Below are positions 1 to 64,000 of a DNA stretch of 64,000 nucleotides, piece after piece. The stretch covers positions 1,860,001-1,924,000 of the forward strand of contig NZ_LT629689.1 in NCBI RefSeq assembly GCF_900102035.1, given 5' to 3'. This stretch comes from Pseudomonas extremaustralis (lineage in GTDB: Bacteria; Pseudomonadota; Gammaproteobacteria; Pseudomonadales; Pseudomonadaceae). Below the pieces are notes generated by a model. It made no database searches, was not told the origin of the DNA, and saw only the letters and a program-made list of their open reading frames with translations. Position numbers and translations under genes: made by a program. The stretch's first letter is position 1. The number at the start of each line of letters is the position of its first letter.

Positions 1-55
1 TTTCGCCGGTGGCGTTGAGCAGCAATTGCAGGATGTCATACCAATCAGTTTTCAT
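1..55 (-). CDS. metI: MetI-type ABC permease, N-terminal fragment (cut by window edge)
   Basis: Only the first 18 codons are inside the window; the gene continues beyond position 1. The peptide begins [18 protein letters not shown], an amphipathic N-terminus of the kind seen in permeases of the methionine uptake family. The start codon overlaps the stop codon of the ATPase gene (ATGA at 52-55), so the two are translationally coupled. The assignment rests mainly on gene order (binding protein, ATPase, permease) rather than on the short peptide. Confidence 0.7.
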
Positions 56-798
56 ACCGCCCTCACCGCAGGCCGGCTGGGCGCCAACGAACGCCCCAGG
101 CGCGAGGACGGATCGGCCTGCAACTGCACCAGGCTGCCACTTTCCACCACGCGCCCTTCGGCAAGGGACACGGCGCTGTCGCAGATGGCCTTGACCACGT
201 CCAGCTCGTGGGTAATGAGTACGATGGTCACGCCCAGTTGCCGGTTGATATCGCGTAACAGTTCCAAGATCGAGGCGGTGGTTTCCGGGTCGAGGGCACT
301 AGTGGCTTCATCCGACAACAGGTACGCCGGCCGCGCGGCCAATGCACGAGCGATGCCGACGCGCTGTTTTTGCCCGCCAGACAGTTGCGAAGGAAAGGCC
401 ATGGCCTTGTCGCTCAACCCCACCAAAGCCAGCAACTCCGCTACCCGTGCCGCACGCTCGGCCTTGGGCACGTTGGCGATTTCCAGCGGCACTGCGACGT
501 TGTCCGCCACGTTGCGCGAGTGCAGCAAGTTGAACCCCTGGAAAATCATGCCGATACGCTGGCGTTGCTGGCGCAATTGTTTGTCGCTCAGTTGGATCAG
601 GTCCTGGCCATCCATCAGGATGCGCCCGGTGGTCGGCCGTTCCAGCAGATTCAGGCAACGCAGCAAGGTGCTTTTGCCCGCGCCGCTGCGCCCGACGATG
701 CCAAAAATAGAGCCATCGGCGATCTGCAACGACACGTTGTCCAGCGCCGGGGGCTGGCCGTCGGCGTAGGTTTTGCTGACCCCCTCGACCACGATCAT
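52..798 (-). CDS. metN: MetN-type ABC transporter ATPase, short form
   Basis: This is the ATP-hydrolysing subunit of a D-methionine-type importer, acting on the cytoplasmic face of the inner membrane. The 248-residue protein has Walker [10 protein letters not shown] at 36-44, the ABC signature LSGGQKQR near 139-146, and Walker B with the D-loop ([11 protein letters not shown]) just after. Canonical MetN proteins are about 340 residues because a C-terminal ACT-like (NIL) domain binds methionine and inhibits transport. That domain is absent here: the protein ends about 30 residues after the H-loop region. The gene lies between metQ (4-bp overlap) and metI (ATGA overlap). The ATPase identity is secure; methionine as substrate is inferred from the family and is weakened by the missing sensor domain. 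Confidence 0.9.
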
Positions 799-1586
799 TC
801 GGTCGCCACCGGAATGACCGAACCGGCGTACGTCTCGGTGATGAACTTGGCCACCGCTGGCGAGCGCAGGTCTTTGGCCAGTTGCTTGACGCGCGGGTCG
901 TCCAGCAATTTAGGCGTGGTCACCAGGATGTTCGCGTATGGATTGCCTTCGGCCTTTTCCAGCCCAAGCGCATCCCTGGCCGGTTGCAGTCCGGCTTCCA
1001 GCGCGAAGTTGCCATTGATCACCGCCAGGTCGACGTCATCCAGCGCCCGGGGAATCTGGGGCGATTCGATCTCGAGGATCTTCAAGTGCTTGGGGTTTTC
1101 GGCGATGTCCTTGGGCGTGGCCTGGTCCTTGGACGCATCGTTGAAACCGGGCTTGAGTGTGATCAGGCCGTTGGCCTGCAGCAGATAGAGCGCGCGACTG
1201 AGGTTGGTGACATTGTTCGGCACGGCCACGGTGCCTTTATCGGGCACCTGGGCCAGGCTGGCGTGGCGATGGGAATAGATGCCCAACGGCTCGATGTGCA
1301 CGGTGGCGGCGACCGCGAATTTCTGGCCGAGCGCCTGTTCCTGGGAATTGAGGTACGGCAGGTGCTGGAAGTAATTGGCATCGACGTCGCCATGGGCGAG
1401 CAACTCATTGGAGTTCACACCGCTGGGGATCTCGATGATTTTCAGGTTCAGGCCAGGGTCGAGCTTTTGTACATACTCGAGGATCTGTGCGTGGGGAATC
1501 GGGTCGGCGGCCACGCGCAAGGCATCGGCGGCCGACACACTCAAAGAGGCCAGCAACGCCGCCAGGGTAAGTGCAGTCTTCAACAT
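795..1586 (-). CDS. metQ: MetQ/NlpA-family periplasmic substrate-binding protein
   Basis: This 263-residue solute-binding protein should deliver substrate to the MetNI-type importer encoded downstream. The N-terminus ([19 protein letters not shown]) is a clean signal peptide. It has no lipobox cysteine, so the protein is probably free in the periplasm rather than a lipoprotein like E. coli MetQ. Family sequence is visible in the mature part: a YFQHLPYL segment near residue 93 and the [14 protein letters not shown] stretch near 131. The ATG at 1586 has AGGAG at a good distance upstream; open frame continues further but lacks such a site. The ligand could be methionine or another sulfur compound or amino acid. 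Confidence 0.88.
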
Positions 1587-1599
1587 AGTGATCTCCTGA

Positions 1600-2637
1600 T
1601 CAGGCGGACAAAGCGTGGGGAAGTGTGGCGTCGGCGTAGAAGCGCTGGGCGACATCGGGGTGCGAGCGCAGGCGGCCCTTGAGGTAGTTCCAGCCCACAT
1701 CTCGCAGCAACGGGTTGCGCGGATCGCTGGTGGGGCCGTGGGCATCGCGCAGCAGTTCCGGCGCCAATTGGTAAACCGGCACCACCGCGTCCAATTGCGC
1801 GCCGAGGAAAAACGCCAGGGACAAGCGCTCACTGCCGGCCGGTGGAGACACTACCCGGTGCACGGTGGCGCGCAGGTAGCCATTGCTCGCCAGTTCCAGC
1901 AGTTCGCCGATATTCACCACCAGGGTGTCGGGGCGCGGCGACGCATCGATCCAGCGCCCCTCTTCCACTTCCACCTGCAAACCCGCTTGCTCGTCTTGCA
2001 GCAGGAAGCTGAGGAAACCGGAGTCCTTGTGCGCGCCGACGCCCTGGCGGCTTTGTCGGGCATGGCGACCGGGGTAGCGGATCAGCTTGATGTGTTCGTT
2101 GGGCTTGTCGCCGTACAGCGCGTCGAATGCATTCTCTGGCAGGGACAGGGCCTGGGCGAAGGCGCGCAACAGGCGCAGGGCCATTTGCGTCATCGCCTGC
2201 TGCCAGCCGAGCACCAATGGTTTGAGCTGGGGCAAGGCCGTCGGCCATTGGTTGGGGCCTTGCAGGCGGGCCCAGGCCGCCGGGTATCGAGCCACGTCCA
2301 AGGGCTCGCGCTCGGCGCCGACATCGAACTGTTCGCGCAGGTCCGGCTGGCCACGGGTGATCTCCGACGCCGCGCGGTTATAGCCACGGAAATGGGGAGA
2401 ATTGATCATGCCCACCGCCAGCTTGTCAGCCTCGGGCAAGGCAAAGAATGCCCGCGCCTGCTGTTGCACTTCGGTCAGCAAGGCAGGGTCGATGCCATGG
2501 CCGATCAAGTAGAAAAACCCGACATGCCGCGCCGCCAGACGCAGTTCGTCGAGAAACCGTTGGCGCTGCTGCGGGCCGCCGTCGAGCTGCGAAAGGTCCA
2601 GTAATGGCAAGGTGGTGATGGACTGCAAATGAGACAT
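1600..2637 (-). CDS. 2-oxoglutarate/Fe(II)-dependent oxygenase, isopenicillin N synthase-like
   Basis: This 345-residue protein belongs to the DIOX_N plus 2OG-FeII_Oxy family of soluble non-haem iron oxygenases. The N-terminal half carries LLDLSQLDGG and FYLIGHGID, typical of DIOX_N. The iron ligands appear as H and D in GAHKDSGFLSFLLQDE and a distal H in ATVHRVVSPP. The R and S of the following GSERLSLAFF fit the co-substrate carboxylate site. The start at 2637 is preceded by AAGGAG; an upstream in-frame start lacks one. It is the first gene of a minus-strand operon with metQ, metN and metI (13 bp to metQ), so it probably modifies the substrate that this importer brings in. The substrate cannot be read from sequence. 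Confidence 0.85.
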   Translation of the reverse strand: MSHLQSITTLPLLDLSQLDGGPQQRQRFLDELRLAARHVGFFYLIGHGIDPALLTEVQQQARAFFALPEADKLAVGMINSPHFRGYNRAASEITRGQPDLREQFDVGAEREPLDVARYPAAWARLQGPNQWPTALPQLKPLVLGWQQAMTQMALRLLRAFAQALSLPENAFDALYGDKPNEHIKLIRYPGRHARQSRQGVGAHKDSGFLSFLLQDEQAGLQVEVEEGRWIDASPRPDTLVVNIGELLELASNGYLRATVHRVVSPPAGSERLSLAFFLGAQLDAVVPVYQLAPELLRDAHGPTSDPRNPLLRDVGWNYLKGRLRSHPDVAQRFYADATLPHALSA

Positions 2638-3017
2638 CGGTGGCTCGCTCCTTGAACAGAATTCGTTAGAAGCGTCCAAGCTAAACGATCTTAAAAACCA
2701 CCAATAAATATCTTTTTAGAATTAGCTTAGGCACGCGGATCAACTATCCCGAAGCGACCTCGGCGTCCAATTCAATACGTCTGCAAGGCGGGGTCGGCCC
2801 TGGCGCGGCTGCGACATTCGATCCGGTGTTGTCCGTTGACCACTCTTGTTACACACCATATAGTGTGCCCACAAACAAAGCAGACCACTACATAGTGTGC
2901 AGTATCGGTATTTACCGACCACACTACGCGCAGTATTTCAATGCCTATTAGCCTGCAAATCACATATTTTTGGACGGGTTCACACGCCGTCAGAACAGAC
3001 CAGGAAGGAGTATTTCA
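2638..3017 (+). promoter_or_regulatory. Intergenic region between two divergent genes
   Basis: This 380-bp stretch holds no credible gene. It separates the oxygenase/met operon (minus) from nrdB (plus), so it must carry both promoters. The left part (2690-2730) is AT-rich and may hold the minus-strand promoter. The right part carries the two NrdR boxes listed separately and ends with the AGGAG ribosome-binding site of nrdB at 3006-3010. Confidence 0.6.
2851..2898 (+). promoter_or_regulatory. Pair of NrdR boxes upstream of nrdB
   Basis: Two imperfect palindromes resemble the 16-bp NrdR box (consensus close to ACACTATATATAGTGT). Box 1 at 2851-2866 reads ACACACCATATAGTGT; box 2 at 2883-2898 reads GACCACTACATAGTGT with CACTA/TAGTG arms. 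They are 32 bp apart centre to centre, about three helical turns, as expected for cooperative binding. NrdR represses ribonucleotide reductase genes in many bacteria; the location 120 bp upstream of nrdB fits this role. Confidence 0.75.
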
Positions 3018-4268
3018 ATGCTGAGTTGGGATGAAGTCGACAACGAAGACACCGGTGCAGCGGTGATCAAAGGCGCCAACGCCGGCCACGCCAGCGAAGC
3101 CAACATGGACCGCCTCGACGGTGCCGGCGCCGCTGCCGCCATCGAGGCCCGCGCCGTCACCGCCAGTGACTCCGCCGCGATCATCCGCGCCAAGGCCGCC
3201 CTGGACAAACTCGACATCGCCGAAGGCCTCGCCGAACTCGAAGGCGCCTCCGCCCGCGTCGCCGTCGACGAAAAGCGCATGATCAACTGCCGCGCCGACC
3301 TCAACCAACTCGTGCCCTTCAAGTACGACTGGGCCTGGCAGAAATACCTCGACGGCTGCGCCAACCACTGGATGCCGCAAGAGGTCAACATGACCGCCGA
3401 CATCGCCCTGTGGAAAAACCCCGAAGGCCTGACCGACGACGAACGTCGCATCGTCATGCGCAACCTGGGCTTCTTCTCCACCGCCGACTCCCTGGTCGCC
3501 AACAACCTGGTGCTGGCCGTATACCGCCTGATCACCAACCCGGAATGCCGCCAGTACATCCTGCGCCAGGCTTTCGAAGAAGCGATCCACACCCACGCCT
3601 ACCAGTACTGCATCGAATCGTTGGCCATGGATGAAGGCGAGATCTTCAACATGTACCACGAGATCCCATCGGTCGCGAAAAAAGCCGCCTGGGGCCTGAA
3701 ATACACCCGTTCGATCTCCGATCCGAAGTTCGAAACCGGCACCGTCGACACCGACAAAGAACTGCTGCGCAACCTGGTCGCCTACTACTGCGTCCTTGAA
3801 GGCATCTTCTTCTATTGCGGCTTCACCCAAATCCTCTCCATGGGCCGCCGCAACAAAATGACCGGCGTGGCCGAACAGTTCCAGTACATCCTGCGCGACG
3901 AGTCGATGCACCTGAACTTCGGTATCGACGTGATCAACCAGATCAAAATCGAAAACCCACACCTGTGGGACACCGAGATGAAAGAAGAAGCGACCCAGAT
4001 GATTCTGCAGGGCACGCAACTGGAGATCGAATACGCACGCGACACCATGCCGCGCGGCGTGCTGGGCATGAACGCGGCGATGATGGAGGACTACCTCAAG
4101 TTCATCGCTAACCGTCGTCTGTCGCAGATCGGTCTGAAGGAAGAATATCCAGGTACCACCAACCCGTTCCCGTGGATGAGCGAGATCATGGACTTGAAGA
4201 AAGAGAAAAACTTCTTCGAGACCCGTGTGATCGAGTACCAGACCGGCGGCGCGTTGAGCTGGGACTGA
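3018..4268 (+). CDS. nrdB: Ribonucleoside-diphosphate reductase class Ia, beta subunit
   Basis: NrdB houses the diiron-tyrosyl radical cofactor that class Ia ribonucleotide reductase needs to make deoxynucleotides. In this 416-residue protein E188 and H191 (metal ligands) and Y195 (radical tyrosine) are visible in [13 protein letters not shown]. The second metal half-site is visible as [10 protein letters not shown] and [10 protein letters not shown], and an upstream D lies in TADSLVANN. The C-terminus ends [10 protein letters not shown], the tail that docks on NrdA. The protein is about 40 residues longer than E. coli NrdB because of an Ala/Asp-rich N-terminal extension. The ATG at 3018 has AGGAG 7 bp upstream. 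nrdA is not in the window, so nrdB appears to be transcribed on its own from the NrdR-controlled promoter. Confidence 0.97.
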
Positions 4269-4277
4269 TTGAAAAAA

Positions 4278-4297
4278 ACGGCCCCTCCAGGGGCCGT
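4278..4297 (+). terminator. Terminator downstream of nrdB
   Basis: A GC-rich hairpin, ACGGCCCC with loop TCCA and GGGGCCGT, starts 10 bp after the nrdB stop. It is preceded by seven A and followed by a short T-rich stretch (GTCGTTTTA), so it may work in both directions. Confidence 0.8.
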
Positions 4298-4322
4298 GTC
4301 GTTTTACCTGTCGATGTTTTTT

Positions 4323-4811
4323 ATGCCTAATCAAACCATCAAGACCCCCTGCGTCGGCCTGTGCTCCACCGTTTACGGTGACCTGGTCTGCCGCGGGTGC
4401 AAGCGTTATCACCATGAAGTCATCCAGTGGAATGGTTACAACGCCGAGGAAAAGCAGGCGGTGTGGCTGCGCCTCGAACAGTTGCTGGTGCAGGTGATGA
4501 CCAGCAAGCTGGATGTGTTCGACCCACAGCGTCTGCGCCAGCAACTGGAAAGCCGCAAGATTCGCTTTATGCCGCACCAGTCGCCGTACTGCTGGGCCTA
4601 TCAGTTGATTGCCCGGGGTGCGCGGGTGATTACCAAACTGGATGCGTATGGCCTGGTGTTGCTGCCGGAGTTTCGCGAGCACAGCCTGGCGGATTTGCGC
4701 GATGGGATTGACCGCGAGTTTTTCCTGCTCTCAGAGGCACATTACCAGCGCTATATCGCCCCCAGGTTCTTGAAAGAGTCCTTCGGGCCAGCCCTGATCG
4801 CCACCCTCTAA
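4323..4811 (+). CDS. DUF1289-domain protein
   Basis: This 162-residue protein has the DUF1289 signature at its N-terminus: TPCVGLCS followed by VCRGCKRYHHEVIQWN, a Cys-rich module (CVGLC...CRGC) common in short proteobacterial proteins of unknown role. Unlike the usual 60-90 residue members it has a further ~100 residues of unrecognised, mostly alpha-helical sequence. It starts just after the nrdB terminator, so it probably has its own promoter; no strong ribosome-binding site precedes the ATG, and a second ATG lies 9 bp upstream. It converges on the dehydrogenase gene at 4824. No function is claimed. Confidence 0.75.
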   Translation: MPNQTIKTPCVGLCSTVYGDLVCRGCKRYHHEVIQWNGYNAEEKQAVWLRLEQLLVQVMTSKLDVFDPQRLRQQLESRKIRFMPHQSPYCWAYQLIARGARVITKLDAYGLVLLPEFREHSLADLRDGIDREFFLLSEAHYQRYIAPRFLKESFGPALIATL

Positions 4812-4823
4812 AACACACCCCAT

Positions 4824-7499
4824 TTAGACCCAGGACGCTTCGCGCTCCGCCTGCAAGCCATACCGCTCAATCGCCTGCTGGCACACCTGGCGCGCCAGAC
4901 TGCCCTGCTCCACCAATGCCGTCAGCGCCGCCAACACAAGATGATGGCGATCCACCTCAAAAAAATCCCGCAACGCCGCCCGGGTATCACTGCGTCCGAA
5001 ACCGTCGGTGCCGAGCACGGTGTAGGGCGAATCCAGGTACGACGCAATCATCTGCGGCACCGCCCGCACATAGTCGGACACCGCCACCACTGGCGCGCCT
5101 TTGGGCAAGCAATCATTCACATGACTGACGCGCTGGGTCGCCTGCGGATGCAGACGATTCCAGCGTTCCACCTCCCGAGCCTCACGTGCCAGTTCACTGA
5201 AGCTGGTCACGCTGTAGACCTCACTCGCCACCTGCCAATCATCGGCCAATAGCTGCGCAGCCGCCTGGGCTTCGCGCACCAGCGTGCCCGAACCGAGCAG
5301 GCGCACCTGGGCGTCAGGCGCGCCCTGCAAGCGGTACATACCTTTGATGATCGCCGCTTCCACCCCCTCGGGCAGGCTCGGCTGCGGGTAGTTTTCGTTC
5401 ATCAGGGTCACGTAGTAGAACGCGTCCACCTCCTGCTCGAGCATCTGGCGCATGCCATGGTCGAGGATCACCGCGAATTCGCCGGCAAACGCCGGGTCGT
5501 AGGCGCGGCAATTGGGCACCGTGGCAGCGCAGAGGTGGCTACTGCCGTCCTGATGCTGCAAGCCTTCGCCGCCCAGGGTGGTGCGCCCGGCGGTGGCGCC
5601 CAGCAGGAAACCACGGGCACGCTGGTCGGCAGCGGCCCAGATCAGGTCGCCCACGCGCTGGAAACCGAACATCGAGTAATAGATGTAGAACGGCAACATG
5701 CGCAGGCCATGCACCGAATAGCTGGTGGCCGCCGCGACCCAGGAACTGATCGCGCTGGCTTCGCTGATGCCTTCTTCAAGGATCTGCCCATCGGTGGCTT
5801 CGCGGTAACTGAGGATCGAGCCGATGTCTTCCGGCTCGTAGCGCTGGCCGACGCTGGAATAGATGCCGACTTGCTTGAACAGATTGGCCATGCCGAAGGT
5901 GCGCGCCTCGTCCGCCACGATGGGCACGATGCGCGGGCCGAGGGCCTGGTCTTTGAGCAGGTGGGTGAGCATGCGCACGAAGGCCATGGTGGTGGACATC
6001 TCCTTGCCCGCCGCCGCCGTCGCAAAACCGGCATAACCCGTCACCGGTGGCACGCTCACAGGCGCCGCAACCTGGCTACGGCTGGGCACATAGCCACCGA
6101 GGGCCTGGCGTCGCTGATGCAGATAACGTAACTCAAGGCTGTCATCCGCAGGCTTGAAGAAACTCAACGATTCGGTCTGTTCATCGCTCAGCGGCAATTG
6201 GAAGCGATTGCGGAAGGCAATCAATGCTTCGCGATCGAGTTTCTTCTGCTGGTGCGTGGTCATCTTGCCCTGCCCGGCTTCGCCCATGCCGAAGCCTTTT
6301 TTGGTCTGGGCCAGGATCACCGTGGGTTTGCCCTTGACCCGGCGCGCGGCGTGGTAGGCGGCGTGGATCTTGACCATGTCGTGGCCGCCGCGCTTGAGGC
6401 GGTCGATCTGCTCGTCGCTCATGCCCTCTACCAACCGGGCCAGGGACGGGTTTTGGCCAAAGAAATGCTCGCGGTTATAGGCGCCATCCTTGGCGGCAAA
6501 GGTCTGGAACTGACCATCGACGGTGTTCGACAGGGTGTTGACCAGCGCACCGTCGGTATCCTTGGCCAGCAACGCGTCCCAGTCCGAGCCCCAGACCAGC
6601 TTGATCACATGCCATCCGGCGCCGCCGAACAAGGCTTCCAGTTCGTCGATGATCCGCCCATTGCCGCGCACGGGGCCGTCGAGACGCTGCAGGTTGCAGT
6701 TGACCACCCAGGTCAGGTTGTCCAAACCTTCGCGGGCCGCCAGGGTCAGGGCGGACATGCTTTCCGGCTCGTCCATTTCGCCGTCACCGAACACGCCCCA
6801 GACGTGACGGTCGGTGGTGTCCTGCAAGCCGCGATGCTGCAGATAGCGCATGAAGCGCGCCTGGAAAATCGAACTGATGGGACCGATGCCCATGGAGCCG
6901 GTGGGGAATTGCCAGAAGTCCGGCATCAACCATGGGTGGGGGTAGCTGGACAGCCCGCGTGCGCCGGCGTTGGGCCCACCGATCTCCTGACGATAATGGG
7001 CTAGGTCGTTCTCGCTCAGACGGCCCTCCAGGAAAGCCCGTGCGTAAATACCGGGGGCCGAATGCGGTTGGTAGAACACCAAGTCGCCACCAAAGCCCTC
7101 GTGGCGCGCGCGAAAAAAGTGATTGAAACCCACCTCGAACAAATCCGCCGCACTGGCGTAACTGGCGATATGACCGCCGAGTTCGCCATACGCTTGATTC
7201 GCCCGCACCACCATGGCCAGTGCGTTCCAACGCACCAACGAGGCCAGACGTTCCTCGGTGGCCAGATCGCCGGGGAACGCCGGCTGCTGGGTGACACCGA
7301 TGCTGTTGACATAGGGCGTACCGTGGCGCGGCTTCCAGTCGATGTGCGGGGCACTGCCCTCGCGGGCCAACAGGTCGAGAATCTGCCGCGCCCGCTCGGG
7401 CCCGGCGTTGGCCACTAACGACGCCAGGGCATCGCGCCACTCGTCCTGCTCTGTCTGATCGTTGGCTGTGTGACTGACTGCACTGGCGAAACCGTTCAT
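4824..7499 (-). CDS. AceE-type (homodimeric) 2-oxoacid dehydrogenase E1 component, orphan paralogue
   Basis: This 891-residue protein matches homodimeric pyruvate dehydrogenase E1 (AceE) along its length. E1 performs ThDP-dependent decarboxylation of a 2-oxoacid and acetylates the lipoyl E2. The ThDP motif starts GDGEMDEPES and ends about 30 residues later in NCNLQRLDGP. Other family blocks are visible: SYPHPWLMPDFW, TKKGFGMGEAGQG and TDGFGRSDTR. The ATG at 7499 follows GGAGG by 5 bp; a GTG two codons upstream lies inside that site and is unlikely. No aceF (E2) or lpd gene is adjacent, unlike the main aceEF operon of pseudomonads. It may be a second E1, comparable to MdeB (2-ketobutyrate dehydrogenase E1 of the methionine catabolic cluster of P. 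putida), but mdeA and mdeR are not adjacent either. The enzyme class is firm; the substrate is open. Confidence 0.88.
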   Translation of the reverse strand: MNGFASAVSHTANDQTEQDEWRDALASLVANAGPERARQILDLLAREGSAPHIDWKPRHGTPYVNSIGVTQQPAFPGDLATEERLASLVRWNALAMVVRANQAYGELGGHIASYASAADLFEVGFNHFFRARHEGFGGDLVFYQPHSAPGIYARAFLEGRLSENDLAHYRQEIGGPNAGARGLSSYPHPWLMPDFWQFPTGSMGIGPISSIFQARFMRYLQHRGLQDTTDRHVWGVFGDGEMDEPESMSALTLAAREGLDNLTWVVNCNLQRLDGPVRGNGRIIDELEALFGGAGWHVIKLVWGSDWDALLAKDTDGALVNTLSNTVDGQFQTFAAKDGAYNREHFFGQNPSLARLVEGMSDEQIDRLKRGGHDMVKIHAAYHAARRVKGKPTVILAQTKKGFGMGEAGQGKMTTHQQKKLDREALIAFRNRFQLPLSDEQTESLSFFKPADDSLELRYLHQRRQALGGYVPSRSQVAAPVSVPPVTGYAGFATAAAGKEMSTTMAFVRMLTHLLKDQALGPRIVPIVADEARTFGMANLFKQVGIYSSVGQRYEPEDIGSILSYREATDGQILEEGISEASAISSWVAAATSYSVHGLRMLPFYIYYSMFGFQRVGDLIWAAADQRARGFLLGATAGRTTLGGEGLQHQDGSSHLCAATVPNCRAYDPAFAGEFAVILDHGMRQMLEQEVDAFYYVTLMNENYPQPSLPEGVEAAIIKGMYRLQGAPDAQVRLLGSGTLVREAQAAAQLLADDWQVASEVYSVTSFSELAREAREVERWNRLHPQATQRVSHVNDCLPKGAPVVAVSDYVRAVPQMIASYLDSPYTVLGTDGFGRSDTRAALRDFFEVDRHHLVLAALTALVEQGSLARQVCQQAIERYGLQAEREASWV

Positions 7500-8030
7500 G
7501 CGCACCTCCGGGCCTTTTTTCCAGTTTATGTCGGTACCGGAGGATTTTTTGCCTGTTATCGGGCGCAGATTGCGGAATTTTGAGCATGAATCACTGCGAA
7601 TTTGTTTTTTTCCAGCACGTTATGCTCATCTGGGTAAAAACTACGCAAATGCGTTTAAAGTGCAGGTAGTGCTTCAGCCCTCGCTGCCCGCCCTGGAGGC
7701 TCTTTAGCGTTAGCTGGTTACACGGCTGTCGGCTTGGTTGCGTTGCTGATACCTCCGAACAATATGCCCAGTTGAGTCAAGGGTTGGGCAAAAGACGATG
7801 ATTGCCTCTACGACTACCGGCTTACCCTAGAGCAAATCAGCGCCATAGAGCGTCTTTGCGCATTGGAACTACCCAGGCATCTGGAGCTTTTCCTGACGTG
7901 TAACGCTTAATACCTGGTCGCTTAAAGGCGTAGTGCCGAGGGTTTGGGTATATCCACCAAGCATTGGGATACCCCCCACTGACGGCAATTGTGTTTAAAA
8001 TGTCGCCCGCTCAATGACCGACGCTCAACG
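7500..8030. other. Gene-poor intergenic region
   Basis: This 531-bp stretch lies between the divergent AceE-type gene and the methyltransferase gene. It has lower GC than its neighbours (T-runs at 7514-7520 and 7605-7611). It must hold both promoters. A tract from about 7670 to 7910 looks like decayed coding sequence and is listed separately. Nothing else was recognised. Confidence 0.5.
7671..7910 (+). pseudogene. Possible remnant of a small coding gene, frameshifted
   Basis: Translated piecewise, this tract looks protein-like without an intact open frame. One frame from 7671 reads through a hydrophobic stretch ending LVALLIPPNNMPS before a stop. Another frame from about 7742 reads VADTSEQYAQLSQGLGK. 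Shifting frame near 7790 continues as DDDCLYDYRLTLEQISAIER and on through LPRHLELFLT to a TAA at 7908. No start codon with a ribosome-binding site is present. The fragment resembles the C-terminus of a small soluble protein, possibly of the immunity type, but no family can be named. It could be chance. Confidence 0.3.
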
Positions 8031-8951
8031 ATGACCCCAGAAGCACTCGCCACCCTGCACGCTCACCTGCTCACGGCCCTGGCCAGTGCGCCAGACGAAA
8101 CCCGGCGCCTGTTCCACGGCCGTGGGCGTTGCTGGCCGGGTCTGGAGCAGTTGACCGTGGACTGGCTGCAAGGCGTAGTGCTGGTCGCGCTGTTCAAAGA
8201 GACGGCGCAGTTGGAGGCCTTGAAACAGCTACTGCTGCAGATTGACTGGGCGCAGTACGGCGTGCGCACCGTGGCGCTGCAACACCGCTATCTGCCGCAA
8301 AGCACCACAGAATGGCTGGTGGGTGAGCCCCTCGATGAACTGACCATCACCGAAGGCGGCCTGCGTTACCTGATCGACCTGGGTAAAAAACAGAACAGCG
8401 GCTTGTTCCTCGACATGCGCTACGGCCGCAACTGGGTGCGCGAGCAGGCCAAGGGCCTACGGGTGCTCAACCTGTTTGCCTACACCTGCGGGTTTTCCGT
8501 GGCCGCCATCGAAGGCGGCGCCGACCATGTGGTGAACCTGGACATGGCCCGTGGCGCCCTCAGCCGTGGCCGCGACAACCATCGCCTGAATGGGCATGAC
8601 CTGAGCAAAGTCACGTTCCTGGGGCATGACTTGTTCAAATCCTGGGCCAAGGTCACTCACAGCGGGCCTTACGACCTGGTGATCATCGACCCGCCATCCT
8701 TCCAGAAAGGCAGCTTCCTGCTGACCAAGGACTACCAGCGTGTGCTGCGTCGCCTGCCGGATTTGCTCACGCCACAAGGCAGCGTGCTGGCGTGCATGAA
8801 CGACCCGGCGTTCGGCGAGGACTTCCTGATCGACGGTGTCACCCGCGAAGCACCGGGCCTGCGCTTTATCGAGCGGCTGCAAAACCCACCGGAATTTGCG
8901 GATATCGACCCGCAAAGCGGCTTGAAAGCTTTGGTGTTCCGCCAGGGCTGA
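8031..8951 (+). CDS. Class I SAM-dependent methyltransferase, RlmI/RlmK-like
   Basis: This 306-residue protein has the layout of the C-terminal catalytic part of rRNA large-subunit methyltransferases. The segment KKQNSGLFLDMR is followed by the SAM-binding motif VLNLFAYTCGFSVAAIEGGA, the acidic loop VVNLDMARGALSRGRDN, and the motif IV catalytic segment IIDPPSFQKGSF. RlmI/RlmK methylate 23S rRNA cytosine or guanine; the target here cannot be told. An N-terminal PUA domain as in RlmI is not evident. The chosen ATG follows a run of closely spaced ATGs; no strong ribosome-binding site is visible. It is monocistronic, with a divergent neighbour upstream. Confidence 0.85.
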   Translation: MTPEALATLHAHLLTALASAPDETRRLFHGRGRCWPGLEQLTVDWLQGVVLVALFKETAQLEALKQLLLQIDWAQYGVRTVALQHRYLPQSTTEWLVGEPLDELTITEGGLRYLIDLGKKQNSGLFLDMRYGRNWVREQAKGLRVLNLFAYTCGFSVAAIEGGADHVVNLDMARGALSRGRDNHRLNGHDLSKVTFLGHDLFKSWAKVTHSGPYDLVIIDPPSFQKGSFLLTKDYQRVLRRLPDLLTPQGSVLACMNDPAFGEDFLIDGVTREAPGLRFIERLQNPPEFADIDPQSGLKALVFRQG

Positions 8952-9100
8952 TGCTGAAACGTCCTACGCTTGCTACGCTAAGCAATGCACCGGGGCGGTG
9001 AACCTTATCCCCCCCTTCCCGGTCGATACCTGCATTCCCCGGCCAGACTCGACAGCGTTACGTTGTCGGCTGCCCCGTTTCACCTTTTGGAGAACCGCCC

Positions 9101-9817
9101 GTGATATCGACCCTGCATGTCGCCAGAATCAAAGCCTGGGGCGCCCACGGCTTCACCGCAACCGGCGTGGTGCTGGCCTTCCTGGCCACCCTGGCGCTGC
9201 TGGAAAACTCGCCCAAGGCCTGCCTGCTCTGGCTGGGTCTGGCACTGGTGGTCGATGGCGTAGACGGCTCACTGGCGCGACGGGTCAATGTCAGCACGGT
9301 ACTGCCCAGCTTCGATGGCTCGGTACTGGACCTGGTGATCGACTACCTCACCTACGTATTCATTCCCGCGTTGTTTATCTACCGCTACATCGACCTACCG
9401 GACTTCACCCACCTGTTCGCGGTGTCGGTGATCCTGGTGTCATCGCTGTTCTGCTTCTGCAACGTGAACATGAAGAGCAAGGACAACTACTTCGTCGGCT
9501 TCCCCGCCGCCTGGAACGTGGTGGCCTTGTGCGTATACATCATCCAGCCCGACGCCTGGATCACCTTGCTGACCGTCATCGGCCTGGCGCTACTGACCGT
9601 GACGCCGATGAAGTTCCTGCACCCGTTCCGGGTCAAGCGGTTCATGCCGATCAATATCGCGGTGACGACCCTTTGGTTACTGTGCAGCTTTCTGATGGTG
9701 GTGGATTACCCCAACACTAACCCGTGGACGTTCGGCCTGTGGTCGCTGATGTCGGCATACTTCCTCGGCATCTGCGTCTGGCGCACGGCGCTGGAATGGC
9801 TGGGAACCCACAAATAG
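9101..9817 (+). CDS. pcs: Phosphatidylcholine synthase (CDP-diacylglycerol-choline O-phosphatidyltransferase)
   Basis: This 238-residue integral membrane enzyme joins choline directly to CDP-diacylglycerol to make phosphatidylcholine, the Pcs route used by some pseudomonads. The CDP-alcohol phosphotransferase motif is visible: VDGVDGSLARR, then D-G-SVL-D-LVI-D, giving the pattern DG-x2-AR-x(n)-G-x3-D-x3-D. Six or more hydrophobic segments follow, with the Pcs-type FCNVNMKSKDNYFVGFPAAWN in the middle. Translation starts at GTG 9101, with GGAG about 8 bp upstream. The gene stands alone, followed by a degenerate REP. Choline as substrate is from family knowledge. Confidence 0.9.
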   Translation: MISTLHVARIKAWGAHGFTATGVVLAFLATLALLENSPKACLLWLGLALVVDGVDGSLARRVNVSTVLPSFDGSVLDLVIDYLTYVFIPALFIYRYIDLPDFTHLFAVSVILVSSLFCFCNVNMKSKDNYFVGFPAAWNVVALCVYIIQPDAWITLLTVIGLALLTVTPMKFLHPFRVKRFMPINIAVTTLWLLCSFLMVVDYPNTNPWTFGLWSLMSAYFLGICVWRTALEWLGTHK

Positions 9818-9841
9818 CCAAGCGGACAGAGTCAAAACCAT

Positions 9842-9868
9842 AATGTGGGAGCAGGCCCCTCCCACATT
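9842..9868. repeat. Single degenerate REP palindrome
   Basis: ATGTGGGAG and CTCCCACAT form a 9-bp perfect stem around CAGGCCC. This is a shortened member of the REP class that appears complete at 53648-53679 and 58081-58169. It lies between pcs and the TSUP permease gene and may stabilise the pcs transcript end. Confidence 0.7.
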
Positions 9869-9939
9869 TGGCTCTGTGTACATCGGCAGGTAAGATGGCG
9901 GACTCTCGCATAGCGCCCTGCCAACCATAAGCCCTCCCA

Positions 9940-10719
9940 ATGCCCTTTGAACTCAGCGTCGACCTGACCACCCTCGCCATTCTCGCCGTCGTGGCCTTTA
10001 TCGCCGGATTCATCGACGCCATCGCCGGCGGTGGTGGCCTGCTGACCACCCCGGCGCTGCTCACCGCCGGAATGCCTCCGCACCTGGTGCTGGGCACCAA
10101 CAAGCTCAGTTCCACCTTCGGTTCGGCCACCGCGAGTTTCACTTTCTATCGCCGCAAGCTGTTCCACCCACGCCAGTGGATGCACGCCATCGTCGGCACG
10201 CTGGTCGGCGCCCTCAGCGGTGCCGTGGTCGCCCACTACCTGCCCGCCGAAACCCTGAACAAGATGTTGCCGGTGATCGTCTTCGGTTGTGGCGTGTATC
10301 TGTTATTCGGCGGCACACCCAAGGCACCGTTGGATGCCGACGCACCGATCAAGAAGAAATGGCAGGCCACCCAAGGCTTCGGCCTGGGCTTCTACGACGG
10401 CGTGGCCGGCCCTGGCACCGGCGCGTTCTGGACCGTCAGCACGATGCTGCTGCACCCCATCGACCTGGTCAAAGCCAGCGGCGTGGCGCGCAGCATGAAC
10501 TTCGTCAGCAACGCGGCGGCGCTGTCAGTGTTTATCTTCAACGGTTCGGTGGATTGGATCGTCGGCCTGGCCATGGGGATTTCGGTGATGGGCGGCGCGT
10601 TCTTTGGCGCGCGCAGCGCGATCAGCGGCGGCGCCAAGTTCATTCGCCCGGTGTTTATCACCGTGGTGCTCGGCCTGACGGTGCGCCTAGCCTGGCAGCA
10701 CTGGTTCAGCGTGGCCTAA
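9940..10719 (+). CDS. TSUP/TauE-SafE family permease, YfcA-like
   Basis: This 259-residue polytopic inner-membrane protein belongs to the TSUP (DUF81) family of small anion or sulfur-compound exporters. Typical features are the early [21 protein letters not shown], the [14 protein letters not shown] segment at the end of the first half, and a second-half repeat [15 protein letters not shown]. About eight hydrophobic helices are predicted by eye. It converges on nudC and overlaps its end by 33 bp. The substrate is unknown; family members handle sulfite, sulfoacetate, taurine-derived or other organic anions. Confidence 0.9.
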
Positions 10720-11520
10720 GCGACGGGCCACGTAGAGGTCGATCAGGTAACGCGCAATCGAGCGTGATGCCGGCAACGGTGGCAGGTCGTGGATGTTGAA
10801 CCACTGGGCGTCCTCGATTTCGTCGGCCTGGGGCACGATATCGCCGCCGGCGTATTCGGCGTGGAAGCCCAACATCATCGAGTGGGGAAACGGCCAGCAC
10901 TGGCTGCCCACGTACTGGATGTTCTTCACGTCCACCTGCACTTCTTCATGCACTTCGCGGATCAGGCAGTCTTCGGCCGACTCCCCCGGCTCGGCGAACC
11001 CCGCCAGGGTGCTGTAGACACCTGTCACAAAACGTGGCGAACGTGCCAGCAGGATCTCGTCGCCGCGGGTCACCAGCACGATCATGCTCGGCGAAATCCG
11101 TGGGTAGCTGCGCAGGTCGCAGGCCTGGCAATACATCGCCCGCTCCCTTGGCACCTGGACCATGGCCAGGCCGCAACTGCCACAAAACCGATGCTCCCGC
11201 GCCCAAGTGCCGATCTGCGCGGCATAGCCCAGGACTTTGTACAGCCGGTGATCGCCTTGCAGCATGAAGCCACGCAGGCCCTGCCAGGCGCAGCCGGGCA
11301 CTTCACCGACCGCATCGAGCTCCAGCAAGTACACCGGCTCGCCGTCGAGGTGGCCGATGCCGTGTTCGGCGAACACTGAAAGGTCCTGGCGCTTGAGCCA
11401 TTCCCGGGGGAACAGCGGGCCATTGGCATCATGTAAAAAGCCGTCACGGCTGCGGGCAACGGCCCAGCCGCCGGGGGTATCGTTGTCCAGCAGTGTGGTG
11501 GTAATCCAGCCTGGGGTCAT
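10687..11520 (-). CDS. nudC: NAD(+)/NADH pyrophosphatase (decapping hydrolase)
   Basis: NudC hydrolyses NADH to NMNH and AMP and removes NAD caps from RNA. This 277-residue protein has the full family layout: an N-terminal DUF4743-like domain, a zinc site with two CxxC pairs (CGSCGLAM and MYCQAC), then the Nudix box [20 protein letters not shown] (G-x5-E-x7-RE-x-x-EE). The NudC specificity array follows, here SQCWPFPHS against the usual SQPWPFPxS. The first in-frame ATG at 11520 is used; a TTG lies three codons upstream. It starts 5 bp after the stop of the crotonase gene, so the two are probably cotranscribed. Its 3' end overlaps the convergent permease gene. Confidence 0.95.
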
Positions 11521-11525
11521 GTCGG

Positions 11526-12338
11526 TCAATCCACGAATTCGGGTTTCTGCTTGCTCATGTGGGCCGCGATGGCCACGCGCAGGTCGTTGGATTGCAACAT
11601 AGCGGAGTTCCAGGTGGCAACGTATTCCAGACCGTCATTGACCGTATGGTCACGCATGTAGCTGATCATGGCCTTGGTGCCGGTCACGGCAATCGGCGAT
11701 TTGGCGGCGATTTCGTGGGCGATTTCCAGCACGCCGGCCAACAGGCTGTCCTGATCGGGATACACGCGATTGACCAGGCCGATGCTGCGCGCCTCCTCAG
11801 CGCCGAACTGGCGGCCGGTGTAGGCCAGTTCACGCAGCATGCCGTCACCGATGATGCGGGGCAGGCGTTGCAGGGTGCCGACATCGGCGGCCATGCCGAT
11901 GTCGATTTCCTTGATCGAGAACTGCGCGCCTTCAGCGGCGTAACGCATGTCGCAGGCGCTGATCAGGTCGATGGCGCCGCCGATGCAATAGCCCTGGATC
12001 GCCGCCAGTACCGGCTTGCGGCAGGCGTCCACGGCGTTGAACGAGGCTTGCAGTTCCAGGATCTTGCGCCGCAGCAGGCGCGCGTTGCGGCCCACGTCCT
12101 TGCCGAACTCATTGGCCACCGAGGCCAACATCATCAAGTCGATGCCGGAGGAAAAATGCTTGCCGGCGCCGCTGAGTACCACGGCGCGCACGGCGTCGGT
12201 GTCTTCGATCCATTGGAAGATGTCGATGATCTCGGTCCAGAACGCCGCGTTCATCGCGTTGATCTTTTCCGGGCGGTTGATCTGCACATGGGCAACGTTG
12301 CCGGTGAGTTCGACGACGAAAGCTTGATATTCGGACAT
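11526..12338 (-). CDS. Enoyl-CoA hydratase/isomerase, delta(3,5)-delta(2,4)-dienoyl-CoA isomerase type
   Basis: This is a 270-residue crotonase-fold enzyme. The CoA oxyanion-hole segments are HFSSGIDL and [17 protein letters not shown]. What points to dienoyl-CoA isomerase rather than plain hydratase is the block CDMRYAAEG...[21 protein letters not shown]. It matches the mammalian ECH1 active site, with the acid residues corresponding to its D176, E196 and D204. Such enzymes help oxidise unsaturated fatty acids with odd-numbered double bonds. The ATG at 12338 has AGGGAT about 8 bp upstream. It leads a two-gene operon with nudC. Confidence 0.85.
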
Positions 12339-12527
12339 GGCAGTGATCCCTGACTGGCGAGTGATAAGGGCAGAACTATAACAAGGGTGCACAACGGCGC
12401 GTCGGCCAAAAGCGGGACTGGTCACGGTTATGAAAGGGTATGGCGGCGCGGTTGATGCTGCCGATACATTTCATCCAAGCGTGCCGATTTATCGGCTATA
12501 CATCAGAACCCTCGACTGGAGCCGCCT

Positions 12528-13784
12528 ATGCCCACCACGTTTCGCTCATCCCTGACTCTCGCCCTGGTGGTCGTCTTCACCGGTATTGGCGCAGGCGTGG
12601 GCGGGATGCTCCTGGCGTTGTTGCTGCATGGCATCCAGCATTTGGCTTACGGCTACAGCCTGGACAGCCTGGTCGGCCACGAAACCTTTCTGCGGGGCGT
12701 GACGGCGGCGTCGCCCGAACGGCGTTTATCCGTGTTGATGGTGTGCGGGTTGGTCGCCGGATGCGGCTGGTGGGCGGTGTATCGCTATGGCCGCCCGTTG
12801 GTGGGCATCAAACAGGCGGTGTCTCCTGAAATGCCGATCATGCCGCCCAAAACCACCCTCATCCATGCGCTGCTGCAAATCATCACCGTGGCCCTGGGCT
12901 CACCGCTCGGACGCGAAGTGGCGCCCCGTGAAGTCGGCGCGCTGGCCGGCAGTTGGTTGTCGCAGCGTGCGCGATTGACGCCGCAGATGCATCGGCTGAT
13001 GGTCGCCTGCAGTGCCGGCGCGGGCCTGGCCGCGGTGTACAACGTGCCACTGGGCGGCGCGGTGTTTGTGCTGGAAGTGCTGGTGGGCGCGTTCAGTTGG
13101 CCGGCGGCGGTGATTGCGTTGGCCACCTCGGCGATCGGCGCGGCCGTGGCCTGGATCGGGCTGGGGGCCGAGTCGCAATACGTCGTGCCACACTTTGTGC
13201 TGAGCCCGGCACTGATAATCTGGGCCGGGGTCTGCGGGCCGTTGTTCGGCGTGGCCGCATACGGCTTCACCCGCCTGACCGGCACGGCGCGGGCGCACGC
13301 CGCACGCGGTTGGCGCCTGCCGGTACTGGCACTGATCAACTTCACCCTCATCGGCGGCCTAGCCATGTGGCTGCCGCAGATCCTCGGCAATGGCAAAGGC
13401 CCGGCGCAACTGGGCTTTGACAACGAGCTGACGATCGGCCTGGCCGCGCTGTTGCTGCTGGTCAAGGTGCTGATCACTACCAGCAGCCTGCGCGCCGGCG
13501 CCGAGGGGGGCCTGCTGACACCCGGCCTGGCCAACGGCGCGCTGTTAGCGATCATCCTTGGCGGCGCCTGGAGCCTGGTGTGGCCCGGGGTGCCGCTGGG
13601 GGCCTTTGCGATCATCGGCGCGGCGGCCTTTCTCGCCGCCAGCATGAGCATGCCGCTGACCGCGATTGTGCTGGTGGCGGAATTTACCCGTATCGAGCAT
13701 GACTTCCTGGTGCCAATCATCCTCGCCGTCGTCGGTTCAATATGCGTGAGCAAGCTGTGCCAGCGCTGGGAAAACGCTGGATAA
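12528..13784 (+). CDS. CLC-family chloride channel/transporter, divergent
   Basis: This is a 418-residue polytopic membrane protein of the voltage-gated CLC superfamily. Of the three classic selectivity motifs, the second is present as GSPLGREVAPRE (usually GREGP). The third appears as AGAEGGLLTPGLANGA (usually GxFxP). The first (GSGIP) is not recognisable; the corresponding place reads GIKQAVSPEMP. An external-gate glutamate candidate is E in GREVAP. It lacks cytoplasmic CBS domains. The start has GGAG about 8 bp upstream. Whether it transports chloride, fluoride or another anion cannot be said. Confidence 0.85.
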   Translation: MPTTFRSSLTLALVVVFTGIGAGVGGMLLALLLHGIQHLAYGYSLDSLVGHETFLRGVTAASPERRLSVLMVCGLVAGCGWWAVYRYGRPLVGIKQAVSPEMPIMPPKTTLIHALLQIITVALGSPLGREVAPREVGALAGSWLSQRARLTPQMHRLMVACSAGAGLAAVYNVPLGGAVFVLEVLVGAFSWPAAVIALATSAIGAAVAWIGLGAESQYVVPHFVLSPALIIWAGVCGPLFGVAAYGFTRLTGTARAHAARGWRLPVLALINFTLIGGLAMWLPQILGNGKGPAQLGFDNELTIGLAALLLLVKVLITTSSLRAGAEGGLLTPGLANGALLAIILGGAWSLVWPGVPLGAFAIIGAAAFLAASMSMPLTAIVLVAEFTRIEHDFLVPIILAVVGSICVSKLCQRWENAG

Positions 13785-13858
13785 AACCCCGCGCACACGC
13801 CATCCTTCGCGCTTTAAGCCGCCCCGTCCGCGGCGCTCGACGTTTGAAGGATATGCCC

Positions 13859-14413
13859 ATGCACGCCCAACCCCTCGCCCCCGCCGATTTCGAATATATC
13901 GAAGAGACCCTGCTCAAGTACGGCGACGACCATTCGGTGCTGAACCTGGCCGAGCTCGACGGCTACTTCACCGCCCTGGTGTCCAGCCCGGCTCGGGTGG
14001 ATATCGCGCAGTGGTTCCCGGCGATCTGGGGCGGGCAGAACCCGGCGTGGGAAAGTGCTGAAGAGGCCAAGCAGTTCCTGGATCTGTGCGTGCGCCACCT
14101 CAACACCCTGGCAAGCCAACTGGCGACCGACGCCCAGGGTTTCAAGGCACGCTTCGATGAAACCGAACATCAGGGCCAGAACGTGACCCTCGCCGAAGAA
14201 TGGTGCTTTGGCTATATCCGCGGTGCAGCAATCGGCGATTGGCCGCCACTGCCGGCGGCGCAGGCCGCGTTGCTGGAGAAAATCTCCTGGTGCGCCGAGC
14301 AGGACAACTTCGAGCTGCCGGCCGACCTGGATGTGCCGGCGCATCAGCAGCGCGCGGGCGAAATCGAGCCGGCGGCGCGGGCCCTGCATGATTACTGGCT
14401 GGCCTTGCGCTAA
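13859..14413 (+). CDS. UPF0149/YgfB-YecA family protein
   Basis: This 184-residue protein shows the YgfB/YecA helical domain: HSVLNLAELDGYFTALVSSP near the N-terminus and EWCFGYIRGAAI in the middle. It lacks the C-terminal SEC-C zinc motif of longer YecA proteins. The ATG at 13859 has AAGGA about 7 bp away and is preferred to the ATG two codons upstream, which is too close to that site. It lies 74 bp after the CLC gene. The family role is poorly known; YgfB of P. aeruginosa affects ampDh3 expression, but this member is only a relative. Confidence 0.85.
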   Translation: MHAQPLAPADFEYIEETLLKYGDDHSVLNLAELDGYFTALVSSPARVDIAQWFPAIWGGQNPAWESAEEAKQFLDLCVRHLNTLASQLATDAQGFKARFDETEHQGQNVTLAEEWCFGYIRGAAIGDWPPLPAAQAALLEKISWCAEQDNFELPADLDVPAHQQRAGEIEPAARALHDYWLALR

Positions 14414-14505
14414 GCCTCGACAAGCACCGCCGCTTTGGCCGATTATTCGGGTCCGCCCCGTCGGCCACTCCGCACCACCTTGCCTTGAATCAGGAGCCTT
14501 GTACC

Positions 14506-15762
14506 TTGAGTTCGCAGAAAACCGTGACCGTTACACCGCCCAATTTCCCCCTCAATGGCAAGGTCGCGCCCCCCGGCTCCAAATCCATTACCAACCGTGC
14601 CCTGCTGCTGGCCGCCCTGGCCCAGGGCACCAGCCGCCTGAGCGGCGCCCTGAAGAGCGATGACACCCGCCACATGTCGGTGGCCCTGCGCCAGATGGGC
14701 GTGACCATCGACGAGCCGGACGACACCACCTTCGTGGTCACCGGCCACGGCAAGCTGCAGTTGCCGACCCAACCGCTGTTCCTCGGCAATGCCGGCACCG
14801 CCATGCGCTTTCTCACCGCCGCCGTGGCCACCGTGCACGGCACCGTGGTCCTGGATGGCGATGACTACATGCAAAAACGCCCGATCGGCCCGCTGCTGGA
14901 CACCCTGCGCCAGAACGGCATCCGGGTCGACAGCCCGACCGGTTGCCCGCCGGTGACCGTGCACGGCGTGGGCAAGGTCCAGGCCAAGCGCTTCGAGATC
15001 GACGGCGGCCTGTCCAGCCAGTACGTGTCAGCCCTGCTGATGCTGGCGGCATGCGGCGAAGCGCCGATTGAAGTGGCGCTGACCGGCAAGGACATCGGCG
15101 CCCGTGGCTATGTGGACCTGACCCTGGACTGCATGCGGGCCTTCGGCGCCCAGGTCGAAGCCGTCGACGACACCACCTGGCGCGTCGCCCCCACCGGCTA
15201 CACCGCCCACGATTACCTGATCGAACCCGACGCGTCCGCCGCCACCTACCTGTGGGCCGCTGAAGTGCTGACCGGTGGCCGCATCGACATCGGCGTCGCC
15301 GCACAAGACTTCACCCAACCGGACGCCAAGGCCCAAGCCGTGATCGCCCAGTTCCCGAACATGCAGGCCACGGTAGTCGGCTCACAGATGCAGGACGCCA
15401 TCCCGACCCTCGCGGTGCTGGCCGCCTTCAACAACACGCCGGTGCGTTTCACCGAACTGGCCAACCTGCGGGTCAAGGAATGTGATCGCGTGCAGGCGCT
15501 GCATGACGGACTGAATCAAATCCGCCCGGGCCTGGCGACCATTGAAGGCGACGATCTGCTGGTCGCGGCCGACCCTGCGCTGGCCGGCACCTCGTGCAAT
15601 GCCCTGATCGACACCCACGCCGACCACCGCATCGCCATGTGCTTTGCCCTGGCGGGGCTGAAAGTCGCGGGCATCCGCATCCAGGACCCGGACTGCGTGG
15701 CCAAGACCTATCCTGAGTACTGGAAGGCCCTGGGCAGCCTGGGTGTGCAACTGAACAACTGA
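14506..15762 (+). CDS. aroA: 3-phosphoshikimate 1-carboxyvinyltransferase (EPSP synthase), monofunctional
   Basis: AroA makes 5-enolpyruvylshikimate-3-phosphate from shikimate-3-phosphate and PEP. The 418-residue protein has the PEP/S3P site GSKSITNRALLLAALA, LGNAGTAMRFLTAA, the central DGGLSSQYVSALLMLA and the C-terminal DTHADHRIAMCFALAG. A TTG at 14506 is the best start: AGGAG lies 9 bp before it, giving MSSQKTVTVT. An in-frame TTG at 14485 has no such site. The residue after GTAMR is F102, where E. coli AroA has P101. Many pseudomonads also carry an AroA domain fused to a TyrA-like prephenate dehydrogenase, so this stand-alone enzyme may be a second copy. An IS110 element lies 20 bp downstream. 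Confidence 0.95.
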   Translation: MSSQKTVTVTPPNFPLNGKVAPPGSKSITNRALLLAALAQGTSRLSGALKSDDTRHMSVALRQMGVTIDEPDDTTFVVTGHGKLQLPTQPLFLGNAGTAMRFLTAAVATVHGTVVLDGDDYMQKRPIGPLLDTLRQNGIRVDSPTGCPPVTVHGVGKVQAKRFEIDGGLSSQYVSALLMLAACGEAPIEVALTGKDIGARGYVDLTLDCMRAFGAQVEAVDDTTWRVAPTGYTAHDYLIEPDASAATYLWAAEVLTGGRIDIGVAAQDFTQPDAKAQAVIAQFPNMQATVVGSQMQDAIPTLAVLAAFNNTPVRFTELANLRVKECDRVQALHDGLNQIRPGLATIEGDDLLVAADPALAGTSCNALIDTHADHRIAMCFALAGLKVAGIRIQDPDCVAKTYPEYWKALGSLGVQLNN

Positions 15763-15775
15763 CAACCACAGCAAC

Positions 15776-15783
15776 TGTGGGAG
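15776..15783. repeat. Left stub of the REPIN split by the IS110 element
   Basis: The eight bases TGTGGGAG directly abut the insertion element. Joined to position 16952 they restore the 5' arm of the REPIN whose remainder lies at 16952-17043. The restored 24-base arm then differs from the complement of the 3' arm at one base only. Confidence 0.75.
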
Positions 15784-15786
15784 ATT

Positions 15787-16749
15787 CTATGTTGCAGGAC
15801 AACCCTGCAACGGCCGATTCGGTTGGTATTCGCTCTGGTTTTTCATCAGGGCGAACGCCACCCGTGCGAGTTTTCGGGCAAGGATTACCAGGGCCTGAGT
15901 CTTCTTGAATCCTCTGGCCAGGTACCCTTCATAAAATGGTTTCCAGGTCGCTGAACGACAGGCGGCCATAGCCGAGTTGTGGGCCAGACGCCGTATTTCC
16001 GGATCCCCTTTCTTGGTCAGCCTGCGACTCCCCGTCTTTTTTCCCGAGTCATCGACCCTCAAGTCCATGCCCAAAAAAGCGATGAAGGCATTGCTATCCT
16101 TAAACTCGCCACGCAAAAAAGCCGTCGCAAATCCGGTTGCCGTCAGTACTCCGACGCCTTCAATGGCCTTGCAACGCTCGATATTTTCGGCGGCTCCAGC
16201 CTCTTTGCTCAGGTCGCGCAGCTTTTTTTGAATGGCCAGATCCGAGTGCTTAAACGTCTCCATCAGACATTTCAGCTCTTCTTCCAGGCGCGGCTCATCG
16301 GCCCAGCTCTGAGCCAGACTGACGCGCGCCTTGATCAGTGCTGCCCGTCGATGAAGCAGACTTTGCAGGGCCTTGTAAGCCTTGGGTGGCGGGCTCCAAG
16401 CGCGTAACCCACCCTGTTCATGCGCCAGATATCGAGCTAGAAGACGAGCATCGCACGGATCATTTTTAGCTCGTTGGCCGACACCGCGACGGTAATGACT
16501 CAAGCGATAACCGTCCACGACGTAGACCTGATGACCCAACTCATGGGCCAACTCAACCGTGTCCAAGTGGTAAATATTGGTGGCCTCGACGGCAATGCCA
16601 CTTTGGGCGGGCAGCGTCTTGAGCCAGCGTTTGAGTGCTGCTCGATTATTGGGGATGGCTTGTGTGGTTTGCAGATCGGCACGATAGACGAGCACCTCAG
16701 CCTTGGCCACATCAACACCCACGACCGTTTGCGAAGTAAGGATTGTCAT
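15787..16749 (-). CDS. IS110-family transposase (DEDD/serine recombinase)
   Basis: This 320-residue protein has the two Pfam parts of IS110 recombinases. The N-terminal RuvC-like DEDD domain shows VGVDVAKAEV (first D), AVEATNIYH (E) and KNDPCDARLLARYLA (D-D). The C-terminal Transposase_20 domain shows IEGVGVLTATGFATAF and FLGMDLRVDDSGKKTG. It also shows GDPEIRRLAHNSAMAA, where the S is the likely nucleophile. The reading frame is intact. The last codons contain a perfect small inverted repeat (GTTGCAGG/CCTGCAAC, 15791-15811). Recombinases of this family are guided by a bridge RNA encoded in the element; see the noncoding region 16750-16949. Confidence 0.93.
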   Translation of the reverse strand: MTILTSQTVVGVDVAKAEVLVYRADLQTTQAIPNNRAALKRWLKTLPAQSGIAVEATNIYHLDTVELAHELGHQVYVVDGYRLSHYRRGVGQRAKNDPCDARLLARYLAHEQGGLRAWSPPPKAYKALQSLLHRRAALIKARVSLAQSWADEPRLEEELKCLMETFKHSDLAIQKKLRDLSKEAGAAENIERCKAIEGVGVLTATGFATAFLRGEFKDSNAFIAFLGMDLRVDDSGKKTGSRRLTKKGDPEIRRLAHNSAMAACRSATWKPFYEGYLARGFKKTQALVILARKLARVAFALMKNQSEYQPNRPLQGCPAT

Positions 16750-16949
16750 GACGAATCCTCGGAGCTAGGGTTTAAGAGCTTGTTGGGGTCTACCGTTGCG
16801 CTGACTTGTCTCTATCGTCGGCCTTGCCGATGAATTCCTTATTGGCGCTTTTGGGTAGAAGGGGTGGGACGAAGTCTCCCACGGTCTGTACTGGTTAGAG
16901 TCAGAATCGGGCTTTTAGTCCCACCCACCCCTTCAAGTCTAAACATACA
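16750..16949 (-). ncRNA. Candidate bridge RNA of the IS110 element
   Basis: This noncoding region is upstream of the transposase, where IS110-group elements encode their bridge RNA. In the transcript direction a strong stem (16918-16934 against 16858-16870, 13 bp with a small bulge) encloses a loop of about 45 nt. The 5' side of that loop has AAGCCCGAT (16906-16914), resembling the left target AAGCTCGCT. The 3' side has CCGTGGGAG (16876-16884), matching the complement of the right target CTCCCACAG at 8 of 9 positions. A second stem-loop (TCGGC-AAG-GCCGA) follows. It is flanked by GGAATTC and AGACAAG, the latter resembling the complement of the left element end. Structure and guides were read by eye. 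Confidence 0.6.
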
Positions 16950-16951
16950 AG

Positions 16952-17043
16952 CGAGCTTGCTCGCGAAGATCGTCAACGATGACGTGGGCACCCTGGATAT
17001 ATGCGGTGCCCTGGCGTTCTTCGCGAGCAAGCTCGCTCCTACA
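16952..17043. repeat. REPIN, main part (GAGCGAGCTTGCTCGCGAA type)
   Basis: Two REP arms in inverted orientation flank a spacer of about 55 bp. The 3' arm ends in TTCGCGAGCAAGCTCGCTCC followed by TACA. The 5' arm lost its first eight bases to the IS110 insertion (see 15776-15783). The interior includes GTCGTCAACGATGACG-like sequence shared with the REPINs at 41183 and 52007. Confidence 0.85.
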
Positions 17044-17066
17044 TTGAAACCTTGCCGGGAGCGCCG

Positions 17067-17456
17067 ATGACCATTCGCCAACCCTGCCCACCCGGCGCCT
17101 GTGTGTGCGAGCGCGAACACCTGTTGGAAACCCCCGGCGCCGACCTGCGCATCCTCAACCTGACGCGCCAGGAAGAAAAACGCCTGATCGAACGTCTCGA
17201 AAACCTGCAGAGCCTGCAGGACCTTGAACGCATGCAGCAACGCATGTACGAGCTACTGGGCATTCGCGTGCACATCGCGCCGGGGCATACCGAGGTCAAG
17301 AGCATGCGCGGCATCCAGATCGTCATCGACGACCTGCCGGGCCTGTGCCGCAAGACCCGGCAATCGATCCCGGCAGCGATTCGTCGAGGCATGGAGAAAC
17401 GCCCGGAAATCGCCTACCGCCTGCTGGATGCCCACGACCTGTTTCGCGAAGGTTGA
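17067..17456 (+). CDS. Conserved hypothetical protein, Cys-containing N-terminus
   Basis: This 129-residue protein was not assigned to a family. The N-terminus reads PCPPGACVCERE, three cysteines spaced C-x5-C-x-C, which could bind metal. The middle (EEKRLIERLENLQSLQDLER) is a probable coiled coil. The C-terminal half is a compact alpha/beta segment ending YRLLDAHDLFREG. The ATG at 17067 has GGGAG about 6 bp upstream, and codon use is like that of the neighbours, so it is probably a real gene. It lies 1 bp from the convergent quinone reductase gene. The insertion of an IS110 element upstream separates it from aroA. Confidence 0.7.
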   Translation: MTIRQPCPPGACVCEREHLLETPGADLRILNLTRQEEKRLIERLENLQSLQDLERMQQRMYELLGIRVHIAPGHTEVKSMRGIQIVIDDLPGLCRKTRQSIPAAIRRGMEKRPEIAYRLLDAHDLFREG

Positions 17457-17457
17457 A

Positions 17458-18057
17458 TCAACCGACGAGCGTCTCGGCCTGGAACAGCCCCTGCCCCACC
17501 GCATTCGCCCTGCGCAGATGGGCCTGTGCATTGCCGCTTTCCGACTCGAGCAACAACTCGGACGTCAGCACCTGGGCGCCACAGTAATCAAAAATCCCGT
17601 AGTCGATCTGCGTGCGCATCGCCTTGGCATAGCCATGCCGCTCGAACGCGCTGTCATCGGCGGCCCCCAGCCCCAGCAGATGCACTGGCAAATGCCGCAG
17701 CTTTTTCACCACCGGCGTATCCGGGCCGTAATCGATAGCCCAGCCATTGACGAAGACCCGGTCGATCCAGCCCTTGAGCAGCCCCGGCAGCGACCACCAG
17801 TAGATCGGAAACACCAGCACCAGCGCGTCGGCGCGGTCGATGCGCGCCTGTTCGGCGAGGACATCGGCCGGCGGCATGGCGCGGGTACGGTGCACGAGGT
17901 GGTCGGCGCACGTGTAGCGCGGGTCGAAGCCTTCGGCTGCAAGGTCGGCAATTTCAACGGTGTGGCCGCTGCTGCTGAGGCCGGCGGCCACCTGCGCCGC
18001 GACGGCATGGGTGAGCGATTGAGGATCGTGATGAGCGACAACGATGAGTGCGTGCAT
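17458..18057 (-). CDS. NAD(P)H dehydrogenase (quinone), flavodoxin-like fold
   Basis: This is a 199-residue cytosolic flavoprotein of the NQO1/KefF/MdaB type, which reduces quinones by two electrons. The N-terminal FMN/FAD phosphate loop is VVAHHDPQSLTHAVA. The isoalloxazine-contact block is LVFPIYWWSLPGLLKGWIDRVF, followed by the LLGLGAAD loop. It is divergently transcribed from a TetR-family gene with only 72 bp between them, including a palindrome. TetR control in response to an electrophile or quinone is the likely arrangement. Confidence 0.88.
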   Translation of the reverse strand: MHALIVVAHHDPQSLTHAVAAQVAAGLSSSGHTVEIADLAAEGFDPRYTCADHLVHRTRAMPPADVLAEQARIDRADALVLVFPIYWWSLPGLLKGWIDRVFVNGWAIDYGPDTPVVKKLRHLPVHLLGLGAADDSAFERHGYAKAMRTQIDYGIFDYCGAQVLTSELLLESESGNAQAHLRRANAVGQGLFQAETLVG

Positions 18058-18090
18058 GACTTGGGCTCCCTTTCGGCTTAAGCTACTATT

Positions 18091-18115
18091 AGTAAGTTAC
18101 GTCAACTAAGTTACT
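18091..18115. promoter_or_regulatory. Imperfect palindrome, candidate TetR operator
   Basis: A 25-bp interrupted palindrome with arms AGTAAGTTA and TAAGTTACT lies in the middle of the 72-bp divergent promoter region of the quinone reductase and TetR genes. Size and place fit a TetR-family operator controlling both genes. Confidence 0.55.
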
Positions 18116-18129
18116 TTTGGTATATAAGC

Positions 18130-18732
18130 ATGTCAAGTCATGAGTCCCCTGCTCCACGCCGTCGCCTTAGCCGTGAAGATCGCTTGCGTCAATTGCTCGA
18201 TGTCGCCTGGCAACTGGTGCGCGAGGAAGGCACCGAAGCCCTGACCCTGGGCCGCCTGGCGGAACGGGCCGGCGTGACCAAGCCGGTGGTGTACGACCAT
18301 TTCGTTACCCGTGCAGGGTTGCTGGCCGCGCTCTACGAAGATTTCGATGCGCGCCAGGATCAGGTATTCACCGAGGCCATCGAGGCCAGCCGCGCCACCC
18401 TGGCAGATCGCGCAGAGGTGATCGCCACGTCCTATGTGGACTGCGTGCTGCTGCAGGGGCGGGAGATTCCCGGCGTGATGGCGGCGTTGAGCAGTTCGCC
18501 GGAACTGGAAGCGCTCAAGCGCGAATACGAGGCGATCTTCCTCGCCAAGTGCCGCGACGCCCTGGCGCCCTTTGCACCGGGCGGCAGCATTTCCCAGGCT
18601 GGGTTACGGGCGATGCTGGGCGCGGCGGACGCCTTGTCTCAGGCCGCGGCGAGTGGCGAGATCAGCCGCGAAGAGGCGCAGCAGGAGTTGTTGGCGACCA
18701 TCCTGGCCATGGTCAATCGCGGACGGACTTAA
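18130..18732 (+). CDS. TetR/AcrR-family transcriptional regulator
   Basis: This 200-residue regulator has an N-terminal helix-turn-helix: QLLDVAWQLVREEGTEALTL, GRLAERAGVTKPVVYDHF. A helical ligand-binding C-terminal domain follows. It is divergent from the NAD(P)H quinone reductase gene and probably represses that gene and itself through the palindrome at 18091-18115. The ligand is unknown. Its last 20 bp overlap the end of the convergent acetyltransferase gene. Confidence 0.9.
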   Translation: MSSHESPAPRRRLSREDRLRQLLDVAWQLVREEGTEALTLGRLAERAGVTKPVVYDHFVTRAGLLAALYEDFDARQDQVFTEAIEASRATLADRAEVIATSYVDCVLLQGREIPGVMAALSSSPELEALKREYEAIFLAKCRDALAPFAPGGSISQAGLRAMLGAADALSQAAASGEISREEAQQELLATILAMVNRGRT

Positions 18733-19393
18733 CGAACGACGCAGCCTTGCGCGCCAATTGGTCCAGATGCCGATCACGCTGTTTCTCCGCATCCACCATC
18801 GCGCGCTTGCCGTGCTTTTGCAGCAGGTACGTATGAATCTGCCGCACTTCCAATGAGCTGAAGATAGGCGCCACATCCAACACGCCCATCAGGCCATCGG
18901 TGGCGTAGTCCCGCGTATTCATCAGCACCTGGGTGCCCCGCGCGCCACGGACCTGAAAGCCCATGGCTTCGAACGCCGGGACTTTTTCCACCGAACACGC
19001 CAACTCAGCATGGGGATAACGCGCCAGCACCTCGCGCATCATCCCGCGCGCCACGCCCTGGCGCCTGAAACCGGCCTGCACCGCCATGAAGGCGATGCCG
19101 CAGGCTTCGGGGTCGTCCTTCACCGGCAGGCACAGGACAAAGCCTGCGACTTTTTCGGCGTCCTGGGCCGAGGTCGCCACTATCAGCTCGACCGCAATCC
19201 CCTTCGACCCACCCAGCGCCTCCAGGTACAAGTGCACCTCAAAGCCGATCGCGTATTGATAGATGTTGTAGAGCAGATTGCTCGGCGGCAGCGCGACGCT
19301 GCTGATGTCGGTGAGGTTATCCACCACCATCTGCAGGATCTGGGCATTGATGGGCTCGGGGCACGGCGTGGTGTAGCGGGTAAGGCTGAACAT
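18713..19393 (-). CDS. GNAT-family N-acetyltransferase
   Basis: This 226-residue protein carries a GNAT core in its middle. The motif A acetyl-CoA pyrophosphate loop appears as VQAGFRRQGVARGMMREVL (R/Q-x-x-G-x-G/A), preceded by the CGIAFMAV strand and followed by the motif B segment AFEAMGFQVRG. The N-terminal 60 and C-terminal 60 residues are extensions without recognised domains; the tail is Lys/Arg-rich. Substrate unknown. Confidence 0.8.
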   Translation of the reverse strand: MFSLTRYTTPCPEPINAQILQMVVDNLTDISSVALPPSNLLYNIYQYAIGFEVHLYLEALGGSKGIAVELIVATSAQDAEKVAGFVLCLPVKDDPEACGIAFMAVQAGFRRQGVARGMMREVLARYPHAELACSVEKVPAFEAMGFQVRGARGTQVLMNTRDYATDGLMGVLDVAPIFSSLEVRQIHTYLLQKHGKRAMVDAEKQRDRHLDQLARKAASFVKSVRD

Positions 19394-19591
19394 GCAAATT
19401 CCTGGGTGTTCGCGTCAAGGCAGCGGCGATTGTACCTGTTGTCATTGGATTATTGAGTGCACGAGCACGTTTGCCGGGGGCCATGGGCGGCGCGCAAACA
19501 CGCCCGTTGAGGCAAAAAAACAAAAAAGGCGTTGCGCCAGACCGGGTTACATCGCGCATCATGGGCACTTTCAAGTTCAAAGGTAACGTCC

Positions 19592-20446
19592 ATGCGCGTT
19601 CTGTCATTGATGATGGGTCTTACGACGCTGGCCGCCAGTATGGTGTTCTGCGCCAGCGCGATGGCGAATGAAGAAAGTCTGCTGGTGCAACAGATCAACG
19701 ATTACCGCAGCCAGGTGCAACGTTGCGGCGACCAGGGTTCCCAGGAACTGCCACCGTTGACCAGCGATACGCGACTGGTGCTGCCGGCGTCCAATGTGGG
19801 CGATTTGCAACAGGCGCTCGCGCGGGCGGCGTACCCGATGGTCAACGTGCAGGCCATCAGCCTGTCCGGCCCCAAGGATGCCCAGGCGGCCATGAAGGCG
19901 GTGCGTGAAAGCTTCTGCCGCGTGGTGCTGGACCCGCAATTTGTCGATATCGGCGTGAGCAACAGTGGCCAGGACTGGCGCATCGTGCTCGCCCGCCCGC
20001 TGTTGTCCAGCGGACTGGGGGATTGGCAGACCGAAGGCAAGCAACTGCTCAACCTGATCAACGCCGCCCGTTCACAGCCGCGCCAGTGCGGTACCCAGGC
20101 GTTCAGCGCCACCACGCCGTTGTCCTGGAACGATGACCTGGCCGGCGCCGCCAACAGCCACACGCGCAACATGGCCAACGGCAATTTCTTCGACCACCTG
20201 GACCACGACGGCCGCACCCCCGGCGACCGTGCCGAACTGGCCGGGTACATCGCAAGGAATATCGGTGAAAACATCGCTGCCGGCCTGGACACCCCGCGCA
20301 AGGTAGTGGACGGTTGGCTCGCCAGCCCAGGGCATTGCGCCAACCTGATGAACCCGCAATTTCGTGAACTCGGCGCCGCCTATGCGATGGACCCCAAGAG
20401 TGATGCGGGGATTTACTGGACAAGCCTGTTCGGCACTTCGCAATAG
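19592..20446 (+). CDS. Secreted CAP/SCP-domain (PR-1-like) protein
   Basis: This 284-residue protein starts with a signal peptide (MRVLSLMMGLTTLAASMVFC then ASAMA), so it is exported. The C-terminal half is a CAP domain: LNLINAARSQPRQCG, LSWNDDLAGAANSHTRNMA, FFDHLDHDGRTPGDRAEL and NIGENIAAG. WLASPGHCANLMNPQFRELG follows, with the two His/Glu pairs of the CAP cavity. The N-terminal half (residues 27-150) has paired cysteines but no recognised domain. The ATG at 19592 has AAGGT about 8 bp upstream. CAP proteins bind lipids or have unknown enzymatic roles in bacteria. Confidence 0.87.
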   Translation: MRVLSLMMGLTTLAASMVFCASAMANEESLLVQQINDYRSQVQRCGDQGSQELPPLTSDTRLVLPASNVGDLQQALARAAYPMVNVQAISLSGPKDAQAAMKAVRESFCRVVLDPQFVDIGVSNSGQDWRIVLARPLLSSGLGDWQTEGKQLLNLINAARSQPRQCGTQAFSATTPLSWNDDLAGAANSHTRNMANGNFFDHLDHDGRTPGDRAELAGYIARNIGENIAAGLDTPRKVVDGWLASPGHCANLMNPQFRELGAAYAMDPKSDAGIYWTSLFGTSQ

Positions 20447-20596
20447 GCAAGCAACCGGGCGCTAAAAGGGGTGGAGCATCAAATTGCCATCTCGTGGATA
20501 ATGACGCTGAACTGGCAGCGGCGATTCCGGTCTGTAGCTTGTTAGCCTGACCTCGTCAGGCCCTCGAGAGACGGTGGCAAACAAGGTGTTCACCCA

Positions 20597-22783
20597 ATGA
20601 TGAATTGGCTGCAAGGCAGCAGCGACATGGCTGAGCGGGTCCGCCAGCATGATTGGGCGAATACGCCCCTCGGGCCTCTCGAGCAGTGGCCGGACGTGCT
20701 CAAAACCACCGTGGCGCTGTGCTTTGCCTCGCATTTCCCCCAGGCCATCGTTTGGGGGCCACATCTGATCACCCTCTACAACGACGCGTTCATCCCCATC
20801 CTCGGGGATAAACCCTACGCGCTGGGGCGTCCGTTCAACCAAACCTGGCATGAGGTGTGGGACCAGATCGGCCCCATCGCCAGCGCGGCCTTTGAAGGAC
20901 ATGCCACGTTTATCGAGAACTACCCGCTGGTGATCGAACGCGGCGCAGGTCGCGAACAGGCGTACTTCACCTTCTGCTACAGCCCGATCCGCGACCCGCT
21001 GGGCAAGGTCGTGGGCTTGCTGGACACCGTCACCGAAACCACCGCCACCGTTTTCCTCACGCGGCGCCTGGCAGTGCTGGACGCCATCGGCAGTGCGGTG
21101 ACCAATGCGGTGGATGCCGAATCCATCATGTCCACCACCACGCAGCTGTTGGCCGAGCATCTTCAAGTATCCAATTGCGCGTATGCCGACGTGGATGCCG
21201 ATGAAGACGGCTTTACCATTCGCGGTAATTGGGCGGCGCCCGGTTCTCCCAACATTTTGGGGCGCTACAGCCTGGCGTCGTTTGGTGAATTGGCGGTGCA
21301 GCGCCTGCGGGCCGGCAACCCCTTGGTGGTGCAGGACAACCGCGTCGAATTTCCCCCAAAGGTCGCCGCGCGCTTTCAGGCCCTGGGCGCCGCGGCGACT
21401 GTGTGCTTCCCACTGATCAAGGATGGACGCCTGACAGCCTTGATGGCCGTGCACCACAAAACCGCGCGCGTATGGTCGCCCTATGACCTGGCGCTGGTGG
21501 AGGAAGTCACCGAACGCTCCTGGGCGCATATCGAACGGGTGCGCGCCGACATCGCCGTGCGTGAAGGCCTGCTGGCGTTCACCGAGCTCAACGCCACCCT
21601 GGAACAGCGCGTGGAGGAACGCACCACCGCCCTCGCCCAGGCCGAAGCCGCCCTGCGTCAATCACAAAAGCTGGAAGCCATCGGCCAATTGACCGGCGGC
21701 GTCGCCCATGACTTCAACAACTTGCTGACGATCATTCGCTCGTCCGTGGATTTCCTGCGCCAGCCCGGCCTGGCCGAAGAGCGCCGTCAGCGCTATATGA
21801 CAGCGGTCTCGGATACGGTGGAGCGCGCGAGCAAACTGACCAGCCAATTGCTCGCCTTCGCCCGTCGCCAACCGTTGAAGCCGGAAGTCTTCGATGTCAG
21901 CCAGCGCGTCAGGAACATCGGCGAAATGCTCGAGAGCGTCACCGGCGCACGCATCCAGGTGCGGGTCGAATTGCCCGAGCGCCCTTGCCATGTGCGCGTC
22001 GACTCCAGCCAGTTCGAAACCGCACTGATCAATATCGCCCTCAACGCCCGCGACGCCATGAACGGCCAAGGCACCCTGACCCTGCGCGTCGCCACGGTAG
22101 CGGCCCTGCCGCGCATCCGTGGCGATGCCGAATCGCAGCAGCCCTTCGTCACGATTGCCCTGGCCGACACCGGCAGCGGTATGTCCGGCGACACCTTTGA
22201 ACGCATTTTCGAGCCCTTCTTTACCACCAAGGCTATCGGCAAAGGCACCGGGCTGGGCTTGTCCCAGGTATTCGGCTTCGCCAAGCAGTCCGGCGGTAAC
22301 GTTGACGTCGCCAGCACCCTGGGTCACGGCACGGTGTTTACCCTGTACCTGCCCGAAGTTGCACCGCAGGCGACGCAGTACGAGCACGCTCCAGAAGACC
22401 GGCCGCCGATTCACGACGCCGCGCAGTGCCACATCTTGATCGTGGAAGACAACCTGGAAGTGGGCCGCTTCGCCAACCAGATCCTCCAGGATCTGGGTTA
22501 CCAGACCACCTGGGCCACCGATGCCGAACAGGCGCTGGCTCTGGCCGGGCCGGATGGCATGGCGTTCGACGGAATTTTCTCGGATGTGCTGATGCCGGGG
22601 ATCACCGGCGTGGCCATGGCCAAGCTACTGCGCCAGCGCCGAGCGGACCTGCCGGTGGTGCTTACCTCAGGCTACAGCGAAGAACTGGCAGACAGTGGCT
22701 ACGAGGGCTTCGAGTTCCTGGCCAAACCCTACTCCGCCGAGCAGGTCGCGCGGGCGCTCGCCAGAGCCATGCTCAAGGACTGA
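20597..22783 (+). CDS. Hybrid sensor histidine kinase (PAS-GAF-HisKA-HATPase-REC)
   Basis: This is a 728-residue cytosolic two-component kinase without membrane segments. Order: a PAS-like domain in the first ~150 residues (ending FCYSPIRDPLGKVVGLLDTV); a GAF domain around 165-325; a short coiled coil (LEQRVEERTTALAQAEAALR). HisKA with the phosphorylated H in GGVAHDFNNLLT is next, then the ATPase domain with N box NIALNARDAM and G boxes DTGSGMS and GTGLGLSQV. A C-terminal receiver has its phosphoacceptor in FSDVLMPG and a switch lysine in FLAKPYS. The start has AAGGTG about 9 bp upstream. No response regulator gene is adjacent. The signal is unknown; the GAF domain has no obvious chromophore motif. 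Confidence 0.92.
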   Translation: MMNWLQGSSDMAERVRQHDWANTPLGPLEQWPDVLKTTVALCFASHFPQAIVWGPHLITLYNDAFIPILGDKPYALGRPFNQTWHEVWDQIGPIASAAFEGHATFIENYPLVIERGAGREQAYFTFCYSPIRDPLGKVVGLLDTVTETTATVFLTRRLAVLDAIGSAVTNAVDAESIMSTTTQLLAEHLQVSNCAYADVDADEDGFTIRGNWAAPGSPNILGRYSLASFGELAVQRLRAGNPLVVQDNRVEFPPKVAARFQALGAAATVCFPLIKDGRLTALMAVHHKTARVWSPYDLALVEEVTERSWAHIERVRADIAVREGLLAFTELNATLEQRVEERTTALAQAEAALRQSQKLEAIGQLTGGVAHDFNNLLTIIRSSVDFLRQPGLAEERRQRYMTAVSDTVERASKLTSQLLAFARRQPLKPEVFDVSQRVRNIGEMLESVTGARIQVRVELPERPCHVRVDSSQFETALINIALNARDAMNGQGTLTLRVATVAALPRIRGDAESQQPFVTIALADTGSGMSGDTFERIFEPFFTTKAIGKGTGLGLSQVFGFAKQSGGNVDVASTLGHGTVFTLYLPEVAPQATQYEHAPEDRPPIHDAAQCHILIVEDNLEVGRFANQILQDLGYQTTWATDAEQALALAGPDGMAFDGIFSDVLMPGITGVAMAKLLRQRRADLPVVLTSGYSEELADSGYEGFEFLAKPYSAEQVARALARAMLKD

Positions 22784-22786
22784 CCC

Positions 22787-23914
22787 CTACTCCGCCACCG
22801 CGACCTGATTGCGGCCCAGGGCCTTCGCGCGGTAAAGCGCCTTGTCAGCGGTGTTCATCAGGCTGTGCAGGTCTTGGTCCAGGGTTTGGCTGGAGGCCAC
22901 GCCAAGGCTGGCAGTCACGCCTTTGACTGGCTCGGCCACCATGTGGGAAATAGCCTTGACCAACTGTTCGGCAATGTTCCTCGCGGTGTCCAGCGACGTG
23001 TTGGGCAGCAACACCGCAAATTCCTCACCGCCCAGGCGACCATAGACATCGGCCTGACGGAACGATGAGCTGATCACCCCGCCGATCTGACGCAATACCT
23101 GATCCCCGGCCTGGTGACCGTAGGTGTCGTTGATCTGCTTGAAGTGGTCCATGTCCAGCATCAGGGCACACAGCGGCTGCTGGTTTTGGCGACATTGCGT
23201 GTACAACAACTGGGCGTTCTCGTAAAACGCGCGACGGTTCATCAGGCCGGTGAGTTCATCGGTCTGTGCGGCGACTGTAGAAAGTTTGTGGGCGCGTTCC
23301 ATTTGTCGGGTCAGGCGGAAGGCTTTCTCCAGGGCATCGGACAGTTTGTGCGTCGCGCTGACCACAAAGGTCGAGAACATCAAGACTGCGACAGCCACAC
23401 CCACTTGCATCGAGGAAGGCTGTAACAGCAGCCATAGCGTGCACGGCAGCAGGACCAGTCCCATGGAAGTCAGCGTCAAGTAGCGATACGCCGAATAACA
23501 CGAGACCGCGCTGACGGACATCCCCACGGCAAACAAGATCACCAGCGCCTGGGATAAGCGGTCGTCGGTGGGCATCACCGCCAATGCGCCAATACCCCAG
23601 ATTCCGGCGGACAGTATCAGCGTGACCCAGTAGCGCCGCTCCCAGCGTTCAGGCGTGCGCTCGGACGTGGGGCAGCGGAACCACTCCAGGAACATTTTGA
23701 GCCGCAACAGTGACGACACTGCCTGCGCCCCCAGCCAAACCAGGATGATCTGATGATCGAACCGGTCCCAACACAGCCAGCAGAGCAAGGCGGCAGCCAG
23801 GTAGCTGCCGAAAATGGCGGCGAATGACTGACGAAACAGCTGGTGCAAACGGTCAGTTCGCACCTGCTCTTCTATAAAGCAATCCTGGTCCTGCTCACGC
23901 CCAAGGCCAATCAT
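22787..23914 (-). CDS. Diguanylate cyclase with N-terminal membrane domain
   Basis: This 375-residue protein synthesises c-di-GMP from two GTP. About five or six hydrophobic helices fill residues 25-190, followed by the GGDEF domain: TDELTGLMNRRAFYENAQ, the MLDMDHFKQINDTYGHQAGD block and the active-site GGEEF. An allosteric I-site RQAD lies five residues before GGEEF, so product inhibition is expected. The ATG at 23914 is chosen; a TTG 22 codons upstream has no ribosome-binding site. It converges on the histidine kinase gene with 3 bp between them. A 90-bp gap separates it from glgB upstream. Confidence 0.93.
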   Translation of the reverse strand: MIGLGREQDQDCFIEEQVRTDRLHQLFRQSFAAIFGSYLAAALLCWLCWDRFDHQIILVWLGAQAVSSLLRLKMFLEWFRCPTSERTPERWERRYWVTLILSAGIWGIGALAVMPTDDRLSQALVILFAVGMSVSAVSCYSAYRYLTLTSMGLVLLPCTLWLLLQPSSMQVGVAVAVLMFSTFVVSATHKLSDALEKAFRLTRQMERAHKLSTVAAQTDELTGLMNRRAFYENAQLLYTQCRQNQQPLCALMLDMDHFKQINDTYGHQAGDQVLRQIGGVISSSFRQADVYGRLGGEEFAVLLPNTSLDTARNIAEQLVKAISHMVAEPVKGVTASLGVASSQTLDQDLHSLMNTADKALYRAKALGRNQVAVAE

Positions 23915-24004
23915 GGAACCCGCCTGATTCGACTGCCGCGACAAAATGCCATTGTGGCACCCGGCCAGTACCGCGGACAACAGAATACAGCGCGTATGCC
24001 GCGG

Positions 24005-26238
<2,234 letters not shown>

Positions 26239-26242
<4 letters not shown>

Positions 26243-29200
26243 GACGTCTCCCCACCGCGTGCAGTGTTCGATATAGGTGTTAGCCCGTTCAGCAAACCAT
26301 GCAGCCCCTGCAAGGGCACCGGCAGCCAGGTCGGGCGATTTTCCGCTTCGTACGCCACTTCATACGCGGCTTTTTCCAGGCTGAACAACGTCAGCGCGGC
26401 GTCCTGGCCGTTGGCATCCTGCCAGTCATGGGCCAGTGTAGCTGTAGCGGCCTGATAAGCCCGGATAAATGCCTGGCGTGCTTCTTTCAGGTAACGATCA
26501 GTCACGCGTTTGCGGGCGGCGTCCGCTTGCGGCGAGTGATCCACCCCTTGTCCGTTCAGGGCCATGGCGGCGGCGTAGTCAAAAGAGCGCAACACGCCGC
26601 TCACATCTTTGTACGGGCTGTGCTTGCCACGCCGTTCATGCAATGGCCGCGCCGGCTCGCCCTCAAAGTCGATCAGATAGGCATCGCCCTTGACCACCAG
26701 CACCTGGCCCAGGTGCAAATCACCATGCACCCGAATGCGCAGGCCGCCCAGGGTGGCTTTCGCCAGGCTGTCGACCTGGCCGGCGATGGCTTTTTTCTGC
26801 GCCAGTAATTCACTGACCAGCGCCTGATCGGCCGGGTTCAATTGGGGTTGATGCTGCTTGAGCAACTGCAGGGCACGGTCGATCTGGGCGCCCACGTCCT
26901 TGGCCCAGGCGTGAGTGTCCTTGGCGCTGGTGACCTCGGGGCTGAAGGCCTCGTCGGACGTTTTCGCCGCCAGCACCCCATGCATTTCGCCCAGGCGCCG
27001 TCCCAGCAACCCGGCGAAATCCGCCAGCTCGCCCAAGGCGTTGTAGTGTTGTTCCTGCTCGGAGATGGCTTCGGCGAGTTCGTCGCGGATGGCGCGCTCC
27101 AGGTTGTTCTGCGTCCAGCTCCACGCATCGCCCTGATTGCTCAGGTAGCCCTGGGCAATCATCAGCAGATTGTCCTGGCCTTCGCCGTCGCGGCGGATCA
27201 CCGCGCCCAGCAACGGCGAGATGTTCGGGTAATCGGCGGCCGTCAGGTAGGCGCTCATTTCCAGCTCCGGGTGCACGCCGGCGCTGACTTTGCGGATCAG
27301 CTTGAGCACCAGGCTTTCGCCGACCACCACGGAGCTGTTGGACTGCTCGGCCGCCAAGTAGCGCACGGGGGACTCGTCCGTCAGTTGCAATCGCGCCAGG
27401 TGCGGGGTGGCCTCGAAGCGCAGGTCACCCGCGCTGGAACTCAATACCGTGCCGGCTTGCAGGCCCTGGATCACCGCGCGGATAAAGTGCTCCAGACTGA
27501 AGGCATCGGTCACCAGCCCCACCTGGCGTACCCGCCGCACGCGCGCCAGGGCCAATTGCTGCGGCAAGGCGCTGGTGAACTGCTCTTCAGCGAGGAAACC
27601 GAACGGCAGCTGATAGCGGCTGACCTGGCCGCCGGCTGTGACTTCAAGCTCACTGAGCAAGACCGGGTGCTGGGGGTCGCCAAAGCGCACGCCATAGGCG
27701 ATGTGCACGCTGTCGATGGCCGTGTCCTTGCCGGCGAACCAGCGGCGCTTGGGCAGCCAGGCCGGCAGCGAGGTCTGTTCCAGGGCGGAGCGGCACGGTT
27801 CGTCGAGCAGCTCTTCCATGCGTTTTTTCAGCACCAGAGTGGTGAAGTCCGGCATGCTTTGCGCCGGTTGCACATGCCAGCTCGGCATCTGGTTTTCCGC
27901 CGCCAGCACGAACCAGTAGAAGCCGTAAGGCGCCAGGGTCAACAGGAAGTTCAGTTGGCCGATGGGCGGGAACGCATTACCGCCGAGCATCTCCACCGGC
28001 ACCATGCCAGCGAACGCCGACAGGTCCAGTTCGGCGGCCTGGGCACTGCGCGAGACGTTGGCCACGCACAAAATGATTTCGGTGCGCCCGTCGTCGCCGG
28101 TGAATTCCCGGGTGTACGCGAGGATGCGGCGGTTGCTCGGCGAGAGCATTTTCAGGCTGCCGCGGCCGAACGCCTTGGACTGCTTGCGCACCGCCAGCAT
28201 GCGTCGGGTCCAGTTGAGCAACGAGTGGGGGTCCTGGGCCTGGGTCTCGACATTGACCGACTGGTAGCCGTATTGCGGGTCCATGATCGGCGGCAACACC
28301 AGGCTAGCCGGGTCGGCGCGGGAAAAGCCGCCGTTGCGGTCGATGGACCACTGCATCGGCGTACGCACGCCGTCGCGATCGCCCAAGTAGATGTTGTCGC
28401 CCATACCGATTTCATCGCCGTAATACAGGGTCGGCGTGCCAGGCATCGACAGCAGCAGGCTGTTCAGCAGCTCGACCCGCCGACGGTCGCGCTCCATCAG
28501 CGGCGCCAGACGTCGACGAATACCCAGGTTGATCCGCGCGCGACGGTCGGCGGCGTAGTAGTTCCACAGGTAGTCGCGCTCTTTGTCGGTGACCATTTCC
28601 AGGGTCAGCTCATCATGGTTGCGCAGGAAGATCGCCCACTGGCAGTTGGCGGGAATCTCCGGGGTCTGGCGCAGAATGTCGGTGATGGGGAAGCGATCTT
28701 CCTGGGCCAGCGCCATGTACATGCGCGGCATCAGCGGGAAGTGGAAGGCCATATGGCATTCGTCGCCGTCGTCACCCTTTTTATCGCCGAAATACAACTG
28801 GGTGTCTTCCGGCCATTGGTTGGCCTCGGCGAGCAGCATGCGGTCGGGGTAATGGGCGTCGATCTCGGCGCGGATCTGCTTCAGGACATCGTGGGTTTCA
28901 GGCAGGTTTTCGTTGTTGGTGCCGTCGCGTTCGATCAGGTAGGGAATCGCGTCCAGGCGCAGGCCGTCAATGCCCATGTCCAGCCAGAAGCGCATCACCG
29001 ACAGGACCGCTTTCATCACTTGTGGGTTGTCGAAATTGAGATCCGGCTGGTGGGAATAAAAACGGTGCCAGAAGTATTGACCGGCGACCGGGTCCCAGGT
29101 CCAGTTGGACTTCTCGGTGTCGAGGAAAATGATGCGGGTGCCATCGTACTTCTGGTCGTCATCGGACCACACGTAGAAGTCCCGCGCCGCCGAACCGGGC

Positions 29201-29586
29201 TTGGCCTTGCGCGCGCGCTGGAACCAGGGGTGCTGGTCGGAGGTGTGGTTGATCACCAACTCGGTGATGACCCGCAACCCACGTCGGTGGGCTTCGGCGA
29301 TAAAGCGCCGGGCGTCGGCCATGGTTCCGTAGTCGCTGTGTACGCCGCGGTATTCGGCGATGTCGTAGCCATCGTCGCGCCGTGGCGAGGGGTAGAACGG
29401 CAGCAACCAGATGGTGTTCACGCCGAGGTCGGCGATGTAGTCGAGTTTGGCGATCAGCCCGGGAAAGTCACCGATGCCGTCGTTGTTGGAGTCGAAATAG
29501 GATTTGACATGAACTTGGTAGATCACCGCGTCCTTGTACCAGAGCGGGTCTTTGATAAAGGTGGCAGCCTTGGGTTTCTTCGCCAT
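26239..29586 (-). CDS. treS: Trehalose synthase-maltokinase fusion
   Basis: This 1115-residue bifunctional protein first isomerises trehalose to maltose (TreS, GH13), then phosphorylates maltose to maltose-1-phosphate, the GlgE substrate. TreS occupies about residues 1-550: [18 protein letters not shown], catalytic D in [11 protein letters not shown] in [11 protein letters not shown] in [11 protein letters not shown]. The maltokinase (Pep2/Mak) domain follows, with [18 protein letters not shown] for ATP binding and [20 protein letters not shown] as catalytic loop and metal site. The ATG at 29586 has AGGAG about 7 bp upstream; open frame extends further without such a site. It lies 68 bp after glgE. 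Confidence 0.95.
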
Positions 29587-29654
29587 ATGAAACTCCTGAA
29601 ACGCTGAAAATGCTGCAAACGGAATGCGCTCCCACATTGGGGTCTCCACCGCGC

Positions 29655-31643
29655 CTAAGGTGTGGTAATGCGCCAGATTCCGAAGGGCATCTGCGGTTCC
29701 AATCGCGTCCACTGGGTCTTGCCGGACCAGATCCAGCGGTGGCCGTTCATCAAGTCCTCGCCTTGGGTCTGGGCATCGTCAGGCAAGCCGAGCTCCCATA
29801 ACGGCAGTTCGAAAAAGGCTTCCTGGGCATTGAACGGGTCGAGATTGACCGCCACCAGGACGAAGTTGCTGCCATCCTCGCTGCGCTTGCCGAAATACAG
29901 GATGTTGTCGTTCCAGGCGTTGTAGAGCTTGAGCCCCAAGTGCGTCTGCAAGGCCGGGTTCTGCCTGCGGATGCGATTGAGCTGGGCGATCTCGGCGATG
30001 ATGTTGCCGGGGGCGGTGAAGTCCCGTGGGCGAATCTCGTATTTCTCCGAGTCCAGGTATTCTTCCTTGCCCGGCACTGGCGCCGCTTCACACAGCTCGA
30101 AGCCCGAGTACATGCCCCACAGGCCCGAGCCCATGGTGGCCAGGGCAGCACGGATCAGAAAACCCGGACGGCCGGAGTCGTGCAGGAAAGCGGGATTGAT
30201 ATCCGGCGTATTGACGAAGAAATTCGGCCGGTAGCATTCGCGCCACGGCGACGCGTTCAACTGCGTCAGGTATTGCGCCAGTTCGGCCTTGGTGTTGCGC
30301 CAGGTGAAATAGGTGTAGCTCTGGGAATAGCCGACTTTGCCCAGGCGCGCCATCATCGCCGGGGTGGTGAAGGCCTCGGCGAGAAAGATCACGTCCGGGT
30401 ATTTGGCGCGCACATCGCTGATCAACCATTGCCAGAACGGCAGCGGCTTGGTGTGGGGATTGTCGACGCGAAAGGTGTACACGCCCTCTTCCACCCAGCC
30501 CACGACGATGTCGCGCAGTTCGGTCCACAGGCTCGGGATGGCCTCCGCCGCGTAGAAGTCGACGTTAACGATGTCCTGGTACTTTTTCGGTGGGTTCTCG
30601 GCGTATTTGATCGTGCCGTCCGGACGCCAGTTGAACCAGCCCGGATGCTCCTTGAGCCATGGATGGTCTTGGGAGCACTGGATGGCGAAGTCCAGCGCGA
30701 TTTCCAGGCCATGCTCGGCGGCTGCCTTGACCAGGCGGCGGAAGTCATCGCGGCTGCCCAACTGAGGGTGGATCGCCTCGTGGCCGCCCTCTTCGCTGCC
30801 GATGGCATACGGGCTGCCCGGATCATCGGGCCCGGCGGTGAGGGCGTTGTTGCGGCCCTTGCGGTGGCTGCGCCCGATCGGGTGGATCGGCGGGAAATAC
30901 AGCACGTCGAAGCCCATGTCGTGGATCATCGACAGGCGTGTGTGCACGTCGTTGAACGAGCCGTGGCGCGCGGGATGGTCGCTGATCGAACGGGGAAACA
31001 GCTCATACCAGCTGGCGAACTGCGCGGCTTCACGCTCCACATCGATCGGGTAGACGGTGCTGATGCTCAAATAGGCGCGGTGGTCGGCCTGGGTCATCAG
31101 GTATGCACTGTCTTCGTGCAGAAACAACGCGACCTGCTCGGTTTCCAGCAGCCCGGAAAGCGCGTGGTACAGCATCATCAGGCGGTCGCGCAGCTCGTTG
31201 TCGCTGCGTTCGGCGGCCTGCAGCACCAGGTTGCGACCTTCCTGCAGTTCCAGGCTGACCGGCGCGCCCGCCTCATGTTTTTTGCGCAATTCGTAGCAAA
31301 AGCTGGCGAAGGTATCGATCCAGGCTTCGATGCAATATTCATGGGGGCCTTGGACGTTGACGGTAAACGCGCCCTCCCAGCCATCGTTGCCAACGTCGTT
31401 CATCACCACGCTGTGCCAGCTTTCATCCTGCAGCGGACGCCAGCGGATCATGACCGCCAGCTTGTCGTGGCCGTCGGCGAACACTTTGCTGGTGACGCTG
31501 ATACGCTGGCCGACCACGGCCTTGACGGCAAATTCGCCGCCATCGATGACCGGTGTGGTGCTTTCTATGGCGATCCTGGGCAACAACAGCGCCTGGGACA
31601 ACGGCAATTTGGACTCTTCTGGAACGCGTGTTTCAGCAGTCAT
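29655..31643 (-). CDS. glgE: Alpha-1,4-glucan:maltose-1-phosphate maltosyltransferase
   Basis: GlgE extends alpha-1,4-glucan by two glucose units at a time from maltose-1-phosphate. The 662-residue GH13_3 protein has an N-terminal domain, family blocks FPPIHPIGRSHRKGRNN and NPPKKYQDI, the nucleophile D in FRVDNPHTKPLPFWQW and the acid E in IFLAEAFTTPAMM. The start at 31643 is the ATG giving MTAETRVPEE. As first gene of the operon it shares its upstream region with the divergent Pro-rich peptide gene at 31848. A trehalose-derived glucan pathway is implied. Confidence 0.96.
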   Translation of the reverse strand: MTAETRVPEESKLPLSQALLLPRIAIESTTPVIDGGEFAVKAVVGQRISVTSKVFADGHDKLAVMIRWRPLQDESWHSVVMNDVGNDGWEGAFTVNVQGPHEYCIEAWIDTFASFCYELRKKHEAGAPVSLELQEGRNLVLQAAERSDNELRDRLMMLYHALSGLLETEQVALFLHEDSAYLMTQADHRAYLSISTVYPIDVEREAAQFASWYELFPRSISDHPARHGSFNDVHTRLSMIHDMGFDVLYFPPIHPIGRSHRKGRNNALTAGPDDPGSPYAIGSEEGGHEAIHPQLGSRDDFRRLVKAAAEHGLEIALDFAIQCSQDHPWLKEHPGWFNWRPDGTIKYAENPPKKYQDIVNVDFYAAEAIPSLWTELRDIVVGWVEEGVYTFRVDNPHTKPLPFWQWLISDVRAKYPDVIFLAEAFTTPAMMARLGKVGYSQSYTYFTWRNTKAELAQYLTQLNASPWRECYRPNFFVNTPDINPAFLHDSGRPGFLIRAALATMGSGLWGMYSGFELCEAAPVPGKEEYLDSEKYEIRPRDFTAPGNIIAEIAQLNRIRRQNPALQTHLGLKLYNAWNDNILYFGKRSEDGSNFVLVAVNLDPFNAQEAFFELPLWELGLPDDAQTQGEDLMNGHRWIWSGKTQWTRLEPQMPFGIWRITTP

Positions 31644-31847
31644 CGAGCATCTTCCCCTTACGCCCTGTGGACGCTCTTCGCTTGATCCGGATTCTGATAC
31701 GGCAACGCTCCCCCTGAGCAGAACCGTCATAGGTCCGAGCCTGCGCCAAGGTTAAAAGTTCAGGTGGATGTGCGGCCATTGGGCGGGGAATCAATTCGCC
31801 CCGGCGGCTGTCCACCGGTAGAGCAAAGCACAAAGGAGGCCACACCG

Positions 31848-32005
31848 ATGAATATCCCGATCCCGGCCGAAACGCCAGACCCGAATATCGACCAGCCGAG
31901 CCTGCCCCCACCGAGCCGCCTCCGGTACCGGAACAGGAGCCCCCGGATACCGAGCCGCCAGCGGTCGAGGAACCGCCGGCGAGCATGCCGCCGGTGATCG
32001 TCTGA
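31848..32005 (+). pseudogene. Small proline-rich peptide gene with a single-base frameshift
   Basis: A strong AAGGAGG site precedes an ATG at 31848 that opens MNIPIPAETPDPNIDQPS. In this frame it turns into an Arg-rich tail and stops at 31997. If one base is added in the C5 tract at 31905-31909, the frame continues as acidic Pro-rich sequence (TEPPPVPEQEPPDTEPPAVE) and ends PASMPPVIV with TGA at 32003-32005. The distance from ATG to that TGA is 158 bp, one short of a multiple of three. The gene therefore looks like a 52-residue Pro/Glu-rich peptide disrupted by loss of one C, by mutation, slippage or sequencing error. It is divergent from glgE. Confidence 0.65.
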
Positions 32006-32077
32006 ACCCCGAGCAGGCCTTGAGGTTCGCTCAAGAGGCCCCGGCCCCTTGAGCGGACCACACATAGCGCTGATACG

Positions 32078-32105
32078 TCCTACATATTCTAGGAAGAAGG
32101 CCTAG
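32078..32105. promoter_or_regulatory. Overlapping TCCTA/TAGGA palindromes
   Basis: TCCTA-N7-TAGGA (32078-32094) overlaps CTAGG-N7-CCTAG (32089-32105), giving three related half-sites spaced by about one helical turn. They lie about 100 bp before the ATG at 32202. The arrangement resembles the inverted half-sites of NarL/LuxR-type response regulators, but no specific regulator can be named. Confidence 0.4.
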
Positions 32106-32201
32106 AACCAACCGCCGGGTTCGTTTCTATACTCGTTCGCGCGCAGGCGCTCACTCCAGTTCCTTGGACATGGCGCTTAGACCTTTCACGCGAGGACACC
32201 T

Positions 32202-33244
32202 ATGTCGACCATCACCCCACAATGGAATCACCGCCCCCTGCCTCCCAGCCCCCACACGCCAGCGCCCCGCCCGCACTGCTCACCCCCGAACGCCTGAATG
32301 CGTTACTCAGGTCGGGCCCGGATCGGTCCACCCCGGCCAAGTCCCCGGAAACACCACGGCCATCCCCGGCGACGAGCGCGCCCGCGCCTGCATCGCCCCA
32401 GACGCCGCAGGCAAAGCTCACCGAAGACCTCAACGAGCTCAACGCCGTGTTGACCAAAGACACCATCGACCAGGTCGTGCGCGATCCCCATGGGAAGTCC
32501 TCCCGCACCCTCGTCGCGCGCACCCGTGCGCTGCTGACTCCGGCCAATATGCGCTCGATGTTGCGCGGCCCCGATGCCCAAGCGAACGCCGTCACCCTTG
32601 AAGGCCTCGGTCAACGCCTCGGCAAAGACCCCCTCACCGCGACCCTGAAGTCGGCCAGCACCGATGCGGAACAGGCAGTCGTCGATCAACTCAAGCTGAA
32701 TAACCTGGAAAACCTCGGAAAAGCCTACGAAGGCGGCGGCGGGACCGGCGATATCCTCAAGGACTACAACACGTCGCGCACGCGCATAGACGCCCTGAAA
32801 CGCAATTTGTCCGCCATGCAAGCCAGCGCCCGCTCGTTGGGCGATATCGGCGCCTCGCTGACCAAGGAAAAGATCGCCGCGTTACGCGCCCCCGAACCTG
32901 CGCCCACGCCCGCCACAGCCGCCGCCCCGGCACCGACAGCCGAGCACGCCACTCGCCAGCACAACACCTACCGTTTCAACGCACTCAATGACTCGCCCCT
33001 TGAAGCACCTCGCGATGTCGCGGGTTTCAGGGCCGGCGACAAACTGGACCTCTCGGGTATTCGTACCCAACTGAACAAGCCGCTGCAATTGGTCGAACGC
33101 TTCTCCGGGGCCAGCGCAGAAATGCAGATCCACTACCTGCCCAGCACCCGCACCAGCGTCATAACCATTGCCGGCAACCCAGGAGAGCCACCCTTTGTGC
33201 TGAGGGTTTTCGGTGAGGTGCGCTTCAGCGATATCGTGTCCTGA
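32202..33244 (+). CDS. Protein with serralysin-like type I secretion C-terminus; N-terminus probably frameshifted
   Basis: The long frame from 32222 codes for 340 residues. A Pro/Ala-rich disordered region comes first, then a helical middle (LLTPERLNALLRSG; DLNELNAVLTKDTID). The C-terminus, from RFNALNDSPLEAPR through GFRAGDKLDLSGIRTQL to a final VRFSDIVS, resembles the last ~90 residues of serralysins (M10 C-terminal domain). There it carries the ABC (type I) export signal. No protease domain or HExxH is present. The best ribosome-binding site (GAGGA) serves an ATG at 32202 (MSTITPQWNHRP), which is one base out of frame. An extra C in CGCCCCCTG (32234-32238) would join them. Export and function are inferred; no T1SS genes are in the window. 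Confidence 0.6.
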
Positions 33245-33383
33245 CCCTCTATACGGGGACGGTTGCCCGTGTCCCCGCAATGGTGGCGGTCCTCGCCAAA
33301 CCGACGACCGCCAGTCAGTTGCCTGGAACGCTGGAGCAGCCGGCGGGCCCTAACGATCACCAGCCCATGCAAAGGAGATCGTC

Positions 33384-33623
33384 ATGCCCGTACGCATCGA
33401 ACACCAGACGTGCTACTTCAAGATCAACGACGATGGCCAGGAACAAAGCCTGCCGGCCCACAGCGTGACGGTCCGCACGGACATTGCCAAAGCCATGTCC
33501 TACGTGGACCTCGACGGTGAGCGGGTCTACATCACCGAGCAGGAAGCCGACGCCCTTACCGTTGCCGGCGCCACCGATGGACGCCAGCACAAGAAAGTCA
33601 CCGAGCCTGGTTCGGCGATTTGA
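33384..33623 (+). CDS. DUF3203 family small protein
   Basis: This 79-residue protein matches the Pseudomonas-restricted DUF3203 family from its start (MPVRIEHQTCYFKINDDGQE) through SVTVRTDIAKAMSYVDLDGE and VYITEQEADALTVAGA. An AGGAG lies about 7 bp before the ATG. It has no signal peptide or membrane segment. Function unknown. A strong hairpin follows at 33653-33681. Confidence 0.8.
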   Translation: MPVRIEHQTCYFKINDDGQEQSLPAHSVTVRTDIAKAMSYVDLDGERVYITEQEADALTVAGATDGRQHKKVTEPGSAI

Positions 33624-33652
33624 TTGATCTGTATCAGCCCGCAGCAAAAATC

Positions 33653-33681
33653 GCTGCACCCCACACGCCACGGGGTGCAGC
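33653..33681. terminator. Hairpin downstream of the DUF3203 gene
   Basis: A perfect 10-bp stem (GCTGCACCCC/GGGGTGCAGC) with a 9-nt loop lies 30 bp after the stop. The T-run expected of an intrinsic terminator is on the minus-strand side (complement of AAAAAT at 33646-33651), so as a plus-strand terminator it is only moderately supported. Confidence 0.5.
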
Positions 33682-33807
33682 AGATTGTCGCAGGCGCCTG
33701 TGACGGGGCCATCTGATCCGCTTTTTATGGTGATAGCTGAGTCTGTTATGCAAACAGCTCCACGCGCATAGTCCACCAGCCTGATGGAGGCTGATGAGCG
33801 AACGACC

Positions 33808-35217
33808 ATGAGCGAAAGAATCCCCACCGTGGACACCTTTGAGCCCCTGCACCCGAAGAAGGTCAAGGCCAAATCCAGCGACAACCTGATCCATACCCGC
33901 AGTTTCACCGGACTGTTCCGCACCTTGCGCGTGGGCGGTGCGGGGTTACTGTTCCTGGCGTTTTTCGGCACCGTGTGGCTGAACTGGGGCGGTCGCCAGG
34001 CCGTGCTGTGGGACTTGGCGCAAAGCAAGTTCCACATCTTCGGCGCGACCTTCTGGCCGCAGGATTTCATCCTGTTGTCGGCGCTGCTGATCATCTGCGC
34101 CTTCGGCCTGTTTGCGATCACCGTGTTCGCCGGCCGCGTATGGTGCGGCTACACCTGCCCGCAAAGCTCGTTTACCTGGCTGTTCATGTGGTGTGAAAAA
34201 GTCACCGAGGGCGAGCGCAACCAGCGCATCAAGCTGCAAGCCGCGCCGTGGAGCCTGAACAAGCTGGCGCGACGCTCGGCCAAACACACCTTGTGGCTGG
34301 GCATCAGCGTGCTCACCGGGCTGACGTTTGTCGGCTATTTCACCCCGATCCGGCCCCTGGCCGCCGACCTGTTGACCTGGCAATTGGGCGGTGTGAGCCT
34401 GTTCTGGGTCCTGTTTTTCACCGCCGCCACTTATCTCAATGCCGGCTGGCTGCGCGAAGCGGTGTGCATGCACATGTGCCCTTACGCACGGTTCCAGAGC
34501 GTGATGTTCGACAAGGACACCTTGACCATCGCCTACGACGCCGGCCGTGGCGAACACCGCGGCCCGCGCAAGCGCGAGGCCAGGCCCGCCGACGTCGGCC
34601 TGGGGGATTGCATCGACTGCCAACTGTGCGTACAGGTCTGCCCCACCGGTATCGACATCCGCGACGGTCTGCAAATGGAATGCATCGGTTGCGCGGCGTG
34701 CGTCGACGCCTGCGATTCGATCATGGACAAGATGGGCTATCCTCGCGGCCTGGTCAGCTACACCAGCGAACATCAACTGCAAGGCGGCAAGACCCACCTG
34801 CTGCGCCCACGCCTGATCGGCTACAGTGCCGTGCTGCTGGTGATGATTGCCGCGTTGGTGGTAGCCCTGGTGCAGCGGCCGATGGTGTCGTTGGATGTAA
34901 CCAAGGACCGCGGCATGTTCCGCGAAAACGCCCAGGGCCAGATTGAAAACATCTATAGCCTCAAGGTCATCAACAAGACCCAGCAACGCCAGGACTACCG
35001 CCTGGAACTGGTGGACGCCGACGGTTTCCAACTGCAGGGCAAGACCCATATCAGCCTGGCCGCAGGGGAAATCAGCGATATGCCGGTGTCGGTGGCGCTG
35101 CTGGCCGACAAGCCGGCCAGCAGTTCCCAGACCCTGCGCTTCAAGGTCACGGATGTGGACGAGCCCTGGATCTACAGCGCCGCCGATAGCCGCTTTGTCG
35201 CGCCATTGAACCGATGA
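33808..35217 (+). CDS. ccoG: Cytochrome c oxidase accessory protein CcoG (RdxA/FixG)
   Basis: CcoG is a membrane 4Fe-4S protein that supports copper delivery to cbb3 oxidase. The 469-residue sequence has hydrophobic helices near 45, 85, 160, 190 and 345. It has membrane-proximal cysteine motifs CGYTCPQSSFTW and CMHMCPYARFQS and a pair of 4Fe-4S clusters (CIDCQLCVQVCP and CIGCAACVDACD). The periplasmic C-terminal domain begins VSLDVTKDRGMFRE. The preferred start is 33808 (MSERIPTVDTFEPLHPKK); an upstream in-frame ATG at 33784 exists. The usual partners ccoNOQP and ccoHIS are not adjacent. The next gene, a MocR regulator, overlaps or closely follows. Confidence 0.95.
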   Translation: MSERIPTVDTFEPLHPKKVKAKSSDNLIHTRSFTGLFRTLRVGGAGLLFLAFFGTVWLNWGGRQAVLWDLAQSKFHIFGATFWPQDFILLSALLIICAFGLFAITVFAGRVWCGYTCPQSSFTWLFMWCEKVTEGERNQRIKLQAAPWSLNKLARRSAKHTLWLGISVLTGLTFVGYFTPIRPLAADLLTWQLGGVSLFWVLFFTAATYLNAGWLREAVCMHMCPYARFQSVMFDKDTLTIAYDAGRGEHRGPRKREARPADVGLGDCIDCQLCVQVCPTGIDIRDGLQMECIGCAACVDACDSIMDKMGYPRGLVSYTSEHQLQGGKTHLLRPRLIGYSAVLLVMIAALVVALVQRPMVSLDVTKDRGMFRENAQGQIENIYSLKVINKTQQRQDYRLELVDADGFQLQGKTHISLAAGEISDMPVSVALLADKPASSSQTLRFKVTDVDEPWIYSAADSRFVAPLNR

Positions 35218-35249
35218 GCAATGACGGACCTGACAAGAATCGAGCTCCC

Positions 35250-36659
35250 ATGAAACGCTACGAAAAATTCGCCGACGACATCGCTGAACTGATCCGCTCC
35301 GGTGTCCTCGGCCCCGGCCAGCGCGTGCCCTCGGTGCGATATGCCAGCCAGACCTACGGTGTCAGCCCGTCCACGGTGTTCCAGGCTTATTACCTGTTGG
35401 AGCGCCGCGGGCTGATCCGTGCACGGCCGCGCTCGGGTTACTTCGTCAACGTGCATGCGCCGAGCCCGTTTTCCGAGCCGGTGGTGAGCGAGCACGTGCA
35501 CGAATCCACCGAAGTGGATGTCAGCGAACTGGTGTTCTCGGTCCTCGACTCCATCAAGGACCCCCATACCGTGCCGTTCGGCTCGGCCTTTCCCAGCCCG
35601 ATGCTGTTCCCGCTGCCGCGCCTGGCCCGTTCCCTGGCCAGCGCCAGCCGCGAAATGGACCCGCGCCTGGTGGTCACCGACATGTCGCCGGGTAACCCGC
35701 AACTGCGCCGGCAGATTGCCCTGCGCTACATGGTCGGCGGCCTGATGCTGCCCATGGAAGAACTGCTGATCACCAACGGCGCCCTGGAAGCGCTGAACCT
35801 GTGCCTGCAGGCGGTGACCGAACCGGGCGATCTGGTGGCCATCGAGGCCCCGGCGTTCTATGCCTGCCTGCAAGTGCTGGAACGCTTGAAGCTCAAGGCG
35901 GTGGAAATTCCCGTGCACCCGCGCGACGGCATCGACCTCAATGCCCTGGCACAAAGCCTGGAACGCTACCCGATCAAGGCCTGCTGGACCATGACCAGCT
36001 TCCAGAACCCCATCGGCGCCACCTTGCCGGAAGCCAAGAAACAGGCGCTGGTGGAACTGCTGCGCAGCCATCAGGTGCCGCTGATCGAGGACGATGTGTA
36101 CGCCGAGTTGTACTTCGGCCAACACGCGCCGAAACCGGCCAAGGCTTTCGACACCGAGGGCCTGGTGATGCACTGCGGGTCCTTCGCCAAGAGTCTGGCG
36201 CCCGGCTACCGAGTGGGCTGGGTGGCGGCCGGGCGCTATGCGCAGAAGGTCGAGCGCTTGAAGCTGATGACCTCGCTGTGCCCCTCGATGCCGGCCCAGG
36301 CGGCGATTGCCGATTACCTGCAACACGGCGGCTACGACCGCCACCTGCGCAAGTTGCGCTATGCCCTGGAGGAACAGCAAAGCGCCATGCTTGCCGCCAT
36401 CGGGCGCTACTTCCCGGCACAGACCCGGGTCAGCCAGCCGGCCGGGGGGTACTTCCTGTGGCTGGAATTGCCCGAGCAGACCGACTCATTGAAGTTATTC
36501 CAGATGGCGCTGGCCCAAGGTATCAGCATCGCGCCAGGGCCGATCTTCTCGGCGACCCGGCGGTTCAGGAACTGTATTCGCTTGAACTACGGCAGCCCCT
36601 GGACCGAGGCGTCGGAAAAGGCCATGGAAACCCTGGGACGGATCGTGCGCTCGTTCTAG
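35250..36659 (+). CDS. MocR-type regulator (GntR HTH fused to PLP aminotransferase domain)
   Basis: This protein has an N-terminal GntR winged helix (KFADDIAELIRSGVLGPGQR, then SPSTVFQAYYLLERRGLI) and a fold-type I aminotransferase domain. Visible PLP contacts are SFQNPIGATLPEAK, the D-x-Y of LIEDDVYAELYF, the Schiff-base K in GSFAKSLAPGYRVGW, and the R of CIRLNYG. Such regulators sense PLP or amino-compound ligands. The start at 35250 (MKRYEKF) fits homologues; an in-frame ATG at 35214 overlaps the ccoG stop (ATGA) and would add 12 residues. The target is unknown; the SDR gene converging at 36656 is not in the same operon. Confidence 0.9.
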   Translation: MKRYEKFADDIAELIRSGVLGPGQRVPSVRYASQTYGVSPSTVFQAYYLLERRGLIRARPRSGYFVNVHAPSPFSEPVVSEHVHESTEVDVSELVFSVLDSIKDPHTVPFGSAFPSPMLFPLPRLARSLASASREMDPRLVVTDMSPGNPQLRRQIALRYMVGGLMLPMEELLITNGALEALNLCLQAVTEPGDLVAIEAPAFYACLQVLERLKLKAVEIPVHPRDGIDLNALAQSLERYPIKACWTMTSFQNPIGATLPEAKKQALVELLRSHQVPLIEDDVYAELYFGQHAPKPAKAFDTEGLVMHCGSFAKSLAPGYRVGWVAAGRYAQKVERLKLMTSLCPSMPAQAAIADYLQHGGYDRHLRKLRYALEEQQSAMLAAIGRYFPAQTRVSQPAGGYFLWLELPEQTDSLKLFQMALAQGISIAPGPIFSATRRFRNCIRLNYGSPWTEASEKAMETLGRIVRSF

Positions 36660-37402
36660 CGACCGCCACCCAGGTCTATGAAGGTGCCGGTGGCGTAGGA
36701 CGCCTTGTCCGACAGCAGCCAGATAATCGCTTCGGCCACTTCGTCGGGGCGCCCGCCTCGGGCCATGGGAATCCCGGACTCCAGTTTGCTGACCCGGTCC
36801 GGGTCGCCGCTCAGGGCATGGAAGTCGGTGAAGATATAGCCGGGGCGCACCGCGTTGACGCGAATGCCCTCGCCCGCCACTTCTTTGGACAGGCCCACGG
36901 TGAACGTATCGAGTGCGCCCTTGGAGGCGGCGTAGTCGACGTATTCACCCGGCGCGCCCAGGCGCGCGGCCACCGACGACACGTTGACGATGCTGCCGCC
37001 CTGCCCGCCGTGGCGCGGCGACATGCGCAGCAGCGCATGCTTGGCACACAGGATCGGGCCCAGCACGTTGGTCTTCATGATCTTGAGGATACGGAACTCG
37101 GACATCTCATCGACCCGCGACTTGTGCCCCACGGTGCCGGCATTGTTCACCAATGCGGTCACACGCCCCAGTTCGGTGTCGACGCGGTGGAACAAGGCGA
37201 TCACTTCGTCTTCGATGCTGACATCCGCCCGCACCGCAATCGCCTTGGCGCCGAGGGCACGAACCTGTTCGAGGACGCTGTGGGCGGCGTTCTCATCGGA
37301 CAGGTAGTTGATGCAGATCCGATAACCTTCGCGAGCGGCCAACAATGCCGTCTCGGCGCCAATCCCGCGACTGCCCCCGGTAATGATGACGACTTTGTCC
37401 AT
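36656..37402 (-). CDS. Short-chain dehydrogenase/reductase (SDR) family oxidoreductase
   Basis: This is a 248-residue classical SDR. The cofactor loop is ITGGSRGIGAETALLAAREG, the NNAG motif is ALVNNAGTVG, the catalytic S is in IVNVSSVAARLG and the YxxxK is YVDYAASKGAL. The C-terminal GRPDEVAEAIIWLLSDKASY and GTFIDLGGGR are typical. The ATG at 37402 has AGGAGA about 8 bp upstream. Residues after the second strand (NYLSDENAAH) suggest possible NADP preference. Substrate unknown. Its stop overlaps the MocR gene by 4 bp on the opposite strand. Confidence 0.92.
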   Translation of the reverse strand: MDKVVIITGGSRGIGAETALLAAREGYRICINYLSDENAAHSVLEQVRALGAKAIAVRADVSIEDEVIALFHRVDTELGRVTALVNNAGTVGHKSRVDEMSEFRILKIMKTNVLGPILCAKHALLRMSPRHGGQGGSIVNVSSVAARLGAPGEYVDYAASKGALDTFTVGLSKEVAGEGIRVNAVRPGYIFTDFHALSGDPDRVSKLESGIPMARGGRPDEVAEAIIWLLSDKASYATGTFIDLGGGR

Positions 37403-37456
37403 AGGTTTTGTCTCCTGATTCGACCTGATAGTTAGGGATGGGCCCAAGAATACTCG

Positions 37457-39553
37457 TCACGCGTGATTATTGTCAGGCGCTACGGCGTCTTCGGCGCGCT
37501 GGATATCCGCCATGAAATCGGCGGCGGGCAAGGGCTGACCCAACAAGTAACCTTGCAGGGAATTACAACCCAGCCGCGTCAGAAAGTTTTGCTGCGCATC
37601 GGTTTCCACGCCTTCGGCCACAATGCGCAGCCCCAGGGCCTGCCCCAAAGCGACAATGGCCGAGACGATGGCGGCGTCGTCGCTGTCATGCTCGAGGTCG
37701 CGCACAAACCCGCGGTCGATTTTCAATTCATTGGCAGGCAGGCGCTTGAGATACATCAGGCTGGAATAACCGGTACCGAAATCGTCGATGGACAAATCCA
37801 CGCCCATCTCCGACAACTGCTGCAACACAGTCATGCTCGCATCCGCATCGCTCATGGCGGTGGTCTCGGTGATTTCCAGGGTCAGGCTGTTGGCCGGCAA
37901 CTGGTGCCGTTCCAGCGCCATGGCCACGCTCTTGACCAAGCCCGCATGACCGAACTGCACGGCGGAGAGATTCACGGCGATGCGCCAATTTTCATAACCC
38001 TGGGCACACCACAGTCGCATCTGGCGGCAGGCCTCATTGAGCACCCACTCACCGATGGGAATGATCAGCCCGGTCTTTTCCGCCACGTCGATAAACATCG
38101 CCGGCGACAACAGGCCTTGTTGCGGATGCTCCCAGCGCAGCAAGGCTTCGGCCCCCACCGGCAGGCCGCTGGCCGCGTCGAACTTGGGCTGGTAGTACAA
38201 GCGAAATTGCTGCTGTTCGATGGCATTGCGCAGGTCCTGCAACAACTGCAATTGCTTGCGCGCATTGGTGTTCATCGACACATCGAAAAAGCTGTAGCCG
38301 TTCTTGCCTATGCCCTTGGCGTGATACATCGCAGCGTCGGCGTTCATCAGCAGTTCCTGGGGCGTGCTGCCGTTGCCCGGAAACATGGCGATGCCGACGC
38401 TGGCGGAGATTTTCAGCTCATGCTCGGCCACCTGGAACGCCCGATTGATCAGCACGACCTGGCGTTCGGCAAGGCCAAGGGCGTCATTCGGCTGCGTCAG
38501 TTGCACCAGCAATACAAACTCATCGCCCCCGATGCGGGCTAGGGTGTCGTGGCTGCGCAGGTCTTCGCGCAGACGCTGGCCGACTTCACGCAGCAACTGG
38601 TCGCCCATATGGTGACCGAAGGCGTCGTTGACCGGTTTGAAGCCGTCCAGGTCGATGAACATCAGCGCGAAGCAACCGCCCTGCTCCTTCACCGTCTGGA
38701 TCGCGTGTTCAATACGGTCGGCGAGCAAGGTGCGATTGGGCAGGCCGGTGAGCGTGTCGTGCAGGGCCAGGTGGGTCAGTTCCTGGTTGGCCTGGGAAAG
38801 AGAATCGGCGAGCACGGCGGTACGCGCTTCCAGGCGCGCATCGAGCAGCGAGGTCAACAGCGCGATAGCCAGCACGGCCAGGGTCGACACCAGCACCAGA
38901 TTATCCAGGCCCTTGCCGCTCAAGCCGTTGAGGGCCGCACCGCAGAAGCTGTTATCGGCAAAGCGTGCCGCCGCCATGCCGGTGTAATGCATGCCGACAA
39001 TGGCCACGCCCATCACCACCGCTGCACCGCACCGCACGAGGCGCACGTAAGGGGTGTTGCGCCGCAGGTTGAAGGCAATCCACAGGGCCGCACCAGAAGC
39101 CACCACCGCGATCAGCAACGAGGCGCCAAACCAGGCGGGGTCGTAGTCGATGCCTGGTGTCATGCGCATCGCGGCCATGCCGGTGTAGTGCATGCTGGCG
39201 ATGCCGGTGCCCATGATCAGCGCACCGCAGACCAGTTGCCAGGCGGGCAGCCGGGGCTGGTTGACCAACCATAATGCGAAGCCGCTGGACCACACGGCGA
39301 TCAACAGCGACACCGCGGTGATCCCCAGGTCGAAACCCATGGCAAACGGCGAGCGCAGCGCGAGCATGCCGATAAAGTGCATCGACCACACCCCCACCCC
39401 CATCGCGAACGCTCCACCGGCGATCCATAAATAGACGGCCCGGCCCTTGGTTGTCGCGATGCGCCCGCTCAGGTCCAGCGCGGTGTAGGAAGCCAGGATC
39501 GCGACGAACAGGGATATAACGACCAGGGAGGGTGAATAACTACCGATGAGCAT
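37457..39553 (-). CDS. MHYT-GGDEF-EAL protein (MucR/NbdA-like c-di-GMP enzyme)
   Basis: This is a 698-residue membrane protein with a seven-helix MHYT sensor domain. Three MHxxGM signatures are visible: MHFIGM, MHYTGM and MHYTGM; these are proposed to bind copper and sense a diatomic gas. A GGDEF domain with an intact IGGDEFVLL site follows, with an I-site RSHD five residues before it. An EAL domain with GAEALLRWEHP, NLSAVQFG, LTLEITETTAM, DDFGTGYSSL and EGVETDAQQ completes the protein. Both catalytic sites look intact, so cyclase and phosphodiesterase activity are possible. The architecture equals that of P. aeruginosa MucR and NbdA, which link c-di-GMP to alginate or dispersal. The ATG at 39553 is used; a GTG lies five codons upstream. 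Confidence 0.93.
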   Translation of the reverse strand: MLIGSYSPSLVVISLFVAILASYTALDLSGRIATTKGRAVYLWIAGGAFAMGVGVWSMHFIGMLALRSPFAMGFDLGITAVSLLIAVWSSGFALWLVNQPRLPAWQLVCGALIMGTGIASMHYTGMAAMRMTPGIDYDPAWFGASLLIAVVASGAALWIAFNLRRNTPYVRLVRCGAAVVMGVAIVGMHYTGMAAARFADNSFCGAALNGLSGKGLDNLVLVSTLAVLAIALLTSLLDARLEARTAVLADSLSQANQELTHLALHDTLTGLPNRTLLADRIEHAIQTVKEQGGCFALMFIDLDGFKPVNDAFGHHMGDQLLREVGQRLREDLRSHDTLARIGGDEFVLLVQLTQPNDALGLAERQVVLINRAFQVAEHELKISASVGIAMFPGNGSTPQELLMNADAAMYHAKGIGKNGYSFFDVSMNTNARKQLQLLQDLRNAIEQQQFRLYYQPKFDAASGLPVGAEALLRWEHPQQGLLSPAMFIDVAEKTGLIIPIGEWVLNEACRQMRLWCAQGYENWRIAVNLSAVQFGHAGLVKSVAMALERHQLPANSLTLEITETTAMSDADASMTVLQQLSEMGVDLSIDDFGTGYSSLMYLKRLPANELKIDRGFVRDLEHDSDDAAIVSAIVALGQALGLRIVAEGVETDAQQNFLTRLGCNSLQGYLLGQPLPAADFMADIQRAEDAVAPDNNHA

Positions 39554-39745
39554 GGACTTCTCGTGCACAACAGGCCTGAGAGGCCCGCATCAAGTGGCAA
39601 AGCGCGCGATTGTAGCGAGGATTTTTCTTGGACAGGTGATTAATTATCAGAGGGCCATCATCGATTTTCTGGCGTCAATCTGATGGCTTTAAAACCGAGG
39701 ATCGCCGCCCGTTTCCGACATTGCACTCGGTCAAATCTAGGAGCA

Positions 39746-39770
39746 TGCCCACACACATTTTGTGCGGGCA
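39746..39770 (-). terminator. Hairpin after opmB, probable end of the mux operon
   Basis: TGCCCACACA and TGTGCGGGCA pair with one mismatch around a CATTT loop, directly after the opmB stop codon in the minus direction. No long T-run follows, so it may act as a transcript end stabiliser as much as a terminator. Confidence 0.45.
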
Positions 39771-39771
39771 C

Positions 39772-41319
39772 CTACTCCTTGGCGCTGATCGGCGTCTGCC
39801 CATCCCAGCCACCGCCCAGCGCGGCGATCAGTTGCACGCTGGCCACCAAGCGGCTCTGCAGCAGGGTCAATACCGTGCGCTCGTTGCTCAGCGCCGTGGC
39901 CTGCACCGTGACCACATCCAGGTAGGCGATCAGCCCGGCCTTGTACTGGTTCTGGGTCAGGCGCAGCGACTCGCGCGCCGCGGCCAGCGCTTCGTTGCTG
40001 ACCACCGCCTCGTCTTCCAGCACCTTGAGCTGCACCATGTAGTTTTCCACTTCACGGAAGCCGTCGAGCACGGTCTGGCGGTACTTGGCCACGGTTTCGT
40101 CGTAGGACGCCACGGTGCGGTCGACTTCCGCCGAGCGCTGGCCGCCGTCGAACAGAGTCGTGGCCAGCTTCGGCCCGACCGACCAGAAGCGGTTCGGCAA
40201 GGTAATCCAGTCGGCATAGGTGCTGCTGGAATACCCACCGGACAGGCTCAGGCTAAGGTCGGGATAGTAGGCGGCCTTGGCCACGCCGATATTGGCGTTG
40301 GCGGCGATCACCGAGCGTTCGGCCGAGGCGATGTCGGGGCGACGTTCGAGCAATTGCGAGGGCAGGCTCACCGGAATCTGCGGCAGGGCCGGAATGTCCT
40401 TGCTCACCGCCAGGTTGAAGTTGGCCGGCGCTTCGCCAATCAATACCGCAATGGCGTTTTCCAGCTGGGCGCGCTGCCAGATCAGGTCGATAAGGCTGGC
40501 CTGGGTGGTCTTGAGCTGGGTCTGTGCCTGGGCCACGGCTTCCTTGCCGGAGACACCGGCGCGGTACTGGTTTTCGGTCATTTGCAGGGAGCGCTGATAG
40601 GTCTCCAGGGTGGCTTGCAGCAAGCGGGTCTGTTCATCCATGACCCGCAGTTGCAGGTAGCTTTGCACCAGTTCCGACTGCTGGCTCAGGCGCATCGCGG
40701 CCAGGTCGGCCGAGCTGGCTTCGGCGCTGGCTTCGTTGGCCTCCAGGCCACGGCGCAACTTGCCCCAGATATCCGCCTCCCAACTCACCCCTAACTGTGC
40801 GTTGAGGGTGTCACGGATACCGCTGCTGGAGCTGCTGAGGCTGGCGTTGCTGCTGCCGGTGCCCTGGCTGGCGCGGGTTTTCCCGACGCTCATGTCGACG
40901 GAGGGATAAAACGCACCGCGCGAGCTGCGCACCAGGGCCTGGGCCTGGCGAAAACGCGCTTCGGCCTGGGCCACGCTCTGGTTGGAATTGTTCAGGCGCA
41001 CGACCAAGTCGTTGAGCTGGCGATCGCCGTATAGCTCCCACCAGGCGCCACGGGCCAGGGCGTCGCTGGGAGTGGCCTGGCGCCAGCCCTGGGCTTGCTT
41101 GAACTGGGCGGGTTCGATGACGTCCGGGCGCTTGTAATCCGGGCCGACGGCGCAGGCGCTGAGCAGCACTGCCAACCCCATGGTAGGCGCGAGCTTGCTC
41201 GCGAAGGTCGTCAACGATGACGCGAGCATCCTGGGGAAACGCGGCGTCCTGGTTTTTTTCGCGAGCAAGCTCGCTCCTACAGGGGGACGGAGTGCGTTGG
41301 CGTTCAGTGGATCGGTCAT
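39772..41319 (-). CDS. opmB: Outer-membrane factor OpmB of the MuxABC efflux pump, leader interrupted by a REPIN
   Basis: OpmB is the TolC-like outer-membrane channel of a tripartite RND pump. The 515-residue protein has two OEP repeats (QSVAQAEARFRQAQALVR; SVIAANANIGVAKAAYYPDL) and a lipobox LLSAC with C56 followed by AVGPDYKRP. The ATG at 41319 overlaps the muxC stop (ATGA). Residues about 13-46 are encoded by a REPIN (41183-41281) read in frame (PVGASLLAKKT...LTTFASKLAPT). Normal members have the lipobox 15-25 residues from the start, here it is at 56, and the hydrophobic run before the Cys is only about eight residues. Reinitiation at M47 (41181) is possible. The gene identity is firm; export of this version is uncertain. 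Confidence 0.9.
   Translation of the reverse strand: MTDPLNANALRPPVGASLLAKKTRTPRFPRMLASSLTTFASKLAPTMGLAVLLSACAVGPDYKRPDVIEPAQFKQAQGWRQATPSDALARGAWWELYGDRQLNDLVVRLNNSNQSVAQAEARFRQAQALVRSSRGAFYPSVDMSVGKTRASQGTGSSNASLSSSSSGIRDTLNAQLGVSWEADIWGKLRRGLEANEASAEASSADLAAMRLSQQSELVQSYLQLRVMDEQTRLLQATLETYQRSLQMTENQYRAGVSGKEAVAQAQTQLKTTQASLIDLIWQRAQLENAIAVLIGEAPANFNLAVSKDIPALPQIPVSLPSQLLERRPDIASAERSVIAANANIGVAKAAYYPDLSLSLSGGYSSSTYADWITLPNRFWSVGPKLATTLFDGGQRSAEVDRTVASYDETVAKYRQTVLDGFREVENYMVQLKVLEDEAVVSNEALAAARESLRLTQNQYKAGLIAYLDVVTVQATALSNERTVLTLLQSRLVASVQLIAALGGGWDGQTPISAKE
41183..41281. repeat. REPIN inside the opmB leader
   Basis: Inverted REP arms (GCGAGCTTGCTCGCGAA at the left, TTCGCGAGCAAGCTCGCTCC then TACA at the right) flank a spacer that shares GTCGTCAACGATGACG with the REPINs at 16952 and 52007. 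It lies wholly within the coding sequence of opmB and keeps that frame open. Confidence 0.88.
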
Positions 41320-44300
41320 AGCGCAGTGTCCAGGGCAGCATCGGTACGCACGCCGCGCCAGGCGTTGAAGCGGTGGCGCGCGCGGTCGAGATAAAGGTAA
41401 ACCACCGGGGTGGTGTAAAGGGTCAGGATCTGGCTGAACACCAGGCCGCCGATGATGGTCAGGCCCAATGGCTGGCGCATTTCTGCGCCGTCGCCAGAAC
41501 CGAGCAACAGGGGCAAGGCGCCGAGAATCGCCGCCAGGGTGGTCATCAGGATCGGTCGCAACCGCAGCAGGCAAGCACTGCGGATCGACTCCAGCGGGCC
41601 CAGGCCGTCATTGCGCTCCAGTTGCAGCGCCAGGTCGATCATCAGAATCGCGTTTTTCTTCACCACCCCGATCAGCAGGAACAAGCCCAGCAGGGAGATC
41701 AGGCTGAATTCGCCGCCCAGCAGGTAGATCGACAGCAACGCGCCGACCCCGGCCGAGGGCAAGGTCGAGAGGATCGTCAGCGGATGGATATAACTCTCAT
41801 ACAGAATCCCCAGCACCAGGTACACCGCCACCAGCGCGCCGAGGATCATGAACGGCTGGCCCTTCTGCGCCGCCGCGAAGGCGTCGGCGGTGCCGGCCAT
41901 CTTGGCGATCACGTCTTCCGGCAAACCGACCTTGGCGATGGCCCGCTCGATGGCGGCCGTGCCCTGCTCCACCGTGACCCCGGGGGCCAGGTCGAAGGCG
42001 ATGTTTTCCGAGGCGAACTGGCCTTCGTGGCTGACGCGGTCGTCCGCCAGGCTGTTCTCGTAATGGGCGATGGTCGACAACGGTACCCGCGCGCCGCTGG
42101 ACGTGATCACCTGCATCTGGTTGAGCGTGATCGGGTCCTGGGCATATTTGGGGTTGACCTCCATCACCACCTGGTACTGGTTGAGGCTGTCGTAGATCGT
42201 GGAAATCTGCCGCTGGCTATAGGCGTTGTTCAGCACCGCCGTGACCATATTCATGTCGATGCCCAGGCGCTTGGCCTGGTCGCGGTCGACAATCAGCGTG
42301 ACCTGGGCGGCCCCGCGGCCCTCGCGGGCGTCGATGGCGGTCAGTTCCGGCAGCGCACGCAGGGCGGCCACCACCTTCGGGTACCACAGGCGCAGTGCCG
42401 CCAGATCGCCGCTCTGCAGAATGTAGGAATACTGCGCGCTGGTCTGGTCGCGGCCGCCGCCGAATTGCAGGTCTTGGTCGGCCATCAGGAACAACCGCCC
42501 GCCCGGCACCAGCGGCACATCCTTGCGCAATCGCTCGATCACCGCCTGGGCCGAGATCTTGCGTTCAGCGATGGGCTTGAGGCGCACCAGCATCACCGCG
42601 TTGTTGGTGCCGTTGTTGCCGCCGATAAAGCCCGCCACGCTGAGCACCGCCGGGTCCTTGAGCACCGCCTTGCGGAAAGTCTCCATCTTCGGCTGCATCA
42701 CGCTGAACGACAGCCCGTCGTCGCCGCGCACGAAGCCGATCAACTGGCCGGTGTCCTGCTGAGGCATAAAGGTTTTCGGCACCACCACGTACAGCGCCAC
42801 GTTCACACCAATGGTCAGCAATAGACTGAACAAGGTCAGGCGACGGTGGCGCAGTACCCAGTCCAGGCTGGTGGCATAGCCGGCGACCATGCGCTCGTTG
42901 ATCGTCTGGCTCCAGCGCTGCAGGCCGGTCATGCGGCCTTTGACGTGGGGTTTGAGCCAGCGGGCGCAGAGCATCGGGGTCAAGGTCAGCGAAACGATCA
43001 GCGAAACGATGATCGCCGCCGACAAGGTGATGGAAAACTCGCGGAACAGGTTGGCGATGATCCCGCCCATGAACAGGATGGACAGGAACACCGCCACCAG
43101 CGACACGTTCATCGACAGCAAGGTGAAGCCGACTTCCTGGGCACCGAGGTAGGCCGCTTTCATCGGCGGCACACCTTCGTCGATATGCCGGGAAATGTTC
43201 TCCAGCACCACGATGGCGTCGTCCACCACCAAGCCAGTGGCCAGGATCAACGCCATCAACGAAAAGTTGTTCAACGAAAAGCCGTACAGGTACATCACCG
43301 CGAAAGTGCCCACCAGGGACACCGGCACCGCCAGGGTCGGAATCAGCGAGGCGCGGAAGTTGCCGAGAAACAGGTACACCACCAGGATCACCAGCCCCAC
43401 CGCGATGAACAAGGTCATTTCCGCCTCGTGCAGGGTGGCGGTGATCACCGGCGAGCGGTCCATGGCCAGGCTGAGCTTGACGCTGGACGGCAGCACCGCC
43501 TGCAAAGCCGGCAGTTGCGCCTTGATCTGCCGCACGGTCTCGATGATGTTGGCGCCGGACTGGCGGTTGATCACCAGCAACACCGCCGAATCGTTATTGA
43601 AGAAGCCGCTGTTGTAGCGGTCTTCCACGCCGTCGCTGATTTTCGCCACATCCCCCAGGCGCAGGGCCGCGCCGTTCTGGTAGCGAATCAGCAGCGGCTC
43701 GTAGTCCTTGGCTTTTTCCAACTGGTCGTTGGCCTGGATCTGCCAGTTGCGCTCGCTGTCTTCCAGGGAACCCTTGGGCCGGCGCTGGTTGGCGTTGGCG
43801 ATGGTATTGCGCACATCGTCCAGGGCCACGCCGTATTGGTCGAGCGCCTTGGGTTCCAACTCGATGCGCACCGCCGGCAGGGAACTGCCGCCGATCTGCA
43901 CTTCACCCACGCCCGGCACTTGGGACAGGCTTTGCGAGAGGATGGTCGAAGCCAGGTCGTACAACTGGCCCTTTTGCAGCACGTCCGAGGTCAGCGACAG
44001 CACCATGATCGGCGCCTGGGACGGGTTGATCTTCTTGTAGGTGGGCATGCTGCGCATGCCGCTGGGCAGCAGGTTGCGCGAGGCGTTGATCGCCGCTTGC
44101 ACTTCCCGCGCCGCGCCATTGATATCCCGATCGGAGTCGAACGCCAGGATCACCCGGGTGGAACCCTGGCTCGACGAACTGCTCATGGTGGTGATGCCGG
44201 CGATCGCCCCGAAGGAGCGCTCCAACGGGGTGGCGACGGTGGACGCCATCACCTCGGGGCTGGCGCCGGGCAGGCTGGCCGACACCACGATCACCGGGAA

Positions 44301-44423
44301 GTCGATCTGCGGCAGCGGCGACACCGGCAGCAGGTTGAAGCTGACGCCGCCCAGCAACATGATCGCCAGGCTCAGCAGCATGGTGGCGACCGGTCGGCGG
44401 ATGAAGGGTCCGGACAGGTTCAT
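41316..44423 (-). CDS. muxC: RND multidrug efflux inner-membrane transporter MuxC
   Basis: This 1035-residue RND permease is one of two that form the heteromeric MuxBC pump. The start [20 protein letters not shown] is TM1, and porter domains include [16 protein letters not shown]. The TM4 proton-relay pair is visible in [19 protein letters not shown] (two D), followed by TM5/6 and the second half ending [20 protein letters not shown]. It overlaps muxB by 4 bp (44420-44423) and opmB by 4 bp. P. aeruginosa MuxABC-OpmB transports aztreonam, macrolides, novobiocin and tetracycline; the substrate range here is inferred from that. Confidence 0.95.
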
Positions 44424-47400
44424 GACTCAACCGGCTCCAGGCTTTGCGGCTCTTTGCGCCAGCGCCGGCCGAGGCGGTCGAAATACAGGTAGATCACCGG
44501 CGTGGTGAACAGGGTCAAGACTTGGCTCACCAGCAGACCGCCGACCATCACCAGGCCCAGGGGCTGGCGCAACTCGGCGCCGGAGCCGCTGGCCAGCATC
44601 AACGGCACCGCACCGAACAACGCGGCCAGGGTGGTCATCAGGATCGGCCGGAAGCGCAGCAGCGCAGCCTGGTAGATCGCGGTCTGCGGGTCGAGGCCCT
44701 GGTGGCGTTCGGCGTCGAGGGCGAAGTCGATCATCATGATTGCGTTCTTTTTCACGATGCCGATCAGCAGGATGATGCCGATGATCGCGATCATCCCCAG
44801 GTCATTGCCGCTGAGCAGCAAGGCCAGCAAGGCCCCCACCGCTGCCGACGGCAAGGTCGAGAGAATGGTGATCGGGTGGATATAGCTCTCGTAGAGCACG
44901 CCCAGCACGATGTACATGGTGACCACCGCCGCCAGGATCAGCAGCAGGGTGCTCGACAGCGACGCCTCGAACGCCTGGGCCGCGCCCTGGAACTGGGTCT
45001 GCACGCCCACCGGCATGCCGATGTCCTTCTGCGCCTGGTTGATCAGCTCCACGCCTTTGCCCAGCGCCACGCCGGGCGCCAGGTTGAACGACATCATCAC
45101 CGCCGGGAACTGGCCGATGTGCGCGATCGCCAACTGCGCCTGGCGCTGTTCCACGCGAGCCAGGCTGGACAAGCGTACCTGGCCGCCATCGGTGGTCTTC
45201 ACGTGGATCTGGTTCAGCGCCGCCGGGCCCAGGGTTTCCCCCGATTGAGCCTGCAAGACCACGCGGTACTGGCTGGCCTGGGTGTAGATGGTGGAAATCT
45301 GCCGCTGGCCAAAGGCGTCGTACAGCGCATCGGTGATGTTCGACACGCTGACGCCCAGGCGCGAAGCCGCATCGCGGTCGATCACCAGGTACACCTGCAG
45401 GCCTTTGTCCTGCAGGTCGCTGGCCACGTCGGTGAGTTCCGGCATCTGGCTGAGGGCGTGCACCAGCTTGTCGCTCCACAGCGCCAGCAGTTCGGCGTCC
45501 GGCGAGGACATGCTGAACTGGTACTGGGTGCGGCTCACCCGGTCTTCAATGGTCAGGTCCTGCACCGGCTGCATGAACAGGCGGATGCCGACCAATTTGT
45601 CGATTTCCGGTTGCAGGCGGGTGATCACCTGGGCCGCGCTCAAATCGCGCTGGCCGTGGGGCTTGAGGTTGATCAGCAGGCGGCCGCTATTGAGGGTAGC
45701 GTTATCGCCATCCACACCAATATAGGACGACAGGCTTTGCACCGCCGGGTCGGCAAGGATGATCTTCGCCAGTTCCTGTTGGCGCTGGCTCATCGCCGCA
45801 AAGGAAATCGACTGCGGCGCCTCGGAAATGCCCTGGATCACCCCGGTGTCCTGCACCGGGAAAAAGCCCTTGGGCACCACCAGGTACAGCACCACTGTGA
45901 GGCCGAGGGTGGCGATCGCCACCAGCAGGGTCAGCGGTTGGTGCTTGAGCACCCACTGCAACTTACGTCCGTAGGCGGCGATCAACCAATCTATCCAGGC
46001 GCCGCTGGCCTTGTAGAAGCGGCTCTGTTCTTCCGCCTTGGGGTCGCGCTTGAGCAAGCGCGCGCACATCATCGGCGTCAGGGTCAGGGACACCACCAGG
46101 GAAATCAGGATCGCCACCGCCAGGGTGATGGCGAATTCGCGGAACAGCCGCCCGACCACATCGGCCATGAACAGCAGCGGGATCAACACGGCGATCAGCG
46201 ACAGGGTCAGGGAAATCAGGGTGAAGCCGATCTGCTTGGCGCCCTTGAGTGCGGCGGCCAGGGGCGTCTCCCCTTCCTCGATATAACGCGAGATGTTCTC
46301 CAGCATCACGATGGCATCGTCCACCACGAAACCGGTGGCGACGGTCAGGGCCATCAGCGTCAGGTTATTGATGGAGAACCCGGCCAGGTACATCACACCA
46401 AAAGTACCCACCAGCGACAGCGGCACGGCAATGGACGGAATGATCGTCGCGCTGAACCGGCGCAGGAACAGGAACGTCACCATCACCACCAGGGCAATGG
46501 CGATCAGCAATTCGTGTTGCACATCGGTGACCGAGGCGCGGATGGTCTGGGTGCGGTCGGTCAGCACCGTCACATCGAGGCCGGCCGGCAGGTTGTCGGT
46601 GATGCTCGGCAACAGTGCCTTGATGCGGTCCACCACCTCGATCACGTTGGCACCCGGCTGGCGCTGGATATTCAGGAGCACGGCCTGGTTTTCATTGGCC
46701 CAGGCGGCGAGGCGTTCGTTTTCGGCACCGTCGACGATCTGCGCCACGTCCTTCAGACGCAGCGGCGCGCCATTTTTGTAGGCCAGGATCAGTTCGGCAT
46801 ATTGTTGCGGCGACACCAACTGATCGTTGGCATCGAGCATCGACACGCGGGTCGGGCCGTCGAAGTTGCCCTTGGGCTGGTTGACGTTGGACGCGGCGAT
46901 CAGGGTGCGCACGTCCGACAGGTTCAAGCCGTTGGCCGCCAGGGCCTCGGGGTTGACCTTGATGCGCACGGCCTGGCGCTGGCCGCCGGCGATGCTGACC
47001 ATGCCGACGCCGCTGATCTGCGCGATCTTCTGCGCCATGCGGGTATCGACCAGGTCATTGAGCTTGGGCAGCAGCATGGTCTTGGAAGTGATCGCCAGGG
47101 TCAGCACCGGGGTGTCCGCCGGGTTGACCTTGTTGTACACCGGCGGCGCCGGCAAATCCTTGGGCAGCAGGTTGGTCGCGGCATTGATCGCGGCCTGCAC
47201 CTGTTGCTCGGCGACATCCATATTGATGTCGAGGTTGAAGCGCAGGGTCAGCACCGAGGCGCCGCCGGAGCTGGTGGACGCCATCTGTGTAAGGCCGGGC
47301 ATTTGCCCGAACTGACGCTCGAGCGGCGCGGTGACCGCACTGGTCATCACATCGGGGCTGGCGCCGGGGTACAAGGTCATCACCCGGATCGTCGGGTAAT

Positions 47401-47521
47401 CCACCTGGGGCAAGGCCGATACCGGCAGCAGGCGGTACGCGATGATGCCGGCCAGGACAATCGCCAGCATGCTCAGCGTGGTGGCGACCGGGCGAAGGAT
47501 AAACAGCCGCGACAGGTTCAT
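44420..47521 (-). CDS. muxB: RND multidrug efflux inner-membrane transporter MuxB
   Basis: This 1033-residue RND permease partners MuxC, as MdtB partners MdtC in E. coli. The N-terminus [20 protein letters not shown] is TM1. The conserved acidic pair is in [19 protein letters not shown], and the C-terminal signature is [20 protein letters not shown]. The closest distinguishing block from MuxC is the [14 protein letters not shown] porter loop. The gene overlaps muxA (47518-47521) and muxC by ATGA junctions, so the four genes form one tightly coupled operon. Confidence 0.95.
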
Positions 47522-48822
47522 GAACCGACCTTTTGCGCCTTGCCGGCGTCGGTGCCGGTCTCCCCTTTAGCGGCGGGCTTGCCTTGCAGGTGTTCGGTCG
47601 GCGTGGCCGGCACTTCGCTGCTGTCATTGACCACTTCGATTTCACTGCCGTCCTTGAGGCGGTCGGTGCCTTCCAGCACCACGCGGTCGCCGGCCTTGAG
47701 GCCTTGCTTGACCACGGTGTTGTCGCCGTCGGTGTCGCCGACCACCAGGGGCTGGACCTTGACCTTCTTGTCGCCGTCGAGCACGTAGACAAAGGTGCCG
47801 GCATTGCCGAACTGGATCGCCGCCGACGGCGCCAGCACCACGTTATGCAGGGTGTCGGCCAGCAGGTGCACGTTGACGAACTGGTTGGGGAACAGCGCCT
47901 GGTCCTTGTTCTCGAAACGCGCCTTGAATTTCAGGGTGCCGGTGGTGACGTCGATCTGGTTGTCCAGGCTGTGCAGCACGCCGGTGGCCTGGCGTTTCAC
48001 ATCGCCACGGTCCCAGGCTTCCACGGGCAGCTTGTTGCCGGCATGGTAACGGGCGAGCACGGTTTCCAGGGTGCTTTCCGGCAAGGTGAAGGCCACGCTG
48101 ATCGGCTGGGTCTGGGTGATGACCGCAAGCGAGGTGGTGTCGTTGGCCGCCACCAGGTTGCCCACGTCGACCTGGCGCAAACCGACCCGGCCACTGATCG
48201 GTGCGCGGATCTTGGTGAATTCGAGGTTGAGCTTGGCGTCGTCCACCGCGCCCTGGTTGGTCTTGACCGTGCCCTGGTATTGCAGGACCAGCGCTTCGGC
48301 CGTGTCGAGGGTCTGCTTGGCGATACTGTCCTGGGCGTAGAGGTCGCGATAACGCTGGACGTCGACCTGGGCGTTCTTCAACTGGGCCTGGTTCTGCATC
48401 AGCGTGCCCTGGGCCTGGAGCAAGGCGTTCTGGTAGCTGCGCGGGTCGATCTCGGCCAGCAGGTCGCCGGCCTTGACCATCTGCCCTTCCTCAAAGGCGA
48501 TCTTCACCAGCTCGCCGCCCACCCGGCTGCGCACATTGATGGTGTTGAGCGCCGTCACCGTCCCCAGGGCCTTGTAGTAAACCGGGAAGTCCCCCAGCAC
48601 CGCCGGCGCCACGCGCACCGGCACCGGGCCGGTGGAACCGCCGAAGCCCGGACGCATCATCCCCGACTTGCCTGTACGCCCGGCCGGTGGCTGCGCGGCG
48701 CCATCCTTGTGGCTGCCAGGCCAGAATTTCCAGCACAGACCAGCGATGACCAGCAGCACGAGCAGGCCGAACAGCCAGCGGCGGGAGTTGCGGGGGGAGG
48801 ATTGCATGGAGTGATCAACCAT
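47518..48822 (-). CDS. muxA: Periplasmic adaptor (membrane fusion) protein MuxA
   Basis: This 434-residue HlyD/MdtA-type adaptor links the RND permeases to the OpmB channel. It has an N-terminal membrane anchor ([19 protein letters not shown]) and no lipobox. The lipoyl half-motifs are [20 protein letters not shown] and [21 protein letters not shown] coiled coil spans about residues 130-185, and the beta-barrel/membrane-proximal end is [20 protein letters not shown]. It is the first gene of the operon. No regulator gene is adjacent. Start at 48822 or at a second ATG five codons later; neither has a strong ribosome-binding site. Confidence 0.95.
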
Positions 48823-49054
48823 TGGGCGCGAGAGCTTCTTTTTGGGGAGGCTGAAAGATAAGCACTGAGGCGCGTTAAGAAAAGCGCCTTTACCGGCTAT
48901 TTACCTTGGGCTTACAACTTTTAACTTTTAACCTTAGTCCATTGCCTAATTTCGCTAAGCACCTGAACGACAAATAAAAACGGCCTGGACTAGGCCAGGC
49001 CGCAATCATGTACCACGCGTGTTACTGCAACACGACAGTCATGCGCCGAAACAG
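48823..49054 (-). promoter_or_regulatory. Intergenic region with the mux promoter and tpx terminator
   Basis: The part next to muxA is AT-rich and includes a short tandem repeat (AACTTTTAACTTTTAACC near 48916-48934) that could be part of a promoter or an operator. The tpx terminator at 48981-49002 occupies the right part. No gene is seen. Confidence 0.5.
48981..49002 (-). terminator. Intrinsic terminator of tpx
   Basis: An 8-bp stem CGGCCTGG/CCAGGCCG with loop ACTAGG is followed in the minus direction by TTTTTATTTG. It lies 52 bp after the tpx stop, a good rho-independent terminator. Confidence 0.85.
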
Positions 49055-49555
49055 TTACTTCAAAACAGCCAGGGCGGCTTCGTAGTTTGGCTCTTGGCCG
49101 ATTTCAGGGACCAATTCGCTGTGCAGCACGTTGTTATTTTCGTCCAACACCACGACGGCACGGGCGGTCAGAGCCCGGAGCGGGCCGTCAGCAATCGAAA
49201 CGCCGTAGTCAACGGCGAAATCAGCGTTGCGGAAGTCCGACAGGCTCAACACATTGTCCAGGCCTTCGGTGCCGCAGAAACGCTTCTGGGCAAACGGCAG
49301 GTCGGAGGAGATGCACAGCACAACGGTGTTTGTCACTTGGTTGGCCTGGGCATTGAACTTGCGTACCGAGGTGGCGCAAGTCGGGGTGTCGACGCTTGGG
49401 AAGATGTTCAGCACTTTGCGCTTGCCGGCGAAAGTGGCCAGGGTTGCATCCGACAGATCGCCGGCGGTCAGGGTGAAGTCTGGAGCCTGGGTGCCGACTG
49501 TCGGCAATTCGCCTTCAACCTGGACGGGGTTCCCACGAAGGGTGACTTGGGCCAT
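49055..49555 (-). CDS. tpx: Thiol peroxidase (atypical 2-Cys peroxiredoxin)
   Basis: Tpx reduces alkyl hydroperoxides and hydrogen peroxide with thioredoxin. The 166-residue protein begins [17 protein letters not shown]. Its peroxidatic C60 lies in [15 protein letters not shown], and the resolving C94 in [17 protein letters not shown]. Both are at the positions typical of the family, and full length is normal. It is a single gene with its own terminator; a long divergent spacer separates it from the glycosyltransferase gene. Confidence 0.96.
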
Positions 49556-49715
49556 GAACGGAATCCTTATGCTGGGTTTTGGTTAAACGAATTCGAGAGG
49601 CCGAAGTTAACCACAAAGTACCGTGGCGACCTACCGCCCGACACAAATTGTCATGCCATGCGGTTGTGGTTTAATTGCGCGCTTTGCGCCTGCCCCCTCA
49701 AGGAAACCTGTGTTG

Positions 49716-51005
49716 ATGAATCGGCCCGCCACCAAAGTCCTGGTCATCGGTTACGTCTGGCCGGAGCCCCGCTCCTCGGCTGCGGGCGGGCATATGATGC
49801 AAATTCTCGAGAGCTTTCTTACGCAAGGTTGGGACATTACCTTCAGCAGCCCAGCGACCATCGGCGAACACAAAGCCGATTTGCCGGCACTCGGCATCCG
49901 CGAATGCGCGATTGAGCTCAATAACAGCAGTTTCGATGAATTTATCCGCGAACTGGCCCCGGATATCGTGCTGTTTGACCGCTTCATGATGGAAGAACAG
50001 TTCGGCTGGCGCGTAGAGAAATGCTGCCCCGACGCCCTGCGCGTGCTGGAGACTTCCGACCTGCAAAGCCTGCGCGACGCACGCCACCAGCGCTTCAAGG
50101 ACCACCTCAAGGCCCATCCCGACAGCGACGACTTCAGCGACCTGTTCGCCCCGGCCCTGGAAGACGAGTTCCAGCGCATGGCCGACACCGACCTGGCCAA
50201 ACGCGAAATCGCCGCGATCTACCGCTGCGACATCAGCCTGATGATCTCCGACGTGGAAATCCGCCTGCTCACCGAGCACTTCAAGGTGCCTGCCGCCCTG
50301 CTGCACTGGTGCCCGCTGATGCTGCAGCCGCCGGCCGAAGCCTTTGCGCCGTTTGAAGACCGCGCGCACTTTCTCAGCATCGGCAACTTCCGCCACGCCC
50401 CCAACTGGGATGCCGTGCTGTGGATGAAGCACAGCCTCTGGCCGCTGATCCGCCGACAACTGCCGGGCGCCCAGTTGCATATCTACGGTGCCTACACACC
50501 ACCCAAAGCCACGGCACTGCACAACCCGGCCCAGGGCTTTCATGTGATGAACTGGGCCGAAGATGCGCTGCAAGTGATGACCGCAGCAAGGATCTGCCTG
50601 GCCCCGTTGCGCTTCGGCGCGGGGATCAAGGGCAAACTGGCGGATGCGATGCTGTGCGGCACGCCGAATATCACCACGCCCGTCGGTGCCGAGGCCATGG
50701 GCGACGAGCAACCATGGCCCGGCGCAATCGCCCAGAGCGCCGACGCCCTGGCCACTGCCGCCGTGAGCCTGTACCAGGACCGCGACCGCTGGACCCAGGC
50801 CCAGGAAGCCGGGCGCCAACTCCTGGCCCGGCGCTATGACCGGCACATCCACGGGGCCGCGCTGGTGGAATGCCTGCAACAGTGCCGCAGCGATCTTGCC
50901 GCCCATCGCCGCGACAACTTCACCGGCAGCATGCTGCGCCACCATGCCCATAAAAGTACGCAGTACATGTCCCAATGGATCGAGGCGAAAAACCGCACCC
51001 TATAA
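49716..51005 (+). CDS. Glycosyltransferase, GT4-like
   Basis: This is a 429-residue soluble protein with two Rossmann-like halves. The N-terminal acceptor half begins ATKVLVIGYVWPEPRSSAAGGHMMQILESF. The C-terminal donor half holds FLSIGNFRHAPNWDAVLWMK, LHIYGAYTPPKATALH, and CLAPLRFGAGIKGKLADAMLCGTPNITT. The GxGIKGK-x-DAM-x-G-P segment corresponds to the GT4 nucleotide-sugar motif. An AAGGAAA site lies before the start; GTG at 49710 is an alternative. No polysaccharide cluster surrounds it, so sugar and acceptor are unknown. Confidence 0.82.
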   Translation: MNRPATKVLVIGYVWPEPRSSAAGGHMMQILESFLTQGWDITFSSPATIGEHKADLPALGIRECAIELNNSSFDEFIRELAPDIVLFDRFMMEEQFGWRVEKCCPDALRVLETSDLQSLRDARHQRFKDHLKAHPDSDDFSDLFAPALEDEFQRMADTDLAKREIAAIYRCDISLMISDVEIRLLTEHFKVPAALLHWCPLMLQPPAEAFAPFEDRAHFLSIGNFRHAPNWDAVLWMKHSLWPLIRRQLPGAQLHIYGAYTPPKATALHNPAQGFHVMNWAEDALQVMTAARICLAPLRFGAGIKGKLADAMLCGTPNITTPVGAEAMGDEQPWPGAIAQSADALATAAVSLYQDRDRWTQAQEAGRQLLARRYDRHIHGAALVECLQQCRSDLAAHRRDNFTGSMLRHHAHKSTQYMSQWIEAKNRTL

Positions 51006-51077
51006 ACACCGGCGCTGGCGAGGTCGCGCGCGAGGGGGCATTATCCTACGCAGCAACCACAATAAAGCGACGGCAAC

Positions 51078-51983
51078 ATGACCCGAGCAACGCGCATCAC
51101 CGACCCTTCCTACGAGCTGATGGACGATCACAACGGTCTGTCCATCATCTATCGCCAACACGGCTTCCCCTGCCCGCTGGTGCGCTGGCATTTCCACAAG
51201 GAATACGAGCTGCACCTGATTATCGCCAGCTCCGGCAAGGTGTTTATTGGCGACTACATCGGCAACTTCTACCCCGAAAGCCTGTTCCTCACCGGCCCCA
51301 ACCTGCCCCATAACTGGATCAGCCAGGTGGAGGAAGACGAAGTGGTGCCCAAGCGCGACATGCTGGTGAACTTCACCGATGAGCTGTTGGAGCAAGGCAG
51401 CCACACTTTCGCCGAGCTCAAGAGCCTGACCCCGCTGCTGGAGCGGGCGCAATACGGTATCGAATTCCGCTGCAAAAAGACCATCAACCAGGCCATGACC
51501 TTGATGCAACGCATCGAGGACGCCCAAGGCATGGCGCGCCTGGGGCACTTTTTTATTCTTTTGGAGGTGCTGAGCGCCTGCGAGGACTATCAGTTGCTGT
51601 CCAGCGTAGACACCTCGCAACTGGCGGACGAGCACAGCATCGACCGCACCAACCGCGCGGTGGACTACATCTTCGCCCACTACGCGCGGGAGTTGCCGCT
51701 GGAGGAAGTGGCGGATTACCTGGGCATGAAGCCGACGTACTTTTCACGGGTATTTAAACAGGCGACCGGGCGCACGTTTATCGAGTTCGTCAATCGGCTG
51801 CGCATCAGCAAGTCCTGCGAATTGCTGGCTGACGGCGATAAAGCCGTGACGGACGTGTGCTTTGAGTCGGGGTTCAACAACATCTCCAACTTCAACCGGC
51901 GCTTTCAGCAGCTCAAGGGCATGACCCCTTCCCACTATCGGCGCCTGGCTGTCCAGCGGCTGACCGAACAGAATTTGGCCTGA
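51078..51983 (+). CDS. mtlR: MtlR, AraC-family activator of the mannitol operon
   Basis: This 301-residue regulator has an N-terminal cupin sensing domain (VRWHFHKEYELHLIIASSGK, with paired His) and a C-terminal double helix-turn-helix. The latter is visible as LPLEEVADYLGMKPTYFSRVFKQATG and DVCFESGFNNISNFNRRFQQ. It matches MtlR of P. fluorescens, which activates mtlEFGKDYZ when mannitol, arabitol or glucitol is present. It lies directly upstream of mtlE in the same direction, separated by a 320-bp region that holds a REPIN and the mtlE promoter. Confidence 0.93.
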   Translation: MTRATRITDPSYELMDDHNGLSIIYRQHGFPCPLVRWHFHKEYELHLIIASSGKVFIGDYIGNFYPESLFLTGPNLPHNWISQVEEDEVVPKRDMLVNFTDELLEQGSHTFAELKSLTPLLERAQYGIEFRCKKTINQAMTLMQRIEDAQGMARLGHFFILLEVLSACEDYQLLSSVDTSQLADEHSIDRTNRAVDYIFAHYARELPLEEVADYLGMKPTYFSRVFKQATGRTFIEFVNRLRISKSCELLADGDKAVTDVCFESGFNNISNFNRRFQQLKGMTPSHYRRLAVQRLTEQNLA

Positions 51984-52303
51984 ATGGGAAACGGATGCGT
52001 TTTTCTGTTGAGCCGGCTTGCCGGCGAAAACCCCACAGACGCCGTGCCCATCCTGGCTTCCCACGTCATCGTTGACGACCTTCGCCGGCAAGCCGGCTCC
52101 TACACGGGCGTGCGTTCGGCTGCGAGCGTCTCGGTCGCTTTCAATCGAGTGCAAAAAAGTATCAGTCCCAGTGTTCCCAAGGATTTGTCACAGCCCCATT
52201 TGAAGGCTGTAATCAACGCACACTCTTCCTGACAGCTCGTAGGAAGACACAACAACAATAACTGTCCTTCTGCAGCCCCCCGGGCGCGGAAATGGAGTGC
52301 GCG
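51984..52303 (+). promoter_or_regulatory. mtlR-mtlE intergenic region with REPIN and mtlE promoter
   Basis: The first third is a REPIN (52007-52104). The rest (52105-52303) must contain the MtlR-dependent promoter of the operon. It is less GC-rich around 52140-52240 (for example GCAAAAAAGTATCAG and ATTTGTCACAGCC), where MtlR half-sites and a weak -35/-10 are expected, but the exact operator cannot be fixed by eye. GGAG for mtlE lies about 6 bp before 52304. Confidence 0.55.
52007..52104. repeat. REPIN (GAGCCGGCTTGCCGGCGAA type)
   Basis: Arms GAGCCGGCTTGCCGGCGAA (left) and TTCGCCGGCAAGCCGGCTCC followed by TACA (right) form a long inverted repeat. The arm sequence differs from the REPINs at 16952 and 41183, but the interior segment CGTCATCGTTGACG (52064-52077) is the complement of their shared core. 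Confidence 0.88.
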
Positions 52304-53626
52304 ATGAAGTTCACAGCAAAAACTCTGCTTGCCTGTTCTTGCATGACTGCATGCATGACCCTCAGCGCCGTCGCCCTGGGTGCGCAAACCCTGACCATTG
52401 CCACTGTCAACAACAGCGACATGATCCGCATGCAAAAGCTCTCGAAAACCTTCGAAGCCGAGCATCCAGAGATCAAGCTGAACTGGGTGGTTCTCGAAGA
52501 AAACGTGCTGCGCCAACGCCTGACCACCGACATCGCCACCCAGGGCGGGCAGTTCGACGTATTGACCATCGGCATGTACGAAGCCGCACTCTGGGGTGCC
52601 AAGGGCTGGCTGGAACCGATGAAGGACTTGCCGGCGTCCTACGACCTTGATGACGTTTTTCCTTCGGTACGTGATGGCCTGTCCGTCAAGGGTTCGCTGT
52701 ACGCCCTGCCGTTCTATGCCGAAAGCTCGATCACCTATTACCGCACCGACCTGTTCAAGGACGCCGGGCTGAGCATGCCCGAGCACCCGACCTGGACGCA
52801 GATCGGCGAATTCGCCGCCAAACTCACCGACAAGAGCAAAGAGCAGTACGGCCTGTGCCTGCGCGGCAAAGCCGGTTGGGGTGAAAACATGGCACTGATC
52901 ACCACCCTGGCCAACGGCTATGGCGCACGCTGGTTCGATGAGAAATGGCAAGCGCAATTCGACGGCCCCGAATGGAAGGACGCGCTGAACTTCTACGTCG
53001 ACAACATGAAGAAGTCCGGCCCACCGGGCGCCTCGAGCAACGGTTTCAACGAAAACCTCGCGCTGTTCAATAGCGGCAAGTGCGCGATCTGGGTCGATGC
53101 CAGCGTCGCCGGCTCGTTCGTGACCGACAAGACCCAGAGCAAAGTGGCTGACCATGTCGGCTTCACGTTCGCACCGCACGAGAAAACCGACAAAGGCACC
53201 TCGTGGCTGTACTCCTGGAGCCTGGCGATCCCCACCAGCTCCAAGGCCAAGGACGCCGCCAAGGTCTTCACCAGTTGGGCCACGTCCAAGGAATACAGCG
53301 CATTGGTCGCCAAGACCGACGGCATCGCCAACGTCCCGCCAGGAACGCGCAAGTCGACCTACAGCGACGAGTACATGAAGGCCGCACCGTTCGCCAAGGT
53401 GACTCTGGAATCACTGAAAGTCGCGGACCCGACCAAACCAACCCTCAAGCCGGTGCCGTATATCGGCATCCAGTTGGTGACCATTCCTGAGTTCCAGGCC
53501 ATCGGGACCCAGGTCGGCAAGTTCTTCGCCGGCGCATTGACCGGTCAGCAAACGGTGGATCAAGCCTTGGCCGCCGCGCAGACCACCACCGAGCGCGAAA
53601 TGAAGCGGGCCGGTTACCCCAAGTAA
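52304..53626 (+). CDS. mtlE: MtlE, polyol ABC importer substrate-binding protein
   Basis: This is a 440-residue family 1 extracellular solute-binding protein for mannitol, arabitol or sorbitol. A signal peptide (MKFTAKTLLACSCMTACMTL and on to about residue 27) is followed by a mature start near AQTLTIATVNNSDM. The body has family blocks such as GGQFDVLTIGMYEAALWG, SITYYRTDLFKDAGL and FNSGKCAIWVDASVAG. The ATG at 52304 has GGAG 6 bp upstream. It is the first structural gene of the operon and is followed by a REP before mtlF, an arrangement like malE-malF of E. coli that favours extra binding protein. Confidence 0.95.
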   Translation: MKFTAKTLLACSCMTACMTLSAVALGAQTLTIATVNNSDMIRMQKLSKTFEAEHPEIKLNWVVLEENVLRQRLTTDIATQGGQFDVLTIGMYEAALWGAKGWLEPMKDLPASYDLDDVFPSVRDGLSVKGSLYALPFYAESSITYYRTDLFKDAGLSMPEHPTWTQIGEFAAKLTDKSKEQYGLCLRGKAGWGENMALITTLANGYGARWFDEKWQAQFDGPEWKDALNFYVDNMKKSGPPGASSNGFNENLALFNSGKCAIWVDASVAGSFVTDKTQSKVADHVGFTFAPHEKTDKGTSWLYSWSLAIPTSSKAKDAAKVFTSWATSKEYSALVAKTDGIANVPPGTRKSTYSDEYMKAAPFAKVTLESLKVADPTKPTLKPVPYIGIQLVTIPEFQAIGTQVGKFFAGALTGQQTVDQALAAAQTTTEREMKRAGYPK

Positions 53627-53647
53627 CCCCCGACCTCACCACCGTCA

Positions 53648-53679
53648 AATGTGGGAGGGGGCTTGCTCCCTCCCACATT
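53648..53679. repeat. Single REP between mtlE and mtlF
   Basis: The 32-bp palindrome AATGTGGGAGGGGGC-TT-GCTCCCTCCCACATT forms a stem of about 14 bp, 20 bp after the mtlE stop. It should fold in mRNA and block 3'-5' decay into mtlE. Confidence 0.85.
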
Positions 53680-53720
53680 GACCGCACTCCGATTCTTGCT
53701 CCGCATTGGTCTTGAATACC

Positions 53721-54611
53721 ATGAATACACCCGCCAAAAGCCGCCTGGCCAACCCCGGCTGGTTTCTCGTCAGCCCCTCGGTGGCCCTGCTGCTGCTGTG
53801 GATGATCGTGCCGCTGGGCATGACCCTGTACTTTTCGCTGATCCGCTACAACCTGCTCTACCCCGGTGAAAACCAGTTCGTGGGGCTGGAGAACTTCACC
53901 TACTTCATCACCGATTCGGGTTTCCTGCCCGGCGCCACCAATACCCTGTTGCTGGTGGGCAGCGTGCTGTTGATCAGCGTGGTGTTCGGCGTGCTGATCA
54001 GTGCCTTGCTGGAGGCCAGTGAATTCTTCGGTCGCGGCCTGGTGCGGGTGTTGCTGATTTCGCCGTTCTTCATCATGCCCACCGTTGGGGCGCTGATCTG
54101 GAAGAACCTGATTTTCCACCCGGTGTCGGGGATTCTCGCCGCCCTTTGGAAGCTGTTCGGTGCCGAGCCGGTGGACTGGCTGGCGCACTACCCGTTGCTG
54201 TCGATCATCATCATTGTCTCGTGGCAATGGCTGCCCTTCGCGATCCTGCTGCTGATGACCGCCATGCAGTCCCTCGACCAGGAACAAAAGGAAGCCGCGC
54301 GCCTGGACGGTGCCGGCGCCATCGCGATCTTCTGGCACCTGACCCTGCCCCACCTGGCGCGCCCGATTGCCGTGGTGGTGATGATCGAAACCATCTTCCT
54401 GCTCTCGGTGTTCGCCGAAATCTTCACCACCACCAACGGCGGCCCCGGCTACGCCTCGACCAACCTCGCCTACCTGATCTACAACCAGGCGCTGGTGCAG
54501 TTCGACGTGGGCATGGCCTCGGCCGGCGGCTTGATTGCCGTGGTCATCGCCAATATCGCGGCGATCATCCTGGTGCGGATGATCGGCAAAAACCTGACTG
54601 ACAAGCCTTGA
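53721..54611 (+). CDS. mtlF: MtlF, polyol ABC importer permease
   Basis: This 296-residue inner-membrane protein is of the MalF/UgpA type with six hydrophobic helices. The EAA loop that contacts the ATPase is EAARLDGAGAIAIFWHLTLP. The N-terminus MNTPAKSRLANPGWFLVSPS leads into TM1. The ATG at 53721 lacks a strong ribosome-binding site, which together with the upstream REP suggests lower expression than MtlE. It pairs with MtlG, whose gene starts 10 bp later. Confidence 0.94.
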   Translation: MNTPAKSRLANPGWFLVSPSVALLLLWMIVPLGMTLYFSLIRYNLLYPGENQFVGLENFTYFITDSGFLPGATNTLLLVGSVLLISVVFGVLISALLEASEFFGRGLVRVLLISPFFIMPTVGALIWKNLIFHPVSGILAALWKLFGAEPVDWLAHYPLLSIIIIVSWQWLPFAILLLMTAMQSLDQEQKEAARLDGAGAIAIFWHLTLPHLARPIAVVVMIETIFLLSVFAEIFTTTNGGPGYASTNLAYLIYNQALVQFDVGMASAGGLIAVVIANIAAIILVRMIGKNLTDKP

Positions 54612-54621
54612 GGGCCGCGCC

Positions 54622-55452
54622 ATGACGCTTCAACAATCCCGCCGCCTGCAGAGCCTGTTGCTCGGCACCCTGGCCTGGGCCATCGCGATCCTGATCTTCT
54701 TCCCGATCTTCTGGATGGTGCTGACCAGCTTCAAGACCGAAATCGACGCATTCGCCACGCCGCCGCAGTTCATCTTCACGCCGACGCTGGAGAACTACCT
54801 GCACATCAACGAGCGCAGCAACTACTTCAGCTATGCGTGGAACTCGGTGGTGATTTCGTTCAGCGCCACTGCCTTGTGCCTACTGATCTCGGTGCCGGCC
54901 GCCTACTCCATGGCCTTCTATGAAACCCAACGCACCAAGGGCACGCTGCTGTGGATGTTGTCGACCAAAATGCTGCCGCCGGTGGGCGTGCTGATGCCGA
55001 TCTACCTGCTGGCCAAGAGCTTCGGCCTGCTGGATACGCGCATCGCGCTGATCATCATCTACACCCTGATCAACCTGCCGATCGTGGTGTGGATGGTGTA
55101 CACCTACTTCAAAGACATCCCCAAGGACATCCTTGAAGCCGCCCGCCTGGACGGCGCCACCCTGTGGCAGGAAATGGTCCGCGTGCTGCTGCCGATCGCC
55201 AAGGGCGGCCTGGCCTCCACCGTGCTGCTGTCGCTGATCCTGTGCTGGAACGAAGCGTTCTGGTCGCTGAACCTGACCTCGTCGAATGCCGCGCCATTGA
55301 CCGCGCTGATCGCCTCCTACTCCAGCCCCGAAGGCTTGTTCTGGGCCAAATTGTCGGCCGTCTCGACCCTCGCCTGCGCGCCGATCCTGATCTTTGGCTG
55401 GATCAGCCAGAAACAGCTGGTGCGCGGTTTGTCCTTCGGTGCCGTTAAATAA
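54622..55452 (+). CDS. mtlG: MtlG, polyol ABC importer permease
   Basis: This 276-residue inner-membrane protein is of the MalG/UgpE type and is the second half of the translocation pore. Its EAA loop reads ILEAARLDGATLWQEMVRVLLP. The hydrophobic segments fit six helices, with the C-terminal GWISQKQLVRGLSFGAVK tail typical of MalG-like proteins that insert into the pore. Spacing to mtlF is 10 bp and to mtlK 21 bp. Confidence 0.94.
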   Translation: MTLQQSRRLQSLLLGTLAWAIAILIFFPIFWMVLTSFKTEIDAFATPPQFIFTPTLENYLHINERSNYFSYAWNSVVISFSATALCLLISVPAAYSMAFYETQRTKGTLLWMLSTKMLPPVGVLMPIYLLAKSFGLLDTRIALIIIYTLINLPIVVWMVYTYFKDIPKDILEAARLDGATLWQEMVRVLLPIAKGGLASTVLLSLILCWNEAFWSLNLTSSNAAPLTALIASYSSPEGLFWAKLSAVSTLACAPILIFGWISQKQLVRGLSFGAVK

Positions 55453-55473
55453 TCAATCCTGCGGAGGCCCATC

Positions 55474-56577
55474 ATGGCCAACCTGAAAATCAAGAATCTG
55501 CAAAAAGGCTTCGAAGGCTTTTCCATCATCAAGGGCATCGACCTGGAAGTGAACGACAAGGAATTCGTGGTCTTCGTCGGCCCGTCGGGCTGCGGTAAAT
55601 CCACCCTGCTGCGCCTGATCGCGGGCCTTGAAGAAGTCAGCGAAGGCACCATCGAGCTGGATGGCCGTGACATCACCGAAGTGACCCCGGCCAAGCGCGA
55701 CCTGGCCATGGTGTTCCAGACCTATGCGCTGTACCCGCACATGAGCGTGCGCAAGAACATGTCGTTTGCCCTCGACCTGGCCGGCGTCGACAAAAAGCAG
55801 GTGGAGAGCAAAGTCAACGAAGCGGCACGCATCCTCGAACTGGGCCCGCTGCTGGAGCGCAAGCCCAAGCAGCTCTCCGGCGGTCAACGCCAACGCGTGG
55901 CCATCGGCCGGGCGATTGTGCGCAACCCGAAGATCTTCCTGTTCGACGAACCGCTGTCCAACCTCGATGCCGCCCTGCGCGTGCAGATGCGCCTTGAGTT
56001 GGCGCGCCTGCATAAAGAGCTGCAAGCGACGATGATTTACGTGACCCACGACCAGGTCGAAGCCATGACCCTGGCCGACAAAGTCGTGGTGCTCAACAGC
56101 GGCCGCATCGAGCAGGTCGGCTCGCCGCTGGAGCTGTATCACCAGCCGGCCAACCTGTTTGTCGCGGGTTTTCTCGGCACGCCGAAGATGGGTTTCCTCA
56201 AGGGCAAGGTCACGCGAGTCGAGGGCCAGAGCTGCGAGGTGCAACTGGACGCCGGCACCCTGATCAGCCTGCCCCTCAGTGGCGCCGGCTTGAGCGTGGG
56301 CAGCGCGGTGACCCTGGGCATTCGCCCGGAGCACCTGGAGATCGCCGCACCGGGCCAGACCACCCTGACCGTCACCGCCGACGTCGGCGAGCGCCTGGGC
56401 AGCGACACCTTCTGCCACGTCATCACTGCCAATGACGAGCCGCTGACCATGCGAATCCGTGGCGACATGGCCAGCCAGTATGGCGAGACGCTGCACCTGC
56501 ATCTGGACCCGGCGCATTGCCATCTGTTCGACACCGACGGCGTGGCCGTGGCCCGTCCACTGCGCGCTGCCGCCTGA
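55474..56577 (+). CDS. mtlK: MtlK, polyol ABC importer ATPase
   Basis: This is a 367-residue MalK/UgpC-type ATPase. Walker A GPSGCGKST is at 36-44, the signature LSGGQRQRVAIGRA near 135, Walker B FLFDEPLSNLDA and the switch His in IYVTHDQVEAMTLADK. The C-terminal MalK regulatory OB-fold domain (from about residue 235; LGIRPEHLEIAAPG) is present. GGAGG lies 7 bp upstream of the ATG. It probably energises MtlFG. Confidence 0.95.
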   Translation: MANLKIKNLQKGFEGFSIIKGIDLEVNDKEFVVFVGPSGCGKSTLLRLIAGLEEVSEGTIELDGRDITEVTPAKRDLAMVFQTYALYPHMSVRKNMSFALDLAGVDKKQVESKVNEAARILELGPLLERKPKQLSGGQRQRVAIGRAIVRNPKIFLFDEPLSNLDAALRVQMRLELARLHKELQATMIYVTHDQVEAMTLADKVVVLNSGRIEQVGSPLELYHQPANLFVAGFLGTPKMGFLKGKVTRVEGQSCEVQLDAGTLISLPLSGAGLSVGSAVTLGIRPEHLEIAAPGQTTLTVTADVGERLGSDTFCHVITANDEPLTMRIRGDMASQYGETLHLHLDPAHCHLFDTDGVAVARPLRAAA

Positions 56578-56595
56578 TTTCGCGAGTATTTCGTC

Positions 56596-58077
56596 ATGAA
56601 ACTGAATAAACACAACCTCACCCAATTGGCGCCGCAAGTGAAAATCCCGGCCTACGCGATTGCCGATACCCGCCAGGGCATCGCCCATATCGGTGTCGGC
56701 GGTTTCCACCGCGCGCATCAGGCGTATTACACCGATGCGCTGATGAATACCGGCGAAGGCCTGGACTGGAGCATCTGCGGCGTCGGCCTGCGTGCCGAGG
56801 ATCGCAAGGCCCGCGACGACCTGGCCGGCCAGGACTACCTGTTCACCCTGTATGAACTGGGCGACACCGACGACACCGAAGTGCGCGTGATCGGCTCGAT
56901 CAGCGACATGCTGCTGGCCGAAGACGGCGCCCAGGCGCTGATCGACAAACTGGCCAGCCCGGCCATTCGCATCGTGTCGCTGACCATCACCGAAGGCGGC
57001 TACTGCATCGACGACAGCAACGGCGAGTTCATGGCCCATCTGCCGCAGATCCAGCATGACCTGGCACACCCGAACACACCAAAAACCGTGTTCGGCTTTA
57101 TCTGCGCCGCGCTGACCAGACGCCGGGCCGCCGGCACCCCGGCGTTTACCGTGATGTCCTGCGATAACCTGCCCCACAACGGCGGCGTGACCCGCAAGGC
57201 GCTGCTGGCCTTCGCCGCCCTGCACGATGCCGAGCTGCGCGACTGGATCGCGGCCAATGTGAGCTTCCCGAATGCCATGGTCGACCGCATCACGCCGATG
57301 ACCAGCACCGCCCACCGCCTGCAACTGCACGACGAACACGGCATCGACGACGCATGGCCAGTGGTGTGCGAGCCCTTTGTGCAATGGGTACTGGAAGACC
57401 GGTTCGTCAACGGTCGCCCGGCTTGGGAAAAGGTCGGCGTGCAGTTCACCGATGACGTGACGCCCTATGAAGAAATGAAGATCGGCCTGCTCAATGGCAG
57501 CCACCTGGCCCTGACGTACCTGGGGTTTCTCAAGGGCTATCGGTTTGTCCACGAGACCATGAACGATCCGCTGTTCGTGGCCTACATGCGCGCCTACATG
57601 GACCTGGACGTCACGCCGAACCTGGCGCCGGTGCCGGGCATCGACCTGACCGAATACAAACAGACCCTGGTGGATCGCTTCTCCAACCAGGCAATTGCCG
57701 ACCAGTTGGAGCGCGTGTGCTCCGATGGCTCGTCGAAGTTTCCCAAGTTCACCGTGCCGACCATCAACCGCTTGATTGCCGATGGCCGCGAGACCGAGCG
57801 TGCCGCGCTGGTGGTGGCCGCGTGGGCGTTGTATTTGAAGGGAGTCGATGAGAATGGCGTGAGCTATAAGATCCCCGACCCGCGCGCCGAGTTCTGCCAA
57901 GGACTGGTGAGTGACGATGGCTTGATCAGCCAGCGCCTGCTGGGGGTGGAGGAGATTTTCGGCACGGCTATTCCCAACTCGCCAGCGTTTGTGGCAGCGT
58001 TCGAGCGGTGTTTTGCCAGCTTGCGCGACCACGGCGTCACAAAAACACTGCAACGACTCCTGAAGAAACCGGTTTAA
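56596..58077 (+). CDS. mtlD: Mannitol 2-dehydrogenase
   Basis: This long-chain polyol dehydrogenase oxidises mannitol to fructose (and arabitol to xylulose) with NAD. The 493-residue length and the active-site residues N191 (SCDNLPHN), K295, N300 and H303 (EEMKIGLLNGSHLAL) sit exactly where they are numbered in the characterised P. fluorescens enzyme. The N-terminal nucleotide site is HIGVGGFHRAHQA. It lies 18 bp after mtlK and is followed by a REPIN with 29-bp arms. Confidence 0.97.
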   Translation: MKLNKHNLTQLAPQVKIPAYAIADTRQGIAHIGVGGFHRAHQAYYTDALMNTGEGLDWSICGVGLRAEDRKARDDLAGQDYLFTLYELGDTDDTEVRVIGSISDMLLAEDGAQALIDKLASPAIRIVSLTITEGGYCIDDSNGEFMAHLPQIQHDLAHPNTPKTVFGFICAALTRRRAAGTPAFTVMSCDNLPHNGGVTRKALLAFAALHDAELRDWIAANVSFPNAMVDRITPMTSTAHRLQLHDEHGIDDAWPVVCEPFVQWVLEDRFVNGRPAWEKVGVQFTDDVTPYEEMKIGLLNGSHLALTYLGFLKGYRFVHETMNDPLFVAYMRAYMDLDVTPNLAPVPGIDLTEYKQTLVDRFSNQAIADQLERVCSDGSSKFPKFTVPTINRLIADGRETERAALVVAAWALYLKGVDENGVSYKIPDPRAEFCQGLVSDDGLISQRLLGVEEIFGTAIPNSPAFVAAFERCFASLRDHGVTKTLQRLLKKPV

Positions 58078-58080
58078 CCC

Positions 58081-58169
58081 TGTGGGAGGGGGCTTGCTCC
58101 CGATAGCGGTGTATCAGTAAAGAACACTGACACTGACCCACCGCTATCGGGAGCAAGCCCCCTCCCACA
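58081..58169. repeat. REPIN between mtlD and mtlY
   Basis: Two perfectly complementary 29-base arms (58081-58109 and 58141-58169), beginning TGTGGGAGGGGGCTTGCTCC, flank a 31-bp spacer. It starts 3 bp after the mtlD stop, so the mRNA should fold into one long hairpin inside the operon. Confidence 0.9.
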
Positions 58170-58219
58170 ATTGACCGGGCTACCCATCCAAAAAAAACAA
58201 TATTGCTGAGCACTCCTTC

Positions 58220-59701
58220 ATGACCCAGCCAAACCTGTTCCTCGGCATCGACTGCGGCACCCAGGGCACCAAGGCCATCGTCCTCGACGCGTCCAGCGGC
58301 AAAGTGCTGGGCCTGGGCGCCGCCGCACACACATTGATCAGCGGCGCCAATGGCCGGCGCGAGCAGCATCCCCAGGAGTGGCTGGACGCCTTTACCGCAG
58401 CCACCCATCGAGCCTTGCAACAGGCCGGCGTGGACGGCCAGGCGATCCTCGGCATCGGCGTTTCCGGCCAGCAGCACGGCCTGGTATTGCTGGATGACCA
58501 GGGCCAGGTGCTGCGCCCGGCCAAGCTGTGGTGCGACACCGAAACGGCGCCGGAAAACGAGCGCCTGCTGGCCCATCTGGGCGGCGAGCGCGGATCGCTG
58601 GAACGCCTCGGCGTGGCGATTGCGCCGGGCTACACCGTGTCCAAGCTGCTCTGGACCCGCGAGCAGCACCCCCAGGTGTTCGCGCGCATCGCCCATATCC
58701 TGCTGCCCCACGACTACCTCAACTACTGGCTCACCGGGCGGGCCGTCGCCGAATACGGCGATGCCTCCGGCACCGGTTACTTCAACGTGCGCAGCCGCGA
58801 ATGGGACACGGCGCTGCTCCAGCACATCGACCCCAGCGGTCGCCTGCGCGCCGCCGTGCCTGAGCTGATCGAAGCCGACCAGCCCGTGGGCACGATCCTG
58901 CCGGCCATCGCCGAGCGCCTGGGCATCAACCCTGCGGCCATCGTCGCCAGCGGCGGCGGCGACAACATGATGGGCGCCATCGGCACCGGCAATATCGCCC
59001 CCGGCGTGATCACCATGAGCCTGGGTTCGTCGGGCACCGTGTATGCGTTCGCCGAGCAGCCCAACGTCAGTCCCCAGGCATCGGTGGCGACCTTCTGTTC
59101 CTCCAGCGGCGGCTGGCTACCGTTGATCTGCACCATGAACCTGACCAACGCCACCGGGGTGATTCGCGAGCTGTTCGAGCTGGACCTGGCCGCCTTCAAC
59201 GCCCTGGTCGAACAGGCGCCGATCGGTGCCGACGGCGTGAGCATGCTGCCGTTCCTCAACGGCGAACGCGTGCCAGCCCTGCCCCACGCCACCGGCAGTG
59301 TGCACGGCCTGACCATGACCAACCTGACCCGCGCCAACCTGTGCCGCGCCGTAGTCGAAGGCACCACCTTCGGCCTGCGCTACGGCCTCGATCTACTGCG
59401 CCAGACCGGCCTGCAAAGCCAGAGCATCCGCTTGATCGGCGGTGGCTCGAAAAGCCCGGTGTGGCGGCAGATGGTCGCGGATATCATGAACACCGAAGTC
59501 ATCTGCACCGAACAAAGCGAAGCCGCAGCCCTGGGCGCGGCGATCCAGGCCGCGTGGTGCCAGTCCGGCGAGTCATTGGCCAGCCTGTGCACCAAATGCG
59601 TGAGCGTCGACCCGGCCAGCCGTACCCTGCCGGTGCCGGCCAGCGTCCGCGCCTATCAACAGGCTTACGAGCGCTATCAACAGCACGTGGCAACCCTTTA
59701 A
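58220..59701 (+). CDS. mtlY: Xylulokinase
   Basis: This 493-residue FGGY-family kinase phosphorylates D-xylulose made from arabitol. The N-terminal phosphate loop is FLGIDCGTQGTKAIVLDA, and substrate contacts include GVSGQQHGLVLLD with the W-x-D of LWCDTET. The catalytic D is in SGGGDNMMGAIGTG, and the ATP-binding C-terminal motif is LIGGGSKSPVWRQMVADI. It is in the mtl operon after the REPIN, 12 bp before mtlZ. Confidence 0.94.
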   Translation: MTQPNLFLGIDCGTQGTKAIVLDASSGKVLGLGAAAHTLISGANGRREQHPQEWLDAFTAATHRALQQAGVDGQAILGIGVSGQQHGLVLLDDQGQVLRPAKLWCDTETAPENERLLAHLGGERGSLERLGVAIAPGYTVSKLLWTREQHPQVFARIAHILLPHDYLNYWLTGRAVAEYGDASGTGYFNVRSREWDTALLQHIDPSGRLRAAVPELIEADQPVGTILPAIAERLGINPAAIVASGGGDNMMGAIGTGNIAPGVITMSLGSSGTVYAFAEQPNVSPQASVATFCSSSGGWLPLICTMNLTNATGVIRELFELDLAAFNALVEQAPIGADGVSMLPFLNGERVPALPHATGSVHGLTMTNLTRANLCRAVVEGTTFGLRYGLDLLRQTGLQSQSIRLIGGGSKSPVWRQMVADIMNTEVICTEQSEAAALGAAIQAAWCQSGESLASLCTKCVSVDPASRTLPVPASVRAYQQAYERYQQHVATL

Positions 59702-59713
59702 GAGCGAACGACT

Positions 59714-60652
59714 ATGTATCTGGTGTGTGGTGAAGCGCTGTTTGATTTTTTCAGCGAGGACGAGGCTGGCGGGCAGGCTTCCAGGGTCAATTACAAGGCG
59801 ATTGCCGGCGGTTCGCCGTTCAACGTCGCGGTAGGATTGCGCCGCCTGGGCATCGAGGCCGGCCTGTTCGGCGGCCTGTCCACCGACTTCCTCGGCCGCC
59901 GCTTGTTGCAGGTGCTCAAGGATGAAGGCGTCAGCCAACGCTTTCTGGTGGAGTTCGCCGCGCCGACCACCCTGGCGATGGTCGCCGTGGGCACCGATGG
60001 CTCGCCGCAATACAGCTTTCGCGGCGAAGGCTGCGCTGACCGGCAACTGCTAGTCGACCATCTGCCGGTACTCGGCGACGACGTGCGCGGGCTGCATATC
60101 GGCTCGTTCTCCCTGGTGGTGCAACCGATCGGCGACACCTTGCTGAACCTGGTCAAGCGCGAAAGCGGCAAGCGCCTGATCAGCCTCGACCCCAATGTGC
60201 GCCTGAACCCACAGCCGGATATCCAATTGTGGCGCGCGCGCGTCGCCGAGCTGGTCAAGTATGCCGACCTGATCAAAGTCAGCGATGAGGACCTGCACCT
60301 GCTCTACCCCAACCAGTCACCGGAAAGCGTGTTGCAGGGCTGGCTACAGCACCGTTGCCAATTAGTGTTCCTCACCCGTGGCGGCGATGGCGCCAGCGTG
60401 TTCAGTCGCCAGCATGGCACCTGGTCCGCACCGGCCGTGAAGGTGGTGATGGCCGACACCGTCGGTGCCGGCGATACCTTCCAGGCCGCGCTGATCGCCT
60501 GGTTGACCGAACAGCGACTGGACTCGGTAGCAGGCCTGCAACAGCTCAGCCGCGCGCAGATCGACACAATGCTCGGCTTCGCCATCCGCGCGGCCGCATT
60601 GACCTGCACCAAGACCGGACCGGACCTGCCATATCGCGCGCAACTGGGCTGA
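59714..60652 (+). CDS. mtlZ: Fructokinase (PfkB family)
   Basis: This 312-residue ribokinase-fold enzyme phosphorylates fructose made from mannitol. PfkB signatures are GGSPFNVAVGLRRLGIEAGL near the N-terminus and the C-terminal ADTVGAGDTFQAALIAWL, where the D of GAGD is the catalytic base. It is the last gene of the operon mtlEFGKDYZ; no clear terminator follows. Confidence 0.95.
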   Translation: MYLVCGEALFDFFSEDEAGGQASRVNYKAIAGGSPFNVAVGLRRLGIEAGLFGGLSTDFLGRRLLQVLKDEGVSQRFLVEFAAPTTLAMVAVGTDGSPQYSFRGEGCADRQLLVDHLPVLGDDVRGLHIGSFSLVVQPIGDTLLNLVKRESGKRLISLDPNVRLNPQPDIQLWRARVAELVKYADLIKVSDEDLHLLYPNQSPESVLQGWLQHRCQLVFLTRGGDGASVFSRQHGTWSAPAVKVVMADTVGAGDTFQAALIAWLTEQRLDSVAGLQQLSRAQIDTMLGFAIRAAALTCTKTGPDLPYRAQLG

Positions 60653-60751
60653 CGCGCACCTTGATGAAGGTTTTGTCAGCCAAACAGAAATTAATCGACG
60701 GTTAATCCCGCAAGCCGAGAGTGAAAAGGTACCCACTTGCGGAGCACCACC

Positions 60752-61021
60752 ATGAAACTGCGCACTTTAATGCTGGGCGGCGCACTGGCACTGGCAGCGG
60801 TGTCGGGCCTGGCTCAAGCCGACGACCAAGGCACTACAACCAAACCGGTGCCTTACCATTACGGCATGCCCATGAATATCGCCAAAGTCCTGGCCATGAA
60901 CGAACCCGCGACCAACGACTGCAAAGTGGTCAAGGCGGATATCAAGTTCGTGAACACATCCGGCAACGTACAAGACGTGAGCTATCGGAAACTGTCCGAA
61001 GCCTGCAGCTTTCAGAATTGA
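60752..61021 (+). CDS. DUF2790 family small secreted protein
   Basis: This is an 89-residue precursor with a signal peptide (MKLRTLMLGGALALAAVSGL, cleaved near AQA-DD). The DUF2790 body begins YHYGMPMNIAKVLAMNEP. It has two cysteines (NDCKVV and SEACSF) that probably form a disulfide. The family is found mainly in Pseudomonas and its role is unknown, though members are often copper- or quorum-responsive. GGAG lies about 8 bp before the ATG at 60752. A terminator follows at 61040. Confidence 0.85.
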   Translation: MKLRTLMLGGALALAAVSGLAQADDQGTTTKPVPYHYGMPMNIAKVLAMNEPATNDCKVVKADIKFVNTSGNVQDVSYRKLSEACSFQN

Positions 61022-61039
61022 TGGACAGGCATGAACAAC

Positions 61040-61066
61040 GTGGGGCCTGGCAATTACCAGGCCCAC
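61040..61066 (+). terminator. Terminator after the DUF2790 gene
   Basis: An 8-bp GC stem GGGCCTGG/CCAGGCCC (61043-61050 and 61057-61064) around CAATTA, extended by GTG/CAC, lies 20 bp after the stop. It sits between convergent genes and could serve both, though T-runs are weak. Confidence 0.65.
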
Positions 61067-61079
61067 CGTTCAATGCCAA

Positions 61080-61352
61080 CTACCAGTCGCGAGTCCGCCC
61101 TGCTGCTCTTTGCAGGACCGGCGCATGGGCATGCTTGAGATCTTCACGCAATCCGGTAATCAAATTGCAAATGGCTCGACTGCTGTCGAGCGTGTCAGCT
61201 TTTATGCCTTTGACTTCCAAATCCACCCGGTCACGGTCGCGGTCGTCATAGACCTTGATCGTCAGCGAAGCATCTTCGGCTTTGGTGCACTCGCACCGTT
61301 TGGGCAGAAAACTTCCTTCAATGATGCTGCGAAGTTCTAATTCCGAAAGCAT
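61080..61352 (-). CDS. DUF1652 family small protein
   Basis: This 90-residue protein matches the Pseudomonas DUF1652 family: MLSELELRSIIEGSFLPKRC followed by ECTKAEDASLTIKVYD and SSRAICNLITGLREDL. The cysteines C30 and C32 (CEC) are family-typical. Start at 61352 with GGAGAGG 7 bp upstream; an upstream in-frame start lies inside the leader. No signal peptide. The role is unknown. Confidence 0.82.
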   Translation of the reverse strand: MLSELELRSIIEGSFLPKRCECTKAEDASLTIKVYDDRDRDRVDLEVKGIKADTLDSSRAICNLITGLREDLKHAHAPVLQRAAGRTRDW

Positions 61353-61597
61353 GGTCAACCTCTCCTTTCCTGAGACTGCCAATCGATTGTTGTAGGTCTG
61401 ACAGGTCCGTGCCTGCCGCGTCTTGCCGACCCTGGCAGACGCTTACAACATTCAAGCCTACTCGGCAAAATCCGCTGCCGTTGTAACCTTTCCTCATAAG
61501 CGACGCGCTGTTTTATATAACTTGGTTCACTGGGATTTTGCTCCGTTTACATCATCGCCGAACCACTTCGATTAAACGTTTAACCCTGGCCCTCACG

Positions 61598-62620
61598 TTA
61601 AAGCGCACTTTGCGCAACCACTCTTTCTGCAACATATCGCAAACTATCGAAGTTGATATTGGCCCCGGAATTCACCGCCACCAGTGTCTGCCCCTGCACA
61701 CCATGATGGGCCACGTACTTGCGAACACCCGCTACCGCCAATGCACCGGAAGGCTCGGTGATGGAACGCGTATCGTCGTAGATCAACTTGATTGCACTGC
61801 ACAGTTCATCGTTGCTGACCGTGATCACCTCATCGACCCAATCCCGGCAGATTTCAAACCCATAGGCACCGACTTGCGCGACCGCAGTGCCATCGGCGAA
61901 GCCATCGACGCTGGGCAGCACCACGCGCTCGCCAGCACGCATGGCTGCCAACAGGCAACTGGAACCCTGGGACTCGACGCCGACGATGCGCACCTGCGGG
62001 CGCAGGTACTTGACGTAAGCCGCAATCCCGGCGATCAGGCCGCCACCGCCCACCGGTACGAAGATCGCGTCCAGCGGCCCCTGCTGCTGGCGCAGGATCT
62101 CCATGGCCACGGTGCCTTGGCCGGCGATCACGTCGGGGTCATCGAAAGGCGGTACGAAGGTGCACCCGCTGGTCTCGACCAACTGCAGCGCGTGGGCCAA
62201 GGCGGACGGAAAATTCTGCCCGTGCAGGACCGCTTCGGCCCCGCGGGAACACACGCCGTGCACCTTCAAGTCCGGCGTGGTGCTGGGCATGACGATCCGC
62301 GCCTTGATCCCCAGCTCCCGCGCCGCCAGCGCCACGCCCTGGGCATGGTTACCCGCCGAGGCGGTGATCACCCCCCGGGCTTTCTGCTCGGGCGTCAGTT
62401 GCACCAGCTTGTTGTAGGCGCCGCGAATCTTGAAGGAAAAGGTCGGTTGCAGGTCTTCACGCTTGAGCAACACCTGGTTGCCCAGCAACGCCGACAGCGC
62501 CGGCGCGGCTTGCAACGGCGTACGCACCGCCAGGTCGTAGACCGGCGCGGCGAGAATCTTTTTCACGTAGTGCTCAAGCAGTCCCGTGTCGGCGGTGTGA
62601 GGCGCGGTGCAGGTGCTCAT
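61598..62620 (-). CDS. ilvA: Threonine dehydratase (ammonia-lyase) without regulatory domain
   Basis: This 340-residue PLP enzyme deaminates threonine to 2-oxobutyrate, the first step towards isoleucine. The Schiff-base K is in TFSFKIRGAYNK, the substrate loop is SAGNHAQG, and the phosphate cup is PVGGGGLIAGIAAY. The protein follows biosynthetic IlvA up to VNSGANINFDSLRYVAER and then stops. Full IlvA proteins (about 500 residues) continue with two ACT-like domains that bind isoleucine. Length is like catabolic TdcB, but the upstream leader with Ile codons and an attenuator-like hairpin argues for a biosynthetic role. AGGAG lies about 7 bp before the ATG. Confidence 0.9.
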   Translation of the reverse strand: MSTCTAPHTADTGLLEHYVKKILAAPVYDLAVRTPLQAAPALSALLGNQVLLKREDLQPTFSFKIRGAYNKLVQLTPEQKARGVITASAGNHAQGVALAARELGIKARIVMPSTTPDLKVHGVCSRGAEAVLHGQNFPSALAHALQLVETSGCTFVPPFDDPDVIAGQGTVAMEILRQQQGPLDAIFVPVGGGGLIAGIAAYVKYLRPQVRIVGVESQGSSCLLAAMRAGERVVLPSVDGFADGTAVAQVGAYGFEICRDWVDEVITVSNDELCSAIKLIYDDTRSITEPSGALAVAGVRKYVAHHGVQGQTLVAVNSGANINFDSLRYVAERVVAQSAL

Positions 62621-62666
62621 GGGTGTCTCCTGGCTTCTTGTAAAGGGCCCTGGAGACGGAAAAACA

Positions 62667-62689
62667 AAACCCGCCTCTAGGGCGGGTTT
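62667..62689 (-). terminator. Attenuator-type terminator in the ilvA leader
   Basis: A perfect 9-bp stem AAACCCGCC/GGCGGGTTT with loop TCTAG precedes, in the minus direction, TGTTTTTCC. It lies between the leader peptide and the ilvA start, where a terminator would be pointless unless conditional. The GGCGGG at 62709-62714 (minus strand) in the end of the leader frame can pair with the CCCGCC of the terminator arm as an antiterminator. Confidence 0.75.
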
Positions 62690-62704
62690 GGGTACAGCCG
62701 TGCG

Positions 62705-62770
62705 CTATCCCGCCAAATGAGGAATGGCGGTAATAATGCTTGGCTGGGTCGGGAAGGTTTGAAATGTCAT
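62705..62770 (-). CDS. Candidate ilvA leader peptide
   Basis: A 21-codon frame encodes MTFQTFPTQPSIITAIPHL and then AG before TAG. It contains Ile-Ile-Thr-Ala-Ile and four Thr, the end product and substrate of the enzyme encoded downstream. It ends 15 bp before the terminator hairpin at 62667-62689. No strong ribosome-binding site is visible. It is too short for ordinary gene finding and rests on context: leader, antiterminator, terminator, structural gene. Confidence 0.65.
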   Translation of the reverse strand: MTFQTFPTQPSIITAIPHLAG

Positions 62771-62844
62771 GTCACAAAACTAACCGGCAGTTGCGCGGCA
62801 AGTCAATGGCCAAGCGCCATTTGGCGCCTGGGGGTTTACGACCT

Positions 62845-62872
62845 ATATACGAAACATATACGCTTTGTATAT
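62845..62872 (+). promoter_or_regulatory. 28-bp palindrome upstream of the ParD-like gene
   Basis: ATATAC at 62845-62850 and GTATAT at 62867-62872 bound a 28-bp imperfect palindrome with further symmetric matches inside. It lies 23 bp before the ATG of the ribbon-helix-helix gene, the usual place for an autoregulatory operator of such proteins. Confidence 0.6.
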
Positions 62873-62894
62873 CCAATCATCCACAGTGAACAAC

Positions 62895-63095
62895 ATGGGC
62901 ATCGTCAAGATCACCGACCAATTACACGAACAACTGCGCCTGGCCAGCGCGGCCATGGACCGCTCCATCAACGCCCAGGCCGAGTTCTGGATCAAGATCG
63001 GCCTGCTCGCCGAGCTTAACCCCAGCCTGCCCTACAACGAACTGATCAACAAACTGTTGCTCGACAAACCCGACCTGATCCGGGGGCGCCATTGA
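62895..63095 (+). CDS. ParD-like ribbon-helix-helix protein
   Basis: This 66-residue protein fits the ParD-like antitoxin family: a short beta strand (GIVKITDQLH) followed by helices EQLRLASAAMDRSINAQAEF and WIKIGLLAELN, the ribbon-helix-helix plan used for dimeric DNA binding. Usual ParD partners (ParE toxins) are absent; instead the stop codon overlaps the start of the methionine aminopeptidase gene (TGATG). It probably represses its own promoter through the palindrome at 62845-62872. Whether it also binds MAP is unknown. Confidence 0.8.
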   Translation: MGIVKITDQLHEQLRLASAAMDRSINAQAEFWIKIGLLAELNPSLPYNELINKLLLDKPDLIRGRH

Positions 63096-63856
63096 TGATC
63101 AAGACCGCCGCTCAACTGGCTGTGATGCGTGAGTCCGGGCGTCTGCTGGCCCAGGTGTTCAGCATGCTCGACGGTTTTGTCGCCGCCGGCCGCTCCACCC
63201 TGGAGCTGGACAGTGCCGTCGAAGCGTTCATCCGCAACGACCTCAACGCCCGCCCGGCCAGTCTCGGACAATACGACTACCCCTTCTCCATCAATACCTC
63301 GATCAACGAGGTGGTGTGCCATGGCATGCCGAGTGCCAAGGATGTGCTCAAGGACGGCGACATCGTCAACATCGACATCACCCTGGAAAAAGGCGGCTTT
63401 ATCGCCGATTCCAGCAAGATGTACATGATCGGCACTGTTGCGCCCAAAGCCCGGCGCCTGGTGGAAATGACCTTCGAGGCGATGTGGGCCGGCATCCGCC
63501 AGGTCAAGCCCGGCGCGCGCCTGGGGGATATCGGCCATGCGATCCAGAGCCATGCGCAGGCCAACGGCTACAGCGTGGTGCGCGAATACTGCGGCCATGG
63601 CATCGGCCGGCAGATGCACGAGGAACCGCAGATCCTGCACTTCGGCCGCCCCGGCACCGGCATGGAATTGCGCGAAGGCATGGTCTTCACCATCGAACCG
63701 ATGCTCAACCAGGGCAGCGCCAAAGTGCGCAGCCTCAAGGACGGCTGGACGGTGGTGACCAAGGACAACAGCCTGTCGGCGCAGTGGGAACACACGGTCG
63801 CGGTAACGGCGGATGGATTTGAAGTACTGACCTTGCAACACCAGACCGGCGAATAA
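63095..63856 (+). CDS. map: Type I methionine aminopeptidase
   Basis: MAP removes the initiator methionine from nascent proteins. This 253-residue protein has all metal ligands: D94 (VNIDITLEKGG), D105 (IADSSKMYMIG), H168 (YCGHGIGRQMHEEP), E201 (FTIEPMLNQG) and E232 (QWEHTVAVT), plus the catalytic H76 (VVCHGMPS). It lacks an N-terminal zinc extension. The ATG at 63095 overlaps the stop of the ParD-like gene; a TTG one codon earlier is less likely. The housekeeping map of pseudomonads lies next to rpsB/tsf, so this copy is probably a second MAP. Confidence 0.94.
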   Translation: MIKTAAQLAVMRESGRLLAQVFSMLDGFVAAGRSTLELDSAVEAFIRNDLNARPASLGQYDYPFSINTSINEVVCHGMPSAKDVLKDGDIVNIDITLEKGGFIADSSKMYMIGTVAPKARRLVEMTFEAMWAGIRQVKPGARLGDIGHAIQSHAQANGYSVVREYCGHGIGRQMHEEPQILHFGRPGTGMELREGMVFTIEPMLNQGSAKVRSLKDGWTVVTKDNSLSAQWEHTVAVTADGFEVLTLQHQTGE

Positions 63857-63920
63857 CCGGTGGCGAGCCAGCGGGTGTGGGGCGGCAGATCGGCCACTTC
63901 AACGCGCTGGATCTTCGCCC

Positions 63921-64000
63921 CTACCAGACCTGGCCCTGGCGCTTCAACTCCAGGCGGCGGACGAATTCCTCCAGCACCAGGGCGTACAGGTCGTCCTGCA
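63921..64000 (-). CDS. C-terminal fragment of an unidentified protein (cut by window edge)
   Basis: An open frame runs off the right edge and ends with TAG at 63921-63923. The last residues read QDDLYALVLEEFVRRLELKR followed by QGQVW, helical and charged. It converges on map with 64 bp between. Too little is visible to name a family. Confidence 0.5.
   Translation of the reverse strand, partial: QDDLYALVLEEFVRRLELKRQGQVW

Follow-up and report, generated by a model that had tools for sequence, protein, structure and literature searches.

ISPpu9 and ISPpu10 were reported in 2006 to insert into REP sequences at the junction of REP bases 9 and 10, ISPpu10 generating a 2-bp repeat (PMC1525189). 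The bridge RNA of IS621 has been demonstrated by biochemistry and cryo-EM (PMC11208160, PMC11208158), with handshake positions described in PMC11208158. PMC11208160 also reports a REP target for IS621 and covariation of guides with targets in 5,511 pairs, and gives predicted bridge RNA pairings for ISPpu10 and ISPa11, including target and donor pairing of ISPpu10 (Extended Data Fig. 10c); a REP-directed seekRNA is reported for ISPa11 in PMC11187229. A natural REP-directed guide is already anticipated in print for IS621, ISPpu10 and ISPa11. A literature search, made largely outside subscription papers, returned no other account of bridge RNAs from the ISPpu10-like clade. We describe here what is very probably a real RNA-guided element of this known kind; we are highly confident that the feature in its left end is the bridge RNA of an ISPpu10-like IS110 element, based on its position, boundaries and predicted structure, the covariation of guides and targets, the recombinase family and the conserved catalytic residues.

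The window, a 64,000-nucleotide stretch of a 6.67-Mb Pseudomonas chromosome, carries an IS110 element on the minus strand downstream of a gene that ends at 15762, which we take from its product to be aroA. We placed the element ends by aligning the flanks of four copies from the same genome, each with different flanks; the resulting ends fit REP halves and define a whole element of 1,168 bp, including one core dinucleotide (15784–16951, −). The ends are fixed by a common CT on the minus strand (AG on the plus strand) at 15782–15783, the right-end core, and at 16950–16951, the left-end core. The right target, CTCCCACAG, extends from its core to lower coordinates, and the left target, AAGCTCG, occupies 16952–16958. 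The interrupted REP is divided between AACTGTGGGAG at 15773–15783 (+) and a remainder that lies, together with an inverted partner completing a REP pair, at 16950–17042 (+). Consistent with these boundaries, the equivalent locus in the relative G017 (L230) has an uninterrupted REP pair ahead of the same next gene, the right side of its first REP being CTCCTACA instead of CTCCCACA; the equivalent locus in G004 (L229) has no REP. The four copies in the window's genome encode identical recombinase proteins, have identical left ends, and interrupt four REPs at one and the same junction with a 2-bp CT/AG repeat (4/4). Their left halves are AAGCCCC-CT in three cases and AAGCTCG-CT in the window's copy, and their right halves are CT-CCCACA in three cases and CT-CTCACA in one. 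The element ends, CATAGAAT-CT and CT-TGTATG, include a short subterminal inverted repeat, ATA/TAT, as in the IS621-type IS110 group, and the noncoding ends are long on the left (200 bases from core to start codon) and very short on the right (3 bases from stop codon to core). A search of the same genome for gene-less copies of the left end returned only the four elements themselves. Elsewhere in the window, the Pseudomonas sRNA P9 (Rfam RF00624, 86 bits) matches at 62666–62740 (−).

The recombinase gene (15787–16749, −), whose stop codon is the one 3 bases from the core, encodes a 320-amino-acid protein with DEDD and Transposase_20 domains. Its Pfam matches, PF01548 and PF02371, correspond to a DEDD RuvC-like domain and an IS110 domain with the catalytic serine, and residues D13, E55, D97, D100 and S235 align with the catalytic residues of IS621. 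Matches in the PDB include the solved transposases of IS621 (E 9e-21) and ISCro4 (E 2e-21), and the NCBIfam model "IS110 family RNA-guided transposase" scores above its cut-off. The closest named copy is from P. rhodesiae (99% protein identity), and the name ISPpu10 is attached to two relatives, at 75% and 64% identity, among the 120 listed of 1,616 found. By its sequence, the recombinase belongs with IS621-type IS110 proteins, with its catalytic residues conserved.

The long left noncoding end (16750–16949, −) is the putative source of the bridge RNA, which would span approximately 16785–16935. The initial annotation had proposed that this region folds into a 13-bp stem around a loop whose two sides match the two halves of the REP target. 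Both the positions and the matches were borne out: the left target guide (AAGCCCG followed by AU, AAGCCCGAT; 16906–16914, −) matches its REP half at 7 of 9 bases, with AU opposite the CT core such that one of the two core bases is matched, and the right target guide (CCGTGGGAG / CCGUGGGAG; 16876–16884, −) matches at 8 of 9, with seven contiguous bases, both core bases included, complementary to CTCCCAC. A stem-loop (CUG...CAG; 16885–16904, −) separates the guides. The enclosing stem, with predicted arms at 16918–16934 (5' arm, −) and 16858–16870 (3' arm, −), is also predicted by our folding, with 14 pairs in place of the 13 claimed: the segment 16842–16937 (−) folds with both guides enclosed at −33.9 kcal/mol (z −2.0), 8 of 200 shuffles being at least as good, and the entire 200-nt region has a folding z of −2.57. 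Immediately 3' of the right guide, at the target-loop handshake position, is an A (16875, −) that is invariant in a 35-row alignment and would pair with donor T7 (...GAAT-CT).

The second hairpin of the initial annotation, offered there as a possible donor loop, is present between GGAATTC (16832–16838, −) and GACAAG (16805–16810, −). Its stem would be formed by GCGC at 16845–16848 (−) and GCGC at 16798–16801 (−). The candidate left donor guide, AAUAAGGAAUUC (16832–16843, −), is nearly invariant and contains AGGAAU, which resembles the donor end TAGAAT; in the candidate right donor guide, GACAAG, the bases ACAAG are complementary to CTTGT of the left end, and the next base is a U at the donor-loop handshake position (16804, −). 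A search of 4,227 Rfam families at the gathering threshold identified no family at the locus, and a promoter and terminator scan of 15700–17100 identified no sigma-70-like site. We also observed that CUUG and GGG at the 5' end of the RNA (16929–16937, −) can pair with the 3' arm of the target stem, and that in 35 of 35 aligned rows they have alternative partners, CCC and CAAG, near the start of the recombinase gene (16779–16788, −); this alternative pairing is a possible translation switch.

For the single sequence, a left match of 7/9 was reached in 22% of shuffles and a right match of 8/9 in 2.0%, while both matches in the expected order, 15–45 nt apart, occurred in 2 of 5,000 (0.04%). Taken by itself, this sequence is suggestive, with the weight mostly on the right guide. 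The resemblance of the guides to REP halves would also be expected if they were decayed REP fragments inside the element, alike by homology and not by pairing. We rejected this explanation, which we consider extremely improbable, on the grounds that the two halves stand apart, the first in direct and the second in complementary form, with a conserved stem-loop between them and a predicted stem around them.

To compare the bridge RNA region among relatives, we searched the genus at E ≤ 1e-60, which gave matches in 49 of 398 genomes (at most five candidates were scored per genome), and assembled 124 copies from 46 Pseudomonas genomes (120 stretches plus the four copies described above). The left end begins with CTTGTATG in all 124. 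Folded one by one, all 48 distinct left ends (with the copy L173 excluded) are predicted to form a target-loop stem of 11–18 pairs. Of 1,920 shuffles, 323 also reached 11 pairs or more and 109 reached the observed energy. The stem arms are G- and C-rich and about one shuffle in six gives a stem of that size, so the stem alone is weak evidence and it is its constancy that counts. When 35 of these 48 left ends were aligned with MAFFT, RNAalifold recovered the target-loop, inner and donor-loop stems, with double changes in just 6 of 29 pairs; the low number reflects target-stem arms that vary in length and are misaligned. On visual inspection, the left flanks of the 124 copies look like REPs, L199 being among the exceptions; 85 of the 124 flanks passed a simple inverted-repeat test, which overlooks imperfect REP palindromes.

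Three loci in this sample have unusual arrangements. The left end of L173 (genome G091) is just 127 nt long, with an intact target loop and the whole donor loop absent; no other of the 5 candidates scored in G091 (out of 7) passed E ≤ 1e-60, and L173 is possibly stranded through the missing donor loop. The left flank of L199 (genome G185) is not a REP and repeats the right flank, with CTCCCACATTTGGTAGCT on both sides, which suggests a rearrangement after insertion. L163 and L164 (genome G066) are tandem copies approximately 190 bases apart with identical left flanks; from the sequence, this looks like a duplication of the element and its flank.

We next compared, for each copy, the seven guide bases left of the core with the seven target bases adjoining the element. 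Of the 124 copies, 50 had identical guide and target 7-mers, 41 had a single difference, 12 had two differences and 21 had at least three. Across 18 distinct left guide 7-mers, guides matched their own targets at a mean of 5.33 of 7 positions, as compared with 3.92 for swapped targets; no permutation out of 100,000 fitted as well, a figure that is not a strict probability because the genomes are related. Changed guides sit in correspondingly changed REPs: AGGCUCG in AGGCTCG (G062, G111 and others), AGCCGCC in AGCCGCC (G080), UAGUUCG in AAGTTCG (G094), and CAAUUCG in AAATTCG, CGATTCG or GAATTCG (G018). That the guides of relatives follow their flanking targets had been set beforehand as the test on which the proposal would stand or fall, and the covariation, like the stable stem shared among relatives, upholds it. 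The left guide tracks the REP variant that its element occupies, and this comparative test is far stronger than the match within any single sequence.

The left guide departs from IS621 at the core. Across the 124 copies, the bases opposite the left CT core are AU in 80, CA in 32, CU in 11 and AA in one, such that the guide pairs with both core bases in 11 copies, with one in 112 and with none in one; among the 22 distinct guide strings, 17 pair with exactly one core base, and the odd base is in every case an A. Single bulges also affect the fit. With bulges disallowed, 21 of the 124 copies match at only 1–4 of 7 left positions, among them the 10 copies in G382, G128 and G005, which reach 5–7 of 7 solely with one U bulged beside the core; a single bulged base improves the guide fit in several genomes. 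Pairing with both core strands is strongly preferred by IS621 (PMC11208160), and here the right guide pairs with both core bases but the left guide mostly does not. The methods of that paper select guides with CT core guides, which implies that other kinds occur in the family, and we treat the left core mismatch as variation inside the IS621-type family. A more speculative reading, which we think rather unlikely, is that left guides of the ISPpu10-like clade are made to pair with one core base, with a deliberate A, and that this and the single bulges constitute a distinct pairing rule. If so, placing an A opposite the core on the bottom strand would leave that strand available to the second exchange, with insertion and excision then differing from those of IS621.

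The right guide could be read in all 124 copies and is far less variable. It is CGUGGGAG in 116 copies, where it faces CTCCCACA in 108, CTCCTACA in four, CTCCCACT in two, and CTCTCACA and CTCCCACG in one each. The guide UGUGGGAG faces CTCCCACA in two copies and CTCCCACT in one, CGUAGGAG faces CTCCTACG in two copies (G094), and UGUAGGAG faces CTCCTACA in one (G355); the two G080 copies have AGUGAGAG and a right end that could not be placed, and their right target was left out of the counts. Matches between right guide and target amount to 8/8 in six copies, 7/8 in 111 and 6/8 in five, with two copies without a call. The two guide variants with the changed GUAGGAG, found in three copies, each have a matching right target. 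The right guide is not strict, however: of the five CTCCTACA targets, four lie opposite the unchanged CGUGGGAG guide, a pairing that involves a G-T wobble.

The handshake base that follows CAAG in the donor loop was readable in all but one copy. It is C in 116 copies, with G as target base 7, and G (G166/C7) in both copies from G080, with C as target base 7; G080 is the sole genome in which guide base 7 is changed. In the window's lineage (5 copies, G000 and G004) the handshake base is U, and four of the five copies have C as target base 7, the fifth having G; since U does not pair with C7, the change brings no improvement for this lineage. None of the 35 aligned rows shows a change in the donor-loop stem (GCGC/GCGC) or in the candidate donor guides GAAU and CAAG. 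Compared with the predicted circle junction, the match of ACAAG to CTTGT is exact and that of AGGAAU to TAGAAT is partial, the loop being too invariant for covariation.

These comparisons bear on whether the structure might be merely a 5'-UTR that controls translation, with the protein reading the REP hairpin and the guide matches being incidental. In ISPpu9, the 244-nt 5'-UTR is reported to be structured, to be a likely mask of the ribosome site and to have an antisense RNA (PMC8450116), and the ability of CUUG/GGG at the RNA 5' end to pair also with CCC/CAAG near the start codon would fit such a role. A pure regulator would not follow the REP variant, yet guide and target covary, and the rare changes in the right half and at the handshake position agree with that covariation. 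We consider this explanation very unlikely, and we rejected recognition of REP by protein alone because guide and target covary. A sigma-70 consensus scan for an antisense RNA at the window element gave no hit.

For the bridge RNA that we favour, the steps of transposition can be pictured by analogy with IS621. The element would excise as a circle joined at the CT core, and the left end would be transcribed. The second (donor) loop would pair with the circle's own junction, and the recombinase would exchange strands at CT, such that the circle would go in between the REP halves. At the junction of the window element, the promoter hexamers match weakly, at 4 of 6 positions each. Among 50 distinct junctions, the −35-like hexamer that fits best ahead of TATGNT agrees at 4–5 of 6 positions in 14, at 3 in 35 and at 1 in one; with the genomic flank in place of the junction, 3 of 6 positions match in 6 of 124 copies and fewer in the remainder.

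We also examined the REP repertoire of the window's genome. Among the REP halves counted in this host, AAGCCCCCT is the most frequent, while the guide of the window element fits AAGCCCGCT best, so all four copies have one non-core left mismatch; from these sequences, the guide appears to lag behind the host repeats. The best-fitting left half, AAGCCCG, adjoins CCCACA at 20 intact sites, none of which is used by the four copies; four insertions are too few to test a guide preference for the best host sites, and the absence from AAGCCCG is uninformative. There are 202 intact sites of the AAGCCCC type, AAGCCCCCTCCCACA, and the left half AAGCCCC is found at three of the four copies. With the left half AAGCTCG, CCTACA follows at 167 intact sites (AAGCTCGCTCCTACA) and CCCACA at one. 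The window's copy interrupts an AAGCTCG-class REP beside CCCACA, as the right guide predicts; if the right half were irrelevant, the chance of this would be about 2 in 169, for a single event noticed post hoc. One could argue from the vacant best-matching sites, from the abundance of AAGCCCCCTCCCACA and from the wobble tolerated at CTCCTACA in four relatives' copies that the bridge RNA is real but that the preference for REPs owes more to host supply than to guide specificity, with loose targeting. This would refine the main reading, and we rate it as possible though rather unlikely, given that the 167 AAGCTCGCTCCTACA sites hold none of the four copies and that guide and target covary across genomes. 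Under guided targeting, among the REP targets AAGCCCGCTCCCACA, AAGCCCCCTCCCACA, AAGCTCGCTCCCACA and AAGCTCGCTCCTACA, the first is predicted to be the best and the last the poorest.

A second element of the IS110 superfamily, IS1111-like, is present in the same genome in six copies (L021–L026; L021:1149–2606). It has an open frame of 366–375 amino acids, subterminal repeats TGGACTCGCCC/GGGCGAGTCCA and a long downstream noncoding end, and it occupies REP sites of the form GTA/TAGGAGCGAGC in five copies and GTA/TAGGAACGAGC in one. The downstream noncoding part, read in one copy (L021), contains CGCTCCTAC and then TCGCGAGCT; by analogy, this order would agree with the arrangement of guides described for IS1111 seekRNAs. 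The two elements seem to use different common REP types of the genome, which with four and six copies is no more than suggestive.

Overall, the choice of REP by the window element appears to be written in its RNA, a conclusion that comparison supports beyond mere resemblance. The idea of a REP-directed guide put forward in the initial annotation is thus supported, although it is not new and the left guide misses one core base. The 18 natural left-guide variants, with known REP variants, provide a test set for how many bulges and mismatches, at the core and elsewhere, natural bridge RNAs tolerate, and they record in nature how guides follow, or lag behind, host repeat families.

Among known systems, ISPpu10 (IS110; P. 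putida KT2440) resembles the window element, as judged from its published description and from the name of the two relatives, in its REP insertion, 2-bp repeat and predicted bridge RNA; the host differs, and possibly the guide. ISPpu9 (with the sRNAs Asr9 and Ssr9) is likewise a REP inserter with an AG repeat and a long structured 5'-UTR, but it was studied as a case of translation control (PMC8450116). Ssr9, which is partly complementary to Asr9 and also occurs as orphan copies, might be a mini-element that consists of a bridge RNA alone. ISPa11 (IS1111 type; P. aeruginosa) shares a REP-directed RNA guide with the window element, but its RNA lies downstream of the gene with the guide order reversed (PMC11187229), and in this respect the second element, L021–L026, is closer in look to ISPa11 than the window element is. 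IS621 (E. coli) shares with the window element the CT core, the long left and short right ends, the order of a target loop and then a donor loop (putative in the window element), the REP target and the DEDD+S residues; the window element differs in having a right guide of 7 nt instead of 4 and a left guide that matches one core base.
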